The translations under genes were made by a program, and so were the position numbers. This document shows, one piece after another, positions 1-64,000 of a DNA stretch of 64,000 nt; position 1 is the stretch's first letter; every line of letters begins with the position of its first letter. Origin of the DNA: Morinoia aosen (taxonomy: Eukaryota; Arthropoda; Malacostraca; Amphipoda; Talitridae); assembly GCA_030386875.1 (NCBI GenBank), contig CM059564.1:40320075-40384074 (forward strand), read 5' to 3'. The notes beneath the pieces are model-generated. The model saw nothing but the letters and a program-made list of their open reading frames with translations, did not search any database and was not told the origin of the DNA.

Positions 1-672
1 GAAAATAAGATGGTGAAAACGTTGGCATTTACATGAACGTGTCTTTCAAAGAGACGAAGTTCCTTTGGTTGAGTAAATATTATAAGATTCGAAATCCTTA
101 TGAGTATTAACTGCACACAGTAATTTTTGTGTTTTACACAGTTTTGATTGTGTAGTAAGAGTAATAGTAGAAAACAGAGCTCTGTTTTCGTTCTTTAATC
201 AAGTCTGAAGTTTATGCCTCCCCAATCACACAAAATGCGTTCCTAACACAAGAATGAGGAAAAATTCAAATAGTTTTGAAATTTAATCAGCTGTGTTTGG
301 AATTAGGACACGCGGAATCTATGCACGATTTGCGGCACCACATTTTGCACACAGCAATCAAATTTATTCAATTTTAGGATACGCAAAACAGGTTTTGAAA
401 AAGAAGCCAAAACTGGGCAATATTACTCTCAATAACAGGTCAAAAATAACGAAAACTGAACCTAGGTCATTTCAAGGCTGTCAAACGTGCGAGTCGGCAT
501 CACACATCCCGCATCGATTACCGACTCCCATAAACACACTGGTTGAATCAACTCGAGGGCCACAATAAATGACCTACCCAGCGTTCAATTCGGGGCACAA
601 AAGTTCACCCGCAAAATTTACGGAATATGAATTACTTTTTTGACACAATCTTGAAACCTGATGGTCTTAGCG

Positions 673-888
673 CAGGGCTTCTCAACATGTACATGTACAT
701 TTTACAATTTCAGAGGGAACATGAAAGTATTCGGTACTATTGAGTTTTTCAACATGGCATTTTTAAAGTTGAAACCATTAGTTATTAAGTGTATTTTATT
801 GTTTCTTAAACCTTTTACCGTGCGGGGGGTACATGATGAGACATCAAGTTAAGAGGGTAAATGAGAATAGAAATGTTGAGCAGCCCTG
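673..888. mobile_element. hAT-like MITE, copy 1
   Basis: Imperfect terminal inverted repeats CAGGGCTTCTCAAC and GTTGAGCAGCCCTG bound ~216 bp without coding capacity. Internal GGGGGTACATGATGAGACAT matches a similar block in copy 2. Flanking octamers TCTTAGCG and TCCTAGTA may be a decayed 8-bp target duplication. It lies beyond gene B exon 3. Confidence 0.72.
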
Positions 889-969
889 TCCTAGTATCAC
901 CGTTCAATGAGTTAACGAGCAACGACCAGTTCAATAGTATATTCCCACGACGCACAGAAGAATACGCAC

Positions 970-1079
970 CATGAAGAAGAACAGGTTCCCAATGAGTTTC
1001 ACTGGTACGATGTCCTTCACAGCCAGTGGGAAGGAAATTGTTATTCCCACCATTATGGAGAGACTACGATCTAAAATAA
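970..1079 (-). CDS. Gene B exon 3
   Basis: The acceptor is GTTTTTGATTCAG|TTATTT and the donor is TTCATG|GTGCGT. It encodes ILDRSLSIMVGITISFPLA then KDIVPVKLIGNLFFFM. It is 110 nt with the same phase as gene A exon A3. Its donor has C rather than A at the fourth intron base. Confidence 0.82.
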
Positions 1080-4000
1080 CTGAATCAAAAACAGTTAAGG
1101 AAAACGTCCCCCATTCGTTAAAAATTATTCGTTTATGAACATAGAGCAATGAAATTTGGTATACAGATGGAAAATGCAAATAGAAAGCTTGTGACATGTA
1201 TAAAATTAATTTTTTTTCATAGAAAATGAGATTCATAGAAAATGTCTGCCCTACTTCCATTTAATATTCATTGAAAACGGATTTTGGTGTAATACAATGT
1301 TTTTTTACCTACAGTGATGATTTGGGTACCATTTGATGCGGAAGAACTCAGACTGCCATAACCTATATGGCGTTCTCTCAATTTCCATTTTGGAGTTTGA
1401 AATAATAAAATTCCAAAGCGAAAACGTTTTCCGCAAAAAATTTCGCACTTGTGACGTCATAACTTTTGATAGACGACGAATTAGGAATCCCCCTATAAAT
1501 TATGGTAATTCCTCCGCCACTCCTCATCTAATTATAGTCATATCACTGTAGCTCAAAAACTGTAGGAGAAAAATCATTTTGAAAACCCAGACCACGATTT
1601 CCCCAAAAACTAAGATTTGCTTTCATTATGGGATCAGCTAAGACCCTTCCAATCTGTATACATTAATATAAGAGACATAGGAGCTTACATGACATCGTCA
1701 AGCTGTGAAGAATTAGCAGAGGTGGGCCTGTAACATAATGAAATGCCACCTCCTCCCTCCCCCCAAACTTCGATTCTTCGTAGCGCGCGAACGAGTGAAC
1801 GTACGAAGCTCATTTTTTCACAGGATGTACGTGAGATCTTACATTTCCTATGACAGCTGAAATCAAAATCTCTAGAAATTCCTCCCTTCAGGGGAGACTT
1901 TCCCTTAAAGAAATTGGGTGATGAGATCTCGCATCAATCAACAAATATGAAAATCCACAAATGATTACAGTCGTGCTTCGAGAACTACACAGAGACTAGA
2001 GGGTAAATGTTAAATGGAGGGGCATTTTATACGATGTATATAAGGTGGCAGAAAGTCTGCCTTTTATAAATCGGGCGAGTAAATTTATTTTTGCTCCTGA
2101 ACGAGTACATGAACCAGATATCTAAGGAACTCAAGTATCTGGAAATTAAATATTGGTCTCGCCTGTTATTTAGAGAGAACTAAGCCGGTACAAGTTATTT
2201 TGAGAGCTAAAATATATATATCAAGTTTTCTCGTACGATGGAAAAAGCAGAGACACCAACACTCAGAAGACAAAAAAAACTCTCATACCTCGAACGAGAA
2301 CAAGGCAAACGTTAAGTTCCGCATTTGGAAGAAGCAGGCCTCGCAAAGGATACGTATTTCGTTGTGCTGAACGAAGGACACGAGCAGGCGGGCGTCGTCC
2401 ACTACGTCCACAAAAAGGATTTCCCTCGGGAAGACCTCAGAAAAAACATGCAAGCCTTCTCTTGGCCACATGCTGAGAGTTTTGCCATCGCTGACCAGCA
2501 GCAGCTCGTTGGTGAGCACTCGCAACTTAGCGTTGCTGTGCACTGTTGGGCATAGATTTTAGTAGCATTCCCAAACAGATGTGAACATTTGCAACAACCA
2601 CTGAATTGCAGGTTAGGAGATTGGATTTTAGTTTAATTCTCACTTACCGCAACGAAGGCGTTCCAGTGGTAGGAAGGGTGATGGTACCGTCATGTACGAA
2701 GTTAAGGGAATTCGGAATCAATGCACAAGGTGCATAGAAGCAGTAAGTCAGCTGCAGAAGTATGATAATGATACAGTACAAGTGTATGCTAGCAACCTTT
2801 AGTACCCATCATGGTCGACAATTGCTGAAGGACTTCAAAAAGTTTCATTAGAAAATGTCGGTTTCTGGGGTTGGACAGGAAAAAAATATCCGACGACCCC
2901 GAGCGGTGGAAAAATCATGAACAAACTTTGCTTTGTACAGCAGCTTGTTGCAAATCGTAAACTCGAACTGTTTTTAGATACGGAAAGTAAATAATCAAAA
3001 TTTGATCTTTCGTTTTGGCGAGTTGTTGGTATTTAGCTTTACGCCAAGTGCCTTGAAATAGATTAGATGATTTAGAGCCTCCCTAACAACATAGATGTCT
3101 CCCAAAAAATGGAGCGATATAAAAGCATTCAAAAAGGCAAAAACATTCAGAAATGCCTGCAAACCTGAAGATTTTGCCTTAAAGAACGGCTCATTGCGTG
3201 GTCGAGTTCACGTGAAAGGATTTACGCTACGAGCTCTACGGCTACGACAACGTGAACTGGTCAATAACTGCTCCCGGCCGAGACGGAATTTCATGCATGG
3301 GCCAATTTGTGGCATCCACTGTTTATTAATTTGACCTACCAGTAAGAAGAGTAAATAGCATTCATTTTTACGGTAAATGTTGAATTTTAACCAGTAATCG
3401 ATTTCCCACTTTTCGGTGCCTAAACATAGTTAATGTGATCGAAATATACAAGTTTTCTTCTATGCACTTTCCGTCGTAAATAATTATTTTATGAGTTATA
3501 GCGATAAATTAGTTACCGCAACTCACGTGTTTGAAGCGGGAAGTAATTCATCGAGCGCGTGATATGGCAACGCTGCAATTGAGTCTCGCTTCCGACTCGC
3601 TCGTCGTCATAGACGAAACTAAACCTGTCGCTGAAACTCGTAAAATACTCATTTACGACGGAAAGTGCATAAAAGAAAGCTTGTTTATTTCGATCTAATT
3701 AACTATGTTTAGACTCCGAAAAATAAAAAATCGATTGAACATTTCCTTTTTTTACTGCCGAGCTCTTTTACGAGCAGAAAATAATCAAATGCATTCATTT
3801 TTACTGCTCAATCACCCAGTTTCTAATGAATGTATATGGAATGGAATTTTTGCCACACCGCCTCTTCTCCAGTAAAAATGGCTGAGGTCAATTTTTTACT
3901 TCCTCAACCCATCTGTGAAACGAATATTTCAAAAATTTTTGTCGGGTTTCTTTATGGCAAAGTAAACCTCGATTGGCAAGGTGACCCACGAACTACGAAC

Positions 4001-7000
4001 ATCATTACCCTTCATACTGAAGCAGAAATTCTTCGTTTCCTCGAAGACGTTGATGTGAACAAAAAATGGATGCAATTTTTCTTTCCAGATCCTTCGTACG
4101 ATGATGCTTGCGGAATCGTCTCTGTTCACTATGAAACTGAAATGAAGGAAAATGTACCAATTTCAGTGCACGAGACAAAACTTTGAAATATTTTTCTCTT
4201 AAGACCAGATATTAGTTCTAACGTGAAAATTTAAAGGCCGAAACATTAGATAGGAATTTGGAATTACTGTTTCTAGACGTGAGCCAAACTGGAATCCCTT
4301 CAAAGACATTTTCAACTAAAATCATTCTCATAATGCGGATGTCAATGTGAAAAAACTCAGTGCTCGATAAAGAATGTCACTTCAGAACCGTTCAAAAAAT
4401 GTGATAGCCTTGCTCGCTAATTAACAGTTAAAGCCGAATGCAAATGAACGAGCCGAAGAATGATTAGAGGCGAGGACGGATACAAAATACATTGAGGTTA
4501 TTCATACAGAGATCACTTGCCCAAAACATCGGCTTTCACGTCAGGAGAGATTTAAATAAAACAAATGTAAAAGTGATGGTCTTTTCAGCAGCACGAGAAT
4601 TTAAAATTTCGGTGATGAATCTTGGATTCCGAAGACAGAATCCGTTCAGAAATGCCGACAAAGGTTCGCAGTGCCAACATGCCTTTCCGAGAAAATCAAT
4701 GGAGTAACATCTAAGATGTTCATATTCATGACCTGAACGATTATCAGCTCCACAAAATTTAAAGGATTAAGATTATGAGTTAGTTGAAGCCTCCCTAACC
4801 GCTAAAAAATAGAGCGTATCGGAGAGGAAGGAGGAAGGCACCATTTAGTATGGAGATAAAATAATGAGGAATCTATGCTGAAGGGGCATAGAAACAGCAA
4901 GATGAGAAAGAAGTTCATGAAATAAGGGAAAAGTTGAAGAAGAAAGCCAGAGGGGCTGAAAAACAGGACAGTAGTTAACCGAAAGAAGGTGGTCCTTGAC
5001 TCGACAAAAAACATTTTATTTCAACAAAAAGAAGACCTACCCAACTCTTAGCTGGGGCCCTCTCATTTTTCCCCTGGGAGCGATAATTCGCATAAGATAC
5101 AATAGTTGTATCCCCCTGAAGGGAAAAATTCTGGAGAAATAAAGATTATAAGTTGGTACATATTGCAAAAATTGAGATACGAGAAAAAGCTCGAAGGAAT
5201 TGAAGGGTTTTGCCTGCTAAGCTACAGTAGACGAATGGACATACCTACGAAGCAGTGAAGCACACCGTTAGATCCAGGAAAAAATTATAACGTAACTAAA
5301 AAAAAAGATTTTTTGGATTTTACCTTAGCTTGGGACAACATATTGTCCCCTGGAAGCGTTAACCCTAACGTGTCCTTTTATGAAAGGGATAATACGTCGA
5401 AAAAAATGTGGATATCGTTTATTAATTCTGGTTATTGAAATCCGAGAAAATATCGATGGCTCAAGCTTATATAGGTTCTACATATGACGTATGAGCAGGA
5501 TTATAAACACGCAGAAATTAATTGAATATTCAGAAAGCTGTCTCAAAATAAAGTCAAGTTTTGAATGAAAAAAGTGCGAAATGTTTTAGCACGGAACAAG
5601 CTTATCAATAATGAAAAAATCCGAACTTTTACCCAAGATACTTGTAATCACACCTTGTACTAAAATAAATGCGATAGGTACACTTGATAATGTGGAAAAA
5701 GTACAAATCCTGTTCATAACAAAACAAATGAATTTTTATTTAATTCATCAAAAATTGTTCCTGTGGTGTTCACGAAGCATTTTTAACGGTCGGTTGTGTT
5801 AAGTAGTTAGTAGCAGAATAGGGATATGCATTTAGTTGCTCGAAAACATAACTTTCCTGTGAAACATAAAAATTAATCGATATTGAGTGTAATGCGCTCA
5901 CGGAAATTGGAAATTCTACTCCTAAGAACCCCTAAAAAAGCACATTCAAAAACGTTGTACACGCATGACGTTTTGCTCGCCGATTCGTAATTTTCGAGTG
6001 ATTAAACTTCGACGTTATAGGAACGTGGTATATAAAAGTGAAGGAACGGACACGTGAATATGCTGTAATACTGTACTGACGTAACGATGGGCGAGGTTAG
6101 GTTAGGTAATGTTAGGCGAGTTAAATAAATCGACTTAAAATAAACCAATCTAAAATAGCTTACCTTAACTTACCCAAACCGACGCTGTTTTTCTGCCGCC
6201 AACATTGCGGCGACTAAGCACCCGACTATATATCGTTTTTCTTATTTGAACGTATTATTAAATCTCGGAATTAACGCATCAGCGAGTACAATGTCATTCC
6301 TATAAAACATTTTTAAATGTGTTGACTAATTAGTGACTCTCAGTTAGAATTTATAATTTTTGTGAACTCATTAAACTCAACATCGACCGAGTTTTAAATT
6401 TTTGTGTGCCCATTGGAATGCATAATGACCAAATTTTTGTTCTCGAAGTTGAGTTTAACGAGTTTACAGAATTTATATATTTAGTTCCCTAGAAAGAGTG
6501 GTAAATCGGAAGGATATGACAGTGATCGATTTTACACTTGTCGGTGCCTAAACCTAATCAATTTAATTAAAATAAACAAGTCTTCTTCTATGCACTTTCC
6601 GTCTGAAATGAATATTTTACGAGTAATAGCGGTAGGTTTGGTTTCGTCTTTGATGACAAATGCGCTCGAATAAACAGCTACTCACTGATTTTCGAATTTT
6701 TGTTTCTATAATCATGGTAATAACATCGAAATAAACTACTGTTCTTCTATACACTTTTTTCGTCAAATGAGTATTTAACGTGGTATAGCGGTAGGTTTGA
6801 TTTCGTCTTTGATGACGAGAGCGCGGGAAGCGAAACTCCATTGTAGTGTTGACATTACACGGTATCGATGATTTTCTAGTCAATATTGAGTTTAATGTTG
6901 TCAACGATTTTCATAATTTCATTGCCAAGAATCACTAAAGTAACACATTTCAAAACGATTTACATGAATGACATTCTGCTCGCTGATGCATTATTTCCAA

Positions 7001-10000
7001 ATTATTAATCTTCGAAGTTGGCTTTCGCTCGCAAGGAAGCGAGCGCGCCAAGCAGAATTTATTAACAGAAGCTAACACCCTATTACAAACGTAAACAGGT
7101 TGGGTCGTGAGGGGGAGCCACAGTTCTTCTTGTGAAAATTATAAATAAAGGTTCAAACCCACCCATTAGGGTGACGTCAACAATTGTGTTTACATCAGCT
7201 CCAAGATGGCAGCCGCCATTTTGGGTACCGGGTGGCCGCCATCGGAGCTGATGTAAACGGACGTCACTAGAAACCTTTATTTATAATTTTCACTAGAAGA
7301 ACTGTGGCTCCCCCTCGCGACCCAACCTCTTTACGTTTGTAATAGGGGGTTAGCTTCCGTTTCAACTCTGAAGTTGCGCAAAAAAAGCCATTCAGGAGCG
7401 CCATTCTTCTCACTTCAAACTTAAATAACTCGCAAACTAAGCATTTGCAAGCACATTGTCATTCATGTAAAACGTCTTAAAATCTACTATATTACCTATA
7501 TCTATGGCAACGAAATAATGAAAATCGTTGACAACATCAACTCAATATTGAACGAATTTCTTATCGCTTCAAACACTGGAGTTGCGGTAAGTAATTTACC
7601 GCTATAACGGTCAATATTGAATATAATGTTGTCAACGATTTTCATAATTCCGTGACGAAGAATGTATAGAGGAACCCGTTTTAAAACGTTTCACAAAAAC
7701 GTTCTTCCCGGAAATGCTTAGTTTTCGAGTTATTTAGATTTTAAGTTATAGGAACGGCGCTCCTGAATGGCCTTTTTTCCGCAAAAGCAATTATTGTTAT
7801 TTGACAATAACGGAACTAACCCCCTATTACAAACGTAAAGAGGTTGGGTCGTGAGGGGTAGCAACAGTTCTTTTAGTGAAAATTATAAATGAAGCTTTCT
7901 ATTTACATTTGTTTAAATCGACTCCATGATGGCTGCCCCCAGTACCGAATGGCACCATGGCGACAGCCACCTTCGATTCGATGTAAACGGACGTTGCTAA
8001 AAAGCTTTATTTATAATTTTCACTAAAAGAACTGTGGCTACCCCTCACGACCCAACCTCTTTACGTTTTTAATAGAGGGTTAGCTTCCTTTTCAATTCTA
8101 AAGTTATACGAACGACGTTCCTGACTGGCGTTTCCCGCGCAAAATGAGTCATTTTGAACATCAACGGCAGTTTTGGCATGGCTGTTGCGGTAGAAGGTTC
8201 ATGCAAGGGATGTTCTCCCACACTATTTGAATGCATCAAACAATGTTTTAATGACGATACTGCTAGTTTAAAACTATTAAGTTAAAACTACCTTAGTTCA
8301 TCTTATTTTCAGGTAAGAACAATAACATATATTGCGTAAACAGTTACTTCTCGCACTGTTTTTGCCCGGCCGCGTGGTTGGCGGGCGATTTATTATTGCA
8401 GCTGATTGGCGCGGAAACGAAAACTTCAAAGGTTAATAACTCAAAAACGAAGCATTTCCGGGAAGAACGTTCTTGTAAAATGTTTCAAATTGGGTTCCTC
8501 TATACATTCTTGGTGACGGAATTATCATAATCGTTGACAACATTATATTCAATATTGACCGCTATAACTAATAAAATACTCATATCACACGGAAAGTACA
8601 TAGAAGAAAACTTGGGTAAATGTGTAGCGTTGGTTAGTAATCGCTTTTCCACTTTTCGGTGCGTAGAAATAGGTAATTAGATCTAAAAATACAATTTCTC
8701 TTCTATGTTCTCGCTGTCGGAAATGAGTATTTAACAAGTTATGGCGGTAGGTTTAGTTTCGTCTTTGATGACGAATGCGCTCGAATAAACAGCTACTCAT
8801 CAATTTTTTAATTTTTGTTGCTAGAATCATGGTAATAACATCAAAATAAACGGTAAATCTGAAGGAGACGACAGTTGTCGATTTTCCACTTTTTGGTGCC
8901 TGAACCTAATTAATTGAATCAAAATAAACAAGTTTTCTTCTATTATTTTTTCGTCTCAAATGAGTATTTTACGATTTATAGCGGTAAGTTTAGTTTCGTC
9001 CTTGATGACGAATGCGCTCGAATAAACAGCTACTCATCGGTTTTCGAATTTTTGTTGCTTGAAACATGGTAATAACATCGAAATAAACAACTTTTATTCT
9101 ATACACTTTTTTCGTCAAATGAGTATTTAACGAGGTATAGCGGTAGGGTTTCGTCTTTCAAGACAGAGCGCTGGAAGCGAGACGCCATTGCAGTATTGCC
9201 ATACAACTCGATCGAAGAATTTCTTTCCGCTTCAAAGACTGGAGTTGCGGTAAGTCATTTACCGCTATAACTAATAAAATACTCATTTGAGACAAAAAGT
9301 GCATAGAAGAAAACTTGTTTATTTCGATCTAATTAACTATGCTAAGGCATCGAAATTTACAAAATCGACAACTGTCATCTCCTTCAGATTTACCAAATAA
9401 ACTTTTCTTCTATACACTTTTTTCGTCAAATGAATATTTAACGAGGTATAGCGGTAGGTTTGGTTTCGTCTATGATGACGATCGGGCTGAAAGCGAGATT
9501 TCATTGCAGTGTTGCCATATCACGGGATCGATGAATTTCTTTCCGCTTCAAACACTGGAGTTGCGGTAACTAATTTACCGCTATAACGTGTAAAATATTC
9601 ATTTCCGACGGAAAGTGCATAGAAGAAAACTTGTTTATTTCGATCTAATTAACTATGATTAGACACCGAAAAGTCGAAAATCGATTAAGGCCTACTGACC
9701 AACGCCACACATTTACCGAAAACTTGTTTATTTTCATAAAAGTAACTAAGTTTAAGCATTGAAATTTACGAAATCGATTACTGTTATATCCTTCAGATTT
9801 ACCGAATCAGTATAGGAGCACATTTGAAAACGTTTCACACGAATGACATTTTGCTCGCTGTTGCGACATTTTCGAAACATAACATGAATGGTCAATATTG
9901 AATATAATGTCAACGAATTTCATAATTTCGTAGGTATAGATCGGTAATATAGTCGATTATAAGACGTTTTACATGAATGACATTCTGCCCGGCGATGCGT

Positions 10001-11313
10001 TATTTTCGAATTATTCAACTTTGAAGCTGGCTTGTGCGCGCCATGGAAGCACGCGGGGCTAGCGTAATTTAATTAATAACGGAAGCTAACCCCCTATTAC
10101 AAACGTAATGAGGTTGGGTTGTGAGGGGTAGGCACAGTTCTTCAAGTGAAAATTATAAATAAAGGTTTCGAGTGACGTTTGTTTACATCGACGCCAAGGT
10201 GGCTGCCGCCATGGCGCCAACCGGCTGAAGATGGCGGCAGCCAGCTTCGAGTCGATGTAAACAAACGTCACTAGAAAGCTTTATTTATAATTTTCACTAA
10301 AAGAACTGTTGCTACCCCTCACGACCCAACCTCTTTACTTTTGTAATAGGGGTTAGCTTCCATTTTCATTGCTAAAACAATGACTGTTTTTGCGTTAAAA
10401 GGGCCATTCAGGAGCGCCGTTTGTATAACTTCAAACTTAAATAACTCGAAAACTAAGCATTTCCGGGCACATTGTCATTCATGTAAAACGTCTTAAAGGC
10501 GACTATATTACCCATCTATACCTACGAAATTATGAAATTCGTTGACAACATTATATTCAATATTGACCACATGAATTATGTGCAAGTACGAACAACATTC
10601 TATAGTCGGCTGCGTCGCACTTGCATCGTTGGAACACGCGCAAAAGTTTTTGCGGGAGCCGTCAGTGTGGGTATGGCTAAGTTTAATAAGGAGTTTTTAG
10701 GTTAGTTTAGGATGATTTATTCAATTAATTAATCAACCTAACTTCACCTGACCTAACCTCACATATCGTTACGTCAATACCGTATTAAAGCATATTCACG
10801 TGTCTATTTCTTCACTTTCGTATCTGACGTTCATATGACTTCAAAGTTAAATAACTCGGAAATGACGCATCAGCAAGCAAATTGTCATTTGTGTAAAACG
10901 TTCTTAAATGTGTTCTCTCAGTGGTTCTAGGGAACCAGATTTCCACAATCCGTGAGCGCATCGAAGTAAAACTCGGCCAAAATATATTTTCGATGGACAC
11001 CGTGCATAAAGATCCTAGTAAACGAGCAACTGAAATAACTAACGAAGAACTAAATGTGCATTACTTACCTTGAAACTGAGAGTACACGTTGAACCATTTT
11101 CACTTCTTCCCCGTTGACTTTCAAGACTTTAAGGACATTCTCTACCAACAAGTAGAAAATCCCAGCCTCCTCGTCGTAGTAGACTTGGTCTGGGGCACAC
11201 GTCACGGCGCCTACACACGAATCGCCGACGTCGAACACCGGGTGGACGACGTGGACCTCTCCGCCGAATTTCGTCACATGGATTCCTGCATCATCATACT
11301 CGTCCTTCGCCAT
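970..11313 (-). CDS. Gene B: tandem paralogue of gene A, 5' three exons (3' partial)
   Basis: Three exons are supported: 11313-11069 (start codon), 2535-2289 and 1079-970. The gene runs off the left edge. Exons 2 and 3 are paralogous to gene A exons A2 and A3 in sequence, order and strand, and exon 3 has the same length and phase. Exon 1 joins exon 2 in frame (AG|C), but exon 2 ends in phase 0 at its best donor while exon 3 needs one carried base, so a small exon is missing from the model or the copy is damaged. Intron 1 is 8.5 kb and packed with foldback elements. Confidence 0.72.
2289..2535 (-). CDS. Gene B exon 2 (propeller-like)
   Basis: The acceptor GTGCACAG|CAACGC is in phase with exon 1. 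The donor is TTCGAG|GTATGA. It encodes SNAKLRVLTNELLLVSDGKT, then DVVDDARLLVSFVQHNEIRI, aligned with gene A exon A2. The 3' part (EACFFQMRNLTFALFSFE) has no counterpart in A2, which stops earlier. Confidence 0.78.
3391..3741. mobile_element. Foldback element F1, isolated copy
   Basis: The arms at 3391-3508 and 3628-3741 are inverted complements, with landmarks TCTATGCACTTTCCGTCG and GACGGAAAGTGCATA, AGTTATAGCG and a distal ATCGATTT/AAATCGAT. A ~120-bp centre separates them. The same arms recur, in both orientations, through 6.5-9.7 kb. Confidence 0.82.
4785..5135 (+). repeat. Interspersed repeat R1, copy 1
   Basis: R1 is a ~330-bp family. Landmarks in order are GCCTCCCTAACC, GGCACCATTTAGTATGGAG, GGAATCTATGC, AAGAAGTTCATGAAA, GAAAAACAGGACAG, CATTTTATTTCAAC, GGGCCCTC and CATAGATACAATAGTTGTAT followed by CCCCCTG. 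This copy is nearly complete. No coding capacity and no clear terminal inverted repeat, so SINE-like or another non-autonomous element; class not determined. Confidence 0.88.
7068..7357. mobile_element. Foldback element F2, copy 1
   Basis: The arms begin GAAGCTAACACCCTATTACA and run inward ~90 bp (GGTTGGGTCGTGAGGGGG, GAAAATTATAAATAAAGGTT). The centre holds a smaller palindrome around CAAGATGGCAGCCGCCAT. It is ~290 bp with no ORF. Confidence 0.88.
7812..8088. mobile_element. Foldback element F2, copy 2
   Basis: It has the same arms as copy 1 with ~10% change; the centre includes CATGATGGCTGCCCCCAG. Confidence 0.87.
10081..10361. mobile_element. Foldback element F2, copy 3
   Basis: The arms are GGAAGCTAACCCCCTATTAC and its complement; the centre contains two inverted GATGTAAAC/GTTTACATC boxes around ATGGCGGCAGCC. 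The 61-codon ORF across it is a shadow. Confidence 0.88.
11069..11313 (-). CDS. Gene B exon 1 (start codon)
   Basis: The ATG is in a good context (CTGACCATGG). The donor is TTTCAAG|GTAAGT. It encodes 81 full codons plus two bases: MAKDEYDDAGIHVTKFGGEV, then HVVHPVFDVGDSCVGAVTC and QVYYDEEAGIFYLLVENVLK. This is a beta-strand-rich start compatible with a propeller. The gene A equivalent should lie beyond the right edge of the window. Confidence 0.8.
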
Positions 11314-14300
11314 GGTCAGGTTTCTTCCTTAATATGCTACTTCAACAGTTTGGGTTTAAAATTCCACGGTTCACGTAAACAAATCGAGAACCAATTGTTA
11401 AATTTCGTATCTTCACTACCGATAGTTGCCTCGCTTCGTCAAGAACTATAAAACTTACGTCCAACGTCCTCCGCGTGTAAGACCGTAATGGGTAACCGAG
11501 CAATCACAGGGTGTGACATCGATGCTGATTTACATTTTAGTAGGAAAATCCTAGCTGATGAAAGTTTTATATATCTCAGCCAAAATTTAATGTATTGATG
11601 TTATTGTTTGCATTCAGTATTTTAGGAACTTTTTACAATGGGAGAATCATTCTCGATATTGAGAAAACCTCGTTTGAAAAAAACCATTAAGTATGGATTG
11701 GAATTTATTTCAAAAAAAAGTTTACAATATGCGTGAGAAAGGTAATTCAATAATGAAGAAATGTAATTTTTACTTAACGATCAGTTCGTTGTTCAGGATG
11801 GAAATTGCTCCATTTTATATCATTGTTCAATGTAAAAAAAGAGTCATCGCTTGGTGGCGCGGGGGGTAAGCTTCTCATTTTTATGAAAGAAGGAATTCCC
11901 AATTGGCAGTGCCAACAACTTGCTTTAAAATATTTTATACAGGTGTTGCACGTAATGAAACTCAAGATGAAAACAGACATGTTCATCTTTAACACTTTAA
12001 ACAGCTGCTAGATACGTTTAAGAAGATGCTATGCGCTAATTATGCGGGAAACTATTTTTTTAAGAAGAATGAAGTTATAGGACATTCGTATACCGACCTC
12101 TTTTTTCAGGAGATACATAAAGCATTTGAGTGCATGACTGTATAATTCCATAAAGTCACTCGTTATTCATTATTCATTCAATACTGCGCAATTCTTTTGA
12201 TGTCAATGACTTTTTCTCACCAGCAGATTTCTGGGCTCTAGACTCAGCTGATGGTTGCATAATCTTCATAAATGTCTACTTTGACTCAAGCTTAAGCTAA
12301 AAGCTGCTCTTTTTCCACAATCGTTGCTAAGTATTGGTTGTGAACGTTGGTACGAAGCGAGTAGATTAAGGTTGTACTGAGGATTTTCATGGTAAAAAAG
12401 AGTGTTGAAAAGTTTCATTCCAATCACGTTGAATTGTGTCATTTCACACATTAGATTTTTTAAATGCGTACATTCTAACGCCAATAGTCATCAACAGTTA
12501 CTCTCAGCCGAGCCGATCCTTACATCAAACACCTGAATAAATGCGGAAACAATTATGGCTTTCTTTTTTTACCAACTGGAAGAAACACAGCGCTCGCATT
12601 GCCGAGTTTCAAACCGTGGAACCCTAAGCACGAAAATCGAGCGATCTAATGGTTGCAAGGCCATGGCGACCCAAAGCTACTTTATGATTTGCCCACGTTT
12701 CCCCATTGAATGAATATGCCAGCTGACATTGAACTCTGATGATACTAAATTGCGTGTCAAGGCTACAAATACGATTTTTCTGCAGAAAATGGCTGCTTTA
12801 TGTTCTTAAACACTTTTCTAATTCGGGACCGTCGTATTTCTGTTATTCGTGTTTGTCCGGTGTGATCAAGAGATGGAATTTGAAACCAAATCCTTTCTTT
12901 TCTCCATGTAGGGTCTCCAGCACGAAACTACTTATTTTAGCTTATAATAAAGCATTATATTCGAAACCTTTCAGTGTTCGAACGATTCTATAGATTAAAA
13001 ATAAAACCCGTGCTTGAATCCGTGTAAAGATTGGTTTAAATTGTTTATGGTCATGGTTAAAGAGGCTGATGCTGTCTATATTTTAAAGAAACGTATTTTC
13101 AGTCAAATTCTTGAACTTGGTGTTCAGATGGAAATAACCAATAAATAATGGATCCGAAACCAACTATCCGTGCGAGTAATTTTAGTTAATTAATTTGACT
13201 CAATTGTACCAAGAATACAGTTAAATCTCGTGTATTTTTACTCCGATATCAATTGCAGAAATTTTTCAGAATTTCATCTTTTCCGGAGACGCAGAAGCCC
13301 TTCAAGTTTTACTTATTCACTACGCACATTTGCAGCAGCAGCAACTTTAACTCGTAGACGAACCCCTTTCTTCCAAAGTGTTGTCAACTATGATCGATGT
13401 AGTAAAAATCGCTAGTCCGCTATCACGTAAAGAGCGAAGTGTCGACTAGGCTTGGTTTAGATATCTATCTGGAAGGTGAAAGAGACGGCGGTCACCGATT
13501 CATTTACTAAGAATAGTCCTCCATTCGACGCGAAAGCCCTGTTGACGCAAGTACTCCGCTACGCACCTTCCAGCCGGTAATCACCGTTACTTCCCGCGCT
13601 ATGGTAGGAAGAAACCACCGTTTCATCGAACACATCTAGAAGAATTGTTTCAGCCTTGACTTTCATTCACACCATCTTTACAAGTTCTTAGATCTTCGTA
13701 CTCTCGTGTGCTCGCGAGCCAGATAAATCGGCGTACTATCTCGGGAACGGAAGCTATGAATCCCTACTCGTACACGATCAATCCGCCCTTTTACAACAAA
13801 ATTATGAGATTAAAACGCAGCCAAAATCATTGTTATAAAATCAAGATTATGAGTTGCAGACATTCATTTATTCACTTCGGATTTATTCGTTGTGTTCGTT
13901 CTCATGAGGCAATTTTCACAGAGACGTAGTGGAATTTAGTTCAGATGACATTACAAAGGCACTACCCTATTAGCGCAGCTCGCTACGCTGGCAAAAGAAA
14001 ACGTAAGCGTTTTGATGAAAAGAAAGCACCAAATGAGAATATCGAGTAAAAGGCGAAAACTTGTAAAAACGGGCGGCATGAAACTCTTTTTTTCCCACAG
14101 AAGCCACTCCACGATAAGGAAAATAAACTTCAGGGCATTTTTTTTCGAGGATGTATATGATACGGCAACACTTGCGCTAAAACCTCTAGAGAAATATACA
14201 TCATGCAGCTAAAATAACAAACGTGGCTGAATTTCAACAGACGTGTCCATAGTAATCCTCAAGCTCTAAAATCTTTTAGAAATGACGCGAAATTAAAGGA

Positions 14301-15092
14301 GAAATTTTACACCCAGCAAGAAACCGCAGCATAAGCGAAGTTCATCGAAATTTTAATAAAACACAGAGTCAAACCACTAAACATTTTCATCAATAAAATC
14401 CTGAAATTTGTTGTTGAGAAATTCTAGCCATTTCTAATGCTCGCTTTACTTATAAAATGATTTGAGCAGACTCAAAGAATTCCGTTTTCTATATAAACCT
14501 CAGGTAAAATATTTCAAAGCTATTTTACAATACGTTATCAGTGAAATAGAACGATAAAGGTTAAGTCGAGTGTCAGGCTATTGGACACCATCAAGATTTA
14601 TACCAATCGCAACCTTGTGGGCTACCTGGCGACCATTGCGCTCTAAAAAAAGTGATTTTATTTCATACTCCAAATTACAACCTTCCAAAATAGTACAGCT
14701 TTTGGTTTTCATTCTAAGGTGAAGTGCAATTAGAGGTTCCTTCTTACTCGTTCTTCAACTCTAAATCGTGAGGTGCTTTTTGTATTGCGCCGTTAATTTA
14801 TTTAGACTTTTGACGTTTTATCAATAATTCATGCACGCAGAGGTGATTATTTCTCCAACTTGCTTACAAAGACACAGTACTGGATGTGGGCGCTGTTACA
14901 CTGGAATTTGAATTTGTTAACTAACGAAATCGAATAATAGTAATTATATTTCGTCGCCGGCTAAATACAAAATCTGCAAGTTACCAGTTAATTCTCCAAT
15001 GAAGAATTTCTCAATTCAGAAGGTTCATCATTTCTTTACAGAAATAAATCACATTTTCGCTCATGAATAATACTCCCGATAGATAAAGGAAT
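11314..15092. other. Intergenic region between gene A 3' end and gene B start
   Basis: About 3.8 kb between the gene A polyadenylation signal and the gene B ATG. It should contain gene B's promoter and 5' untranslated region, but I cannot place a TATA box or start site with confidence. The small ORFs in it show no splice-supported or conserved coding pattern. Confidence 0.5.
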
Positions 15093-15098
15093 TTTATT
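15093..15098 (-). terminator. Polyadenylation signal AATAAA of gene A
   Basis: A canonical AATAAA on the minus strand lies about 38 nt beyond the gene A stop codon, in an AT-rich context. This marks the probable 3' end of the gene A transcript. Confidence 0.65.
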
Positions 15099-15135
15099 CA
15101 ACTCTCCTCGCGAACAAGTAAAAAAATAGCACATT

Positions 15136-15393
15136 TCACCCCTGTATACATTGTTGTTCGTATATACGAACTATTTGAAAGTAAAACTCCATGGAGAAGG
15201 GTTCCGTTTGCACGGCATCGTCATCAGACAAAATCAGCCCATGAGACGACTGTAGAAGTTCGTTCATTTCCGTGATTTCTCCGCCAGGAACATTTGATCC
15301 GCCGATTGCTTCGTCGCCGTACTCGAAGGGGTGCGACATGGCAGGGACTAGCACTGCATCGAAGTCCAGAACTGGAGCTGGGTCTCGCTGCTC
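15136..15393 (-). CDS. Gene A terminal exon A27
   Basis: The acceptor is GATACATGCAG|GAGCAG in phase 0 and the stop is TGA at 15136-15138. The exon encodes 85 residues, mostly acidic and probably disordered (VLDFDAVLVPAMSHPFEYGD ... LILSDDDAVQTEPFSMEFYF), ending IYEQQCIQG. An AATAAA signal lies ~40 nt downstream. Confidence 0.85.
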   Translation of the reverse strand, partial: EQRDPAPVLDFDAVLVPAMSHPFEYGDEAIGGSNVPGGEITEMNELLQSSHGLILSDDDAVQTEPFSMEFYFQIVRIYEQQCIQG

Positions 15394-18300
15394 CTGCATG
15401 TATCACGATTGAAAATATCTCAGATTTGGTTTCAGTAGCGAGTTGACTGCCCCTGGATTAAGATTACAAATATTGCAGATATTGCAGATCAAGTTTTAGT
15501 TGTGAGTTGACAGTCCTTGGATCACAATTAAAAATATTACAGTCAAGGTATCAGTCGCAACTTGATAATACATAACTGAAACGTGTGACTTGAAAAGTCT
15601 GAGACTGTACAGGAATCTGGTGATATATTACTTGAACTTAGGATTTAAGTTGACGCTCATTTAATTGGTTTCCAAAATGCGCCACACTTTTTGTGAAGAG
15701 CGTTCAAGTGGAGCGGCGCATTTCCGCGGGAAAAACATTTTTTATCGAATAAGTTCATTTATGCTACGATTTTCGCTGTACAAGCGTGAATAATACGAAT
15801 CTTCGTTCATCTAAAAATAACATTGAGTTCCATATTTCAAATGTTTTGAAGGTAGAATTAGGGTGGAAGCGACACCGCAGTCTAACTTTCGTCGCCTGCA
15901 TACATTTTTTTCGCAGCCTAAGCCATTTAATTGCTTGGGCGGCGAAAAAACATGCATGCTCCGGCGAAAAATTTAGACTGGGACTACAGGTTTTATGGAA
16001 TGCGTCCCACATGTTTTAATTCCAGTCTCGAATGAGACATGCATACATTAGAGGAAATAACGCTCTACCCTACTTACATAACAGTGGTTTCTTCCTTCCC
16101 AAATGAGATAGGAACACAAGAGTACCACATTCCCACATTTTTCCTTTCGAAGTAAGAGCTGGAATAATTCGCAGGCTTCGATAGCGAGGCATCAGAACTA
16201 CATTCTCCAACCCCCCTTGACTTGACACCCTGAGCCGAGATCCTTCTCTCTCACAATCTCTTCTCTGATATTTAAGCAGAAAACTATGGTATGGCAACAG
16301 AGCATCAATTATCAGACGATCATAAATATTCTCCACTCCTCCCTACCTGTGGCAAGGACTTTTTGCACTTCTACCGTCACCTATTTGCTGGAAAAAACTC
16401 TCCCGAACCTCATTCTCAACTTTTTCTACCTATCATCCTCTTGCACTAGGCATCTATTCCCTCTGCTTTAAGAAACCCTTTAGCTCTATTAACTTTCCCC
16501 CCCTATCCCCAACTACTTTTTAAAACGCTCTATTTTTACTTATATTTATAGTCTTAGTTCCACGAGAAAATAATCAGAGACCCCTGCTCCCATACTACAC
16601 AAACGCACGTCACCAAACGACGCTGCCCTCCCCCAACCAAGCTCACACACACAGCGTCTGGGTAGGAAGGAAGTAAAGTTGGTGCGGGAAAATTTCATAG
16701 ATTTAAAAAGGTATTGAAACATAAATAGGATGGAGTTTAGAGAGGCTCGGACTGTCTGAAGTAGTAATAGAATTCATTGAAACGTGGAATTCATCAGTTC
16801 TATTTTGCTTGTACAACTCGTGATGTGATGAAAGGATGCGTTTTCTCACCGTGTCCACCGCAAATCTGTTGACTGGGAACACCGAATGCCGCCTGCAAGC
16901 GTGCTCCAAACCTGTTCAACGGAAAAAATATTATTCATACAAGACACTATAAGCGTTTTCCATTGGTATGACTCGGATGAATGTAGTAATAGATAAAATA
17001 GGAATAGGTAGACTAGTTACCCTTATGTTACGGGTGTGAAAATTAGAATAAACGAGTTTGAGCTATCATAACCTATCCAGGTACTATTTGTCAATGAGTT
17101 AGTGGAACGGGGAATCGACGCTTGGGTGTTCCTTTACAGGGTACCTTGTGCGTGGAAACAGCCTGATTGATGTAATTTCGAATACGACAAAATACGAAAA
17201 TGACCTGCTTTTCAAAAACGACACCATTAAGCCGAAAAATAATGATCTGTTACATAACAAAATATATGTTAATGAAAAGAAGGCCTATTTAACTTTCAGC
17301 TCGAGACCTCACATCTTCCCTTTCCGTGGTTTCACTGAGAATGTATTTTGCAGTTATTTGAGGATATATGGAAGGCATTTTCCAGGGAAATTTATCAATG
17401 AAGAAACGCATCATCCAGTATCATGAGTGAAAGATAAAATGGAAAACCAAACTATCAAGTACCTAAAGGACCGAAGGCACAAATGCAAATCCGTAGCTAA
17501 ATTTGTAGTCAATGCTCGTTGCTAAGTTTAGTGCTTGACACTGATCAGAACGCTTACTTCAAGGGCACGGTCTGGGTCGAATTTGGATAATGGTAGGTTT
17601 TCAGTTTATAAATACATCTTGTAGAGAATTTTCGTAGAACATATAATTGGCTCTCAAATTCGTACATTGGTTCGTCTCCTAGACGGAGTAGAAGACGCGC
17701 ACTAACGTGAACTTGGCACGCCAATGGATGAGTGATTTCCTCCTTCCCCCCCCTAATTACGAATCAGTTTTGTGCGTTCCTCTACGTGAATAGCAAGAGA
17801 GTTCACTCATGGTCTTGCTTGAAATGCTTTAGTACTCAAACGAAACATTCTAACACTCGGTGTTAATTATGATGATGTAACCGAGTTTGTTTTAAGTCCG
17901 GCTGCTCTGAGTCATGAGCTAATTAGCTGTTGAGTAAACATATAATCGCCTCCCGAAGTTTTGAAAGTACAGGAATGGCAAATATATCATTAGAAAGGAC
18001 TCAAAAAGAGCTACCAAGCAATGGAGTTGATTTAAAAAAATTAGTTTTTAATTAAGGAAAAACTTGAAAAAAGACTGGTGATCTGAAACTTGCATTTAAT
18101 GTCTTGATACAGATCCTTTCCCACAGTTTTGAAGGAACAGGAATGGCAAATATAGCAATCGATAGGGACTGAAATATCCTAGAGAGGCGGTGGTACAGTT
18201 TTTCGAATTTCAAGCCATATTGAAAATTATAAACAAAATAATTCGAAAAAACGGTATAAGTGGTCGGTTTCGAGGAAAAAAATTCTTATAATTTAAAAAA

Positions 18301-21300
18301 ACAAATTATCGAAAAACGTTGCCACCGGATCTCAAGACAAGACAATTCGCTACCTAGAAAACCTTTTTCTAGTTCTGTAACTTCAAAATTGTAGGCGATG
18401 GACACTTCTCCCACAACACCTTTTTCAGGTTTTTTTAATCATATTTTTTACAAGTTTATGAAAAAAACTCGAGTTTAAAAAAATGCCGCATCATTTGACA
18501 TCTATTGTGAAAATCTCATATCCGTCGAGAACCGACGGACTTATGGTTTCCCCCAACCGTGTCCTTAAATGATACCCTAAATGACATAACTCCTATAGAA
18601 CCTCCCAGAATATGACGAAAACTCGCATAAAAAAAATCATCTTTCGAAAGGCAGTTATGCCGATAAATACAGAGTTTGTATTTATCGCAGGATACGACCG
18701 CGGTAAAAGAATAATCAAATCCTGATACTGAATGCTCAATGAAGTCAGTAGAAGTAACTTTAAAAAAATATATAGACATAAAAATGTAGACAAAAAGGTA
18801 TAGACAATAAATGTAGATAAGCAATGCGAACAAAAATTTTACGACTTCTAGGTTATGTACTAGCTACTTAAGCAGAAATATTAAAATATTGAACGATACA
18901 ATGACTTGCGTACCTTCATATCGTTGGAAGAGGTCCACCATGTAGGTCGTCCATTGTTTCATTTGATTGAACACTGGAAAAAGATGCACGTTCTAATTAG
19001 AATAGAGCATTTACTTAAACTAGAAGAGCGTTCACCCAAATTAAAGTACAGTTTTCACCAAAATCAAAATATAGTTTTCCCCTACATCAAAATATAGTTT
19101 TCCCCTACATCAAAATATAGTTTTCCCCTACATCAAAATATAGTTTTCCCCTACATCAAAATATAGTTTTCCCCTACATCAAAATATAGTTTTCCCCTAC
19201 ATCAAAATATAGTTTTCCCCTACATCAAAATATAGTTTTCCCCTACATCAAAATATAGTTTTCCCCTACATCAAAATATAGTTTTCCCCTACATCAAAAT
19301 ATAGTTTTCCCCTACATCAAAATATAGTTTTCCCCTACATCAAAATATAGTTTTCCCCTACATCAAAATATAGTTTTCCCCTACATCAGAATAAAGTTTT
19401 CCCCTACATCAGAATAAAGTTTTCCCCTACATCAAAATATAGTTTTCCCCTACATCAAAATATAGTTTTCCCCTACATCAAAATATAGTTTTCCCCTACA
19501 TCAAAATATAGTTTTCCCCTACATCAAAATATAGTTTTCCCCTACATCAAAATATAGTTTTCCCCTACATCAGAATATAGTTTTCCCCTACATCAGAATA
19601 TAGTTTTCCCCTACATCAGAATATAGTTTTCCCCTACATCAGAATATAGTTTTCCCCTACATCAGAATATAGTTTTCCCCTACATCAGAATATAGTTTTC
19701 CCCTACATCAGAATATAGTTTTCCCCTACATCAAAATATAGTTTTCCCCTACATCAAAATATAGTTTTCCCCTACATCAAAATATAGTTTTCCCCTACAT
19801 CAAAATATAGTTTTCCCCTACATCAAAATATAGTTTTCCCCTACATCAAAATATAGTTTTCCCCTACATCAAAATATAGTTTTCCCCTACATCAAAATAT
19901 AGTTTTCCCCTACATCAAAATATAGTTTTCCCCTACATCAAAATATAGTTTTCCCCTACATCAAAATATAGTTTTCCCCTACATCAAAATATAGTTTTCC
20001 CCTACATCAAAATATAGTTTTCCCCTACATCAAAATATAGTTTTCCCCTACATCAAAATATAGTTTTCCCCTACATCAAAATATAGTTTTCCCCTACATC
20101 AAAATATAGTTTTCCCCTACATCAAAATATAGTTTTCCCCTACATCAAAATATAGTTTTCCCCTACATCAAAATATAGTTTTCCCCTACATCAAAATATA
20201 GTTTTCCCCTACATCAAAATATAGTTTTCCCCTACATCAAAATATAGTTTTCCCCTACATCAAAATATAGTTTTCCCCTACATCAAAATATAGTTTTCCC
20301 CTACATCAAAATATAGTTTTCCCCTACATCAAAATATAGTTTTCCCCTAAATCAAAATATAGTTTTCCCCTAAATCAAAATATAGTTTTCCCCTAAATCA
20401 AAATATAGTTTTCCCCTACATCAAAATATAGTTTTCCCCTACATCAAAATATAGTTTTCCCCTACATCAAAATATAGTTTTCCCCTACATCAAAATATAG
20501 TTTTCCCCTACATCAAAATATAGTTTTCCCCTACATCAAAATATAGTTTTCCCCTACATCAAAATATTGTTTTCCCCTACATCAAAATATTGTTTTCCCC
20601 TACATCAAAATATAGTTTTCCCCTACATCAAAATATAGTTTTCCCCTACATCAAAATATAGTTTTCCCCTACATCAAAATATAGTTTTCCCCTACATCAA
20701 AATATAGTTTTCCCCTACATCAAAATATAGTTTTCCCCTACATCAAAATATAGTTTTCCCCTACATCAAAATATAGTTTTCCCCTACATCAAAATATAGT
20801 TTTCCCCTACATCAATATATAGTTTTACCCTACATCAAAATATAGTTTTCCCCTACATCACAATATAGTTTTCCCCTACATCAAAATATAGTTTTCCCCT
20901 ACATCAAAATATAGTTTTCCCCTACATCAAAATATAGTTTTCCCCTACATCAAAATATAGTTTTCCCCTACATCAAAATATAGTTTTCCCCTACATCAAA
21001 ATATAGTTTTCCCCTAAATCAAAATATAGTTTTCCCCTAAATCAAAATATAGTTTTCCCCTAAATCAAAATATAGTTTTCCCCTAAATTAAAATAAAGTT
21101 TTCCCCTAAATTAAAATAAAGTTTTCCACACAACTTTTACGAAATAAACTAAAACTTCATTTTCTGTAATTAAAGGTTTCATGCATTTTTTGCACTATAT
21201 TACGATAGTGATTTCAAATGCCTTTGTTCTACGTATATTTCCTATTTGCTGACAAATGCTGCCCATTAAGAATTTCACTGAGTAGGTCTACAAAAATAAG

Positions 21301-24300
21301 TTACATGTACAACTCACGGTTGCATTTGTGTCGGAAGGACCGCTCGATGCAGGAATCGAGATACTTAATGCCGCCTCCCTCGAAGAAATGATGACATTTG
21401 TCCACCACCAAGGGACTGAAAACGGTTGTGCAAATTACTTCAGCCTGCAAAAAAAAAAACTTACATTAGAACAGTTGTTCAAGAATAAGCGCCAGCCTGC
21501 TACACAATGTACACTCGCAGGTATAAGATTCGAACGTACGAAAAGTAACAGGTACAACAAAAAACGCAAATAATGGAAGGTTGTACCGAGAATATTCACT
21601 CGGCCGAGTGCTGCTCAGCGGGATACAAAATTTAGACATTTGGCATTTAGTAATTTAGTCCCGTTGCGAAAGGCGATGAGCATCATCTATCCGAGGTGCA
21701 CAGGACTTGAAATTTTCATACCGTGCGTTATGTGTCAAATTATACAAAGAAACCGAGTAATCTTGCTCTGGGCAGTGCTCTCGCATACAAAATTGGAGTT
21801 GTTGCAGCAACACTTACATCATACTATCCATGTAAAACGATCAGTAGCTCAAGAGGTTGCCTGAATCAAGCCGAGCAGGGAAACATGGAAGTTACTCTAC
21901 ACCTCACGAGTTATTCAGAGGCACTGCAAGTGTCCCATGGGAACCGAAAATGTCCACGTGAAAAGGGACGGTGCTCTTTTCAGATGCCAATACTTTGTAT
22001 AGAAATAACGAAGATGTGCATCGAGCCGAAATTAATGGAAAAATCTTCCGTCCGAATTTGTGGTCAAAAGTAGTTTTCTTAAAAAAAGCTGTTCGTTTCG
22101 AGCACATGCGATGAAGAATGGCAATCATTCTTTGGAACCCTACAACTAATATACGACATCTTGGTGTTAGTAAACAACAGGTTTTACCTACCACAACTTT
22201 CCCACCAGACCATCTATGACTTAATCTCAATGGGAAGAGGTTTTACACAGACAGCGAGAATCAAATTGCTTAGCAAAAACACAGACAGGACGTTACGTTC
22301 ATTCAAATTCCTGCGAAAAAAAAAACAGATAACTTAATTTCACGATTCGGCAACCGCGAGACAAGAGTGAATTAGGGGCTTTGTGAGCTAATAATCAGCT
22401 CTGTACAGAATTTATGTACCACACCGTTTTCTGAGATGTTTTGCGCCAGATTTATGAAGAATCAATTGAAAGATCTCAAACGTACTTGATTGTACACAAA
22501 GGAGTTAGGAAACTTCCAAATGTATTCAAATGATCTGATACGTACTCTATTGGATTTAATGTTAATTCAAGCCTTCCTAACCGCTAAAAAACCTTCAGAA
22601 CAGAGGAAAGAACTATTTAATATGGAGATGAGGGAACGCGGAATCTATGCAGAAGGGGCATAGAAACGGTAAGTTGAGAAAGAAGTTCCTGAAACCAGAT
22701 AAAAATTTAGGAAGAAAGTAATTTTTTCGCTAAAAAACAGGACAGCGGTGAATTGAAAAGTGGTCCTGAACCTAACAAAAAACATTCTATTTCAATATAA
22801 AGTGGGCCTACCTAACTCTCAGCTCGGGCCCACACTTAGTTCCCCCTCAGAGTGCTAATATCCCCAGATACAATAGTTGTATCCCCCAGATTGGGCAAAC
22901 GTACTAGATCGTATTCAAGTTTTAATTAAGAAGAGTTGGGAAACTTGTGGATGTATCATAGAAAGCCTACTTCCCCGTTCCCGAAACAAACACTCACGAG
23001 GAGGGGGTAGTTCTCGACGCCTCTCAAATCCTTGGACGCGTCCGAGATTTGCTCTAACAACTTGAAGTCGCGGCTGGCATAAATCATCCAGTCGTACATG
23101 TACAGGGTGAGGTACAGGCGAAGCACTGCAAAATAACCAGTGATGTTCAGACTACAACATGCTTGGGAGGTTTCACAGCATCAGGAATGCGGAAAAGTAT
23201 TTTCAGAGAAATGAAAGAGGAGTCATGCGTTTAGTTCACAGATCTTGGCTATCTGTTCAATGTTATTTTCATTCACTGCTGTGTAATGGGTGTAGGTGAC
23301 ACGACCTTCACAAAAAAGTTACCAGATCAGCGAGAAGGAAACTTGAAGATACAGAAAAATTATTTCACGTACGAGCATGAGATAGGAAGGATGGACAACG
23401 ACAACTTTTCAACTGCGGTCGAGATAACAAATGACAAACATCAGGTTGTTCGAAGTAGTTAATAGCTCACGTGCTTCAAGTCCTCAAAATTGTTTTAACC
23501 CTTTGACCACGCTCCAAATCCACGTATTGGGTGTACTCACAAAATGTAGGTTTATTATTCGCTAACGCGTTCAACAAATTTAACGAGGCCTTAATAAATT
23601 ATTGAATGTCGGAAACTATGAACCAAAATAGGTAACTAATAAGGAATACTTATGCCCATATATATTTGAACTTTTTTCAGTTGAATTTACTGACCTAAGA
23701 GAACGGGATGTAAAATGACTATTCCTGGGTTGAATGGTAAAAATTTGATGTTAAATTCATTCACGAGTTAGTGTCCTGAAAAAAAAAACAGTTCACTCAA
23801 GTCCTCACGCAAAAGCCGTCGAAAGCTCAAATAATGCCGAGCCTAATCTGTAGAAAAAAATTGAATTGTTTAAAATTAAACGGCTTGTGAAAAGCTTTCC
23901 TGACTCGTGAAATTACCCACAATATAAAAAAATCTAGTGCCCTCCATTTCTGAAAACAAGTTATGTCGGTAAGTAATGTGCATCCTCCTCATCCTTCAAA
24001 ATTGACAAGGATTGCTCCCGTGCAAATGCAACCTGCCTAAGTGCGTGATTACTCAGCAAGAGAACGAACAAACACAACCTATACTCAACAATTCAACTCC
24101 TGTTGTAGAGTTTTGCTAGTGGGGCCCAGAATTCCGTAGGAATTATATCATTAATTCTAATTGCATGCTATGCATTATAGAGTACATAATTCAAGCTTTC
24201 ATTCCCCAGTAGAACTATTCGTATATTTGCTTCTACAACTTCCCCCTCAACGCCATTCTTCTTTCCTGCATGAACTCGCCCCCTCAAAGGAAGGTAAACA

Positions 24301-27300
24301 TATCGGCTAGGGTTGTGCGATTGCTACGGTCGGTTTGATAAGGTCGATAGATGTCGTATCGAAAAATCGACTTTACTGTCGAATACATTTTCAACCTTTC
24401 TAAAAAGTCTAAAATATATAATTGAACAATAATATGTTACTTTACACGCTTAAATTTATTTCGTACAAGGTAGAAACACAGATCTGTTATTTGTTTATTC
24501 CGGCACGTAAATGCGCAATCTACCTGGCGGTATACAACTTACCAATACTTAGTCAACTTGGTAAAATGGTTCGTTAGACCTCACCGTCGTTGTGAAACTT
24601 CTTGTTGAACTCTTTAAGACAGTCATCGACATGCTGCCTTACGTTTTCATCGTCTGGGCGGTTTTTGGTCATATGAAGGAACAACCGTTCTCGGCTGCGG
24701 AAGAATCTGTCTGTAAGGCCAAAAAATGTTATGACCAACTCGACATTCAACAAGAAAAATTAATATTTTTTTTGCGAAATTTACTAGGAATTCGTCACAG
24801 AATGGTTGTCGTCTGATATACCGCTGAACTTGTTCACAACTTTAGTAAAAAATGAGTTATGTTTTTTCATTCAAATTTTTGAATAATTTTTTTTCCAGAG
24901 CACAATTACGCCAAGGCTTCAATTAATTGGAATTCATGCAAATTAAAAGTATTAATACAATGAAATCAGAGAAACAACATCAAAGCTTTTTCGAACAGTG
25001 TACATCGTAGCGGTCGTTAGATTCGAACGTGCCTTCACTATTTTCTCAAGTCAATGAAGTCTTGCTAGAAAAATGCAATTTTCATGCATACATTGACGAA
25101 AGAAATGCTTCAAAACCCTCAAGCTTCAACATTGTATTAACACCAATGTAGTCTGTCAGGTATACTAGAACAAATTAACGATTTTCTAACCAGTGATTTC
25201 ACGTTCAATAAACATTTCTCCGTAACTCGTACTCGTTGGTTTAAACTTGTATATTCGAGTCATTGGAGTCCATGAGATAATAAAATGAAAATAAAAAATG
25301 AACCCATGGAAATAATCAAGCCTGACAACATCAGACCTAGAATGGGGGTTTCCAGCGCATTTCTTCAAGCAATTCATATGAGAAAGCGGAGCACAGCAGG
25401 TTTCGCCATCGTCAACTGAACTCTGGACGGTAAGTGCTGCCAGAACAAGTCTGGAGCGGTGTTTCCAACCAATTTCCGTCGTCGCTTCTTACATGGAGAG
25501 ATTTATCTCTAAAAATCGATTCAACAGTACGCTGTAGCACGTAGCCAAATTCAGCCTACCAGCTGTACCGCAATGACGGTGAAATTGGTTGGGTAGATTA
25601 GATTATTAGTTTAAGACTTCCTATCCGCCACAAACGCGATACAAAGAGAGGAAGGAGAAAGGCACCATTTAGTATGAAGATACGGGATCGCGTAATCAAA
25701 GCAGAAATGGAATAGGAACAGTAAATTGAGAAAGAAAATAATGAAATAAGATCGAATTAGAAAGTAGCAGGTGCTGAAAAACAGGACATCAGTGAACCGA
25801 GAAAAGATGGTCCATAACATAAGGAAAACATTTTATTTCAACGCAAAGAAGGCCTACTTAACTCTCAGCGCGGAACCTCACATTCTCCCTTGGGAGTGTT
25901 AATTCCCATAGATAAAATATTTTCATCCCCCAGAAGGGTGATATTTGCTGAACTTCTCGCCCCTAACAAGCGAGTACCCACCAGGGCTGTCCCTCAGAGT
26001 CGGCAATGATGCGCGGAGCAGCAAATGGTAATAGTAGTGTTCCAGCATCGGCGGGAGGCTGAAAAGAGCGAACACCGTCGGGATGGGGAAAGGATGCTGC
26101 TCTTCATTTTTGGCCATTAGCGAATCCACGGCCTGGAAATATGGGGCGAAACGGTGCGTTTTTCCGAAGTACAGACGAAAACATGAAGGCTTCAACATCG
26201 TCGAGCTGCTCTTCGTTCAGACTCGTATGGAAGCGTAAGAATTTGTGTCTGCTATATTTGATTCATGTTTTAGAGAGCGCTGAAAAAGCAAACTGTTACG
26301 ATCCCTCTTAGGTTAAATAAATGAATAAATGAACGGCTTCAATATAGATAAAATAAAATATTACCATATCATCAAATATTTTTCTAACGAGTGACCTCTA
26401 CCTGGTCTTGGTGTTTACATTATTTTCCCACATAGGTCATGAACGGAGAACACAAGGCAAATACTCGTTCAATGCTTATTACTCCACTAGTTGTGACGTG
26501 AAAACCGCATATTTTGGACTTTCAATAACGTATGCATTAGAAGCAATACCTCTATTAGAACATATATTTCATTCTCCTGCTGAGAAAAATTAATAGCTTG
26601 GATGATGTACGTTTTGTGAATATCTATCAACTGCATTCAGCAAAAAATGTGCTAGTATTTTACACTTGGCTAGTTTTAATCGTAACGTACGGAGTTTCAT
26701 CGCCGAAGACGATCCATTGGCTCTTCTTCGGAGCCCTTGGAATTCCCAGTCCCCCATTTGCGCGGAATTCAATATTACTAAACAAAGAGACTCGAGTTAA
26801 TTTATATTTTAGAGAACTGGTGTCATCAGTGAAATTTCAAAACTAAGGGCTTCAATGCAGCACATCAATTTTGTAGAATTTTGAAGCCAATGGCTTCCAC
26901 GCAGCACTTTACATTTAGCACGAACGCTCACCGCGACCCGCTGAAAGGCGTCCATGGCCTGCACCTCCTCCATGCGCCGGTTGAGCAGCGCTGCGGAGTC
27001 ACGCAGGCGCAGGTACTGGAGTGCTCGCTTGTGCCCCACCCGCAGCCCTGGCAGAGCACGAATTATTCTTAGTGCTCTCCGTGTAAATTACTGCTAATTT
27101 TAGGATAGATCGTACGAACTACAAATATTAATATTCACACTATAAGCTTTTGTGAAGTTGGCAACCACCGTATGAATTAATCTGTAAGATACATCGTACG
27201 AACTGCTAATAGGTATTAGCATCCACGGTACAAACTTTCGCAAGGTTTGTAGTGTTTTCGAAGCTTATTTTGTTAAACGCACTCAAACAGTAGTTTGAAG

Positions 27301-30300
27301 TGCTATGACGTTACAAACGAAACCAGGAGATACGGCTAGTACCGAAACAAGGATGTTATCATTTTAGCATGAGGAACCCTTATCCGGGAAAATATTTTTG
27401 AAAATGGACTTTAATGTTTTATCTGCAACGTCTGCCGCCAGTAGCCACGGACCGGGATTTTCGTAATGTTACTGACCGACCAGTGGTCACAATTTTAATT
27501 TTCATACATTGTTGATTAACAATAAATGAAGGCTTTCAGTTAATGTTGACCATTTTCATAAATTTCTGATTATAATTGACTTAAAATCTTATTTGAAGAT
27601 TGAAACTTCAGTGTAACCAATTGCGATAGAAAAATTTAACACTCAACAGCATGACATTAACAGGTTTTGGTCGTAAGAAGCATTTCAAAATGTAACCACA
27701 TTCACCAATAAGCACATTCACCACATTCACCAAAATGTAACCACATTCACCACATTCACGTAGCAGTCTCAGTACGTTATTTTCTTTAATAGGTGACGTG
27801 AGCAACGACATTTTCAACCTCTTTGTGCACAACAAAATTAAACTTTAAAATGTTTTCTAATAACAAATTGACGATTTTGTGACATTAGTCAATATGTTAC
27901 TCCGTGTTTGCCCTTGGGGAAAACTTACAAATTCGTCAATTTTCTTCCGACCACAATAAAAATTATTCAAATATTTTTCAATTTGACATTCCATTGAACT
28001 ATCAGAGCAACGCATGAGAAGTGATTTGATAACCGATCTCTAATTCTTATACCATCCAAGATGTCATCACAAATTCTTATACCATCCAAGATGTCATCAC
28101 AAATTCTTATACCATCCAAGATGTCATCACAAATTCTTATACCATCCAAGATGTCATCACAAATTCTTATACCATCCAAGATGTCATCACAAACTTGAAG
28201 CGACGAATACAGACGATGAAGTTTGCGATGGGGACCTGAAATTCTATTCACCTCTTTCCGAGATACGTTTAAATTTGAACCTACTTTGAAAGATGGCGTG
28301 CGTAACCTGGTGGCGCAGGGAGTGGATAGTAGCGGTGTTGAACTCTGCCACACTGGAGCCTGCGGCAGTGATAAGTTAGACACCTTCCGTCAAACGTCTC
28401 TCACCAGCGGCTAAAAAACGATAACATTCGTCCCATTGATGGTAACAGAATACAGGCGTTTTGACTTTTTCTCGACTCCCTACCTCTCATTTCTCTATTT
28501 TTTCCTAACTTTTCTTTTTGACTTCCCACCTTTCCTTCTCACAAGAAACCGCACGGTTTTGAACATTCGTAGAAAATGGAATCACTTTGAGAACCACAAA
28601 CTGAACACTCAAGCAGAAAGTTGCAAACGGTTTAGAGGAATAGGAATTAAAACACTCATGACAGGCATTAAAAACCGATGTATAAGAGTCCGGAATAGGC
28701 GTACGAATTTGTGTGGCTGCTATTACTTTGCTAATCGCACTCCGAAAAAGAAATAAGGTGAAAATGATAAAACTCGTTAGAGCTTCGCGAGGGCTCACTA
28801 ATTTTACACTAAGCTAATGGCACTTAAAAACTTAAATCCTTTTGGTAAGAACATGCGAAACTTTTGTATTATTGCGCCCCGAGAACACAGTATCTCAGTC
28901 GCACTTCCGAAATACTCGTTAATTTTGTGCGCAGAAAATGTCCATTACCAACTATAGCCCTCAATCCATATGTAGTTTCTAATGTTGAGAATGCTTATAT
29001 TCAAACCGTCGGTCTTTATTCAGAAATTTGTACCTATTCACCTTGTTCATATTTCTTATACTGTCCAGGTCAATGACAACTCAAAGTCAAAACATTTAAG
29101 TTGAGAGCACTCTTTTTCACGATTTCCAATTCAATGCTAAATAAAAACAATTCTGCAATTTGAGATATATAGATACATAAAAAGACGCTTTATTACCACT
29201 GTCTTAACGTGCAACATTTCATTCAAATTTTTAACAACAACGTCGAGCTTTAACTGTTCCGTTAAAAACCACAAAAGAGGGAAGTTATTGAAGTGAAAGG
29301 GAACACCCACCTGTGTAGTGCGCCAGTGCATGTTTTAGATTCGCTAAATCCCAATTTCGGCTGGCATTAAAAAGATGAAGAATCAAATGCAGTTGCTGTA
29401 AGAAAAAATCAATAATGGATCGATTAACATTTACTGCACAATAAACGCGAATGGAAACAAATCAACGAATATCAATCTAAAACAATATATATACATATAT
29501 ATAAACATGTCTTCATGGTTTAATCTAAGAAAATTAGGGTAAAAATCGCTTTAGTGTGAAGCCCTAGCCACGATGAAAGAGACCTCAAGCCATTTAGTAT
29601 GAACTGGAGAAAACTCAGGATCTCTGCAGGAGTTGAGTTCCCGCTCAGAATACCCTATGCGTCAAAACATCAAATTAGAGAAGAGGAAGATCAAAAAAGG
29701 ACAAAGGAGCGACATAGATGACATTTGAAAACTGGAAAACATGGAAAATAAGTCGTCAAACTCCCACTACCTGTTACCTGTCAGGAATATAATATTCCCT
29801 CACTAACTCATACTAGACCGCACTAAACCAAACCGGTTGACTCTATACCAATCGATCCCGCTAAAGCAATTCAATTATTATTATTATTATTATTATATAA
29901 GAAAGTTTTAGCCTCCCTTAACCACGACAAAGATGTTCCAAGAGAGGAAAGAGGAGGGCACCATTTAGTATGGAGTTGAGGGAACGCGGAATCTATGCAC
30001 AAGGTGCACAGAAACAGTAAGCTAGGAAAGAAGTTCATGAAACAAGGAAAAAGTTGAAGAAGAAAGTAGTAGGCGGTGAAAAACAGGACAGCAGTGAACC
30101 GAAAAAAGATGGTCCGTAACAAAACAAAAATCTATTTTATTACAACAAAAAGGAAGCCTACCTACCTAACCTTTAGCTCAGGCCCTCACTTAGTCCCCCT
30201 GGGAGCGCTAATTCCCATAGATACAAAAGTTGGATCCCCCTGAGAGGAGAGCAATTCAATTTTACATGTGAGCAACTTGGAGAAGAAACGTTTGTAAAAA

Positions 30301-30496
30301 TGACAAAGCGACAAAGGATTAATGTCACTCGCGGAAAACAGTGGTACAGCATGCGTTTCCACCTCTAGGTAAATGGATAGAAAAGTTGAGGATACTACAT
30401 GAGCTAATGGGAAAAACTTTGCCAATGCTATTTTTTCTGAACCAAACATTCCGGGCTGTAATGGGGATTTCTGGAACGCATTGTCTTCAGGACAAC

Positions 30497-30527
<31 letters not shown>

Positions 30528-33500
30528 GTAAATTTAACTGACATAACATCCTTATTAGAAAACTTCACTTATTCCCTAGCAGACCTTTATTCCCCTTAAA
30601 ACGCTACTTTCATCACAATTGAAACAAACTTGGACAAAGGTGTACGTCATGACTTACGGTGTTGTGAATGCCGAAAAATGCAGCTAGTCTCAGCGCAGAG
30701 GCCCAAAGCCCGGCGTCAATCAGGACTTCAATTAAGGCTTGCGCGAAGAAGTCTTCTCTCAGAATAACTTTGTTCTCTAGAGCGGTATGATATAGCGTAT
30801 ATATGCCCAGGAAGTTTTCCTTGTTGATGGATTTAGGAAGGGAGCGCAAAATTACCGAACTGAACACAGCTCTGCGGGCTTCTCGAGTTTCCCATGGCCA
30901 GTGTGAAGCGATATTTTTCGGAGGATTCAAGCTTATATGATTATTCGAGATTCCTTTCTCAACACACTTTGTGAAGGAACGCCACAGCCTTTTTTCCAGG
31001 TCTTCATTCTTATCTTCAGCAGCGTTCATGCACACCATATATCGAACAAACATGTACTCAGATGACCAGCTTTTTGGAGACGAGAATTTAGAGCACAGGA
31101 ACTCGAAAATGGAACTTCGCCACAATTTAGCGACGGCGCACTTCGTCCAGAAGTTGTGAAACTCTTCGTACAATTCGCTACTTCGATCCCACGCAAAACA
31201 TTCATCTGACTTATCTGCTAAACTGATTATATCCAACATAAAATTCACATAAAACGACGAACTCAGAAAACTTATGATATCCAAGCGTTCTTTAGCCCAG
31301 AGCTCGTCGAGCAGGCACTCGAAACGCAGTGAAGTATAGCGAGAAACTTGTAGCATCCGCACAATTTCTTCGTAGTTGATGTCATATCCAGCTTCACGAA
31401 CAGCTTTCATTTTCGACCAGTGATAAAAACTGTTGTGCGCAGTTCCCTCCAGGTAACTCAACAGAACTTTATTTTTCTCCCAATTCAATTTTCGGGTCAT
31501 AGCTGCAGCAATGACATAGTTCTTAATTTGGAGAATCACTTCGCAGACGCTTGTAAAGGATTTTGAATTTAAAGACTGTTCTAGTTTTCTTAGTGCATGT
31601 AGGACTAGCATTAAATTGCGGGTTTTGTCTTTACAAAGAATTTTCAGCTCAGCCATGAAGCGAGCCAAGGGATGTTTGTAAAACAGGTTTCCTAGAGCTT
31701 TAACGAGAAGATCGAACTGATCTGCACTAAAGAAGATGTAGAGAGAATAACCGACAAAGCAGAGACACTTGTTACGTTCAGTAGGTATGAATGGTAGCGC
31801 GTCGATGACGTTCGACTCCTTCGCAAACAATTGCAGATATAGGACAAGAGCTTGACCTGTAGCGGGAGAGTCGTTTGTGATGAAAAATTTCAAAATTATT
31901 AGAGTATTTTCTAACTGGAACTCATAATAAGAGCGATAAGCTATCCCTAGAAAGGACGAGTCGTTAAATTCACCCTCAACGAGCGGAGGGCCTTGCTCAT
32001 CAGAAACAATCAATGTCGATGGGAATGTTTGGGTCATCACGGGCTGCTCAGGTTGGCTGCTGGATACCCATACGGGGACCAGTTGGACGAAAGGTCGCGC
32101 AGTCTGCACCAAAGATGGTGTCGACTCGAACGCGGCGACTTGGGCTGACGGTAATTCAGCGCGAGGATGATGCACTTGATGCGACTGCGGTGTCACGTTG
32201 GGATCTCCTGTTGATGAAAACGGAAGCGTGGGTTGTAAATCTTTTACTATTGGTATATGTGCGTTGCTGCTGCTACCTGAAACTGATATGCTGCTGATAT
32301 GAGGGGTCGGCAGTAGAGGTACCTTGGCGTTGGAGTTCCCGACTTTGGGCAACGATTCCTCTGAGTTAAAATCTCCAAAAGAATACAATGTTGTCTTGGG
32401 GCTCGAATCTGCGGCAGGTGGTGCGGTCTTCTCGGGGCTCGAATCTGCGGCAGGTGGTGCGGTCTTCTCGGGGCTCGAATCTGCGGCAGGTGGTGCGGTC
32501 TTCTCGGGGCTCGAATCTGCGGCAGGTGGTGCGGTCTTCTCGGGGCTCGAATCTGCGGCAGGTGGTGCGGTCTTCTCGGGGCTCGAATCTGCGGCAGGTG
32601 GTGCGGTCTTCTCGGGGCTCGAATCTGCGGCAGGTGGTGCGGTCTTCTCGGGGCTCGAATCTGCGGCAGGTGGTGCGGTCTTCTCGGGGCTCGAATCTGC
32701 GGCAGGTGGTGCGGTCTTCTCGAGGCTCGAATCTGCGGCAGGTGGTGCGGCCTTCTCGGGGCTCGAATCTGCGGCAGAAGGTGCGGCCTTCTCGGGGCTC
32801 GAATCTGCGGCAGAAGGTGCGGCCTTCTCGGGGCTCGAATCTGCGGCAGAAGGTGCGGCCTTCTCGGGGCTCGAATCTGCGGCAGAAGGTGCGGCCTTCT
32901 CGGGGCTCAAATCTGCGGCAGGTGGTGCGGTCTTCTTGGGGCTCAAATCTGCGGCAGGTGGTGCGGTCTTCTTGGGGCTCGAATCTGCGGCAGGTGGTGC
33001 GGTCTTCTTGGGGCTCGAATCTGCAGCAGGTGGTGCGGTCTTCTTGGGGCTCGAATCTGCGGCAGGTGGTGTGGTCTTTTTGGGGCTCGAATCTGCGGCA
33101 GGTGGTACGGTCTTCTTGGTGCTCGACTCTCTAACAGCATGCAAAGGTGGCTCGGGTGGCATCTGGCTCCTTTTCTTGCTCGCTTGCTCTCGGATCTTGA
33201 ATAAATCTGTCCACAGTTGTGCAGGCACCACAGGTTTTGGAATATCCTTGGCACGTGGCAGCCCAAACATAGAATCGTAAGAAGCATTACTCACACCTTC
33301 AGTCTCGGATGCAAACCGTGAAGTTTTCCTGGTACCTTGACGAGTGGATGCAGAAATACCCGCATTTTTCCTACCTCTGGCAGTGATTTTAAAAGCCCTA
33401 AGTTTCCTCAAACTTTTGGAAGTGGGCATGTACGGCCCTACATTGCTCATACTTCTAGTAGAGGGCGTAGGAGGGGAGGAAGCGCGTCTACATCTTCTAG

Positions 33501-36500
33501 GAGTATGCGAGTTACTGTGGTCCTGGCTGTATACATTAGGGTCTCCCATAAAAGGTGGAATGTTCTTGAAACTGGAATTCTCTCCAGGAAAAGGAGAGCA
33601 CCTTAAGTTCCAGCCCTTGCCAGTGGCAGGAGATGCAGACCCCTTGCCGCTCGAGCCCTTGCCAGTGGCAGGAGATGCAGACCCCTTGCCGCTCGAGCCC
33701 TTGCCAGTGGCAGGAGATGCAGACCCCTTGCCGCTCGAGCCCTTGCCAGTGGCAGGAGATGCAGACCCCTTGCCGCTCGAGCCCTTGCCAGTGGCAGGAG
33801 ATGCAGACCCCTTGCCGCTCGGGCCCGTGGCTGTGGCAAGAGATGGAGACTCCCCGACCCTCGGGCCCGTGGCTGTGGCAAGAGATGGAGACTCCCCGAC
33901 CCTCGGGCCCGTGGCTGTGGCAAGAGATGGAGACTCCCCGACCCTCGGGCCCGTGGCTGTGGCAAGAGATGGAGACTCCCCGACCCTCGGGCCCGTGGCT
34001 GTGGCAAGAGATGGAGACTCCCCGACCCTCGGGCCCGTGGCTGTGGCAAGAGATGGAGACTCCCCGACCCTCGGGCCCGTGGCTGTGGCAAGAGATGGAG
34101 ACTCCCCGACCCTCGGGCCCGTGCCTGTGGCAAGAGATGGAGACTCCCCGACCCTCGGGCCCGTGCCTGTGGCAAGAGATGGAGACTCCCCGACCCTCGG
34201 GCCCGTGCCTGTGGCAAGAGATGGAGACTCCCCGACCCTCGGGCCCGTGCCTGTGGCAAGAGATGGAGACTCCCCGACCCTCGGGCCCGTGCCTGTGGCA
34301 AGAGATGGAGACTCCCCGACCCTCGGGCCCGTGGCTGTGGCAAGAGATGGAGACTCCCCGACCCTCGGGCCCGTGGCTGTGGCAAGAGATGGAGACTCCC
34401 CGACCCTCGGGCCCGTGGCTGTGGCAAGAGATGGAGACTCCCCGACCCTCGGGCCCGTGGCTGTGGCAAAAAATGGAGACTCCCCGACCCTCGGGCCCGT
34501 GGCTGTGGCTGTGGCAAGAGATGGAGACTCCCCGACCCTCGGGCCCGTGGCTGTGGCTGTGGCTGTGGCAAGAGATGGAGACTCCCCGACCCTCGGGCCC
34601 GTGGCTGTGGCTGTGGCTGTGGCAAGAGATGGAGACTCCCCGACCCTCGGGCCCGTGGCTGTGGCAAGAGATGGAGACTCCCCGACCCTCGGGCCCGTGG
34701 CTGTGGCAATAGATGGAGACTCCCCGACCCTCGGGCCCGTTGCAGTGGCAGGAGATGGAGACTCCCCGACCCTCGGGCCCGTTGCAGTGGCAGGAGATGG
34801 AGACTCTTCGACGCTTGGGCTCGTGACAGAACCTGGAGACTCCAGTTTACTTATTTGCTCCGTGTTGGTGGATGATGGTGTGACAGGCTGCGCCTCGCGT
34901 GCAAGCACCTGTTCTCTCAAAGATCCAGTAGCACTGGTTGGTTGAGCTGAACTGTCGCTAGAATCCGAGTTCGAATTGGTTGCGTTTGCTTCGTTGTCTG
35001 CCGCATTCCTAATAGAAATTGAGTTATCGATGACAGGTGGTTGGTCTAGTCCATGACTCCAAGAGAAAACATTTTGAAGTTCCCTTACTTTATGGATGAA
35101 GTAGGTGCGTGCATCTTCAGTGTCAGCTTTTGATGGCTGGTTTTTGGGTAGGGAATTTTGATTGGCTAAATGAATTGGCTTGTATATCATGTCGGGGATG
35201 TACTCTGTGTCGTTGTTATAGCTTTTATAGGCATTCCTGCAGCAGAATAAGAAGTACTGAAGAAGCAAACTCGCTGCATCGTCTCGTTCGATCATCTTTC
35301 CAAGGATGACTTTAATGTGATGTTGCGCAAGGCATTCATCACCGTGGTGGGTGAGAGACGCACACTGCAAGTCATCAAGGAAAAAATGTTAAGTTTTATC
35401 CATTTTTCATATCGTGTATCTCAACTGAACCAGTTTGATTGAAATATGTACGTTAAGCTGCACTGAACTTTAATCCGTCCTGTTTAAACTTGATAGTCGC
35501 CATCAACCGCCCTCATACTGAAATTTAACGTTTATCGGAATGAATACCCAAACTTAATAAAAACATTACGCGAGTTGAAACATTCATTACGTGACGCAAA
35601 CGCAAGCAGCCTCGACAAACTAATACATCACCTATTCAAGATGACGTAAACAAAGCCCTCTGAACTATTAATGGGCTGCTCATAAGTTTACAAGCGCTAA
35701 CTATTGGCTGAGGAAATTTGCAGGATGTGGCGAACCAAGCGAGTGGTTTTGAGGGTACACTTTCGGAGTAATTAGGGGTGGAGGCAGATGCACGAGGTTC
35801 TTGTTCTGCTCAACCTAAAGCTCCATTTCAGCAGCCTACATAGTTTGAATGGAAGAGCATCATGGCTATGACGAGCGGGCGTATTTCGAAAACAATCTGT
35901 GATCGTGAAGCAAAGAGCTTCTCGGTGGCGGTTCAACGTTGCGCGTGTTGAGCTCGTTCCTCAGTTAACACAATTCGCTCCTGGGTTAGATAACGCTCGG
36001 GAACATTTTTTCAACATCTGTTAGTCGTATTGGATTTCCTAAATTTTGAACGAGTTTTAGGCGCCGATTTCAAATTTGAAATTGGTGTTTCCTAACAAGC
36101 TTGTATGAAATTAGAGATTCATGAAATTGTCCACATGTGAGCTGGCGTTAACCGTATGTAAGCATTTACGCGTCCATGTAAGTAGATAGCTTCTAAAATT
36201 TGAATCAATCTTTTTCAGTTCAAACATGGCTTCCAAAGAGACATAAAAGAAACAACCCTGATGCCTTCCGCTACATCCGTGGATATATCCTCGTTCGTCA
36301 AGCATGCCCACAAGCCATATTTTGATGCTCATCTTTGTGATCAAGACAAAAAATGGGCTCCGCTGCCCCAATTGTGAGGAAATTCTTCGAGACTGGACCA
36401 ATGGAGAACGCAAAGGTCTACCTTTCAAAGTGCCAATGATTTGGCGCAAACCCACCAGCCATGTAACCGACATATTTCTGCATTATGAACACAACGGTTA

Positions 36501-39500
36501 TTGGGAGGAAAACCGACAAAAGATTACGTATCCCAACATTCCCTCCGCTATTTGGCCTGCTCCGTACTCTGAAGAAATTCCTGTTCCAGTTTTCAAAGGC
36601 TTTTCTTCCTGAAACGATAAAGACAGATGGACATGATACAAGCAAACAAGACAGTTGTGACAGTGAATTGTCGAAAGTGTTCACAATTGGAGAACTGTTC
36701 TTCAGACATTTTATCTTTCCCCGTCCCCAAGCCTCTTCCCCAGGTTGAAGTGAATGATTTAGTGCGGAATTTAGGCTTCAAATATAGAGCAGCAGAGCTT
36801 TCGACATCAATATTACAAGGCAAGAATCTTTTTGATCACCGTAGAAGTATCATTTCAGAAGGCGTGACCAGCTTTCTATGATCTTCGTTTTAAAACACGG
36901 TTGGTTTACTGCCATGGCATCCCAGGGCTTCTGAATGAACTGGGTGTACCTTGCATACTTTAGTCCTGCTAAATGGCGACTTTTTAGGAAGTTCAAACAG
37001 CAGTCAAAAGTGTGATTTTTACATAATGGCAGTCTTTATGGAGCAGTACCTGTAAGTCCCTCGGTGCATTTGTGGGAAGAATGATGAGAATGTTCATGAA
37101 CTTATTCAGGTATCATGAGCACAATTTAATCATTTGTGTAGACTTCAAGATGGTCAATTTTCTATTTGAACAAGAGAGGTTTCATCAAGTTTCCGTGTTT
37201 TCTCTGTATACGGAACAGCCACGTATAAGACAGACATTGTCCAGAAGGACTAATCTAGTCATGACACTCTTGAAACAGGAATGCCAAATGTCATTCAAGA
37301 CCTAATTGTAAGCAGCGATATCATCTTTCCTTCTCTTCACATCAAATTAGGTTTAATGAAGAAATTTCTCAAGGTACTAGAAACCGAAGGTGAACGATTC
37401 CAGCACACATCACATCTTTTCCAGGGTTATCATTTGGAAGATAAAAGCAGGCGTGTTTGATGGCCCACAAATTCGAACTTTAACTCGTGATGATCGATTT
37501 CTTGCTAAGATGACCGCTTTGGAAAAGGAAGCATTGTTATCCATGAGGCAGTCGTACAGAACTTCCTTGGAAACAATACGGCGGAAAACAATAGTGAACA
37601 GTCAACAGAATGCTCCTCGCCTCTCGTAACCTCGGGTGCAACATGAGCATCAAGCTTCAACTTTTGAAGAGCCACCTTGTTAACTTTCCTAACAAACACG
37701 GGGTTCTGAGTGTCGAATAAGGAGAACAATTCCACCCAGACCTAAAGGTCATTGAAAAACGCTACCAATGGCACCGAGACAAACGTATGATGACCGACTA
37801 CTGCACGAGTATTAAACAAGGTGGCCCAGATGAGGTGTACAAACGCAAATGTCTGACTGAATATAATACACGAACAAATTGATACGCTGTCACCTGATAA
37901 GCTGTAAAGATTGAGGTTTTTTAAGAAAAGGTATCAGAAAAAGCGACAACCAACAATGGACAAGATTATATGACTTCAAATTTAAAATGGACGCTAAAAT
38001 GGGAAGTCAATGATACAGAACGAGACTGTGCGCTCACGACGCAGGCCAGCGCCGAGCGCTGCGTGCTCACCACGCAGGCCAGCGCCGAGCGCTGCGTGCT
38101 CACCACGCAGGCCAGCGCCGAGCGCTGCGTGCTCACCACGCAGGCCAGCGCCGAGCGCTGCGTGCTCACCACGCAGGCCAGCGCCGAGCGCTGCGTGCTC
38201 ACCACGCAGGCCAGCGCCGAGCGCTGCGTGCTCACCACGCAGGCCAGCGCCGAGCGCTGCGTGCTCACCACGCAGGCCAGCGCCGAGCGCTGCGTGCTCA
38301 CCACGCAGGCCAGCGCCGAGCGCTGCGTGCTCACCACGCAGGCCAGCGCCGCGTGCTCACCACGCAGGCCAGCGCCGCGTGCTCACCACGCAGGCCAGCG
38401 CCGCGTGCTCACCACGCAGGCCAGCGCCGCGTGCTCACCACGCAGGCCAGCGCCGCGTGCTCACCACGCAGGCCAGCGCCGCGTGCTCACCACGCAGGCC
38501 AGCGCCGCGTGCTCACCACGCAGGCCAGCGCCGCGTGCTCACCACGCAGGCCAGCGCCGCGTGCTCACCACGCAGGCCAGCGCCGCGTGCTCACCACGCA
38601 GGCCAGCGCCGCGTGCTCACCACGCAGGCCAGCGCCGCGTGCTCACCACGCAGGCCAGCGCCGCGTGCTCACCACGCAGGCCAGCGCCGCGTGCTCACCA
38701 CGCAGGCCAGCGCCGCGTGCTCACCACGCAGGCCAGCGCCGCGTGCTCACCACGCAGGCCAGCGCCGCGTGCTCACCACGCAGGCCAGCGCCGCGTGCTC
38801 ACCACGCAGGCCAGCGCCGCGTGCTCACCACGCAGGCCAGCGCTGCGTGCTCACCACGCAGGCCAGCGCTGCGTGCTCACCACGCAGGCCAGCGCTGCGT
38901 GCTCACCACGCAGGCCAGCGCTGCGTGCTCACCACGCAGGCCAGCGCTGAGCGCAGCGTGCTCACCACGCAGGCCAGCGCTGAGCGCAGCGTGCTCACCA
39001 CGCAGGCCAGCGCTGAGCGCAGCGTGCTCACCACGCAGGCCAGCGCTGAGCGCAGCGTGCTCACCACGCAGGCCAGCGCTGAGCGCAGCGTGCTCACCAC
39101 GCAGGCCAGCGCTGAGCGCAGCGTGCTCACCACGCAGGCCAGCGCTGAGCGCAGCGTGCTCACCACGCAGGCCAGCGCTGAGCGCAGCGTGCTCACCACG
39201 CAGGCCAGCGCTGAGCGCAGCGTGCTCACCACGCAGGCCAGCGCTGAGCGCAGCGTGCTCACCACGCAGGCCAGCGCTGAGCGCAGCGTGCTCACCACGC
39301 AGGCCAGCGCTGAGCGCAGCGTGCTCACCACGCAGGCCAGCGCTGAGCGCAGCGTGCTCACCACGCAGGCCAGCGCTGAGCGCAGCGTGCTCACCACGCA
39401 GGCCAGCGCTGAGCGCAGCGTGCTCACCACGCAGGCCAGCGCTGAGCGCAGCGTGCTCACCACGCAGGCCAGCGCTGAGCGCAGCGTGCTCACCACGCAG

Positions 39501-42500
39501 GCCAGCGCTGAGCGCAGCGTGCTCACCACGCAGGCCAGCGCTGAGCGCAGCGTGCTCACCACGCAGGCCAGCGCTGAGCGCAGCGTGCTCACCACGCAGG
39601 CCAGCGCTGAGCGCAGCGTGCTCACCACGCAGGCCAGCGCTGAGCGCAGCGTGCTCACCACGCAGGCCAGCGCCGAGCGCAGCGTGCTCACCACGCAGGC
39701 CAGCGCCGAGCGCAGCGTGCTCACCACGCAGGCCAGCGCCGAGCGCAGCGTGCTCACCACGCAGGCCAGCGCCGAGCGCAGCGTGCTCACCACGCAGGCC
39801 AGCGCTGAGCGCTGCGTGCTCACCACGCAGGCCAGCGCCGAGCGCAGCGTGCTCACCACGCAGGCCAGCGCCGAGCGCAGCGTGCTCACCACGCAGGCCA
39901 GCGCCGAGCGCAGCGTGCTCACCACGCAGGCCAGCGCCGAGCGCAGCGTGCTCACCACGCAGGCCAGCGCCGATCGCAGCGTGCTCACCACGCAGGCCAG
40001 CGCCGATCGCAGCGTGCTCACCACGCAGGCCAGCGCCGATCGCAGCGTGCTCACCACGCAGGCCAGCGCCGATCGCAGCGTGCTCACCACGCAGGCCAGC
40101 GCCGATCGCAGCGTGCTCACCACGCAGGCCAGCGCCGATCGCAGCGTGCTCACCACGCAGGCCAGCGCCGATCGCAGCGTGCTCACCACGCAGGCCAGCG
40201 CTGATCGCAGCGTGCTCACCACGCAGGCCAGCGCTGATCGCAGCGTGCTCACCACGCAGGCAAGCGCTAGCGCCGAGCGCAGTGTGCTCACCATGAAGGC
40301 GAGCGCGAGCGCCGAGCGCAGTGTGCTCACCATGTAGGCGAGCGCGAGCGCCGAGCGCAGTGTGCTCACCATGTAGGCGAGCGCGAGCGCCGAGCGCAGT
40401 GTGCTCACCATGTAGGCGAGCGCGAGCGCCGAGCGCAGTGTGCTCACCATGTAGGCGAGCGCGAGCGCCGAGCGCAGTGTGCTCACCATGTAGGCGAGCG
40501 CGAGCGCCGAGCGCAGTGTGCTCACCATGTAGGCGAGCGCGAGCGCCGAGCGCAGTGTGCTCACCATGTAGGCGAGCGCGAGCGCCGAGCGCAGTGTGCT
40601 CACCATGTAGGCGAGCGTGAGCGCCGAGCGCAGTGTGCTTACCATGTAGGCGAGCGCGAGCGCCGAGCGCAGTGTGCTCACCATGTAGGCGAGCGCGAGC
40701 GCCGAGCGCAGTGTGCTCACCATGTAGGCGAGCGCGAGCGCCGAGCGCAGTTTGGTGCAGTCGTGTCCGGTGAGCATGAGGAGCGCAACGCAGCTGCTGC
40801 ACACACTCCTGTTCGGCCACGCCGCCAGCCCCAGCTTGTACACACCACGTGACCACGCAGCTCGACTGCCGAGACACAGAGATACACACATGGAACCAAG
40901 TATGTCTGTCCATTGTAATGGATTTGCGGATTATTCGTAACAGACGATAGAAGATAAATTAGATTGTTATTTTTAGTCTGCTTAACCGCTGCATAATGAA
41001 GCGTATCTGAGACGGAAAGAAGGAAGGCAACATTCCGTATGGAGTTGAGGTAACGCGGAATTGATGCAGAAAGGGCATAGAAATAGTAAGTTGGGAAAGA
41101 AGTTCATGAAACATTAAGAAAGTTGAAGAAGGAAGTAGTAAGTGCTGAAAAATAAGACAGATGTGAACTGAGAGAAAAGACGGAACATTACAAAAATATT
41201 TCATTCCAATAAAAAGGCATACCTTACTCAGCTCGGGCCCTCTCATTGCCCCCCTGGGAGCGATAATTCCCATAGATACAGTAGTTGGAACCCCCTGAGG
41301 GGAACGGACAATAATCTCAAATAGGTTTGTAAGCCTACGAATAATCGGGCTTGTTGGTAAAACCCAAAGCGAGATTCAAGTTCGGATCAGCTTTTTTGGG
41401 ATGTTCTAGGTTAAATTTGACGTCAAACCACGTAGATTGTTTTAGTTGACGGAACAGCATTCGTTATTTCCGAGTTGTAGGATCACAAAATTTCCTTTTG
41501 AATCCACTCATTCATCGAGGATCAAGTTACAGGATCTGAAATCAATTCAATTAACCTTGAACAGTATTAGAGTTTCCCCAAGAGAGGCAGGAAGAGAGCA
41601 TTAAGCCTATCCACGAGGTGTCTACTCCCAATCATGCGCAAAAAACTTCAAAGCTAAAAAGAAATACCGAACAAGATAAAAGTTGATGAAAGTCGTAGAT
41701 GCTAGAATATGCATCGTAGTGAACTGGAAATAAATGGTTACGCAACGAAACTAATGAAATATTCTAATACATTCATAGCAAGATTTATTTTCAGATCAGA
41801 ACACTAAATCTTTCAACGTAGACTATTAATTCCTATAGGTCAGGATTTCTCAACCGGGGGTGCATGTACCCCTAGAGACACATTTAACATACTTGTGTTA
41901 AAATGAACAGTATATATTTACACACAACCGTATAATTATATGCAATTAATAACCATAAAGTGTATTTTTTAACTTTCTTAAACTTGTAACTGTGCTGGGA
42001 GCACATGAAGATACACCGTCAAGCCAAGAGGGTACACGACAAGAGAAAGGTTGAGAAGCCCGGCTATGTAACAGCAAATCAGCCCGAAAGGATCGTGTAC
42101 CGTACAACTTTGACTGCAGCAACTAAATGTGAAGTTCAACACCAAACTCAAATTTAATTTGAGTTAACTATTTTGGAAATACCAAACATGAACTGGAACG
42201 TGCCTTCATTCAGCTTTGATTAAATATTTATGAAAATTGAATATGTGACTCAAGATCAGTCAACAGCATTATGAAAATAACCTCCATATAATACCGATGG
42301 CGCACGTCGCAGTCAAAGTGTTAAAACAGAGTCTCGACAGAATGCCTTAGAAGGCGTTGAACTTATCCGGGCTCTTTGACAAATATTTAAATACTTTTAG
42401 TCTAAAAGTATTCTTAAGCAACATTTCAAACGTATAAGCGGGTGTAAATAAATCGTTGAATTTGCTCAAATTCAAGAACTTAGGGCAATCACCTTACTGG

Positions 42501-45500
42501 GGTTAATTTCGACTCCATGAAATCGTGTGAATCTTCCACTTCTGACTAAGCTCTCTTGCTATAATTACCCTTTTCAGTCATGATGAACATGATGCATCCC
42601 GAGTATACACGTCAGATCTAAACACAGATCACTAAAATCTGAAATTTTCGATCACATACATATTCACATATTACTTATTGCGACCTTATTTCTTCGAGTT
42701 TTATGCCTCTGTTCGTATTTTATTCAAGAAATTCACAAGTTTAACCAACTGACCATCCAGGGCACAGCACCCCTAGTCTATAGAAGACCAAAAGGGCACA
42801 GCACCCCTAGTCTATAGAAGACCAAAAGGGCACAGCACCCCTAGTCTATAGAAGACCAAAAGGGCACAGCACCCCTAGTCTATAGAAGACCAAAAGGGCA
42901 CAGCACCCCTAGTCTATAGAAGACCAAAAGGGCACAGCACCCCTAGTCTATAGAAGACCAAAAGGGCACAGCACCCCTAGTCTGGAAGACCAAAAGGGCA
43001 CAGCACCCCTAGTCTGGAAGACCAAAAGGGCACAGCACCCCTAGTCTGGAAGACCAAAAGGGCACAGCACCCCTAGTCTGGAAGACCAAAAGGGCACAGC
43101 ACCCCTAGTCTGGAAGACCAAAAGGGCACAGCACCCCTAGTCTAGAAGACCAAAAGGGCACAGCACCCCTAGTCTAGAAGACCAGAGGGCACAGCACCAC
43201 TAGTCTAGAAGACCAGAGGGCACAGCACCACTAGTCTAGAAGACCAGAGGGCACAGCACCAATAGTCTAGAAGACCAGAGGGCACAGCACCAATAGTCTA
43301 GAAGACCAGAGGGCACAGCACCAATAGTCTAGAAGACCAGAGGGCACAGCACCAATAGTCTAGAAGACCAGAGGGCACAGCACCAATAGTCTAGAAGACC
43401 AGAGGGCACAGCACCAATAGTCTAGAAGACCAGAGGGCACAGCACCAATAGTCTAGAAGACCAGAGGGCACAGCACCAATAGTCTAGAAGACCAGAGGGC
43501 ACAGCACCAATAGTCTAGAAGACCAGAGGGCACAGCACCACTAGTCTAGAAGACCAGAGGGCACAGCACCACTAGTCTAGAAGACCAGAGGGCACAGCAC
43601 CACTAGTCTAGAAGACCAGAGGGCACAGCACCACTAGTCTAGAAGACCAGAGGGCACAGCACCACTAGTCTAGAAGACCAGAGGGCACAGCACCACTAGT
43701 CTAGAAGACCAGAGGGCACAGCACCACTAGTCTAGAAGACCAGAGGGCACAGCACCACTAGTCTAGAAGACCAGAGGGCACAGCACCACTAGTCTAGAAG
43801 ACCAGAGGGCACAGCACCACTAGTCTAGAAGACCAGAGGGCACAGCACCACTAGTCTAGAAGACCAGAGGGCACAGCACCACTAGTCTAGAAGACCAGAG
43901 GGCACAGCACCACTAGTCTAGAAGACCAGAGGGCACAGCACCACTAGTCTAGAAGACCAGAGGGCACAGCACCACTAGTCTAGAAGACCAGAGGGCACAG
44001 CACCACTAGTCTAGAAGACCAGAGGGCACAGCACCACTAGTCTAGAAGACCAGAGGGCACAGCACCAATAGTCTAGAAGACCAGAGGGCACAGCACCAAT
44101 AGTCTAGAAGACCAGAGGGCACAGCACCAATAGTCTAGAAGACCAGAGGGCACAGCACCACTAGTCTAGAAGACCAGAGGGCACAGCACCACTAGTCTAG
44201 AAGACCAGAGGGCACAGCACCACTAGTCTAGAAGACCAGAGGGCACAGCACCACTAGTCTAGAAGACCAGAGGGCACAGCACCACTAGTCTAGAAGACCA
44301 GAGGGCACAGCACCACTAGTCTAGAAGACCAGAGGGCACAGCACCACTAGTCTAGAAGACCAGAGGGCACAGCACCACTAGTCTAGAAGACCAGAGGGCA
44401 CAGCACCACTAGTCTAGAAGACCAGAGGGCACAGCACCACTAGTCTAGAAGACCAGAGGGCACAGCACCACTAGTCTAGAAGACCAGAGGGCACAGCACC
44501 ACTAGTCTAGAAGACTAGAGGGCACAGCACCACTAGTCTAGAAGACCAGAGGGCACAGCACCACTAGTCTAGAAGACCAGAGGGCACAGCACCACTAGTC
44601 TAGAAGACCAGAGGGCACAGCACCACTAGTCTAGAAGACCAGAGGGCACAGCACCACTAGTCTAGAAGACCAGAGGGCACAGCACCACTAGTCTAGAAGA
44701 CCAGAGGGCACAGCACCACTAGTCTAGAAGACCAGAGGGCACAGCACCACTAGTCTAGAAGACCAGAGGGCACAGCACCACTAGTCTAGAAGACCAGAGG
44801 GCACAGCACCACTAGTCTAGAAGACCAGAGGGCACAGCACCACTAGTCTAGAAGACCAGAGGGCACAGCACCACTAGTCTAGAAGACCAGAGGGCACAGC
44901 ACCACTAGTCTAGAAGACCAGAGGGCACAGCACCACTAGTCTAGAAGACCAGAGGGCACAGCACCACTAGTCTAGAAGACCAGAGGGCACAGCACCACTA
45001 GTCTAGAAGACCAGAGGGCACAGCACAAGTCACAAGTAGAAGAGTTCACTCACTCGAATGAGGCCGGTGCGAGGCTCACACAGGAAGCAGCGTACGCAAT
45101 CGCCAGTACGTGATCGAGGAAATCGGTCATCAAGAAGTCGGTGAAATCTTTGGCGAAGAAGAGGCCGTGAAAAATTGCGACTCCCCCTTCTCTGTTGAAC
45201 GTTCGAAAGGTAAGCGTTAGTGTTCAAGTTCATCATGAATGCCTCAATTTTGTTATTATGGACAATCAGATATAGCAATTCAGTGGGAAGTTTTAGCTAG
45301 CTCCTTTCCCCGTCTTTCTTATCTCCAGTGCTGAAAATTTCAACCGAGTAAGCGTGAATCATGCGGAAGTGTAGCTCAATTCCAATCAGACGTCCTCCAA
45401 GCATTCTCTTCTAGTATTCAAAGTACGATTATTTATAAGCTTTCAGTCATCCTGCTTAGGGTAAACTATTCAAAAAGAATTGTTTTTATTTTCTGTCCTA

Positions 45501-48500
45501 ACAACAGACTTGACTCCTGACACAGCTATTGTCCGGTTCTTATGGTTGGTCTATCACTTGAAGACCTATATTTGTAAATAAATCATTAAAAGCCAATATG
45601 TTTTATAATACATTCTATGTATCAACCCAAGATTAAAGGAATCTTAAGAGAAATAATAGCGAAACTGAAGAATGAAATGAATGTCCGAAGCAAATTCATT
45701 TTTCCTCATACAAGTCCCATTTACGATGTATGAAAACGAAGGTCATGCTAGAATTTTCAGATTCATTCATAAAAACAATTTGAGTACGGGTAACGAAAGA
45801 AAAGGAAATCCCGTAAAACCCGTTACGTGTAAGAGTTCACAAGATAGTACCTTTACTATCAAACCTAGTAAAACGGACTCACTCTCCAGGGTGAGACCAG
45901 CGTATCCACGAATTCCAATTACTGACATCACCGAAAACTCCGTCAAATCGCTCCGTAAAACAAGTGTCGTGGTCGCTCCCAAAGTGCTCGAACAGGGAAT
46001 CAAGTTCTTCAACGTTAGACGACTTGATGCGACGTAGCCAATCGGTCGCCACTTTTGGGAAGATGCTTTCCGGATTTCCGGCATAACGCTTTGCGAATTG
46101 CATCAAGTTTAGATCCAGCAAACCTCTGATGAGTTCGAGTTTTTCAGCTCTGGTTCCCTTGTTGAATTCTTGGCGTACGTTGTACCAAGTTACGAGTCCG
46201 TTGAAATTGAATTCGTCGGTTAAATCTCCAGGCGAGTCAGCAGCTCTCGGTAAGAAGGGCAAGTTAAGAAATTCACAAATCATCGCCTGAAATTCGGTTG
46301 CAGTGATTGCGCCTTCAATGGTTGTGCCATCCGCATAAATACAGTCAAAGGATTCAGTGAACAACATCCTGAAGAAGACCTTTTGTGGATTGCGGCGATC
46401 CGACTCTAGAAATATTCCTAATGTGGTCAACAGGCTCAAACACAACCTTCTGGTTCGTTTCGGGCAAGTTTCTAACACATCGAGGACTGACCGATTCACT
46501 TCGGTCTCTTCATCTTCTATTGAAAATTCTTCGCCACTGTTTTCCCTCCCCACATTTCGAAGCATTTCATTGTGATTACCTGCAATAGCTCGATATAATG
46601 CCATCAGATGTTCAAGCCAAGCGACATTTTTTTTATGATACCTCATTGCGCCAGCACTCTGGAGGTTTGAAAAACTGTAATGAGAAGAGTTTGCTATTAA
46701 CACGAGGGCTCTTTCTAATAGCATTTCATCAGGAGGACATTGAAAGGTCGCATGGTTTTTCCTCAATTTCTCCATGATCATCGAGACGCCAAGGCTTGAT
46801 CCAGTGATGGCGCTTTCTTTCCATACCATATCAACTGGGATTCGACTGATATTTCCTGTCAATTCGAAAAAAAACATAAAGTAACTTTGTTCTTGATTAT
46901 TATTTTTACAATAATTTTGTGATTACAATCGTTTTTTTACTTCTAAATTCAGAGTGTAGGAAGTGAAGAGCAAACTTGCCAAGCAGAAGGGTAGCCTACC
47001 TATAACCTCGTCTCGCCGCCCGTTGCGTTTTCAACGCTGTCATGGGGAATCGAAACCGAAAACATCTACTAAATTACCTCTCTTTGCTCATTGCACTACC
47101 AAGAAAACAATTTTAACACTAACTGGAAGTACTAAATATTAAATTCAATGCCAAACTCATATTTAAAGTCAATTGTAGTAAACCATTATAAAAGAGCAAA
47201 CATGAACTGGATCGTGCTTTCATTTAGCATTGAGCAAGTATTTATGAAAATTGAGTTAGCGAATACTGGTCGGTCAGTAGCATTTTGGAAATTACCTCCG
47301 TGCGTATCACAAGTGGCGCACGTCGCAGTCAAAGTGTTGAGAACATCGTCGGATGAAACGTTTTCATCGAATGCATTAACCCCGCATTCAAGAATGGGTG
47401 TGAAAATTTGAATAAAGATGTATACCTAGTAATTGAAATAATCCTCGATAAATAATATACATGAAACACGCTCAATTATCATTTACGCCACAACACGATT
47501 TTCCGTTCTTTTCATGACAATTATCCTCAAAGTAAATTACTATAGTATTTAGTGTTCCGTTTCCTGCATTGAAGCTTCATTGCGAGCTCAAAGTTTAAAC
47601 CAAAACGAGAGCAGTGTTCTGAGAAATCGTGCGCAATTTCTTGCTGCTCTCGATTGACGAATAATTATTCGTTAATTATATATAATTAACGTATGCATGC
47701 CACAAAAACGAGTGTCTGATTCTTCGCATGCCTCAACGAGCTGGAATCAGGGGACGCCAGAGATAGCGATTGGTGCTATTATAGAGTGAGGTCTACCGCC
47801 ATATATCGCCTACCCATGTGCAGTTCAAGTTGTACAAATTATGTTTTCATCGCTAAATTAAATGTATGGAAACGAGTAACATCCATTAGTTACCTAACCC
47901 TACCTAACGTCACACTATAGCAGCACCCATCGATATTCTTCTCCGTAATCCACGTTACATCCATCTGACAATTTGTATCAGAGCCGTCATATCGACTTTC
48001 AAGTTTGCAATTCATTTATTAGAATTACCAAGCTTGTTATTCATTCATTCATTCATTCATTAGAATGACTTTGAAGTTTGCAATTTATCAATTAAATTCG
48101 ACGTTAAATGAACAAATTAAAAAAAAATCTACGAATAAATTTGCGGTGAAGAACATATTGCTGTTTGGTCGGCTGACAGCAAAAGATTTTAATGGCCAGG
48201 TTTTAAGGAAAAAGACGGTCATTTCGACCATAAATTGAGGCAATTCATCGTTGGAGTATCATTTCATATAAAAAATCACTCGCGTTAATTGTTTGCAGTT
48301 ATTATATCACATTTGTACATCACAGCCATGCCGACAGAAACCGTTAGAAAACAATTACCGGCGAAATTCTCCTTATATTTTTTGCCATACTCTGACTCGT
48401 TGATGCGCAAACACACACGCAGACGTGTTTGTTGGGCGCTGGAGTACATCTATTTCATTTTGAAAATGGCCACCAAAAATTCCCTTCAGCAAGTCCACCA

Positions 48501-51500
48501 ACCGTACTGTGTTAATCAATAACTCGTATTAAAGCTATGCCAGACGTGTTATTCTGTTTCAGAAAACTGGAAAAGGTGCAGAGCAACGTCTAATTGGCTC
48601 TTGATCACTATGCGTTGTTCTAATAATAGTGTTCATACAGGATGCATAAGATTTATGCAACGGAAATGCTTATCCAGCACGCAGTGGACATGACGGTTAT
48701 GTGTAAAAATTCATCGTCCCCTCTATATTACTTACGAAGGCGAGCCATGACACCGAAAACTGACATCAATTCTGTCGAATGGCTGTCGAACTCCATCAGT
48801 TCTTTAATGGAGTATTTCATGAGACATCGAAGGGGTTGTGGACAATCCCAGACCGTAAACAGATGTCCCATCCAGCTCCTAGAGAAACGGATGTTGAATG
48901 TGGCACAATTCGAAGAACTCAGGAATAACCGAACATTCTTTTTCGGCTAGACAAGCTTTAGCTTTCAATATATCGAAATAATATTAGACTGCAGCAAATT
49001 AACTTTGAGCCCAAGTCTACTTTTCGATCTAGTATTGGGCTTAAATTTTCATTGTTTTGATCGAATTTGAAGGACAAGAAGAAATGGTTTTTATAAAAGC
49101 CGAGGTAACATATACCTCACAACTTTGGAAGTTAACCAACGCGCAGAAAGCGCAAATCGAACCGTAAAAACTGATGCTAAGAAATGGTGAAAAGTGCTAT
49201 GCTTTTGAATGATAGTAGCGGGTCAATTGTGTGATATATTTTCAACCTTCGAAGTCTGGTGGCTCAGCTCTAATTAAAAAATTCTCAAAATTCCCAAAAT
49301 TCAGCACATGAATATACATAGCTTAACCTAAGGGGGTCACCTGCTAGAGTAATCTAAGTTGGCCGTATTTGTTTTCGATTGATAGAAGAGCAATGTTTGC
49401 CGCCTCTCTAATCACAAGAAGAGTGTTCCAATGAGAAGATGGATGGAAGCACTATTTAAGATACTGTTAAGGGAATGCAAAAACTGAGCATTAAGGGCAT
49501 TCCCACGAAAGTTCTTGAAACAAGGAAATGTCCAAATTTAGTGGAACGCACCTTTCTTACAAGACTTGTTCATTCCACCTTACGCACATCTTCAAGACTA
49601 TTTGTACTTTCTCCAGGTGGTTTATATTTATAAAAAAGCGCTACTTATCTCAGATATCCGTAGATGCATTTTGACGGATAGAAAATATTACCGCGCCTCT
49701 ACAAGTAAGGCCCTTGACAACTGGAAATAACAATTCTCTAAAATTCGATGTCATAAACGACGCGAACTTATTAGTCTTCGTAATTCACATACCACGCAGA
49801 TTTAAAAAAAATATAACTAGGGCTTTCTTCGAAATATTGCACGGAAAGTCTATACTTAGCATACGCGTATAGTTACAACGCCTGAAGTACTAAATCGTTT
49901 TTTTATTTCTCACTATACTGGAGTGAAAATCAACACGCTTTTAAACTTTCGCAATAAGAAGCAGGCAGTGCAAGATATCGTCCGGGATCGTAGGAAAAGT
50001 GCAAAACAGACTCACCTTTCGTTAGGCTGAGGAATTTTATAGTCCACTCGAATGTATGCGTGGATCAAGAGCGTCACTGTATTGTACTCCCTTTCGTCGA
50101 TGGCGTTCCAACGACTCAAGAGCTGGCGACACAAGCACACAGAGAATAGGTATTTGCTGTTGTAGAATATTTCCTTCACCTCGTTCAAATAAATCTTCCC
50201 AATAGTCTCAGCCTTATCAGCTATGAAGAGTGAGTTTTTAAGAGTGGAAAATCCTTCATAATACGCGAAGAGCGCCGCCACAGCATCCAGTTTGCTGCGA
50301 ATAGTCGCGGGGTGCCATTCTTTGAGCACCTGAAGTAGAAAATGACTTGGAGATTCTATGTCAAAATCGCCAGAATCCGTGTCATCCACTGAACCATCTT
50401 GACGGACTTTGTTTCTTGACATCTGCTTTTTCTCTTTTAGTACGCCGAATTTCCTCAGCTGCTTACGGCGTTCTCTGAAGCTTTCTATTAGTTCGGATAA
50501 TTTTCGAATCTCGATGCACTTGTTGCTTCGGACAATATTAGCGTACCATTCGAGCCTTGAAATGAATTTCGAACAGCAGTCTTCGATGTTCGCTATAAAT
50601 AGTCTCATCATATCAGCCTGGTATTGGGCCTTCAACTTTGCGTTTCTTTCGTTATAATTCACTTTTTTGAATAAAGCTGGACGTCTTTCGGTTTTAAAAG
50701 AATTTTCCAAGTCAGAATATAGTTTTTTCACTGACCAGCTTCGAAGAGGCGAGGATATACGTGCTTGTTTGAAAATATTTTGAACGTTCGAGACCAAATC
50801 CAGGAACTGAATTGCATTTTTTTGAATGAGCAACCAATTTCCAGACACGTCCTCATCGTGGCACGAGTAAACCATGACTGAAAACAAAAATTGAAAATAA
50901 AGTTGAAAATAGAAAAGTAGTAAGAAAAATAGTAAAAGGAGAAAATACAAAAAAAATAAAAACTCGCTACATAGAAACTAAAATCAGAATTCCAAACGAT
51001 ATCAGCTACGCCGCACACTCTTAAATATCCACAATTTTGCACCATTAACAGTGAATTTAAGCATTTTATTCTTTGATGAAAATTTTAAAACCTCTTCTTG
51101 AGACCAGAAAGTACGGTTAAACGTTCGTCTTGAATTTTGATATTCAACTAAAAATTGCAAATGACTAAGTAAAACAAATACACTGAACGTCGTCCACAAC
51201 GGCATCTATATGATTCTTCACATGCTATGCATGTGTCTGAAATCTGTAACTCGCCATCTGTCTCGTCCGAAATCTGTAACTCGCCATCTGTCTCGTCCGA
51301 AATCTGTAACTCGCCATCTGTCTCGTCCGAAATCTGTAACTCGCCATCTGTCTCGTCCGAAATCTGTAACTCGCCATCTGTCTCGTCCGAAATCTGTAAC
51401 TCGCCATCTGTCTCGTCCGAAATCTGTAACTCGCCATCTGTCTCGTCCGAAATCTGTAACTCGCCATCTGTCTCGTCCGAAATCTGTAACTCGCCATCTG

Positions 51501-54500
51501 TCTCGTCCGAAATCTGTAACTCGCCATCTGTCTCGTCCGAAATCTGTAACTCGCCATCTGTCTCGTCCGAAATCTGTAACTCGCCATCTGTCTCGTCCGA
51601 AATCTGTAACTCGCCATCTGTCTCGTCCGAAATCTGTAACTCGCCATCTGTCTCGTCCGAAATCTGTAACTCGCCATCTGTCTCGTCCGAAATCTGTAAC
51701 TCGCCATCTGTCTCGTCCGAAATCTGTAACTCGCCATCTGTCTCGTCCGAAATCTGTAACTCGCCATCTGTCTCGTCCGAAATCTGTAACTCGCCATCTG
51801 TCTCGTCCGAAATCTGTAACTCGCCATCTGTCTCGTCCGAAATCTGTAACTCGCCATCTGTCTCGTCCGAAATCTGTAACTCGCCATCTGTCTCGTCCGA
51901 AATCTGTAACTCGCCATCTGTCTCGTCCGAAATCTGTAACTCGCCATCTGTCTCGTCCGAAATCTGTAACTCGCCATCTGTCTCGTCCGAAATCTGTAAC
52001 TCGCCATCTGTCTCGTCCGAAATCTGTAACTCGCCATCTGTCTCGTCCGAAATCTGTAACTCGCCATCTGTCTCGTCCGAAATCTGTAACTCGCCATCTG
52101 TCTCGTCCGAAATCTGTAACTCGCCATCTGTCTCGTCCGAAATCTGTAACTCGCCATCTGTCTCGTCCGAAATCTGTAACTCGCCATCTGTCTCGTCCGA
52201 AATCTGTAACTCGCCATCTGTCTCGTCCGAAATCTGTAACTCGCCATCTGTCTCGTCCGAAATCTGTAACTCGCCATCTGTCTCGTCCGAAATCTGTAAC
52301 TCGCCATCTGTCTCGTCCGAAATCTGTAACTCGCCATCTGTCTCGTCCGAAATCTGTAACTCGCCATCTGTCTCGTCCGAAATCTGTAACTCGCCATCTG
52401 TCTCGTCCGAAATCTGTAACTCGCCATCTGTCTCGTCCGAAATCTGTAACTCGCCATCTGTCTCGTCCGAAATCTGTAACTCGCCATCTGTCTCGTCCGA
52501 AATCTGTAACTCGCCATCTGTCTCGTCCGAAATCTGTAACTCGCCATCTGTCTCGTCCGAAATCTGTAACTCGCCATCTGTCTCGTCCGAAATCTGTAAC
52601 TCGCCATCTGTCTCGTCCGAAATCTGTAACTCGCCATCTGTCTCGTCCGAAATCTGTAACTCGCAATCTGTCTCGTCCGAAATCTGTAACTCGCCACCTG
52701 TCTCGACCGAAATCTGTAACTCGCCACCTGTCTCGTCCGAAATCTGTAACTCGCCACCTGTCTCGTCCGAAATCTGTAACTCACCATTGGTCGTGTGGAT
52801 GAGGAGGTCCACGCAAGTTTCAACATCTCGGTCCTTCAGAGCAGCGTTCATTTTCTGTCGCACCTCCGATACGGAAAGACGATTGGTCTGCATCCAAGAT
52901 ACGGCTGTGCCCTGCAATGCGAATTTCTTCATAAGTTTTGTAGGTAGCATGCACGTGTATGAAGGGATCTATTTGTATCAGATTCTATTGCATGTATATA
53001 AAGGTGAATTTTCACATGCGAAATTTTGTTCGCGATGCGTTCACATATCTGCAGGAATAATGATTATCTTTTCGTATTGTGATAACGTTAAGAAGATTAT
53101 CCTAGCAAAACGTAGAAACTTTTAACCGAGTTATCAATGAAATTTTAAGCGAATGTTTAATAACTTGAATAGCTGTTATTCCTTCAAGCGATGTGAAACT
53201 GAAAATAACTGAATATAATTCAAAAATTCCTGGAAAAAAATTCACCAACGTTATTTTGATGCGTATGAAAAACAATTTTTTTTAAGGCCATGTCGTGTCA
53301 AGTTCTTACCGACGCTTTGGAACTTGTGATTGATCATCTCTGCAAAATACGTCACAACGCAAATGCCGCAGAAATCATTCGCGGTGCCGATTTTTGATTT
53401 ATTATTGGTCACTGATGTATTAGCGCATTGACAAATACACTAATTTTCGAGATAATGCCATTGATAAATACAGCAAATCTGTCAATTCATCCGAAATCAT
53501 CGTACCTTGGCCTCCACCCTGCACAAATATATGCCATTGAAGAGGAAGTAGTTGTACGAATTCCGCTGCGGTGGGCCCTCCACGACCAGAAATTCTTGGT
53601 TCCATTCGAAAGTGAACACGAATTCTCGAAGCGTTGGCTTCAGCAGAATGAAAATTGCTTGTTTTTCTGGAGGTAAAGGTTTGGAGTTAGGATTGATAAG
53701 GAAGTTTTAGCCTCTTTGCCTTAACATAGATGTTCAATGAAAAGAAGCAAGGTCCCATTTATTATAGGGGAATGTGGAATCTACGCACAAGCTGCTTATA
53801 AAAAGTAAGCTAAGAAAGAAGGTCATGTAACAAGATAAAAGTTGAAGAAGAAAGTAGTAGGTGCTGAGAAACAAGACGGCACTGAACCGAAAAAAGATGG
53901 TATTCACCAAAACAAAAAACCTCTTCTATGACCAAAAAAGGCCTACCTAACCTTTACCTCGGGACCTCACATTATCCCCTGGAGCGCTTGGAGTTGATAA
54001 GTTTGAGTTTCCTCAACTATGAGAATTGGCGATTTTTTTTTCAAGGATAACTTTCGAATGAGGTGCTCTAAATACGATCAAGTATTTTGTTTATAACGCT
54101 TGCGAAATTAAACAATCAAACGGGAACGCTAGTGGTAAAGTTTATGTCACAGATTCTATTTCAAACAGACAAAGTTTGTCCTAGATTTTCAAACATGACA
54201 GTCAAGTCAAGTCAAGTCAAGTCAAGTGCTTAAGGAGAATTACTTGGCAAAAAATACCCTCTGCAACCGTCAAATACGACCATTCCATATGAATATTGAA
54301 GAAGAATAATCAAGCAGAACCAAATTAAAGTTGGTATGAATGTACAACCATTTTCGAAAACTTACTTTCGCTTACCTTTTTCAGAATTTTGAACCTTGAA
54401 CACAAGCCGGTTGTCCAGGGCAGCTGTAGCTATAATTTTAGCTTCTCCTGGTAACGGTTTACCCATTTTTGCCGGTGGAATGACAGCAGCGGTCACGTGT

Positions 54501-57292
54501 TTTTCTAGAAGATAAAATCATGCAACCATCAGGCAATGTATTCACGAGAAGTGATCCCTTTATCAAATTTCACCCCCCAGTTTCCGAAATGATTATTAAA
54601 ACCACATTTACCCAAAAAACATTCACTCTTTCTCGTTCATGTTTATTAAAAAACAGTAGTTTAAATTATAATTGATATTAGCCTAAGCTTCTCTACTCAC
54701 AATAAAGGTGTTCGAAAGAGAAACGATGAAGGCACTACATAGTTGGCATGGAATTAAAGTACGCGGGATCGACCCACTATACGCCCATTTCCACTCAGAG
54801 CCCAGCGCGTAGAAACACCAGTTAATTAGGAAGTTGATTGAAACAAGATAAAAGTTCAAAATCAGAGGCGCTGAAAAACAGGATGGCAATTAAATGAAAA
54901 ATTTGTTTACAACTAAGAAACTAATTCAATTCAACAAAAAAAGGCTCACCGAGGCAATTAAATGAAAAAATTGTTTACAACCAATAAACTAATCCAATTC
55001 ATCAAAGAAAGGCCTACCAGTTTCTCATCTTGCGACCTTGCATTTTCTCCTTGGCAGCGCAAATTCCCATCGACAATATGACGGAAAAGTATGGCATGTA
55101 CAAAATTGGGGCGAAATACAACTGATCTTTGGCAGCCGATGATGAACCCTCCCTCAACTTTGGTACGCCGGTGTATATTTGGCTGTCAAAGAAATACTCA
55201 AGCAAGAACACTGGAAACTCTAAACATATACCACTTTAGCCTAGTAGCGGTTGGCTACGCTTGATTGTAAGTAGTAATATTGAGAAAACTACTGATTGAA
55301 TTCGTTTCTGTAGTTTCTAGAGAATTTGAAAAATATAATTGTTCGGTAATATTTTACACGCAACGCTAAAATCAAATTAAGTATAAAATGGTGAAATAAC
55401 TGGCATCCTATTCATTTACACCGGTACGCAGATGAAGAATTCAACTATAGGTACGTCTAGGTACTAATAAATAGTCAACGCGTAAAGTAACCGAAATAAA
55501 AGTGACACAGAGGCCCACTCGTGTGCGGTTCAACAGCAGTGGCAAAACAGTTTTTTCTAAGCTGACGAGGTTGAATTTAAGATGCCGACAAAACTCACTG
55601 GCTTCGACGTCGGACGAAATTGAAATTCTTGCGAGAGATTCTTCGCCCTGAAAAATAATGTTCCAAATCAAAACTGGAAAAGCCGTAATGAAATTCCTGC
55701 TCAAAGAGCACAACACAGAGTTAGATAGGTAATTATGTTACTTTTACGCCAATTTCTTCCGTGTGCTGCAGAAAGAATCCCTGTTGCAATTTTACAACAG
55801 TTATTTTTAAAGCAGTTTTATAAGATATAAAAGCTTCTTTACATCTAGGATGATTGATTGGTTATAAGGAAGTATTAGCCTCCCATTGCCACGATAAAGA
55901 TGTTCAATGACAGGAAGGATGAAGGCACCATTTAGGTTGGAGTTGAGGAAACGGAGAATCTACTCACAAGGTGCATAAAAACAGGTGAGTAATAATTTCA
56001 AGAAACAAGATAAAAGTTGAAGATAGTAGTAGGTGCTGTAAAAAGGGTAGCAGTGAACCGAAAGAAGATGGTCTAAGAAAAACTTGTTCCATTACAATAA
56101 AATGAAGGATGGCGTCCCTAACCTTTAGCTCAGGTTACATCTATGAAGCTCGGCATCAGAAAATGACAAACAGAAAGAAACGCGATTCACGCACCTAGCT
56201 ATACAGATTTTAGGGTACGAAATGAAAGCGTACTTACCATGAAGAAGAATTTGTCTCCAATGAGCATCACAGGTACGATGTCCTTCTCAGAATACGGGAA
56301 CGAAATTGAAATCTCTGACACGGTGCGGAGATTGCGATCCAAAATGACTGAAAACCGACGGTCAAGGAAGACGGAGTTTATTAGCAACAGAAATTGAACA
56401 TTTCTCAAGACACTTCTTGAAAAATTTTGCCGCTCTTGACAAATTAGATGATAGTTTAAGCCTCCCTAACCACAACAAAGATGTTTCAAAGAGAAGAACG
56501 AGTAAGACACCATTTAGTATGGAGGTACGAGAACGCGGAATCAATGCACAAGGTGCGTTCCCGTACAAGTACCCGGGCGTATAAAAACGGTAAGTTGAGA
56601 AGTAATGTTAGGAAACAAAATATAAGTTTTAGAAGAGGTGCTGAAAAACAGGACGGCACTAAGCCGAAAAAAGATGGTCTTCAACAAAGTAAAGACGTTT
56701 GTATAAAAAAATAAGGCCTACCTAACTCAAGTTAGAACCGCACATTTTTCCCCTAATACCCGTACATACGATAGTTGTATCCCCCAGAGAAGTATCTACG
56801 TGAAGGCTGTTATCCTTGTCGATGTTACTCGTATTTTCTTACACAACACACAAAGACAACACATCAAAATGATGAACACGCTCAAATTTTAGGAAAACCA
56901 ATGTTTCCATTATAACTGGCCGAAACAGCGCACCAAAATAGAGTCATTAAACTTAAATTTCGAAATAGCTTAAATAACGCACCAAAATTAAATTGCCAAG
57001 GAAAAATTCTCAAGCTTAGTGATCAAACTTGGCTGCAGAAATGTTCTCCATATCTCGGATGGAGCTCATGCTTCACGCAAATCAAAGTCAAAGCAGCAAA
57101 GGATACGTAGTTTGTTATCCTGCTCAAAAGACACGAGGAGCCGGGTGTCGTCCACCACATCCACGTAGACGATGTTTTTATTCAGGGTTGTCGACACGAG
57201 TTCGTTAGCTTTTCTCTTCCACATGTTGATTGTTTTCCCTTCAGTGACCACCACGAGCTCGTCGCTGAAAATTCTGAAGGTGGCGTCGCAAC
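15136..57292 (-). CDS. Gene A: very large split gene, propeller-like N terminus plus helical body (5' partial)
   Basis: The coding sequence is rebuilt as 26 minus-strand exons, read from high to low: 57292-57077, 56347-56238, 55647-55455, 55210-55037, 54504-54376, 53666-53506, 53337-53310, 53229-53165, 52911-51222, 50877-50016, 48878-48736, 46855-45883, 45191-45054, 40865-40721, 35364-30658, 29395-29311, 28359-28285, 28235-28173, 27047-26932, 26132-25982, 24710-24585, 23125-22998, 21444-21318, 18973-18914, 16911-16850, 15393-15136. They total 10,985 nt, or 3,660 codons plus stop, with every junction phase-compatible. The first exon is missing (beyond the right edge). Exons A2-A7 alternate hydrophobic residues like beta-propeller blades; A11-A27 read as mainly helical. 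About a third of the protein is tandem repeat. The propeller-plus-helical layout resembles vesicle-coat, tether and nucleoporin scaffolds, but that is only inference and I do not recognise the family. Weakest joins are A7-A8-A9 and the A5 donor. Confidence 0.8.
15413..15570. repeat. Degenerate ~65-bp tandem duplication beside exon A27
   Basis: Blocks AGCGAGTTGACTGCCCCTGG and GTGAGTTGACAGTCCTTGG, each followed by ATTA/CAATTA and AAATAT, recur about 66 bp apart, with a third partial copy. It begins about 20 bp from the A27 acceptor on the intron side. Confidence 0.6.
16850..16911 (-). CDS. Gene A exon A26
   Basis: The acceptor is CCGTTGAACAG|GTTTGG and the donor is GGACACG|GTGAGA. The exon is 62 nt, two bases in and phase 0 out. 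The product is LEHACRRHSVFPVNRFAVDT. Confidence 0.84.
17945..18180. repeat. Short direct duplication in the A25-A26 intron
   Basis: GTTTTGAAAGTACAGGAATG followed by GCAAATATA near 17957 recurs as GTTTTGAAGGAACAGGAATG and GCAAATATA near 18127. Nothing else is identifiable in this intron, apart from a small R1 3' fragment near 17270-17330. Confidence 0.6.
18914..18973 (-). CDS. Gene A exon A25
   Basis: The acceptor is TCTTTTTCCAG|TGTTCA and the donor is TATGAAG|GTACGC. The exon is 60 nt, two bases in and one out. The product is FNQMKQWTTYMVDLFQRYE. Confidence 0.85.
19036..21126. repeat. Intronic minisatellite, 23-bp unit, ~90 copies
   Basis: The unit is TATAGTTTTCCCCTACATCA plus AAA. Variants occur in blocks (CAGAATA at 19560-19730, TAAATCA at 20340-20400 and 21010-21080, ATTGTTTT near 20570). 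It fills the A24-A25 intron from about 70 bp before the A25 acceptor. The unit length is not a multiple of 3, as expected for non-coding sequence. Confidence 0.97.
21318..21444 (-). CDS. Gene A exon A24
   Basis: The acceptor follows a long T run (TTTTTTTTGCAG|GCTGAA) and the donor is GCAACC|GTGAGT. The exon is 127 nt, phase 0 in and one base out. The product is AEVICTTVFSPLVVDKCHHF, then FEGGGIKYLDSCIERSFRHK. The following intron holds the 23-bp minisatellite. Confidence 0.86.
22567..22895 (+). repeat. Interspersed repeat R1, copy 2
   Basis: All R1 landmarks are present in the same order and orientation; it ends at TAGTTGTATCCCCCAGA about 100 bp from exon A23's donor. Confidence 0.88.
22998..23125 (-). 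CDS. Gene A exon A23
   Basis: The acceptor is GTTATTTTGCAG|TGCTTC and the donor is CCCTCCTC|GTGAGT. The exon is 128 nt, phase 0 out. The product is LRLYLTLYMYDWMIYASRDF then KLLEQISDASKDLRGVENYP. Confidence 0.88.
24585..24710 (-). CDS. Gene A exon A22
   Basis: The acceptor is TTGGCCTTACAG|ACAGAT and the donor is CAACGACG|GTGAGG. The exon is 126 nt. The product is RFFRSRERLFLHMTKNRPDD then ENVRQHVDDCLKEFNKKFHN. It joins A21 through a split GAC codon. Confidence 0.88.
25608..25940 (+). repeat. Interspersed repeat R1, copy 3
   Basis: It is a complete-looking R1 copy ending about 40 bp from the donor of exon A21. Confidence 0.87.
25982..26132 (-). CDS. Gene A exon A21
   Basis: The acceptor is CCATATTTCCAG|GCCGTG and the donor is AGCCCTG|GTGGGT. 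The exon is 151 nt. The product is AVDSLMAKNEEQHPFPIPTV, then FALFSLPPMLEHYYYHLLLR and ASLPTLRDSP. An interspersed repeat copy ends about 40 bp beyond the donor. Confidence 0.86.
26932..27047 (-). CDS. Gene A exon A20
   Basis: The acceptor is GCTCTGCCAG|GGCTGC and the donor is GTCGCG|GTGAGC. The exon is 116 nt, two bases in and phase 0 out, and GC-rich. The product is LRVGHKRALQYLRLRDSAAL then NRRMEEVQAMDAFQRVA, strongly helical. Confidence 0.88.
28043..28193 (-). repeat. 30-bp tandem repeat, 5 copies, each with a 5' splice site
   Basis: Five perfect copies start at 28051, 28081, 28111, 28141 and 28171. On the gene strand each unit contains TTGGATG|GTATAAG. The array straddles the 3' end of exon A19. 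Confidence 0.95.
28173..28235 (-). CDS. Gene A exon A19 (5' splice site in a 30-bp array)
   Basis: The acceptor is AGAATTTCAG|GTCCCC and the first donor is TTGGATG|GTATAAG. The exon is 63 nt and encodes PHRKLHRLYSSLQVCDDILD. The last 20 coding bases and the donor form the unit of a five-copy tandem array; each deeper donor would add IRICDDILDG in frame. Confidence 0.68.
28285..28359 (-). CDS. Gene A exon A18
   Basis: The acceptor is CTGCCGCAG|GCTCCAG. The donor TTTCAAA|GTAGGT is chosen because only it gives the phase required downstream. The product is GSSVAEFNTATIHSLRHQ then VTHAIFQ. The following intron would be only 49 bp. An alternative donor CACCAG|GTTACG is in the wrong phase for A20. 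Confidence 0.68.
29311..29395 (-). CDS. Gene A exon A17
   Basis: The acceptor is TTTTTTCTTACAG|CAACTG and the donor is CTACACAG|GTGGGT. The exon is 85 nt, phase 0 in and one base out. The product is HLILHLFNASRNWDLANLKH, then ALAHYT, an amphipathic helical segment. Confidence 0.85.
29873..29899. repeat. TTA microsatellite
   Basis: Seven or eight TTA triplets lie immediately 5' of R1 copy 4. Confidence 0.9.
29905..30245 (+). repeat. Interspersed repeat R1, copy 4
   Basis: This copy is full length and close to the family consensus, preceded by a TTA microsatellite (29873-29899). It lies in the A16-A17 intron. Confidence 0.9.
30500..30530. repeat. TA microsatellite
   Basis: About 14 TA dinucleotides in the A16-A17 intron. 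Confidence 0.92.
30658..35364 (-). CDS. Gene A exon A16, 4.7 kb, two large internal repeat arrays
   Basis: The acceptor is GATGACTTGCAG|TGTGCG and the donor is CACAACACC|GTAAGT. The exon is 4,707 nt (1,569 codons), phase 0 at both ends. A unique N-terminal part (CASLTHHGDECLAQHHIKVI, then DDAASLLLQYFLFCCRNAY) precedes a low-complexity middle: ~22 GPRVGESPSLATAT units, ~5 SGKGSASPATGKGS units, a Ser/Arg-rich spacer, ~20 AADSSPEKTAPP units and a linker. A ~470-residue helical C-terminal part follows, ending ALIEVLIDAGLWASALRLAA. The middle is probably a long disordered tether; the ends resemble alpha-solenoid. Family unknown. Confidence 0.9.
32390..33125 (-). repeat. Coding minisatellite, 36-bp unit, ~20 copies
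   Basis: Units encode AADSSPEKTAPP with variants (SPKKT, SPEKA, APSAADS). Variants cluster in blocks: K-type, then EKAAPSA, then homogeneous EKTAPP, which reads as successive local amplifications. The coding frame is the gene A frame; the opposite-strand 318-residue ORF is a shadow. Confidence 0.95.
33609..34820 (-). repeat. Coding minisatellite, 42-bp unit, ~29 copies
   Basis: Units encode GPRVGESPSLATAT (about 22) and a diverged block SGKGSASPATGKGS (about 5). Three adjacent units carry extra GTGGCT hexamers that add AT dipeptides (ATATAT), a smaller slippage event nested in the larger repeat. It produces long shadow ORFs on both strands. Confidence 0.95.
36230..37880 (+). pseudogene. Degraded copy of a multicopy arthropod protein family
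   Basis: Pieces in different plus-strand frames match a family I recognise from insect genomes, with unknown function and probable mobile origin. They include NPDAFRYIRGYILV (36260), KKWAPLPQL-type text in a shifted frame, KITYPNIPSAIW and SEEIPVPVFKGF (36510-36605), EVNDLVRNLGFKYRAAEL (36747), ICVDFKMVNFLFEQ (37135), KAGVFDGPQIRTLTRDD (37445) and a C-terminal part with VIEKRYQWH (37748). Many frameshifts and stops interrupt it. It lies in the A15-A16 intron, antisense to gene A. Confidence 0.72.
38030..40755 (-). repeat. Minisatellite of exon end plus 5' splice site, 39/33/26/33-bp blocks, ~85 copies
   Basis: Reading the gene strand, the blocks are ~12 units of 39 bp (40755-40265), ~40 units of 33 bp (40265-38945), ~23 units of 26 bp (38945-38345) and ~9 units of 33 bp (38345-38035). 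Every unit contains GGTGAGCAC, a good 5' splice-site match. GC content is far above the surroundings. The 26-bp block breaks the codon period, but only deep in the intron. Confidence 0.95.
40721..40865 (-). CDS. Gene A exon A15 (its 5' splice site is repeated)
   Basis: The acceptor is CTGTGTCTCGGCAG|TCGAGC and the first donor is GCCTACATG|GTGAGC. The exon is 145 nt, one base in and phase 0 out. It encodes GVYKLGLAAWPNRSVCSSCV then ALLMLTGHDCTKLRSALALA and YM. The final ~30 coding bases and the donor form the repeat unit of the array that follows; using any deeper donor among the 39- or 33-bp units would add LRSALALAYMVST or LRSALACVVST repeats in frame. Confidence 0.85.
40968..41300 (+). repeat. 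Interspersed repeat R1, copy 5
   Basis: It is a full-length copy about 100 bp upstream (gene direction) of exon A15. A strongly diverged relative follows at about 41570-41810. Confidence 0.86.
41841..42063. mobile_element. hAT-like MITE, copy 2
   Basis: Ends are CAGGATTTCTCAACCGGGGG and AAAGGTTGAGAAGCCCGG, with the internal match to copy 1. No ORF. It lies in the A14-A15 intron. Confidence 0.72.
42118..42350 (+). repeat. Interspersed repeat R2, copy 1
   Basis: It shares ACATGAACTGGA, ATTTATGAAAATTGA and TGGCGCACGTCGCAGTCAAA with 47130-47345 in the same orientation. No terminal structures or coding frame are seen. Confidence 0.75.
42758..45026. repeat. Intronic minisatellite, 34/32/31-bp units, ~72 copies
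   Basis: The core GGGCACAGCACC is followed by a variable CCT/ACT/AAT, AGTCTAGAAGACC and AAAA or AGA. About six 34-bp units (42770-42970) are followed by six 32-bp units, then ~60 31-bp units to 45026. The array fills the A14-A15 intron almost from the A14 donor. On the gene strand each unit holds a pyrimidine run ending in TTCTAG, which resembles a 3' splice site. Confidence 0.97.
45054..45191 (-). CDS. Gene A exon A14
   Basis: The acceptor is CGTTCAACAG|AGAAGG and the donor is CATTCGA|GTGAGT. The exon is 138 nt and encodes EGGVAIFHGLFFAKDFTDFL then MTDFLDHVLAIAYAASCVSL. The 31-bp intronic minisatellite begins only 28 bp after the donor. Confidence 0.86.
45883..46855 (-). CDS. Gene A exon A13 (helical)
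   Basis: The acceptor is TTCGAATTGACAG|GAAAT and the donor is CTGGAGA|GTGAGT. The exon is 973 nt, two bases in and two out. The product is mainly helical, with segments such as PPDEMLLERALVLIANSS, AWLEHLMALYRAIAGNHNEM and LRLCLSLL-type repeats and an acidic patch (EEFSIEDEETEV). No domain is recognised. Confidence 0.88.
47130..47345 (+). repeat. Interspersed repeat R2, copy 2
   Basis: This is the partner of 42118-42350 with the same conserved blocks; it lies in the A12-A13 intron. The 87-codon ORF across it is not supported as a gene. Confidence 0.75.
48041..48062. repeat. ATTC microsatellite
   Basis: Five ATTC tetramers in the A12-A13 intron. Confidence 0.85.
48736..48878 (-). CDS. Gene A exon A12
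   Basis: The acceptor is GTTTCTCTAG|GAGCTGG and the donor is CGCCTTC|GTAAGT. The 143-nt exon takes one base in and leaves one out, exactly the phase bridge needed between A11 and A13. The product reads SWMGHLFTVWDCPQPLRCLM and then KYSIKELMEFDSHSTELMSV. Confidence 0.84.
49398..49540 (+). repeat. Interspersed repeat R1, copy 6 (5' part only)
   Basis: GCCTCTCTAATCACAAGAAG and the following ~140 bp match the 5' half of R1; the 3' half is missing. Confidence 0.7.
50016..50877 (-). CDS. Gene A exon A11 (helical, coiled-coil-like)
   Basis: The acceptor is TTTTTGTTTTCAG|TCATGG and the donor is GAACGAAAG|GTGAGT. The exon is 862 nt, two bases in and two out. It encodes a helix-rich segment with a charged coiled-coil-like stretch (LSELIESFRERRKQLRKFG) and an acidic linker (VDDTDSGDFDIESPS). 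It lies downstream of the repeat exon and joins it through a split TTC codon. Confidence 0.86.
51222..52911 (-). CDS. Gene A exon A10 with ~52 ELQISDETDG repeats
   Basis: The acceptor is GCATTGCAG|GGCACAG in phase 0 and the donor is AGCAT|GTGAAG with one base out; the length is 1,690 nt. A unique segment at the N-terminal end (VSWMQTNRLSVSEVRQKMNA ... ETCVDLLIHTTN) is followed by about 52 copies of the ten-residue repeat ELQISDETDG, then a short unique tail ISDTCIA. Units are identical at DNA level except for a few at the N-terminal end (GG, VETGG, DC variants). The repeat is very acidic and polar, so this segment is probably an extended or beta-stacking linker. Confidence 0.85.
51239..52790 (-). 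repeat. Coding minisatellite, 30-bp unit, ~52 copies
   Basis: The perfect 30-bp period fills half of each 60-base line from 51239 to about 52650. Variant units are confined to 52650-52790, the 5' end in the gene's direction. All six frames are open because the period is a multiple of 3, which explains the long shadow ORFs. Near-zero divergence among ~46 consecutive units means very recent amplification or strong homogenisation. Confidence 0.97.
53165..53229 (-). CDS. Gene A exon A9 (low confidence)
   Basis: A strong acceptor (GAATTTTTTTCCAG) is followed by an open frame encoding GIFELYSVIFSFTSLEGITA. It supplies exactly the phase change needed between A8 (one base out) and A10 (phase 0 in). 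The donor ATTCAA|GTTATT is poor; a later GTTTCT in the same phase is an alternative. Confidence 0.4.
53310..53337 (-). CDS. Gene A micro-exon A8 (boundaries uncertain)
   Basis: The donor GTCG|GTAAGA is clear. The acceptor TTTTGCAGAG|ATG is the only one that keeps phase with A7; it gives a 28-nt exon encoding MINHKFQSV. The same frame stays open upstream to about 53410, so a longer exon with a different acceptor is possible if the A7 donor is wrong. Confidence 0.5.
53506..53666 (-). CDS. Gene A exon A7
   Basis: The acceptor follows a pyrimidine tract (TTTACCTCCAG) and the donor is GCCAAG|GTACGA. The exon is 161 nt and ends in phase 0. It encodes KQAIFILLKPTLREFVFTFE, then NQEFLVVEG and YNYFLFNGIYLCRVEAK. 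It joins A6 in frame through a split GAA codon. Confidence 0.82.
53700..53990 (+). repeat. Interspersed repeat R1, copy 7
   Basis: It is a near-complete R1 copy in the A6-A7 intron with small internal deletions; it ends at TTATCCCCTGGAGCGCTTGG. Confidence 0.82.
54200..54223. repeat. GTCAA microsatellite
   Basis: About five AGTCA pentamers in the A6-A7 intron. Confidence 0.85.
54376..54504 (-). CDS. Gene A exon A6
   Basis: The acceptor is ATCTTCTAG and the donor is GAAAAAG|GTAAGC. The exon is 129 nt, two bases in and one out. It encodes KHVTAAVIPPAKMGKPLPGE and continues IIATAALDNRLVFKVQNSEK, a blade-like strand pattern. Confidence 0.84.
54675..55080 (+). repeat. Interspersed repeat R1, copy 8 (overlaps exon A5)
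   Basis: A diverged copy with an internal duplication of GGCAATTAAATGAAAAA (54892 and 54955). Its 3' 45-65 bp, with GGCAGCGCAAATTCCCATCG for the family's GGGAGCGCTAATTCCCATAG, overlaps the 3' end of exon A5. Confidence 0.75.
55037..55210 (-). CDS. Gene A exon A5 (3' end overlaps an interspersed repeat)
   Basis: The acceptor is GTTTCCAG|TGTTCTTGC. The only donor that keeps phase with A6 is ATGCAAG|GTCGCA, a weak site. The exon is 174 nt and encodes LLEYFFDSQIYTGVPKLREG and then YFAPILYMPYFSVILSMGIC. The last ~43 nt and the donor align with the reverse of the 3' end of the ~330-bp interspersed repeat, so part of the exon may be exonised repeat. Confidence 0.72.
55455..55647 (-). CDS. Gene A exon A4
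   Basis: The acceptor is TTATTTTCAG|GGCGAAG and the donor is CCTAGAC|GTACCT. The exon is 193 nt, phase 0 in and one base out. The product begins GEESLARISISSDVEASEF and continues with hydrophobic beta-type segments such as GLCVTFISVTLRVDYLLV. It joins A3 in frame. Confidence 0.82.
55868..56140 (+). repeat. Interspersed repeat R1, copy 9
   Basis: R1 landmarks run from GCCTCCCATTGCCACG to CTTTAGCTCAGG, where it ends short. It lies in the A3-A4 intron. Confidence 0.82.
56238..56347 (-). CDS. Gene A exon A3
   Basis: The acceptor is GGTTTTCAG|TCATTTTGG and the donor is TTCATG|GTAAGT. The 110-nt exon is two bases in and phase 0 out, and encodes ILDRNLRTVSEISISF ... KDIVPVMLIGDKFFFM. It has the same length and phase as gene B exon 3 and about half the residues are identical, which is strong evidence that both are real. 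Confidence 0.88.
56457..56790 (+). repeat. Interspersed repeat R1, copy 10
   Basis: This is a complete R1 copy in the A2-A3 intron with a ~25-bp insertion near 56555 and ending GATAGTTGTATCCCCCAGAG. Confidence 0.87.
57077..57292 (-). CDS. Gene A exon A2 (propeller-like)
   Basis: The acceptor is AACAGCAG at 57293 (or three bases earlier) and the donor is TTTGC|GTGAAG. The exon carries two completing bases in and one base out. It encodes FSDELVVVTEGKTINMW followed by DVVDDTRLLVSFEQDNKLRI, a beta-strand pattern. It is paralogous to gene B exon 2, which has TNELLLVSDGKTLSMW and DVVDDARLLVSFVQHNEIRI. The 32-bp minisatellite begins about 55 bp upstream of the acceptor. Confidence 0.82.
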
Positions 57293-57345
57293 CTGCTGTT
57301 GAGTTGAAAAGTTTTGCGGTTTGCTGAATTTTGAGGTAATGGAAA

Positions 57346-57388
57346 TGTGCAAAATCAGCGTTTTACGGAAGAGGGAATGTGCAAAATC
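57346..57388. repeat. Left remnant of the 32-bp minisatellite
   Basis: About 1.4 units (TGCAAAATCAGCGTTTTACG, then GAAGAGGGAATGTGCAAAATC) lie left of the DIRS element. They join directly to AGCGTTTTACGG on the right side once the element is removed. Confidence 0.93.
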
Positions 57389-57537
57389 GGAATGTTATCC
57401 GAGACTTACCTGTAAGGGAAGTTGAAGGATGACAAAGATTATCCGATGGGTATCCCTCTTTCTTCGTGTTAGCCTGTGATTGGTCTAAGGAGATGACGTC
57501 ATACATTGTAGTGTGCCGCGTCTATTAGCGTCAGTTT
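57389..57537 (-). repeat. DIRS right inverted terminal repeat with 48-bp extension
   Basis: 57437-57537 matches the left terminal repeat in inverse. The outer 48 bp (57389-57436) is an extension found only at this end, as is usual for DIRS right repeats. Confidence 0.92.
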
Positions 57538-57618
57538 TCAAAGCCAGAGATCATACCTTTTGCCGTTCAAACAGAAGACCCAATCCCGGGCGGGCTAACC
57601 CGGGTGGGATCTAAACGC

Positions 57619-57752
57619 AGAAAGAGGGATACCCATCGGATAATCTCTGTCATCCTTCAACTTCCCTTACAGGTAAGTCTCGGATAACATTCCGATTATC
57701 CTTACGGGTATCCCTCTTTCTTCGTGTTAGCCTGTGATTGGTCTAAGGAGAT
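57619..57752 (-). repeat. DIRS internal complementary region (circle-junction template)
   Basis: The first part (57619-57696) is the reverse complement of the outer right terminal repeat, and the second (57694-57752) is complementary to the outer left repeat. The seam reads AACATTCCGATTATCC, exactly the joint expected if the two element ends were fused in a circle. In known DIRS elements this region templates completion of the circular intermediate. Confidence 0.93.
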
Positions 57753-57867
57753 TTCAAAGCAACGGCAATGGGGATGATCAAAACCAGCTATAGAACACAA
57801 TATGTATTCATTAACCAGTAATCGGAACAACAATTGTATAACGCTTCAACAGTATAAAGTTATATTA

Positions 57868-59001
57868 TCAAACATCAGACAAAACAATCTTATCATAGAA
57901 TTTCTCAAAAGTTTTGCAGTTAGACCAGCCAGCAGATGTTAATATCTCATCTAAAGGTACATTGTTCAGTTTTGCCGCAGAAACTGCAGCAGCACGAGTA
58001 CTACGAGATTTGAACAATGCCGTGTCAATGCCTGCCTCAAACAATACTTTGTGTACCCAACGAGCTAGCGTATCCTTTGAAACAGGTTTATGCGGCTTAT
58101 TGAAGCTTATTAATAATTGCTTATTGGAGCCTCTAATTAATTGAGTCCTTTGCAAATAATGTTTCAAAGTAGTTAAAGCGCAAATAGCAGGTTCATCAAA
58201 AGTTTTCAAAAGCAGAGAATGATTATATAGACGGGGGCTGAAATGTTTCAACAAGGTTTTAATAAGAATTACTGCCGAATTGTTGCCAAAAGAAATATTT
58301 TCTATAGATATTGCATGCAAGGTTTGTAACCTTTGCTTTGTAGTTAGCGCTAAAAGCATTATCAATTTAAATGACAAGATACTTATAGGGAGATCAGCAT
58401 TGGGGTAAAAATTAGTTAAGTAATTTAGTACTACGTTTACGTCCCAAATAAATTTATAGCGAGCTGTAGGCGGTCTTAGTTCAAACACTCCTTTAACAAA
58501 ACGCTTTATCAATGCTGAGTTACCCACACTAACGCCAAACTGACTGATCAAACAAGTAGACAGGGCACTTCGGGCTGTATTTATGGCGCTATATCCTTTC
58601 CCTTGCCTAAATAACATAGTTAAGAAGTCAATCACGAGAGCTTCATTATATTGCAAGGGATCAGCCGATCGAAGCATACAGAAAGTATTCCACTGTTTAA
58701 AACAGCTTTCGTACTGTTTGATCGTAGATGCTCTCCAGGACTTGGACAAAATATGGAGAGAGTCCTCCGATAAGCCTTTGCCTCTGTAGAGACTCCTGAT
58801 ACTAGACAGGCAAGTAGTTGGAGATCTCTGTGAAGTTTGTGAAGTGGAGCATTTGGAAAGGGAAGATGAAGCACATTTTTGGGGATCATTAAGGGTGTTG
58901 CAATTAGGAGCTCCATCAGTTTGGGAAACCAAGGTTGGGTTTGCCAAAGCGGGACCACCAGCACCCCCTGAGCTTTCTCCGTTGATATTTTGTTTGTACA
59001 T
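57868..59001 (-). CDS. DIRS tyrosine recombinase
   Basis: The 377-codon frame is intact. Tyrosine recombinases integrate the circular DIRS DNA without making a target duplication. Catalytic candidates are Arg224 (TTKQRLQTLH), Arg336 (RSTRAAAV), SAGW at 356-359 (the His/Trp position is Trp) and the nucleophile Tyr369 (FEKFYDK). The position two before Thr-Arg, often His in the family, is Arg here, so activity is uncertain. The stop lies ~115 bp before the internal complementary region. Confidence 0.92.
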   Translation of the reverse strand: MYKQNINGESSGGAGGPALANPTLVSQTDGAPNCNTLNDPQKCASSSLSKCSTSQTSQRSPTTCLSSIRSLYRGKGLSEDSLHILSKSWRASTIKQYESCFKQWNTFCMLRSADPLQYNEALVIDFLTMLFRQGKGYSAINTARSALSTCLISQFGVSVGNSALIKRFVKGVFELRPPTARYKFIWDVNVVLNYLTNFYPNADLPISILSFKLIMLLALTTKQRLQTLHAISIENISFGNNSAVILIKTLLKHFSPRLYNHSLLLKTFDEPAICALTTLKHYLQRTQLIRGSNKQLLISFNKPHKPVSKDTLARWVHKVLFEAGIDTALFKSRSTRAAAVSAAKLNNVPLDEILTSAGWSNCKTFEKFYDKIVLSDV

Positions 59002-59680
59002 TTCAGAACCAAGCTGAAAGGGGGAAAGGCATAAAAACAGTTAAAACCTGACCACTCTCTACTAAAAGCATCAACGAACAAAGCTAAGGGGTCAGGCTTC
59101 CACGAGGCACAAACGGATTCTTTGTGGTTCAAACGAGAAGCAAAAAGGTCAATATCAAAGGGGCCAAAAGCTTCGACAATATTAGAATAAATTGTTGAAT
59201 CGAGAGTCCATTCAGTTTTATGGTCGAAAATTCTGCTTGCCTTATCCGCAAGTACATTTTCAGAACCAGGTAGATGTTCTGCAGAGAGGTGCACATGACG
59301 TTTAATAGCCCAGAGCCAAATTTCTTTCGTCAATTCGTGACAAGGAAGGGATTTTACTCCTCCTAAATTCTCGATATAAGCCACCGTGGTTATATTGTCC
59401 GATCTTATTCTTACATGGATGTTAGAAAAGTCCGAGAAAAAAATTTGTAATCCAAAGAGAACAGCTTTTAGTTCTAGCTGATTTATATGCATCAAAGATT
59501 CACTGGGTTACCAGTGCCCTCCGGTACTTTCACCACCAAGAACCGCACCCCAGCCTAAATGGCTGGCATCACAAGCAAGAACGTGAGAGACTGAAGGTCT
59601 ACTGATCGGTTTAACGTTAGTAAATATATTAGATAACCACCACATAAGTTCACCTCTAGCATTCTCACTAATTTCATCGA
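58632..59680 (-). pseudogene. DIRS RNase H and Dam-methyltransferase-like region (one nonsense codon)
   Basis: RNase H features include ACDASHLGWGAVLGG, INQLELKAVLFGL and RIRSDNITTVAYI; this domain removes the RNA strand during reverse transcription. It is followed by a methyltransferase-like stretch (FDIDLFASRLN ... FVDAFSREW ... YAFPPFSL) and LVVPLWQTQPWFPKL. A TAA at 59508-59510 interrupts the frame after GGHW, where the family normally has a sense codon. The 3' part overlaps the recombinase ORF in another frame, as is usual in DIRS. Confidence 0.88.
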
Positions 59681-60730
59681 GCTATCATAATTACCTGCTG
59701 AGGATTTCAAGGCCTGGATTTTATCATGTTCGAGGTATCTGTAAAAAAGGGCACCGTACTTCACCCCCGGCAGGCTAGCAACTAATGTACCTATAACTTT
59801 AGATACAAAGCGTATACTAAAGAGGCTGCCTTTTAAAAGCGATTGGCAATATTGAAAAAATTTTTCCCTCTTGTCTATGGGAAGACTGATAGTCATATTG
59901 ACAGAATCAAGGTTGAAGCCTAAGAAGCTGATGGCTTGCGATGGTTCAAATACGGACTTGTCGACATTAATAAGGAAACCAGCCTTTTCCAATATACTAA
60001 CTGTAGCTGCAACATTGTCATTACACTTAGATTTAGACGTCCCCATGAGCCAGCTATCATCAAGATAATACACTGATATGAAACCTTGGCTACGCAAAGA
60101 GGAAAACACTGGTTTCATGAGCTTAGTGAACAATCGTGGGGCAGAAGATAAGCCGTTAGGCAGAGAAGTAAATTGATATAACTGCCCATTCCATAAAAAT
60201 CGCAAAAATTTCCTATAACACGTATGAATATTAATAGAGAAATATGCATCCTTCAAATCAATTGAAGACATGAAAGAATCTCTCTCAATTAAATCCAATA
60301 CATTATTTAAATTCTCCATTTTAAAATGTTGATAGGTGACATCCGCATTGAGAGGTTTCAAGTTAAGGATTATGCGTATACCCCCCGTTATCTTTGGGGT
60401 AGGAAAAATTTGGCTAACAAATTCCCCGTAAGAATGGGAGGTTTTTTCCACGATACCGAGTCTCAGAAATTTCTCTATCTCAACATCAATTTTGAGCTTA
60501 TCGTCTAAGGAACACTTTATTGGATAACAAGGTGCCGTTTGCTCTATTTGACAATTGAAATCTATTTTTGCGCCACGCACGACTTGTAAAATAGTTTCAT
60601 CAGACGTTAGCGTTTTCCAAAAGGTGAGAAAAAGTTTTAATCTGCCGCCAACCTGAGTAACGTTTGCCTGGTTATCAACAGCACAAGTAAGCCCCTCTAT
60701 TTTCTGAAGGGGCTCTGGTGGTTTACCGGC
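59555..60730 (-). pseudogene. DIRS reverse transcriptase domain (frameshifted at its C-terminal end)
   Basis: The reverse transcriptase copies element RNA into DNA. An open frame overlaps the end of gag; counting from the in-frame codon at 60580, SIDLKDAYF (residues 106-114), LPNGLSSAP (140-148) and the catalytic YYLDD (171-175) are all intact. Near 59678-59686 a small indel shifts the frame; the expected continuation (ELMWWLSN, then ACDASHLGWGAVLGG, the RNase H start) is in another frame. Reading past it to the stop at 59555 is out of frame. Confidence 0.9.
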
Positions 60731-61845
60731 CTTTCTGGTTTATTGGTGGGATACGGAGAGAACCGTTTATTGTAGGTACCTCTAGTAGTGCCATTTTTCC
60801 GGAAAAAAACACCTCTACGATTATTAAAGCCTCTTCTGAAGGCCGAACCTCTTGATGGTACACCTTTCCGCTTGATAGTGGTGGAAAGTTTGTTGAATTC
60901 TGACACTTCTTTAATAGTGCTGTTAAGATTATCACCAAAGAGAAATTCACTGGAGAAGTCCACCGAGTCTCTACATAAACCATGCATATGTCTCGGGAGA
61001 TCACGGCGTATATTTTCTCGACGCACTTTTATCATTCCGACATTAGCAGAACCTAAAAAAATTAGGGAATCTTTGAGAGCGTCAATGATAGATTTTGCAT
61101 CTAAGCATGACAAATCCTCCTTTGATTCGTTGATGGCTTCCATTACCTTGAGGATAGGTACAGCACTATTTAGCACATTCTTTTGAAGACCTTGAAAGGC
61201 AAATTCTTTAGCACGGGTAGAAGGCGACAGATTTTCCCAAATAGGTTTATTGACTTGAGGCGTTTTCAAGTAATTCACATTTTTTGGTCTCGCGTGTGAA
61301 CTCAGCTTCTCTTTCAGCAAACTATCGCTAATTTTGAAATGCAAAAGCTTGTTAGCCAACCCAGCTAGGCTAGGAATTAACTCAGGACCCACTGCATCAT
61401 CAGTCCGAATATCCTCGTCTAAATTCTCAAATAAATCTGGGTCTTCATCATTCCCACTGTAGGTAGAGGAACAATCATCGCAACCATCAGGGGCTGCTAC
61501 AGTGGCCATTTTTGAGGTGGTCACAGCCATCAAATCTTTCAAATCCCGAAACCCATTAGCCATGATTTCAGCTAAACGTTCAAAGGAATCCGAGTTGTCC
61601 TTCTTGGAGGAGTCCTTTCTGGTAGGTTTACGAGGGTCTTTGTAACTCGACTTCGAACTTTCCTTAGCAGAGCAGGAATTCAAGGCATTGGTCTTAGTTC
61701 TCTCAGCTGCACTTTTATCTGACGTACTAGTACGAGGAGGATCAACTTTAGGTTCTTTGGTAAGGCAAGATGCCGTAGAAGCATTATGCGAGTCCAGATC
61801 CTCCATAAGAGCCGAAAAAACATCTGACATAATAGTCTTAATCAA
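60697..61845 (-). CDS. DIRS gag-like ORF
   Basis: The 382-codon frame is open from an ATG at 61845 (a second ATG lies five codons in). It has a Ser/Lys-rich N-terminal third, a conserved-looking centre with KTPQVNKPIWENLSPSTRAK, then FAFQGLQKNVLNSAVPILKV, and a basic Arg/Gly-rich tail (SRGSAFRRGFNNRRG) suited to RNA binding. It sits directly upstream of RT, as the capsid-like ORF does in DIRS elements. No frame damage is seen. Confidence 0.85.
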   Translation of the reverse strand: MIKTIMSDVFSALMEDLDSHNASTASCLTKEPKVDPPRTSTSDKSAAERTKTNALNSCSAKESSKSSYKDPRKPTRKDSSKKDNSDSFERLAEIMANGFRDLKDLMAVTTSKMATVAAPDGCDDCSSTYSGNDEDPDLFENLDEDIRTDDAVGPELIPSLAGLANKLLHFKISDSLLKEKLSSHARPKNVNYLKTPQVNKPIWENLSPSTRAKEFAFQGLQKNVLNSAVPILKVMEAINESKEDLSCLDAKSIIDALKDSLIFLGSANVGMIKVRRENIRRDLPRHMHGLCRDSVDFSSEFLFGDNLNSTIKEVSEFNKLSTTIKRKGVPSRGSAFRRGFNNRRGVFFRKNGTTRGTYNKRFSPYPTNKPERPVNHQSPFRK

Positions 61846-61914
61846 GGTCTGAAAGATAAATCAAACGGCAAGGAGTTCTTACTATTAGTATAGTTAGCTA
61901 GTCATCAAACCGGG

Positions 61915-62570
61915 AGTCGAAGGTCTGTATCGCCATTCATATAAACAGGGTGCCAAAGCTCTGTATCGCCATTCATATAAACAGGGTGCCAAAGCTCTGT
62001 ATCGCCATTCATATAAACAGGGTGCCAAAGCTCTGTATCGCCATTCATATAAACAGGGTGCCAAAGCTCTGTATCGCCATTCATATAAACAGGGTGCCAA
62101 AGCTCTGTATCGCCATTCATATAAACAGGGTGCCAAAGCTCTGTATCGCCATTCATATAAACAGGGTGCCAAAGCTCTGTTTGCATTCATATAAACAGGG
62201 TGCCAAAGCTCTGTTTGCATTCATATAAACAGGGTGCCAAAGCTCTGTTTGCATTCATATAAACAGGGTGCCAAAGCTCTGTTTGCATTCATATAAACAG
62301 GGTGCCAAAGCTCTGTTTGCATGCATATAAACAGGGTGCCAAAGCTCTGTTTGCATGCATATAAACAGGGTGCCGAAGCTCTGTTTGCATTCATGCCGAA
62401 GCTCTGTATTGCATTCATATAAACAGGGTGCCGAAGCTTTAGCTGTATTGCATTCATATAAACAGAGTGCCGAAGCTCTGTATTGCCATACATACAAACA
62501 GGGTGCCGAAGCTCTGTATTGCATTCACATAAACAGGGTGCCGAAGTTCTGCATCGCCATTAATATAAAC
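61915..62570 (-). repeat. Tandem array in the DIRS leader, 36- then 34-bp units, ~18 copies
   Basis: The unit core is CATATAAACAGGGTGCCAAA followed by GCTCT and GTATCGCCATT (36 bp, ~7 copies near gag) or GTTTGCATT (34 bp, ~6 copies), becoming irregular towards the terminal repeat. It lies between the left terminal repeat and gag, so it would be in the leader or promoter. Short ORFs in it are shadows of the period. Confidence 0.95.
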
Positions 62571-62695
62571 AGTTAGCTAATCACTTATAATTAATTAAAT
62601 AGCAAACATTCTTAACTTCGTAGAAGCACCTAGACAACCAAACGCCCGACTTCGCGAGCGCACACTTAGGTACACACACTACTGGATCACATCGT

Positions 62696-62799
62696 AAACT
62701 GACGCTAATAGACGCGGCACACACTACAATGGATGACGTCATCTCCTTAGACCAATCACAGGCTAACACGAAGAAAGAGGGATACCCGTAAGGATAATC
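62696..62799 (-). repeat. DIRS left inverted terminal repeat
   Basis: The 104-bp segment is the reverse complement of 57437-57537 with few differences. It contains the shared blocks GGTATCCCTCTTTCTTCGTG and TGGTCTAAGGAGATGACGTC on the element strand. Its outer end is GGATAATC, and AATC is shared with the target. Confidence 0.93.
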
Positions 62800-64000
62800 A
62801 GCGTTTTACGGAGGAGGGAAGGTGCAAAATCAGCGTTTTACGGAAGTGGGAAGGTGCAAAATCAGCGTTTTACGGAAGTGGGAATGTGCAAAATCAGCGT
62901 TTTACGGAAGTGGGAATGTGCAAAATCAGCGTTTTACGGAAGTGGGAATGTGCAAAATCAGCGTTTTACGGAAGTGGGAAGGTGCAAAACCAGCGTTTTA
63001 CGGAAGTGGGAAGGTGCAAAACCAGCGTTTTACGGAAGTGGGAAGGTGCAAAACCAGCGTTTTACGGAAGTGGGAAGGTGCAAAACCAGCGTTTTACGGA
63101 AGTGGGAAGGTGCAAAACCAGCGTTTTACGGAAGTGGGAAGGTGCAAAACCAGCGTTTTACGGAAGTGGGAAGGTGCAAAACCAGCGTTTTACGGAAGTG
63201 GGAAGGTGCAAAACCAGCGGTTTTACGGAAGTGGGAAGGTGCAAAACCAGCGGTTTTACGGAAGTGGGAAGGTGCAAAATCAGCGTTTTACGGAAGTGGG
63301 AAGGTGCAAAATCAGCGTTTTACGGAAGTGGGAAGGTGCAAAATCAGCGTTTTACGGAAGTGGGAAGGTGCAAAATCAGCGTTTTACGGAAGTGGGAAGG
63401 TGCAAAATCAGCGTTTTACGGAAGTGGGAAGGTGCAAAATCAGCGTTTTACGGAAGTGGGAAGGTGCAAAATCAGCGTTTTACGGAAGTGGGAAGGTGCA
63501 AATTCAGCGTTTTACCGAAGTGGGAAGGTGCAAAATCAGCGTTTTACCGAAGTGGGAAGGTGCAAAATCAGCGTTTTACGGAAGTGGGAAGGTGCAAAAT
63601 CAGCGTTTTACGGAAGTGGGAAGGTGCAAAATCAGCGTTTTACGGAAGTGGGAAGGTGCAAAATCAGCGTTTTACGGAAGTGGGAAGGTGCAAAATCAGC
63701 GTTTTACGGAAGTGGGAAGGTGCAAAATCAGCGTTTTACGGAAGTGGGAATGTGCAAAATCAGCGTTTTACGGAAGTGGGAATGTGCAAAATCAGCGTTT
63801 TACGGAAGTGGGAATGTGCAAAATCAGCGTTTTACGGAAGTGGGAATGTGCAAAATCAGCGTTTTACGGAAGTGGGAATGTGCAAAATCAGCGTTTTACG
63901 GAAGTGGGAATGTGCAAAATCAGCGTTTTACGGAAGTGGGAATGTGCAAAATCAGCGTTTTACGGAAGTGGGAATGTGCAAAATCAGCGTTTTACGGAAG
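62800..64000. repeat. Intronic minisatellite, 32-bp unit, ~37 copies to the window edge
   Basis: The unit contains AATCAGCGTTTTACGGAAG, TGGGAAGGTGCAAA. Variants form blocks (TCAGCG versus CCAGCG, GGTGC versus TGTGC, ACCGAAG). The array continues past the right edge; its other end is at 57346-57388 across the DIRS insertion, ~55 bp from the A2 acceptor. Confidence 0.97.

Follow-up and report, generated by a model that had tools for sequence, protein, structure and literature searches.

Exon A15 of a tandemly repeated gene in the amphipod Morinoia aosen is followed by a minisatellite whose unit spans the exon's own 5′ splice site, and all five gene copies found carry such an array beside a near-identical exon in otherwise diverged genes. 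The array is probably a hypermutable donor-spanning minisatellite that lies mainly in the intron, with splicing from its first donor or donors, and the exon next to it probably undergoes interlocus gene conversion. One copy (W) lies in the window, the 64,000-nucleotide stretch of DNA analyzed here, and the others are designated A2 to A5.

A splice-donor minisatellite in the window

Tandem Repeats Finder places the array at 38032-40741, with 84.8 copies and a score of 3029. Read on the minus strand, it contains GTGAGCAC exactly 83 times and, from the end of A15 onward, 85 GTRAGC donors, one per unit, with the first GT at 40720. These counts confirm the claim of a sequence-only reading of the window that an exon end and its 5′ splice site recur about 85 times, with the A15 donor junction held in each 39-, 33-, and 26-bp unit. 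GGTRAGC occurs 84 times in the array, whereas 200 mononucleotide shuffles of its sequence gave a mean of 0.45 and a maximum of 4. The minisatellite is splice-donor-spanning: the first unit of the array already includes the exon's own donor, and the period is 39, 33, or 26 bp. Its units run in four blocks on the minus strand, in the order 39, 33, 26, and 33 bp (Table 1), followed by a terminal GTGAGCGC at 38037. On the plus strand, open frames of up to 775 aa run across the array.

The frame stays open for 53 of the 85 donors (40720 to 38932), and the 26-bp block breaks it for the other 32. The earlier suggestion that any donor used through the 39- and 33-bp blocks would leave the frame open is thus correct for these phase-keeping units up to that point. 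Past the first 26-bp unit, however, the array goes out of phase and runs into a stop.

Exon A15 (40865-40721) comes after ...CTCGGCAG, and its acceptor AG and frame are kept in all five copies. The exon after A15 starts AG/TGYGC in four of the five copies and ACAG/GTTGCA in the fifth, in phase 0 each time. From its acceptor, its frame, and the phase of the next exon in the five copies, A15 looks like a real exon, and the gene model originally proposed around it holds, with acceptor and phases consistent across the tandem genes. A16-A17 is a putative single exon, as judged from its open frame. Pieces of the gene family gave no Pfam match at the cut-off (best E 0.0064, to HIM1, in one of five members), and PDB searches with gene pieces gave no match or E of at least 0.047. 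An APC1 or beta-propeller identity, suggested by eye, is unsupported in these searches beyond a WDR3 propeller match (E 0.033).

Table 1. Features of the window copy and its surroundings, in minus-strand order (a slash marks an exon boundary)
Feature	Coordinates	Strand	Basis
Second exon-end array, 30 bp x 52, from X10 exon end	51235..52787	-	Repeat finding; putative GC donor
Exon A14 (start approximate), ends ..TTCGA/GTGAGT, phase 2	45054..45208	-	tblastn homology in 4/4 other copies; donor read
Intronic minisatellite, 31 bp x 72, start ~27 bp past mapped A14 end	42759..45026	-	Repeat finding
Exon A15, 145 nt, [D]RAAWSRGVYKLGLAAWPNRSVCSSCVALLMLTGHDCTKLRSALALAYM	40721..40865	-	Acceptor AG in 5/5 copies; 5 copies in genome
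First splice donor ATG/GTGAGC, phase 0, proposed main donor	40715..40720	-	ATG/GTGAGC in 5/5 copies; outscores common array donors
Array block 1, 12 units of 39 bp, VSTLRSALALAYM type, 1 unit with GTAAGC	40253..40720	-	Minus-strand read-out
Array block 2, 40 units of 33 bp, VSTLRSALACV type	38933..40252	-	Minus-strand read-out
Array block 3, 23 units of 26 bp, frame-breaking	38335..38932	-	Minus-strand read-out
Array block 4, 9 units of 33 bp, VSTQRSALACV type	38038..38334	-	Minus-strand read-out
Giant exon A16-A17 (putative single exon), starts AG/TGTGCGTCT, phase 0, 3′ end approximate	30646..35364	-	Within 1591-aa open frame
Minisatellite, 42 bp x 28, inside open frame of giant exon A16-A17	33613..34825	-	Repeat finding; open frame
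Minisatellite, 36 bp x 20, inside open frame of giant exon A16-A17	32394..33130	-	Repeat finding; open frame

Minisatellites (period 10-130, at least 3 copies) make up 19.9% of the window, compared with 13.8% of the 264-kb gene cluster and 9.0% of six 10-kb control pieces from the same contig, where nearly all of the cover falls in two of the six. Because two of the six control pieces also hold arrays of at least 400 bp, the window is only partly unusual in its repeats. The 30-bp units of the X10 exon-end array repeat a candidate GC donor, ATG/GCGAGT, in phase. The places of this array and of the 31-bp intronic array were checked in the other four gene copies, and no array was found at either.

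Five gene copies and a near-identical exon

A genome search finds five A15-like exons in tandem genes spaced 41-55 kb apart, and a separate donor-spanning array follows every one of them. The sharing of the array among five copies lay beyond the view of the sequence-only reading. In one assembly, the five paralogous arrays are 511 to 2710 bp long. As in W, the exon's donor at the array start lies inside the repeat unit in the other four copies, with GTGGGC in the A4 units. Units are hardly held in common between copies: there are 22 distinct types, of which one occurs in more than one copy, a count that, like that of synonymous changes below, covers the 33-bp units and leaves out those of 39, 26, 40, and 53 bp.

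The exon shows the pattern of concerted evolution, in that the synonymous sites of A15 are near-identical between old paralogues that have diverged in the rest of the gene tested. Across the nine older pairs, A15 differs at 2-5 of 26-30 fourfold sites, whereas A14, A17, and X11 differ at 55-82% of theirs, near saturation (p 1.8e-4 to 3.1e-12, or 6.1e-4 to 1.7e-11 without X11; the ten A15 pair comparisons, including the young pair A2-A4, are not independent). A2 and A3 are identical across the 120 nt of A15 positions 25-144 and 45% identical in A17 and X11. GC3 is 0.73-0.85 in A15 versus 0.45-0.48 in A17; the high A15 value could be ancestral.

Variation within A15 is uneven. Positions 25-144 have 10 variable columns and positions 1-24 have 7 (p 0.009), and two-against-three splits occur only in these array-distal 24 nt. 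A conversion-tract boundary within the exon would fit this clustering of variants, but looser protein constraint at the 5′ end could also explain it. Since unit types are mostly private to copies, any conversion would have to stop close to A15, or its traces in the array would have to be erased as the units turned over afterward.

Known donor-spanning minisatellites

The minisatellite of human IFI6 (6-16, G1P3) is said to supply multiple splice donor sites, according to the title of Turri et al. 1995. Units in the present arrays are longer than the IFI6 unit, reportedly 12 nt, and there are 85 donors in W and five paralogues. In the IFI6 case, two downstream repeat units are described as serving as donors, which gives three mRNA species (PMC4526556).

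Human ABCA7 provides a second example of the same kind, so the initial claim that no splice donor tandemly amplified on this scale had been described fails. ABCA7 has an intron 18 VNTR in which the exon 18 donor lies in a 25-bp unit present in about 12 to 427 units, with polymorphism and expression effects measured (PMC5954066). Canonical splicing occurs alongside an isoform that retains one unit via the donor of the next (PMC5954066); with a 25-bp unit, the retained sequence shifts the frame. As in ABCA7 so described, the donor GT forms the first two bases of the unit and the array starts at the exon end. Unlike the single ABCA7 gene, the present system has a mostly in-frame period of 39 or 33 bp, five paralogues, and a homogenized exon.

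Paralogues from human segmental duplications contain minisatellites with units of ~30 bp that alter exon-intron structure, some of them at exon-intron boundaries (PMC2812944). In the available text, those paralogues are recent and their repeats average ~4 units, with no donor amplified tens of times. A published tandem duplication over an intron-exon boundary likewise duplicated splice signals, but that was a single event making a new intron rather than an array.

Donor use, exon similarity, and competing readings

It is hypothesized that the array began as a short tandem duplication over the A15 exon/intron junction. The first donor would be used in most transcripts (LAYM/CAS...), which would leave the array mainly intronic, while leakage to the next few donors would add 13- or 11-aa units in frame. 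The array would grow and shrink by slippage or unequal exchange, and it may be tolerated because duplication regenerates the donor and most unit lengths are divisible by three. It may also provoke recombination and so lead to gene conversion of A15 between tandem genes.

A functional donor ladder, with dozens of in-frame donors yielding many protein lengths through LRSALALAYMVST or LRSALACVVST units, is distinctly unlikely. Such lengths by donor choice are possible but unsupported, going by the sequence. Besides the 53 open, in-frame donors of W, this reading draws on the A15 intron's array being in all five copies, where every other intron has arrays in three of five at most. Among 33-bp units, moreover, 10 of 19 changes are synonymous, slightly more than the expected 33% (p 0.085), which together with unit lengths mostly in multiples of three leaves room for translated units. 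However, A5 keeps the frame for only two repeat units, W loses it in mid-array past the 33-bp block, and A2 loses it toward the far end. A4 has GTG/GTGGGC in 45 of its 46 donors, and its sole GTGAGC is the exon's own. The exon's own donor takes the stronger form in every copy, and array donors are mostly GTG/GTGAGC, which scores lower under a vertebrate-like matrix. In the available ABCA7 account, moreover, one-unit retention is the sole isoform with an array donor. The loss of frame in three of the five arrays, through stops within W and A5 and a phase shift in A2, also weighs against a fully coding minisatellite, exonic throughout and spliced from its last donor like the giant-exon repeats. 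In its favor, the arrays of A3 and A4 stay open all the way through, and the open frame of the giant exon contains arrays in all five copies; the A4 frame, however, stops four codons beyond the array, in a stretch with no GTRAGC donor, and this reading is very improbable.

Exon similarity could instead reflect purifying selection on A15 at the nucleotide level, through splicing enhancers or an overlapping signal and without gene conversion. In favor of this, upstream similarity is lost within ~12 nt of A15 in every pair, and no other exon mapped against W comes near A15 in similarity. Yet A15 shows no special constraint in A2-A4, where it diverges like other exons (3/29 fourfold differences versus 36/242 in A14, A17, and X11, p 0.78, or p 0.43 without X11; a single young pair with 29 sites), and all 10 variable columns at positions 25-144 are singletons, making selection alone an unlikely explanation. 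Selection might keep the array in all five copies for a double role, as a conversion hotspot keeping A15 identical and as a phase-matched ladder giving several in-frame protein lengths per copy, but this is quite improbable. Unit number rests on the assembly rather than on raw reads, so the array could have been collapsed or inflated; with arrays at five loci, mostly private unit types, ordered blocks, and 1.99 Gb assembled into 29 contigs, an artefact is hardly credible.

The arrays bring to an arthropod genome a kind of donor-spanning minisatellite described in human genes. The five paralogous replicates vary naturally in unit, phase, and donor strength. They thus allow a direct test of how the spliceosome selects among many near-identical 5′ splice sites, and of whether gene conversion in an exon can be driven by a minisatellite beside it.

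Gene structure around exon A15

The minisatellite begins at the end of exon A15, a 145-nt exon on the minus strand (40865-40721) of a large gene present as tandem copies on one contig. From right to left the copies are A3, A5, W (the copy inside the window), A4, and A2. Their exons are collinear wherever they can be mapped; several exons went undetected in A3 and A5, and the analysed DNA stops within A2. DNA and protein searches of the genome with A15 found the same five places and a search with exon A17 found at least five, all of these counts being lower bounds.

The A15 exon proposed in the sequence-only reading is well supported. Its acceptor, AG|T, is conserved in all five copies, and the T at the start of A15 completes the codon left open by the phase-2 GT donor of exon A14. 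The exon after A15 starts in phase 0, at AG|TGYGC in four of the five copies and at ACAG|GTTGCA in A3. Given these acceptors and phases, a phase-0 donor is expected after the residues LAYM, and the gene model around A15 is supported.

This following exon is a giant, with open frames of 1591 (W), 2054 (A2), 2066 (A4), 1671 (A5), and 1109 aa (A3) that run across minisatellites; arrays with periods of 15 to 126 bp lie within the matching frame in all five copies. The searched exons of the cluster gave no significant Pfam or PDB match, and judged by eye the proteins perhaps contain beta-propeller and helical parts.

Features of the gene cluster and its arrays (window positions unless prefixed C9, the contig)
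Feature	Position	Description
Five-copy tandem cluster of large genes	C9:40242000-40478400	spacing 41-55 kb
W giant-exon open frame	30616-35388	1591 aa; spans two minisatellites
A3 array		26 donors; frame open to end
A5 array		15 donors; two 33-bp units, then a 26-bp unit; frame stops after 79 aa
W array	38032-40741	85 donors; frame stops after 653 aa
A4 array		GTGAGC once, at the exon; the other 45 donors GTGGGC; stop four codons beyond array
A2 array		23 donors; 40-bp unit shifts phase of last three; stop beyond array, after 319 aa
W exon-end array	51235-52787	30-bp units, ISDETDGELQ in frame; begins at end of exon X10
W intronic array	42759-45026	starts ~26-27 bp past mapped exon end
A4 intronic array	C9:40287608-40288606	starts ~26-27 bp past mapped exon end
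Long minisatellite	19043-21127	23 bp x 91
Long minisatellite	62796-64000, continuing beyond window	32 bp x 77

Donor-spanning arrays

The donor-repeating array is real: it comprises 84.8 copies and carries 85 minus-strand GTRAGC donors, arranged in blocks of 12 x 39, 40 x 33, 23 x 26, and 9 x 33 bp followed by a terminal donor. The surrounding assembly spans 1.99 Gb in 29 contigs, the window being C9:40320075-40384074. Telomere-type TTAGG arrays are present in the genome, which suggests an arthropod.

A15's own donor is ATG|GTGAGC in all five copies. On a vertebrate-like weight matrix it scores 4.82 versus 3.94 for GTG|GTGAGC and 1.38 for GTG|GTGGGC; one W array donor, ATG|GTAAGC, lies slightly above it at 4.97. 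Counting the exon's own, W has 11 donors of the ATG|GTGAGC form, A5 has 5, and A2 has 10. The proposal that donor choice yields many protein lengths is unproven. Only one of the 22 distinct types of 33-bp unit is present in two copies, which suggests that a shared seed re-expanded independently in each array.

The ABCA7 VNTR has a 25-bp unit, present 23.7 times in the reference, and alleles of ~12 to 427 units, and the exon 18 donor is the first GT of the array; isoforms include one-unit retention, and longer VNTRs give more exon 19 skipping (PMC5954066). In IFI6, splicing can use the donors of two downstream repeat units, and three mRNA species result (PMC4526556). In both, as in W, tandem units hold an exon's splice donor, and the longest ABCA7 alleles, at ~427 units, exceed the 84.8 copies of W; the earlier statement that no case on this scale was known is therefore refuted, since such arrays are on record and longer ones occur. 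The original IFI6 paper is Turri 1995. Searches of an open-licence library listed no set of paralogues that all possess such an array, and this is weak evidence that none exists.

Minisatellites with periods of 10-130 bp make up 19.9% of the window and 13.8% of the 264-kb cluster; in six 10-kb controls the figure is 9.0%, nearly all of it contributed by two of the six. Of 11 non-A15 intronic or intergenic arrays, four begin less than 100 bp from a mapped exon end (P 0.006 if placement were uniform, a test made after the pattern was seen and with unmapped exons possibly present), and none of the 11 comes as close as that to the following exon at its other end. These arrays were listed by hand, leaving out one without a mapped flank and two of 26-bp period and 203 bp each. 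One of the four is the X10-end array, where a candidate GC donor recurs in phase in the repeat units; GT donors are readable near this point in paralogues, and the corresponding place in A2, A3, A4, and A5 yielded no array. Like W, copy A4 has an array in the intron after exon X20, with a different unit.

Apparent concerted evolution of exon A15

Judged outside A15, all the copies are old apart from the A2-A4 pair, which shares 84% A17 protein identity versus 23-50% in the other nine pairs. A15 nucleotide identity is 90-99% across all ten pairs. Fourfold sites were used to decide between constraint and homogenisation, with A14, A17, and X11 as comparison exons. In the nine older pairs, A15 has 2-5 differences at 26-30 such sites versus 55-82% in the other exons (Fisher p 1.8e-4 to 3.1e-12, the ten pairs being mutually non-independent). 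Pure constraint on A15, acting without gene conversion, is an unlikely explanation: in the young A2-A4 pair A15 diverges like the other measured exons (3/29 versus 36/242, p 0.78), so special constraint is not seen. The outcome is unchanged when X11 is dropped, with p 0.43 for the young pair and p 6.1e-4 to 1.7e-11 for the older ones.

Within A15, nt 25-144, which adjoin the array, hold 10 variable columns, in each of which a single copy differs (A4 in 5, A5 in 4, W in 1). Seven columns vary in nt 1-24: three split the copies two against three, and another shows three states. This distribution would fit recent conversion across the array-proximal part; an alternative is that the protein is less constrained at the 5' end. 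GC3 is 0.73-0.85 in A15 versus 0.55-0.73 in A14 and 0.45-0.48 in A17, and the high A15 value is what biased conversion would give. The array is probably a hypermutable donor-spanning minisatellite, mostly intronic, accompanied by gene conversion of A15. Because the argument against constraint is carried by one young pair, this reading is rated slightly lower, and pure constraint slightly higher, than would otherwise be the case. The added value of the cluster is a natural five-fold replicate, in which an exon under apparent concerted evolution adjoins the array.
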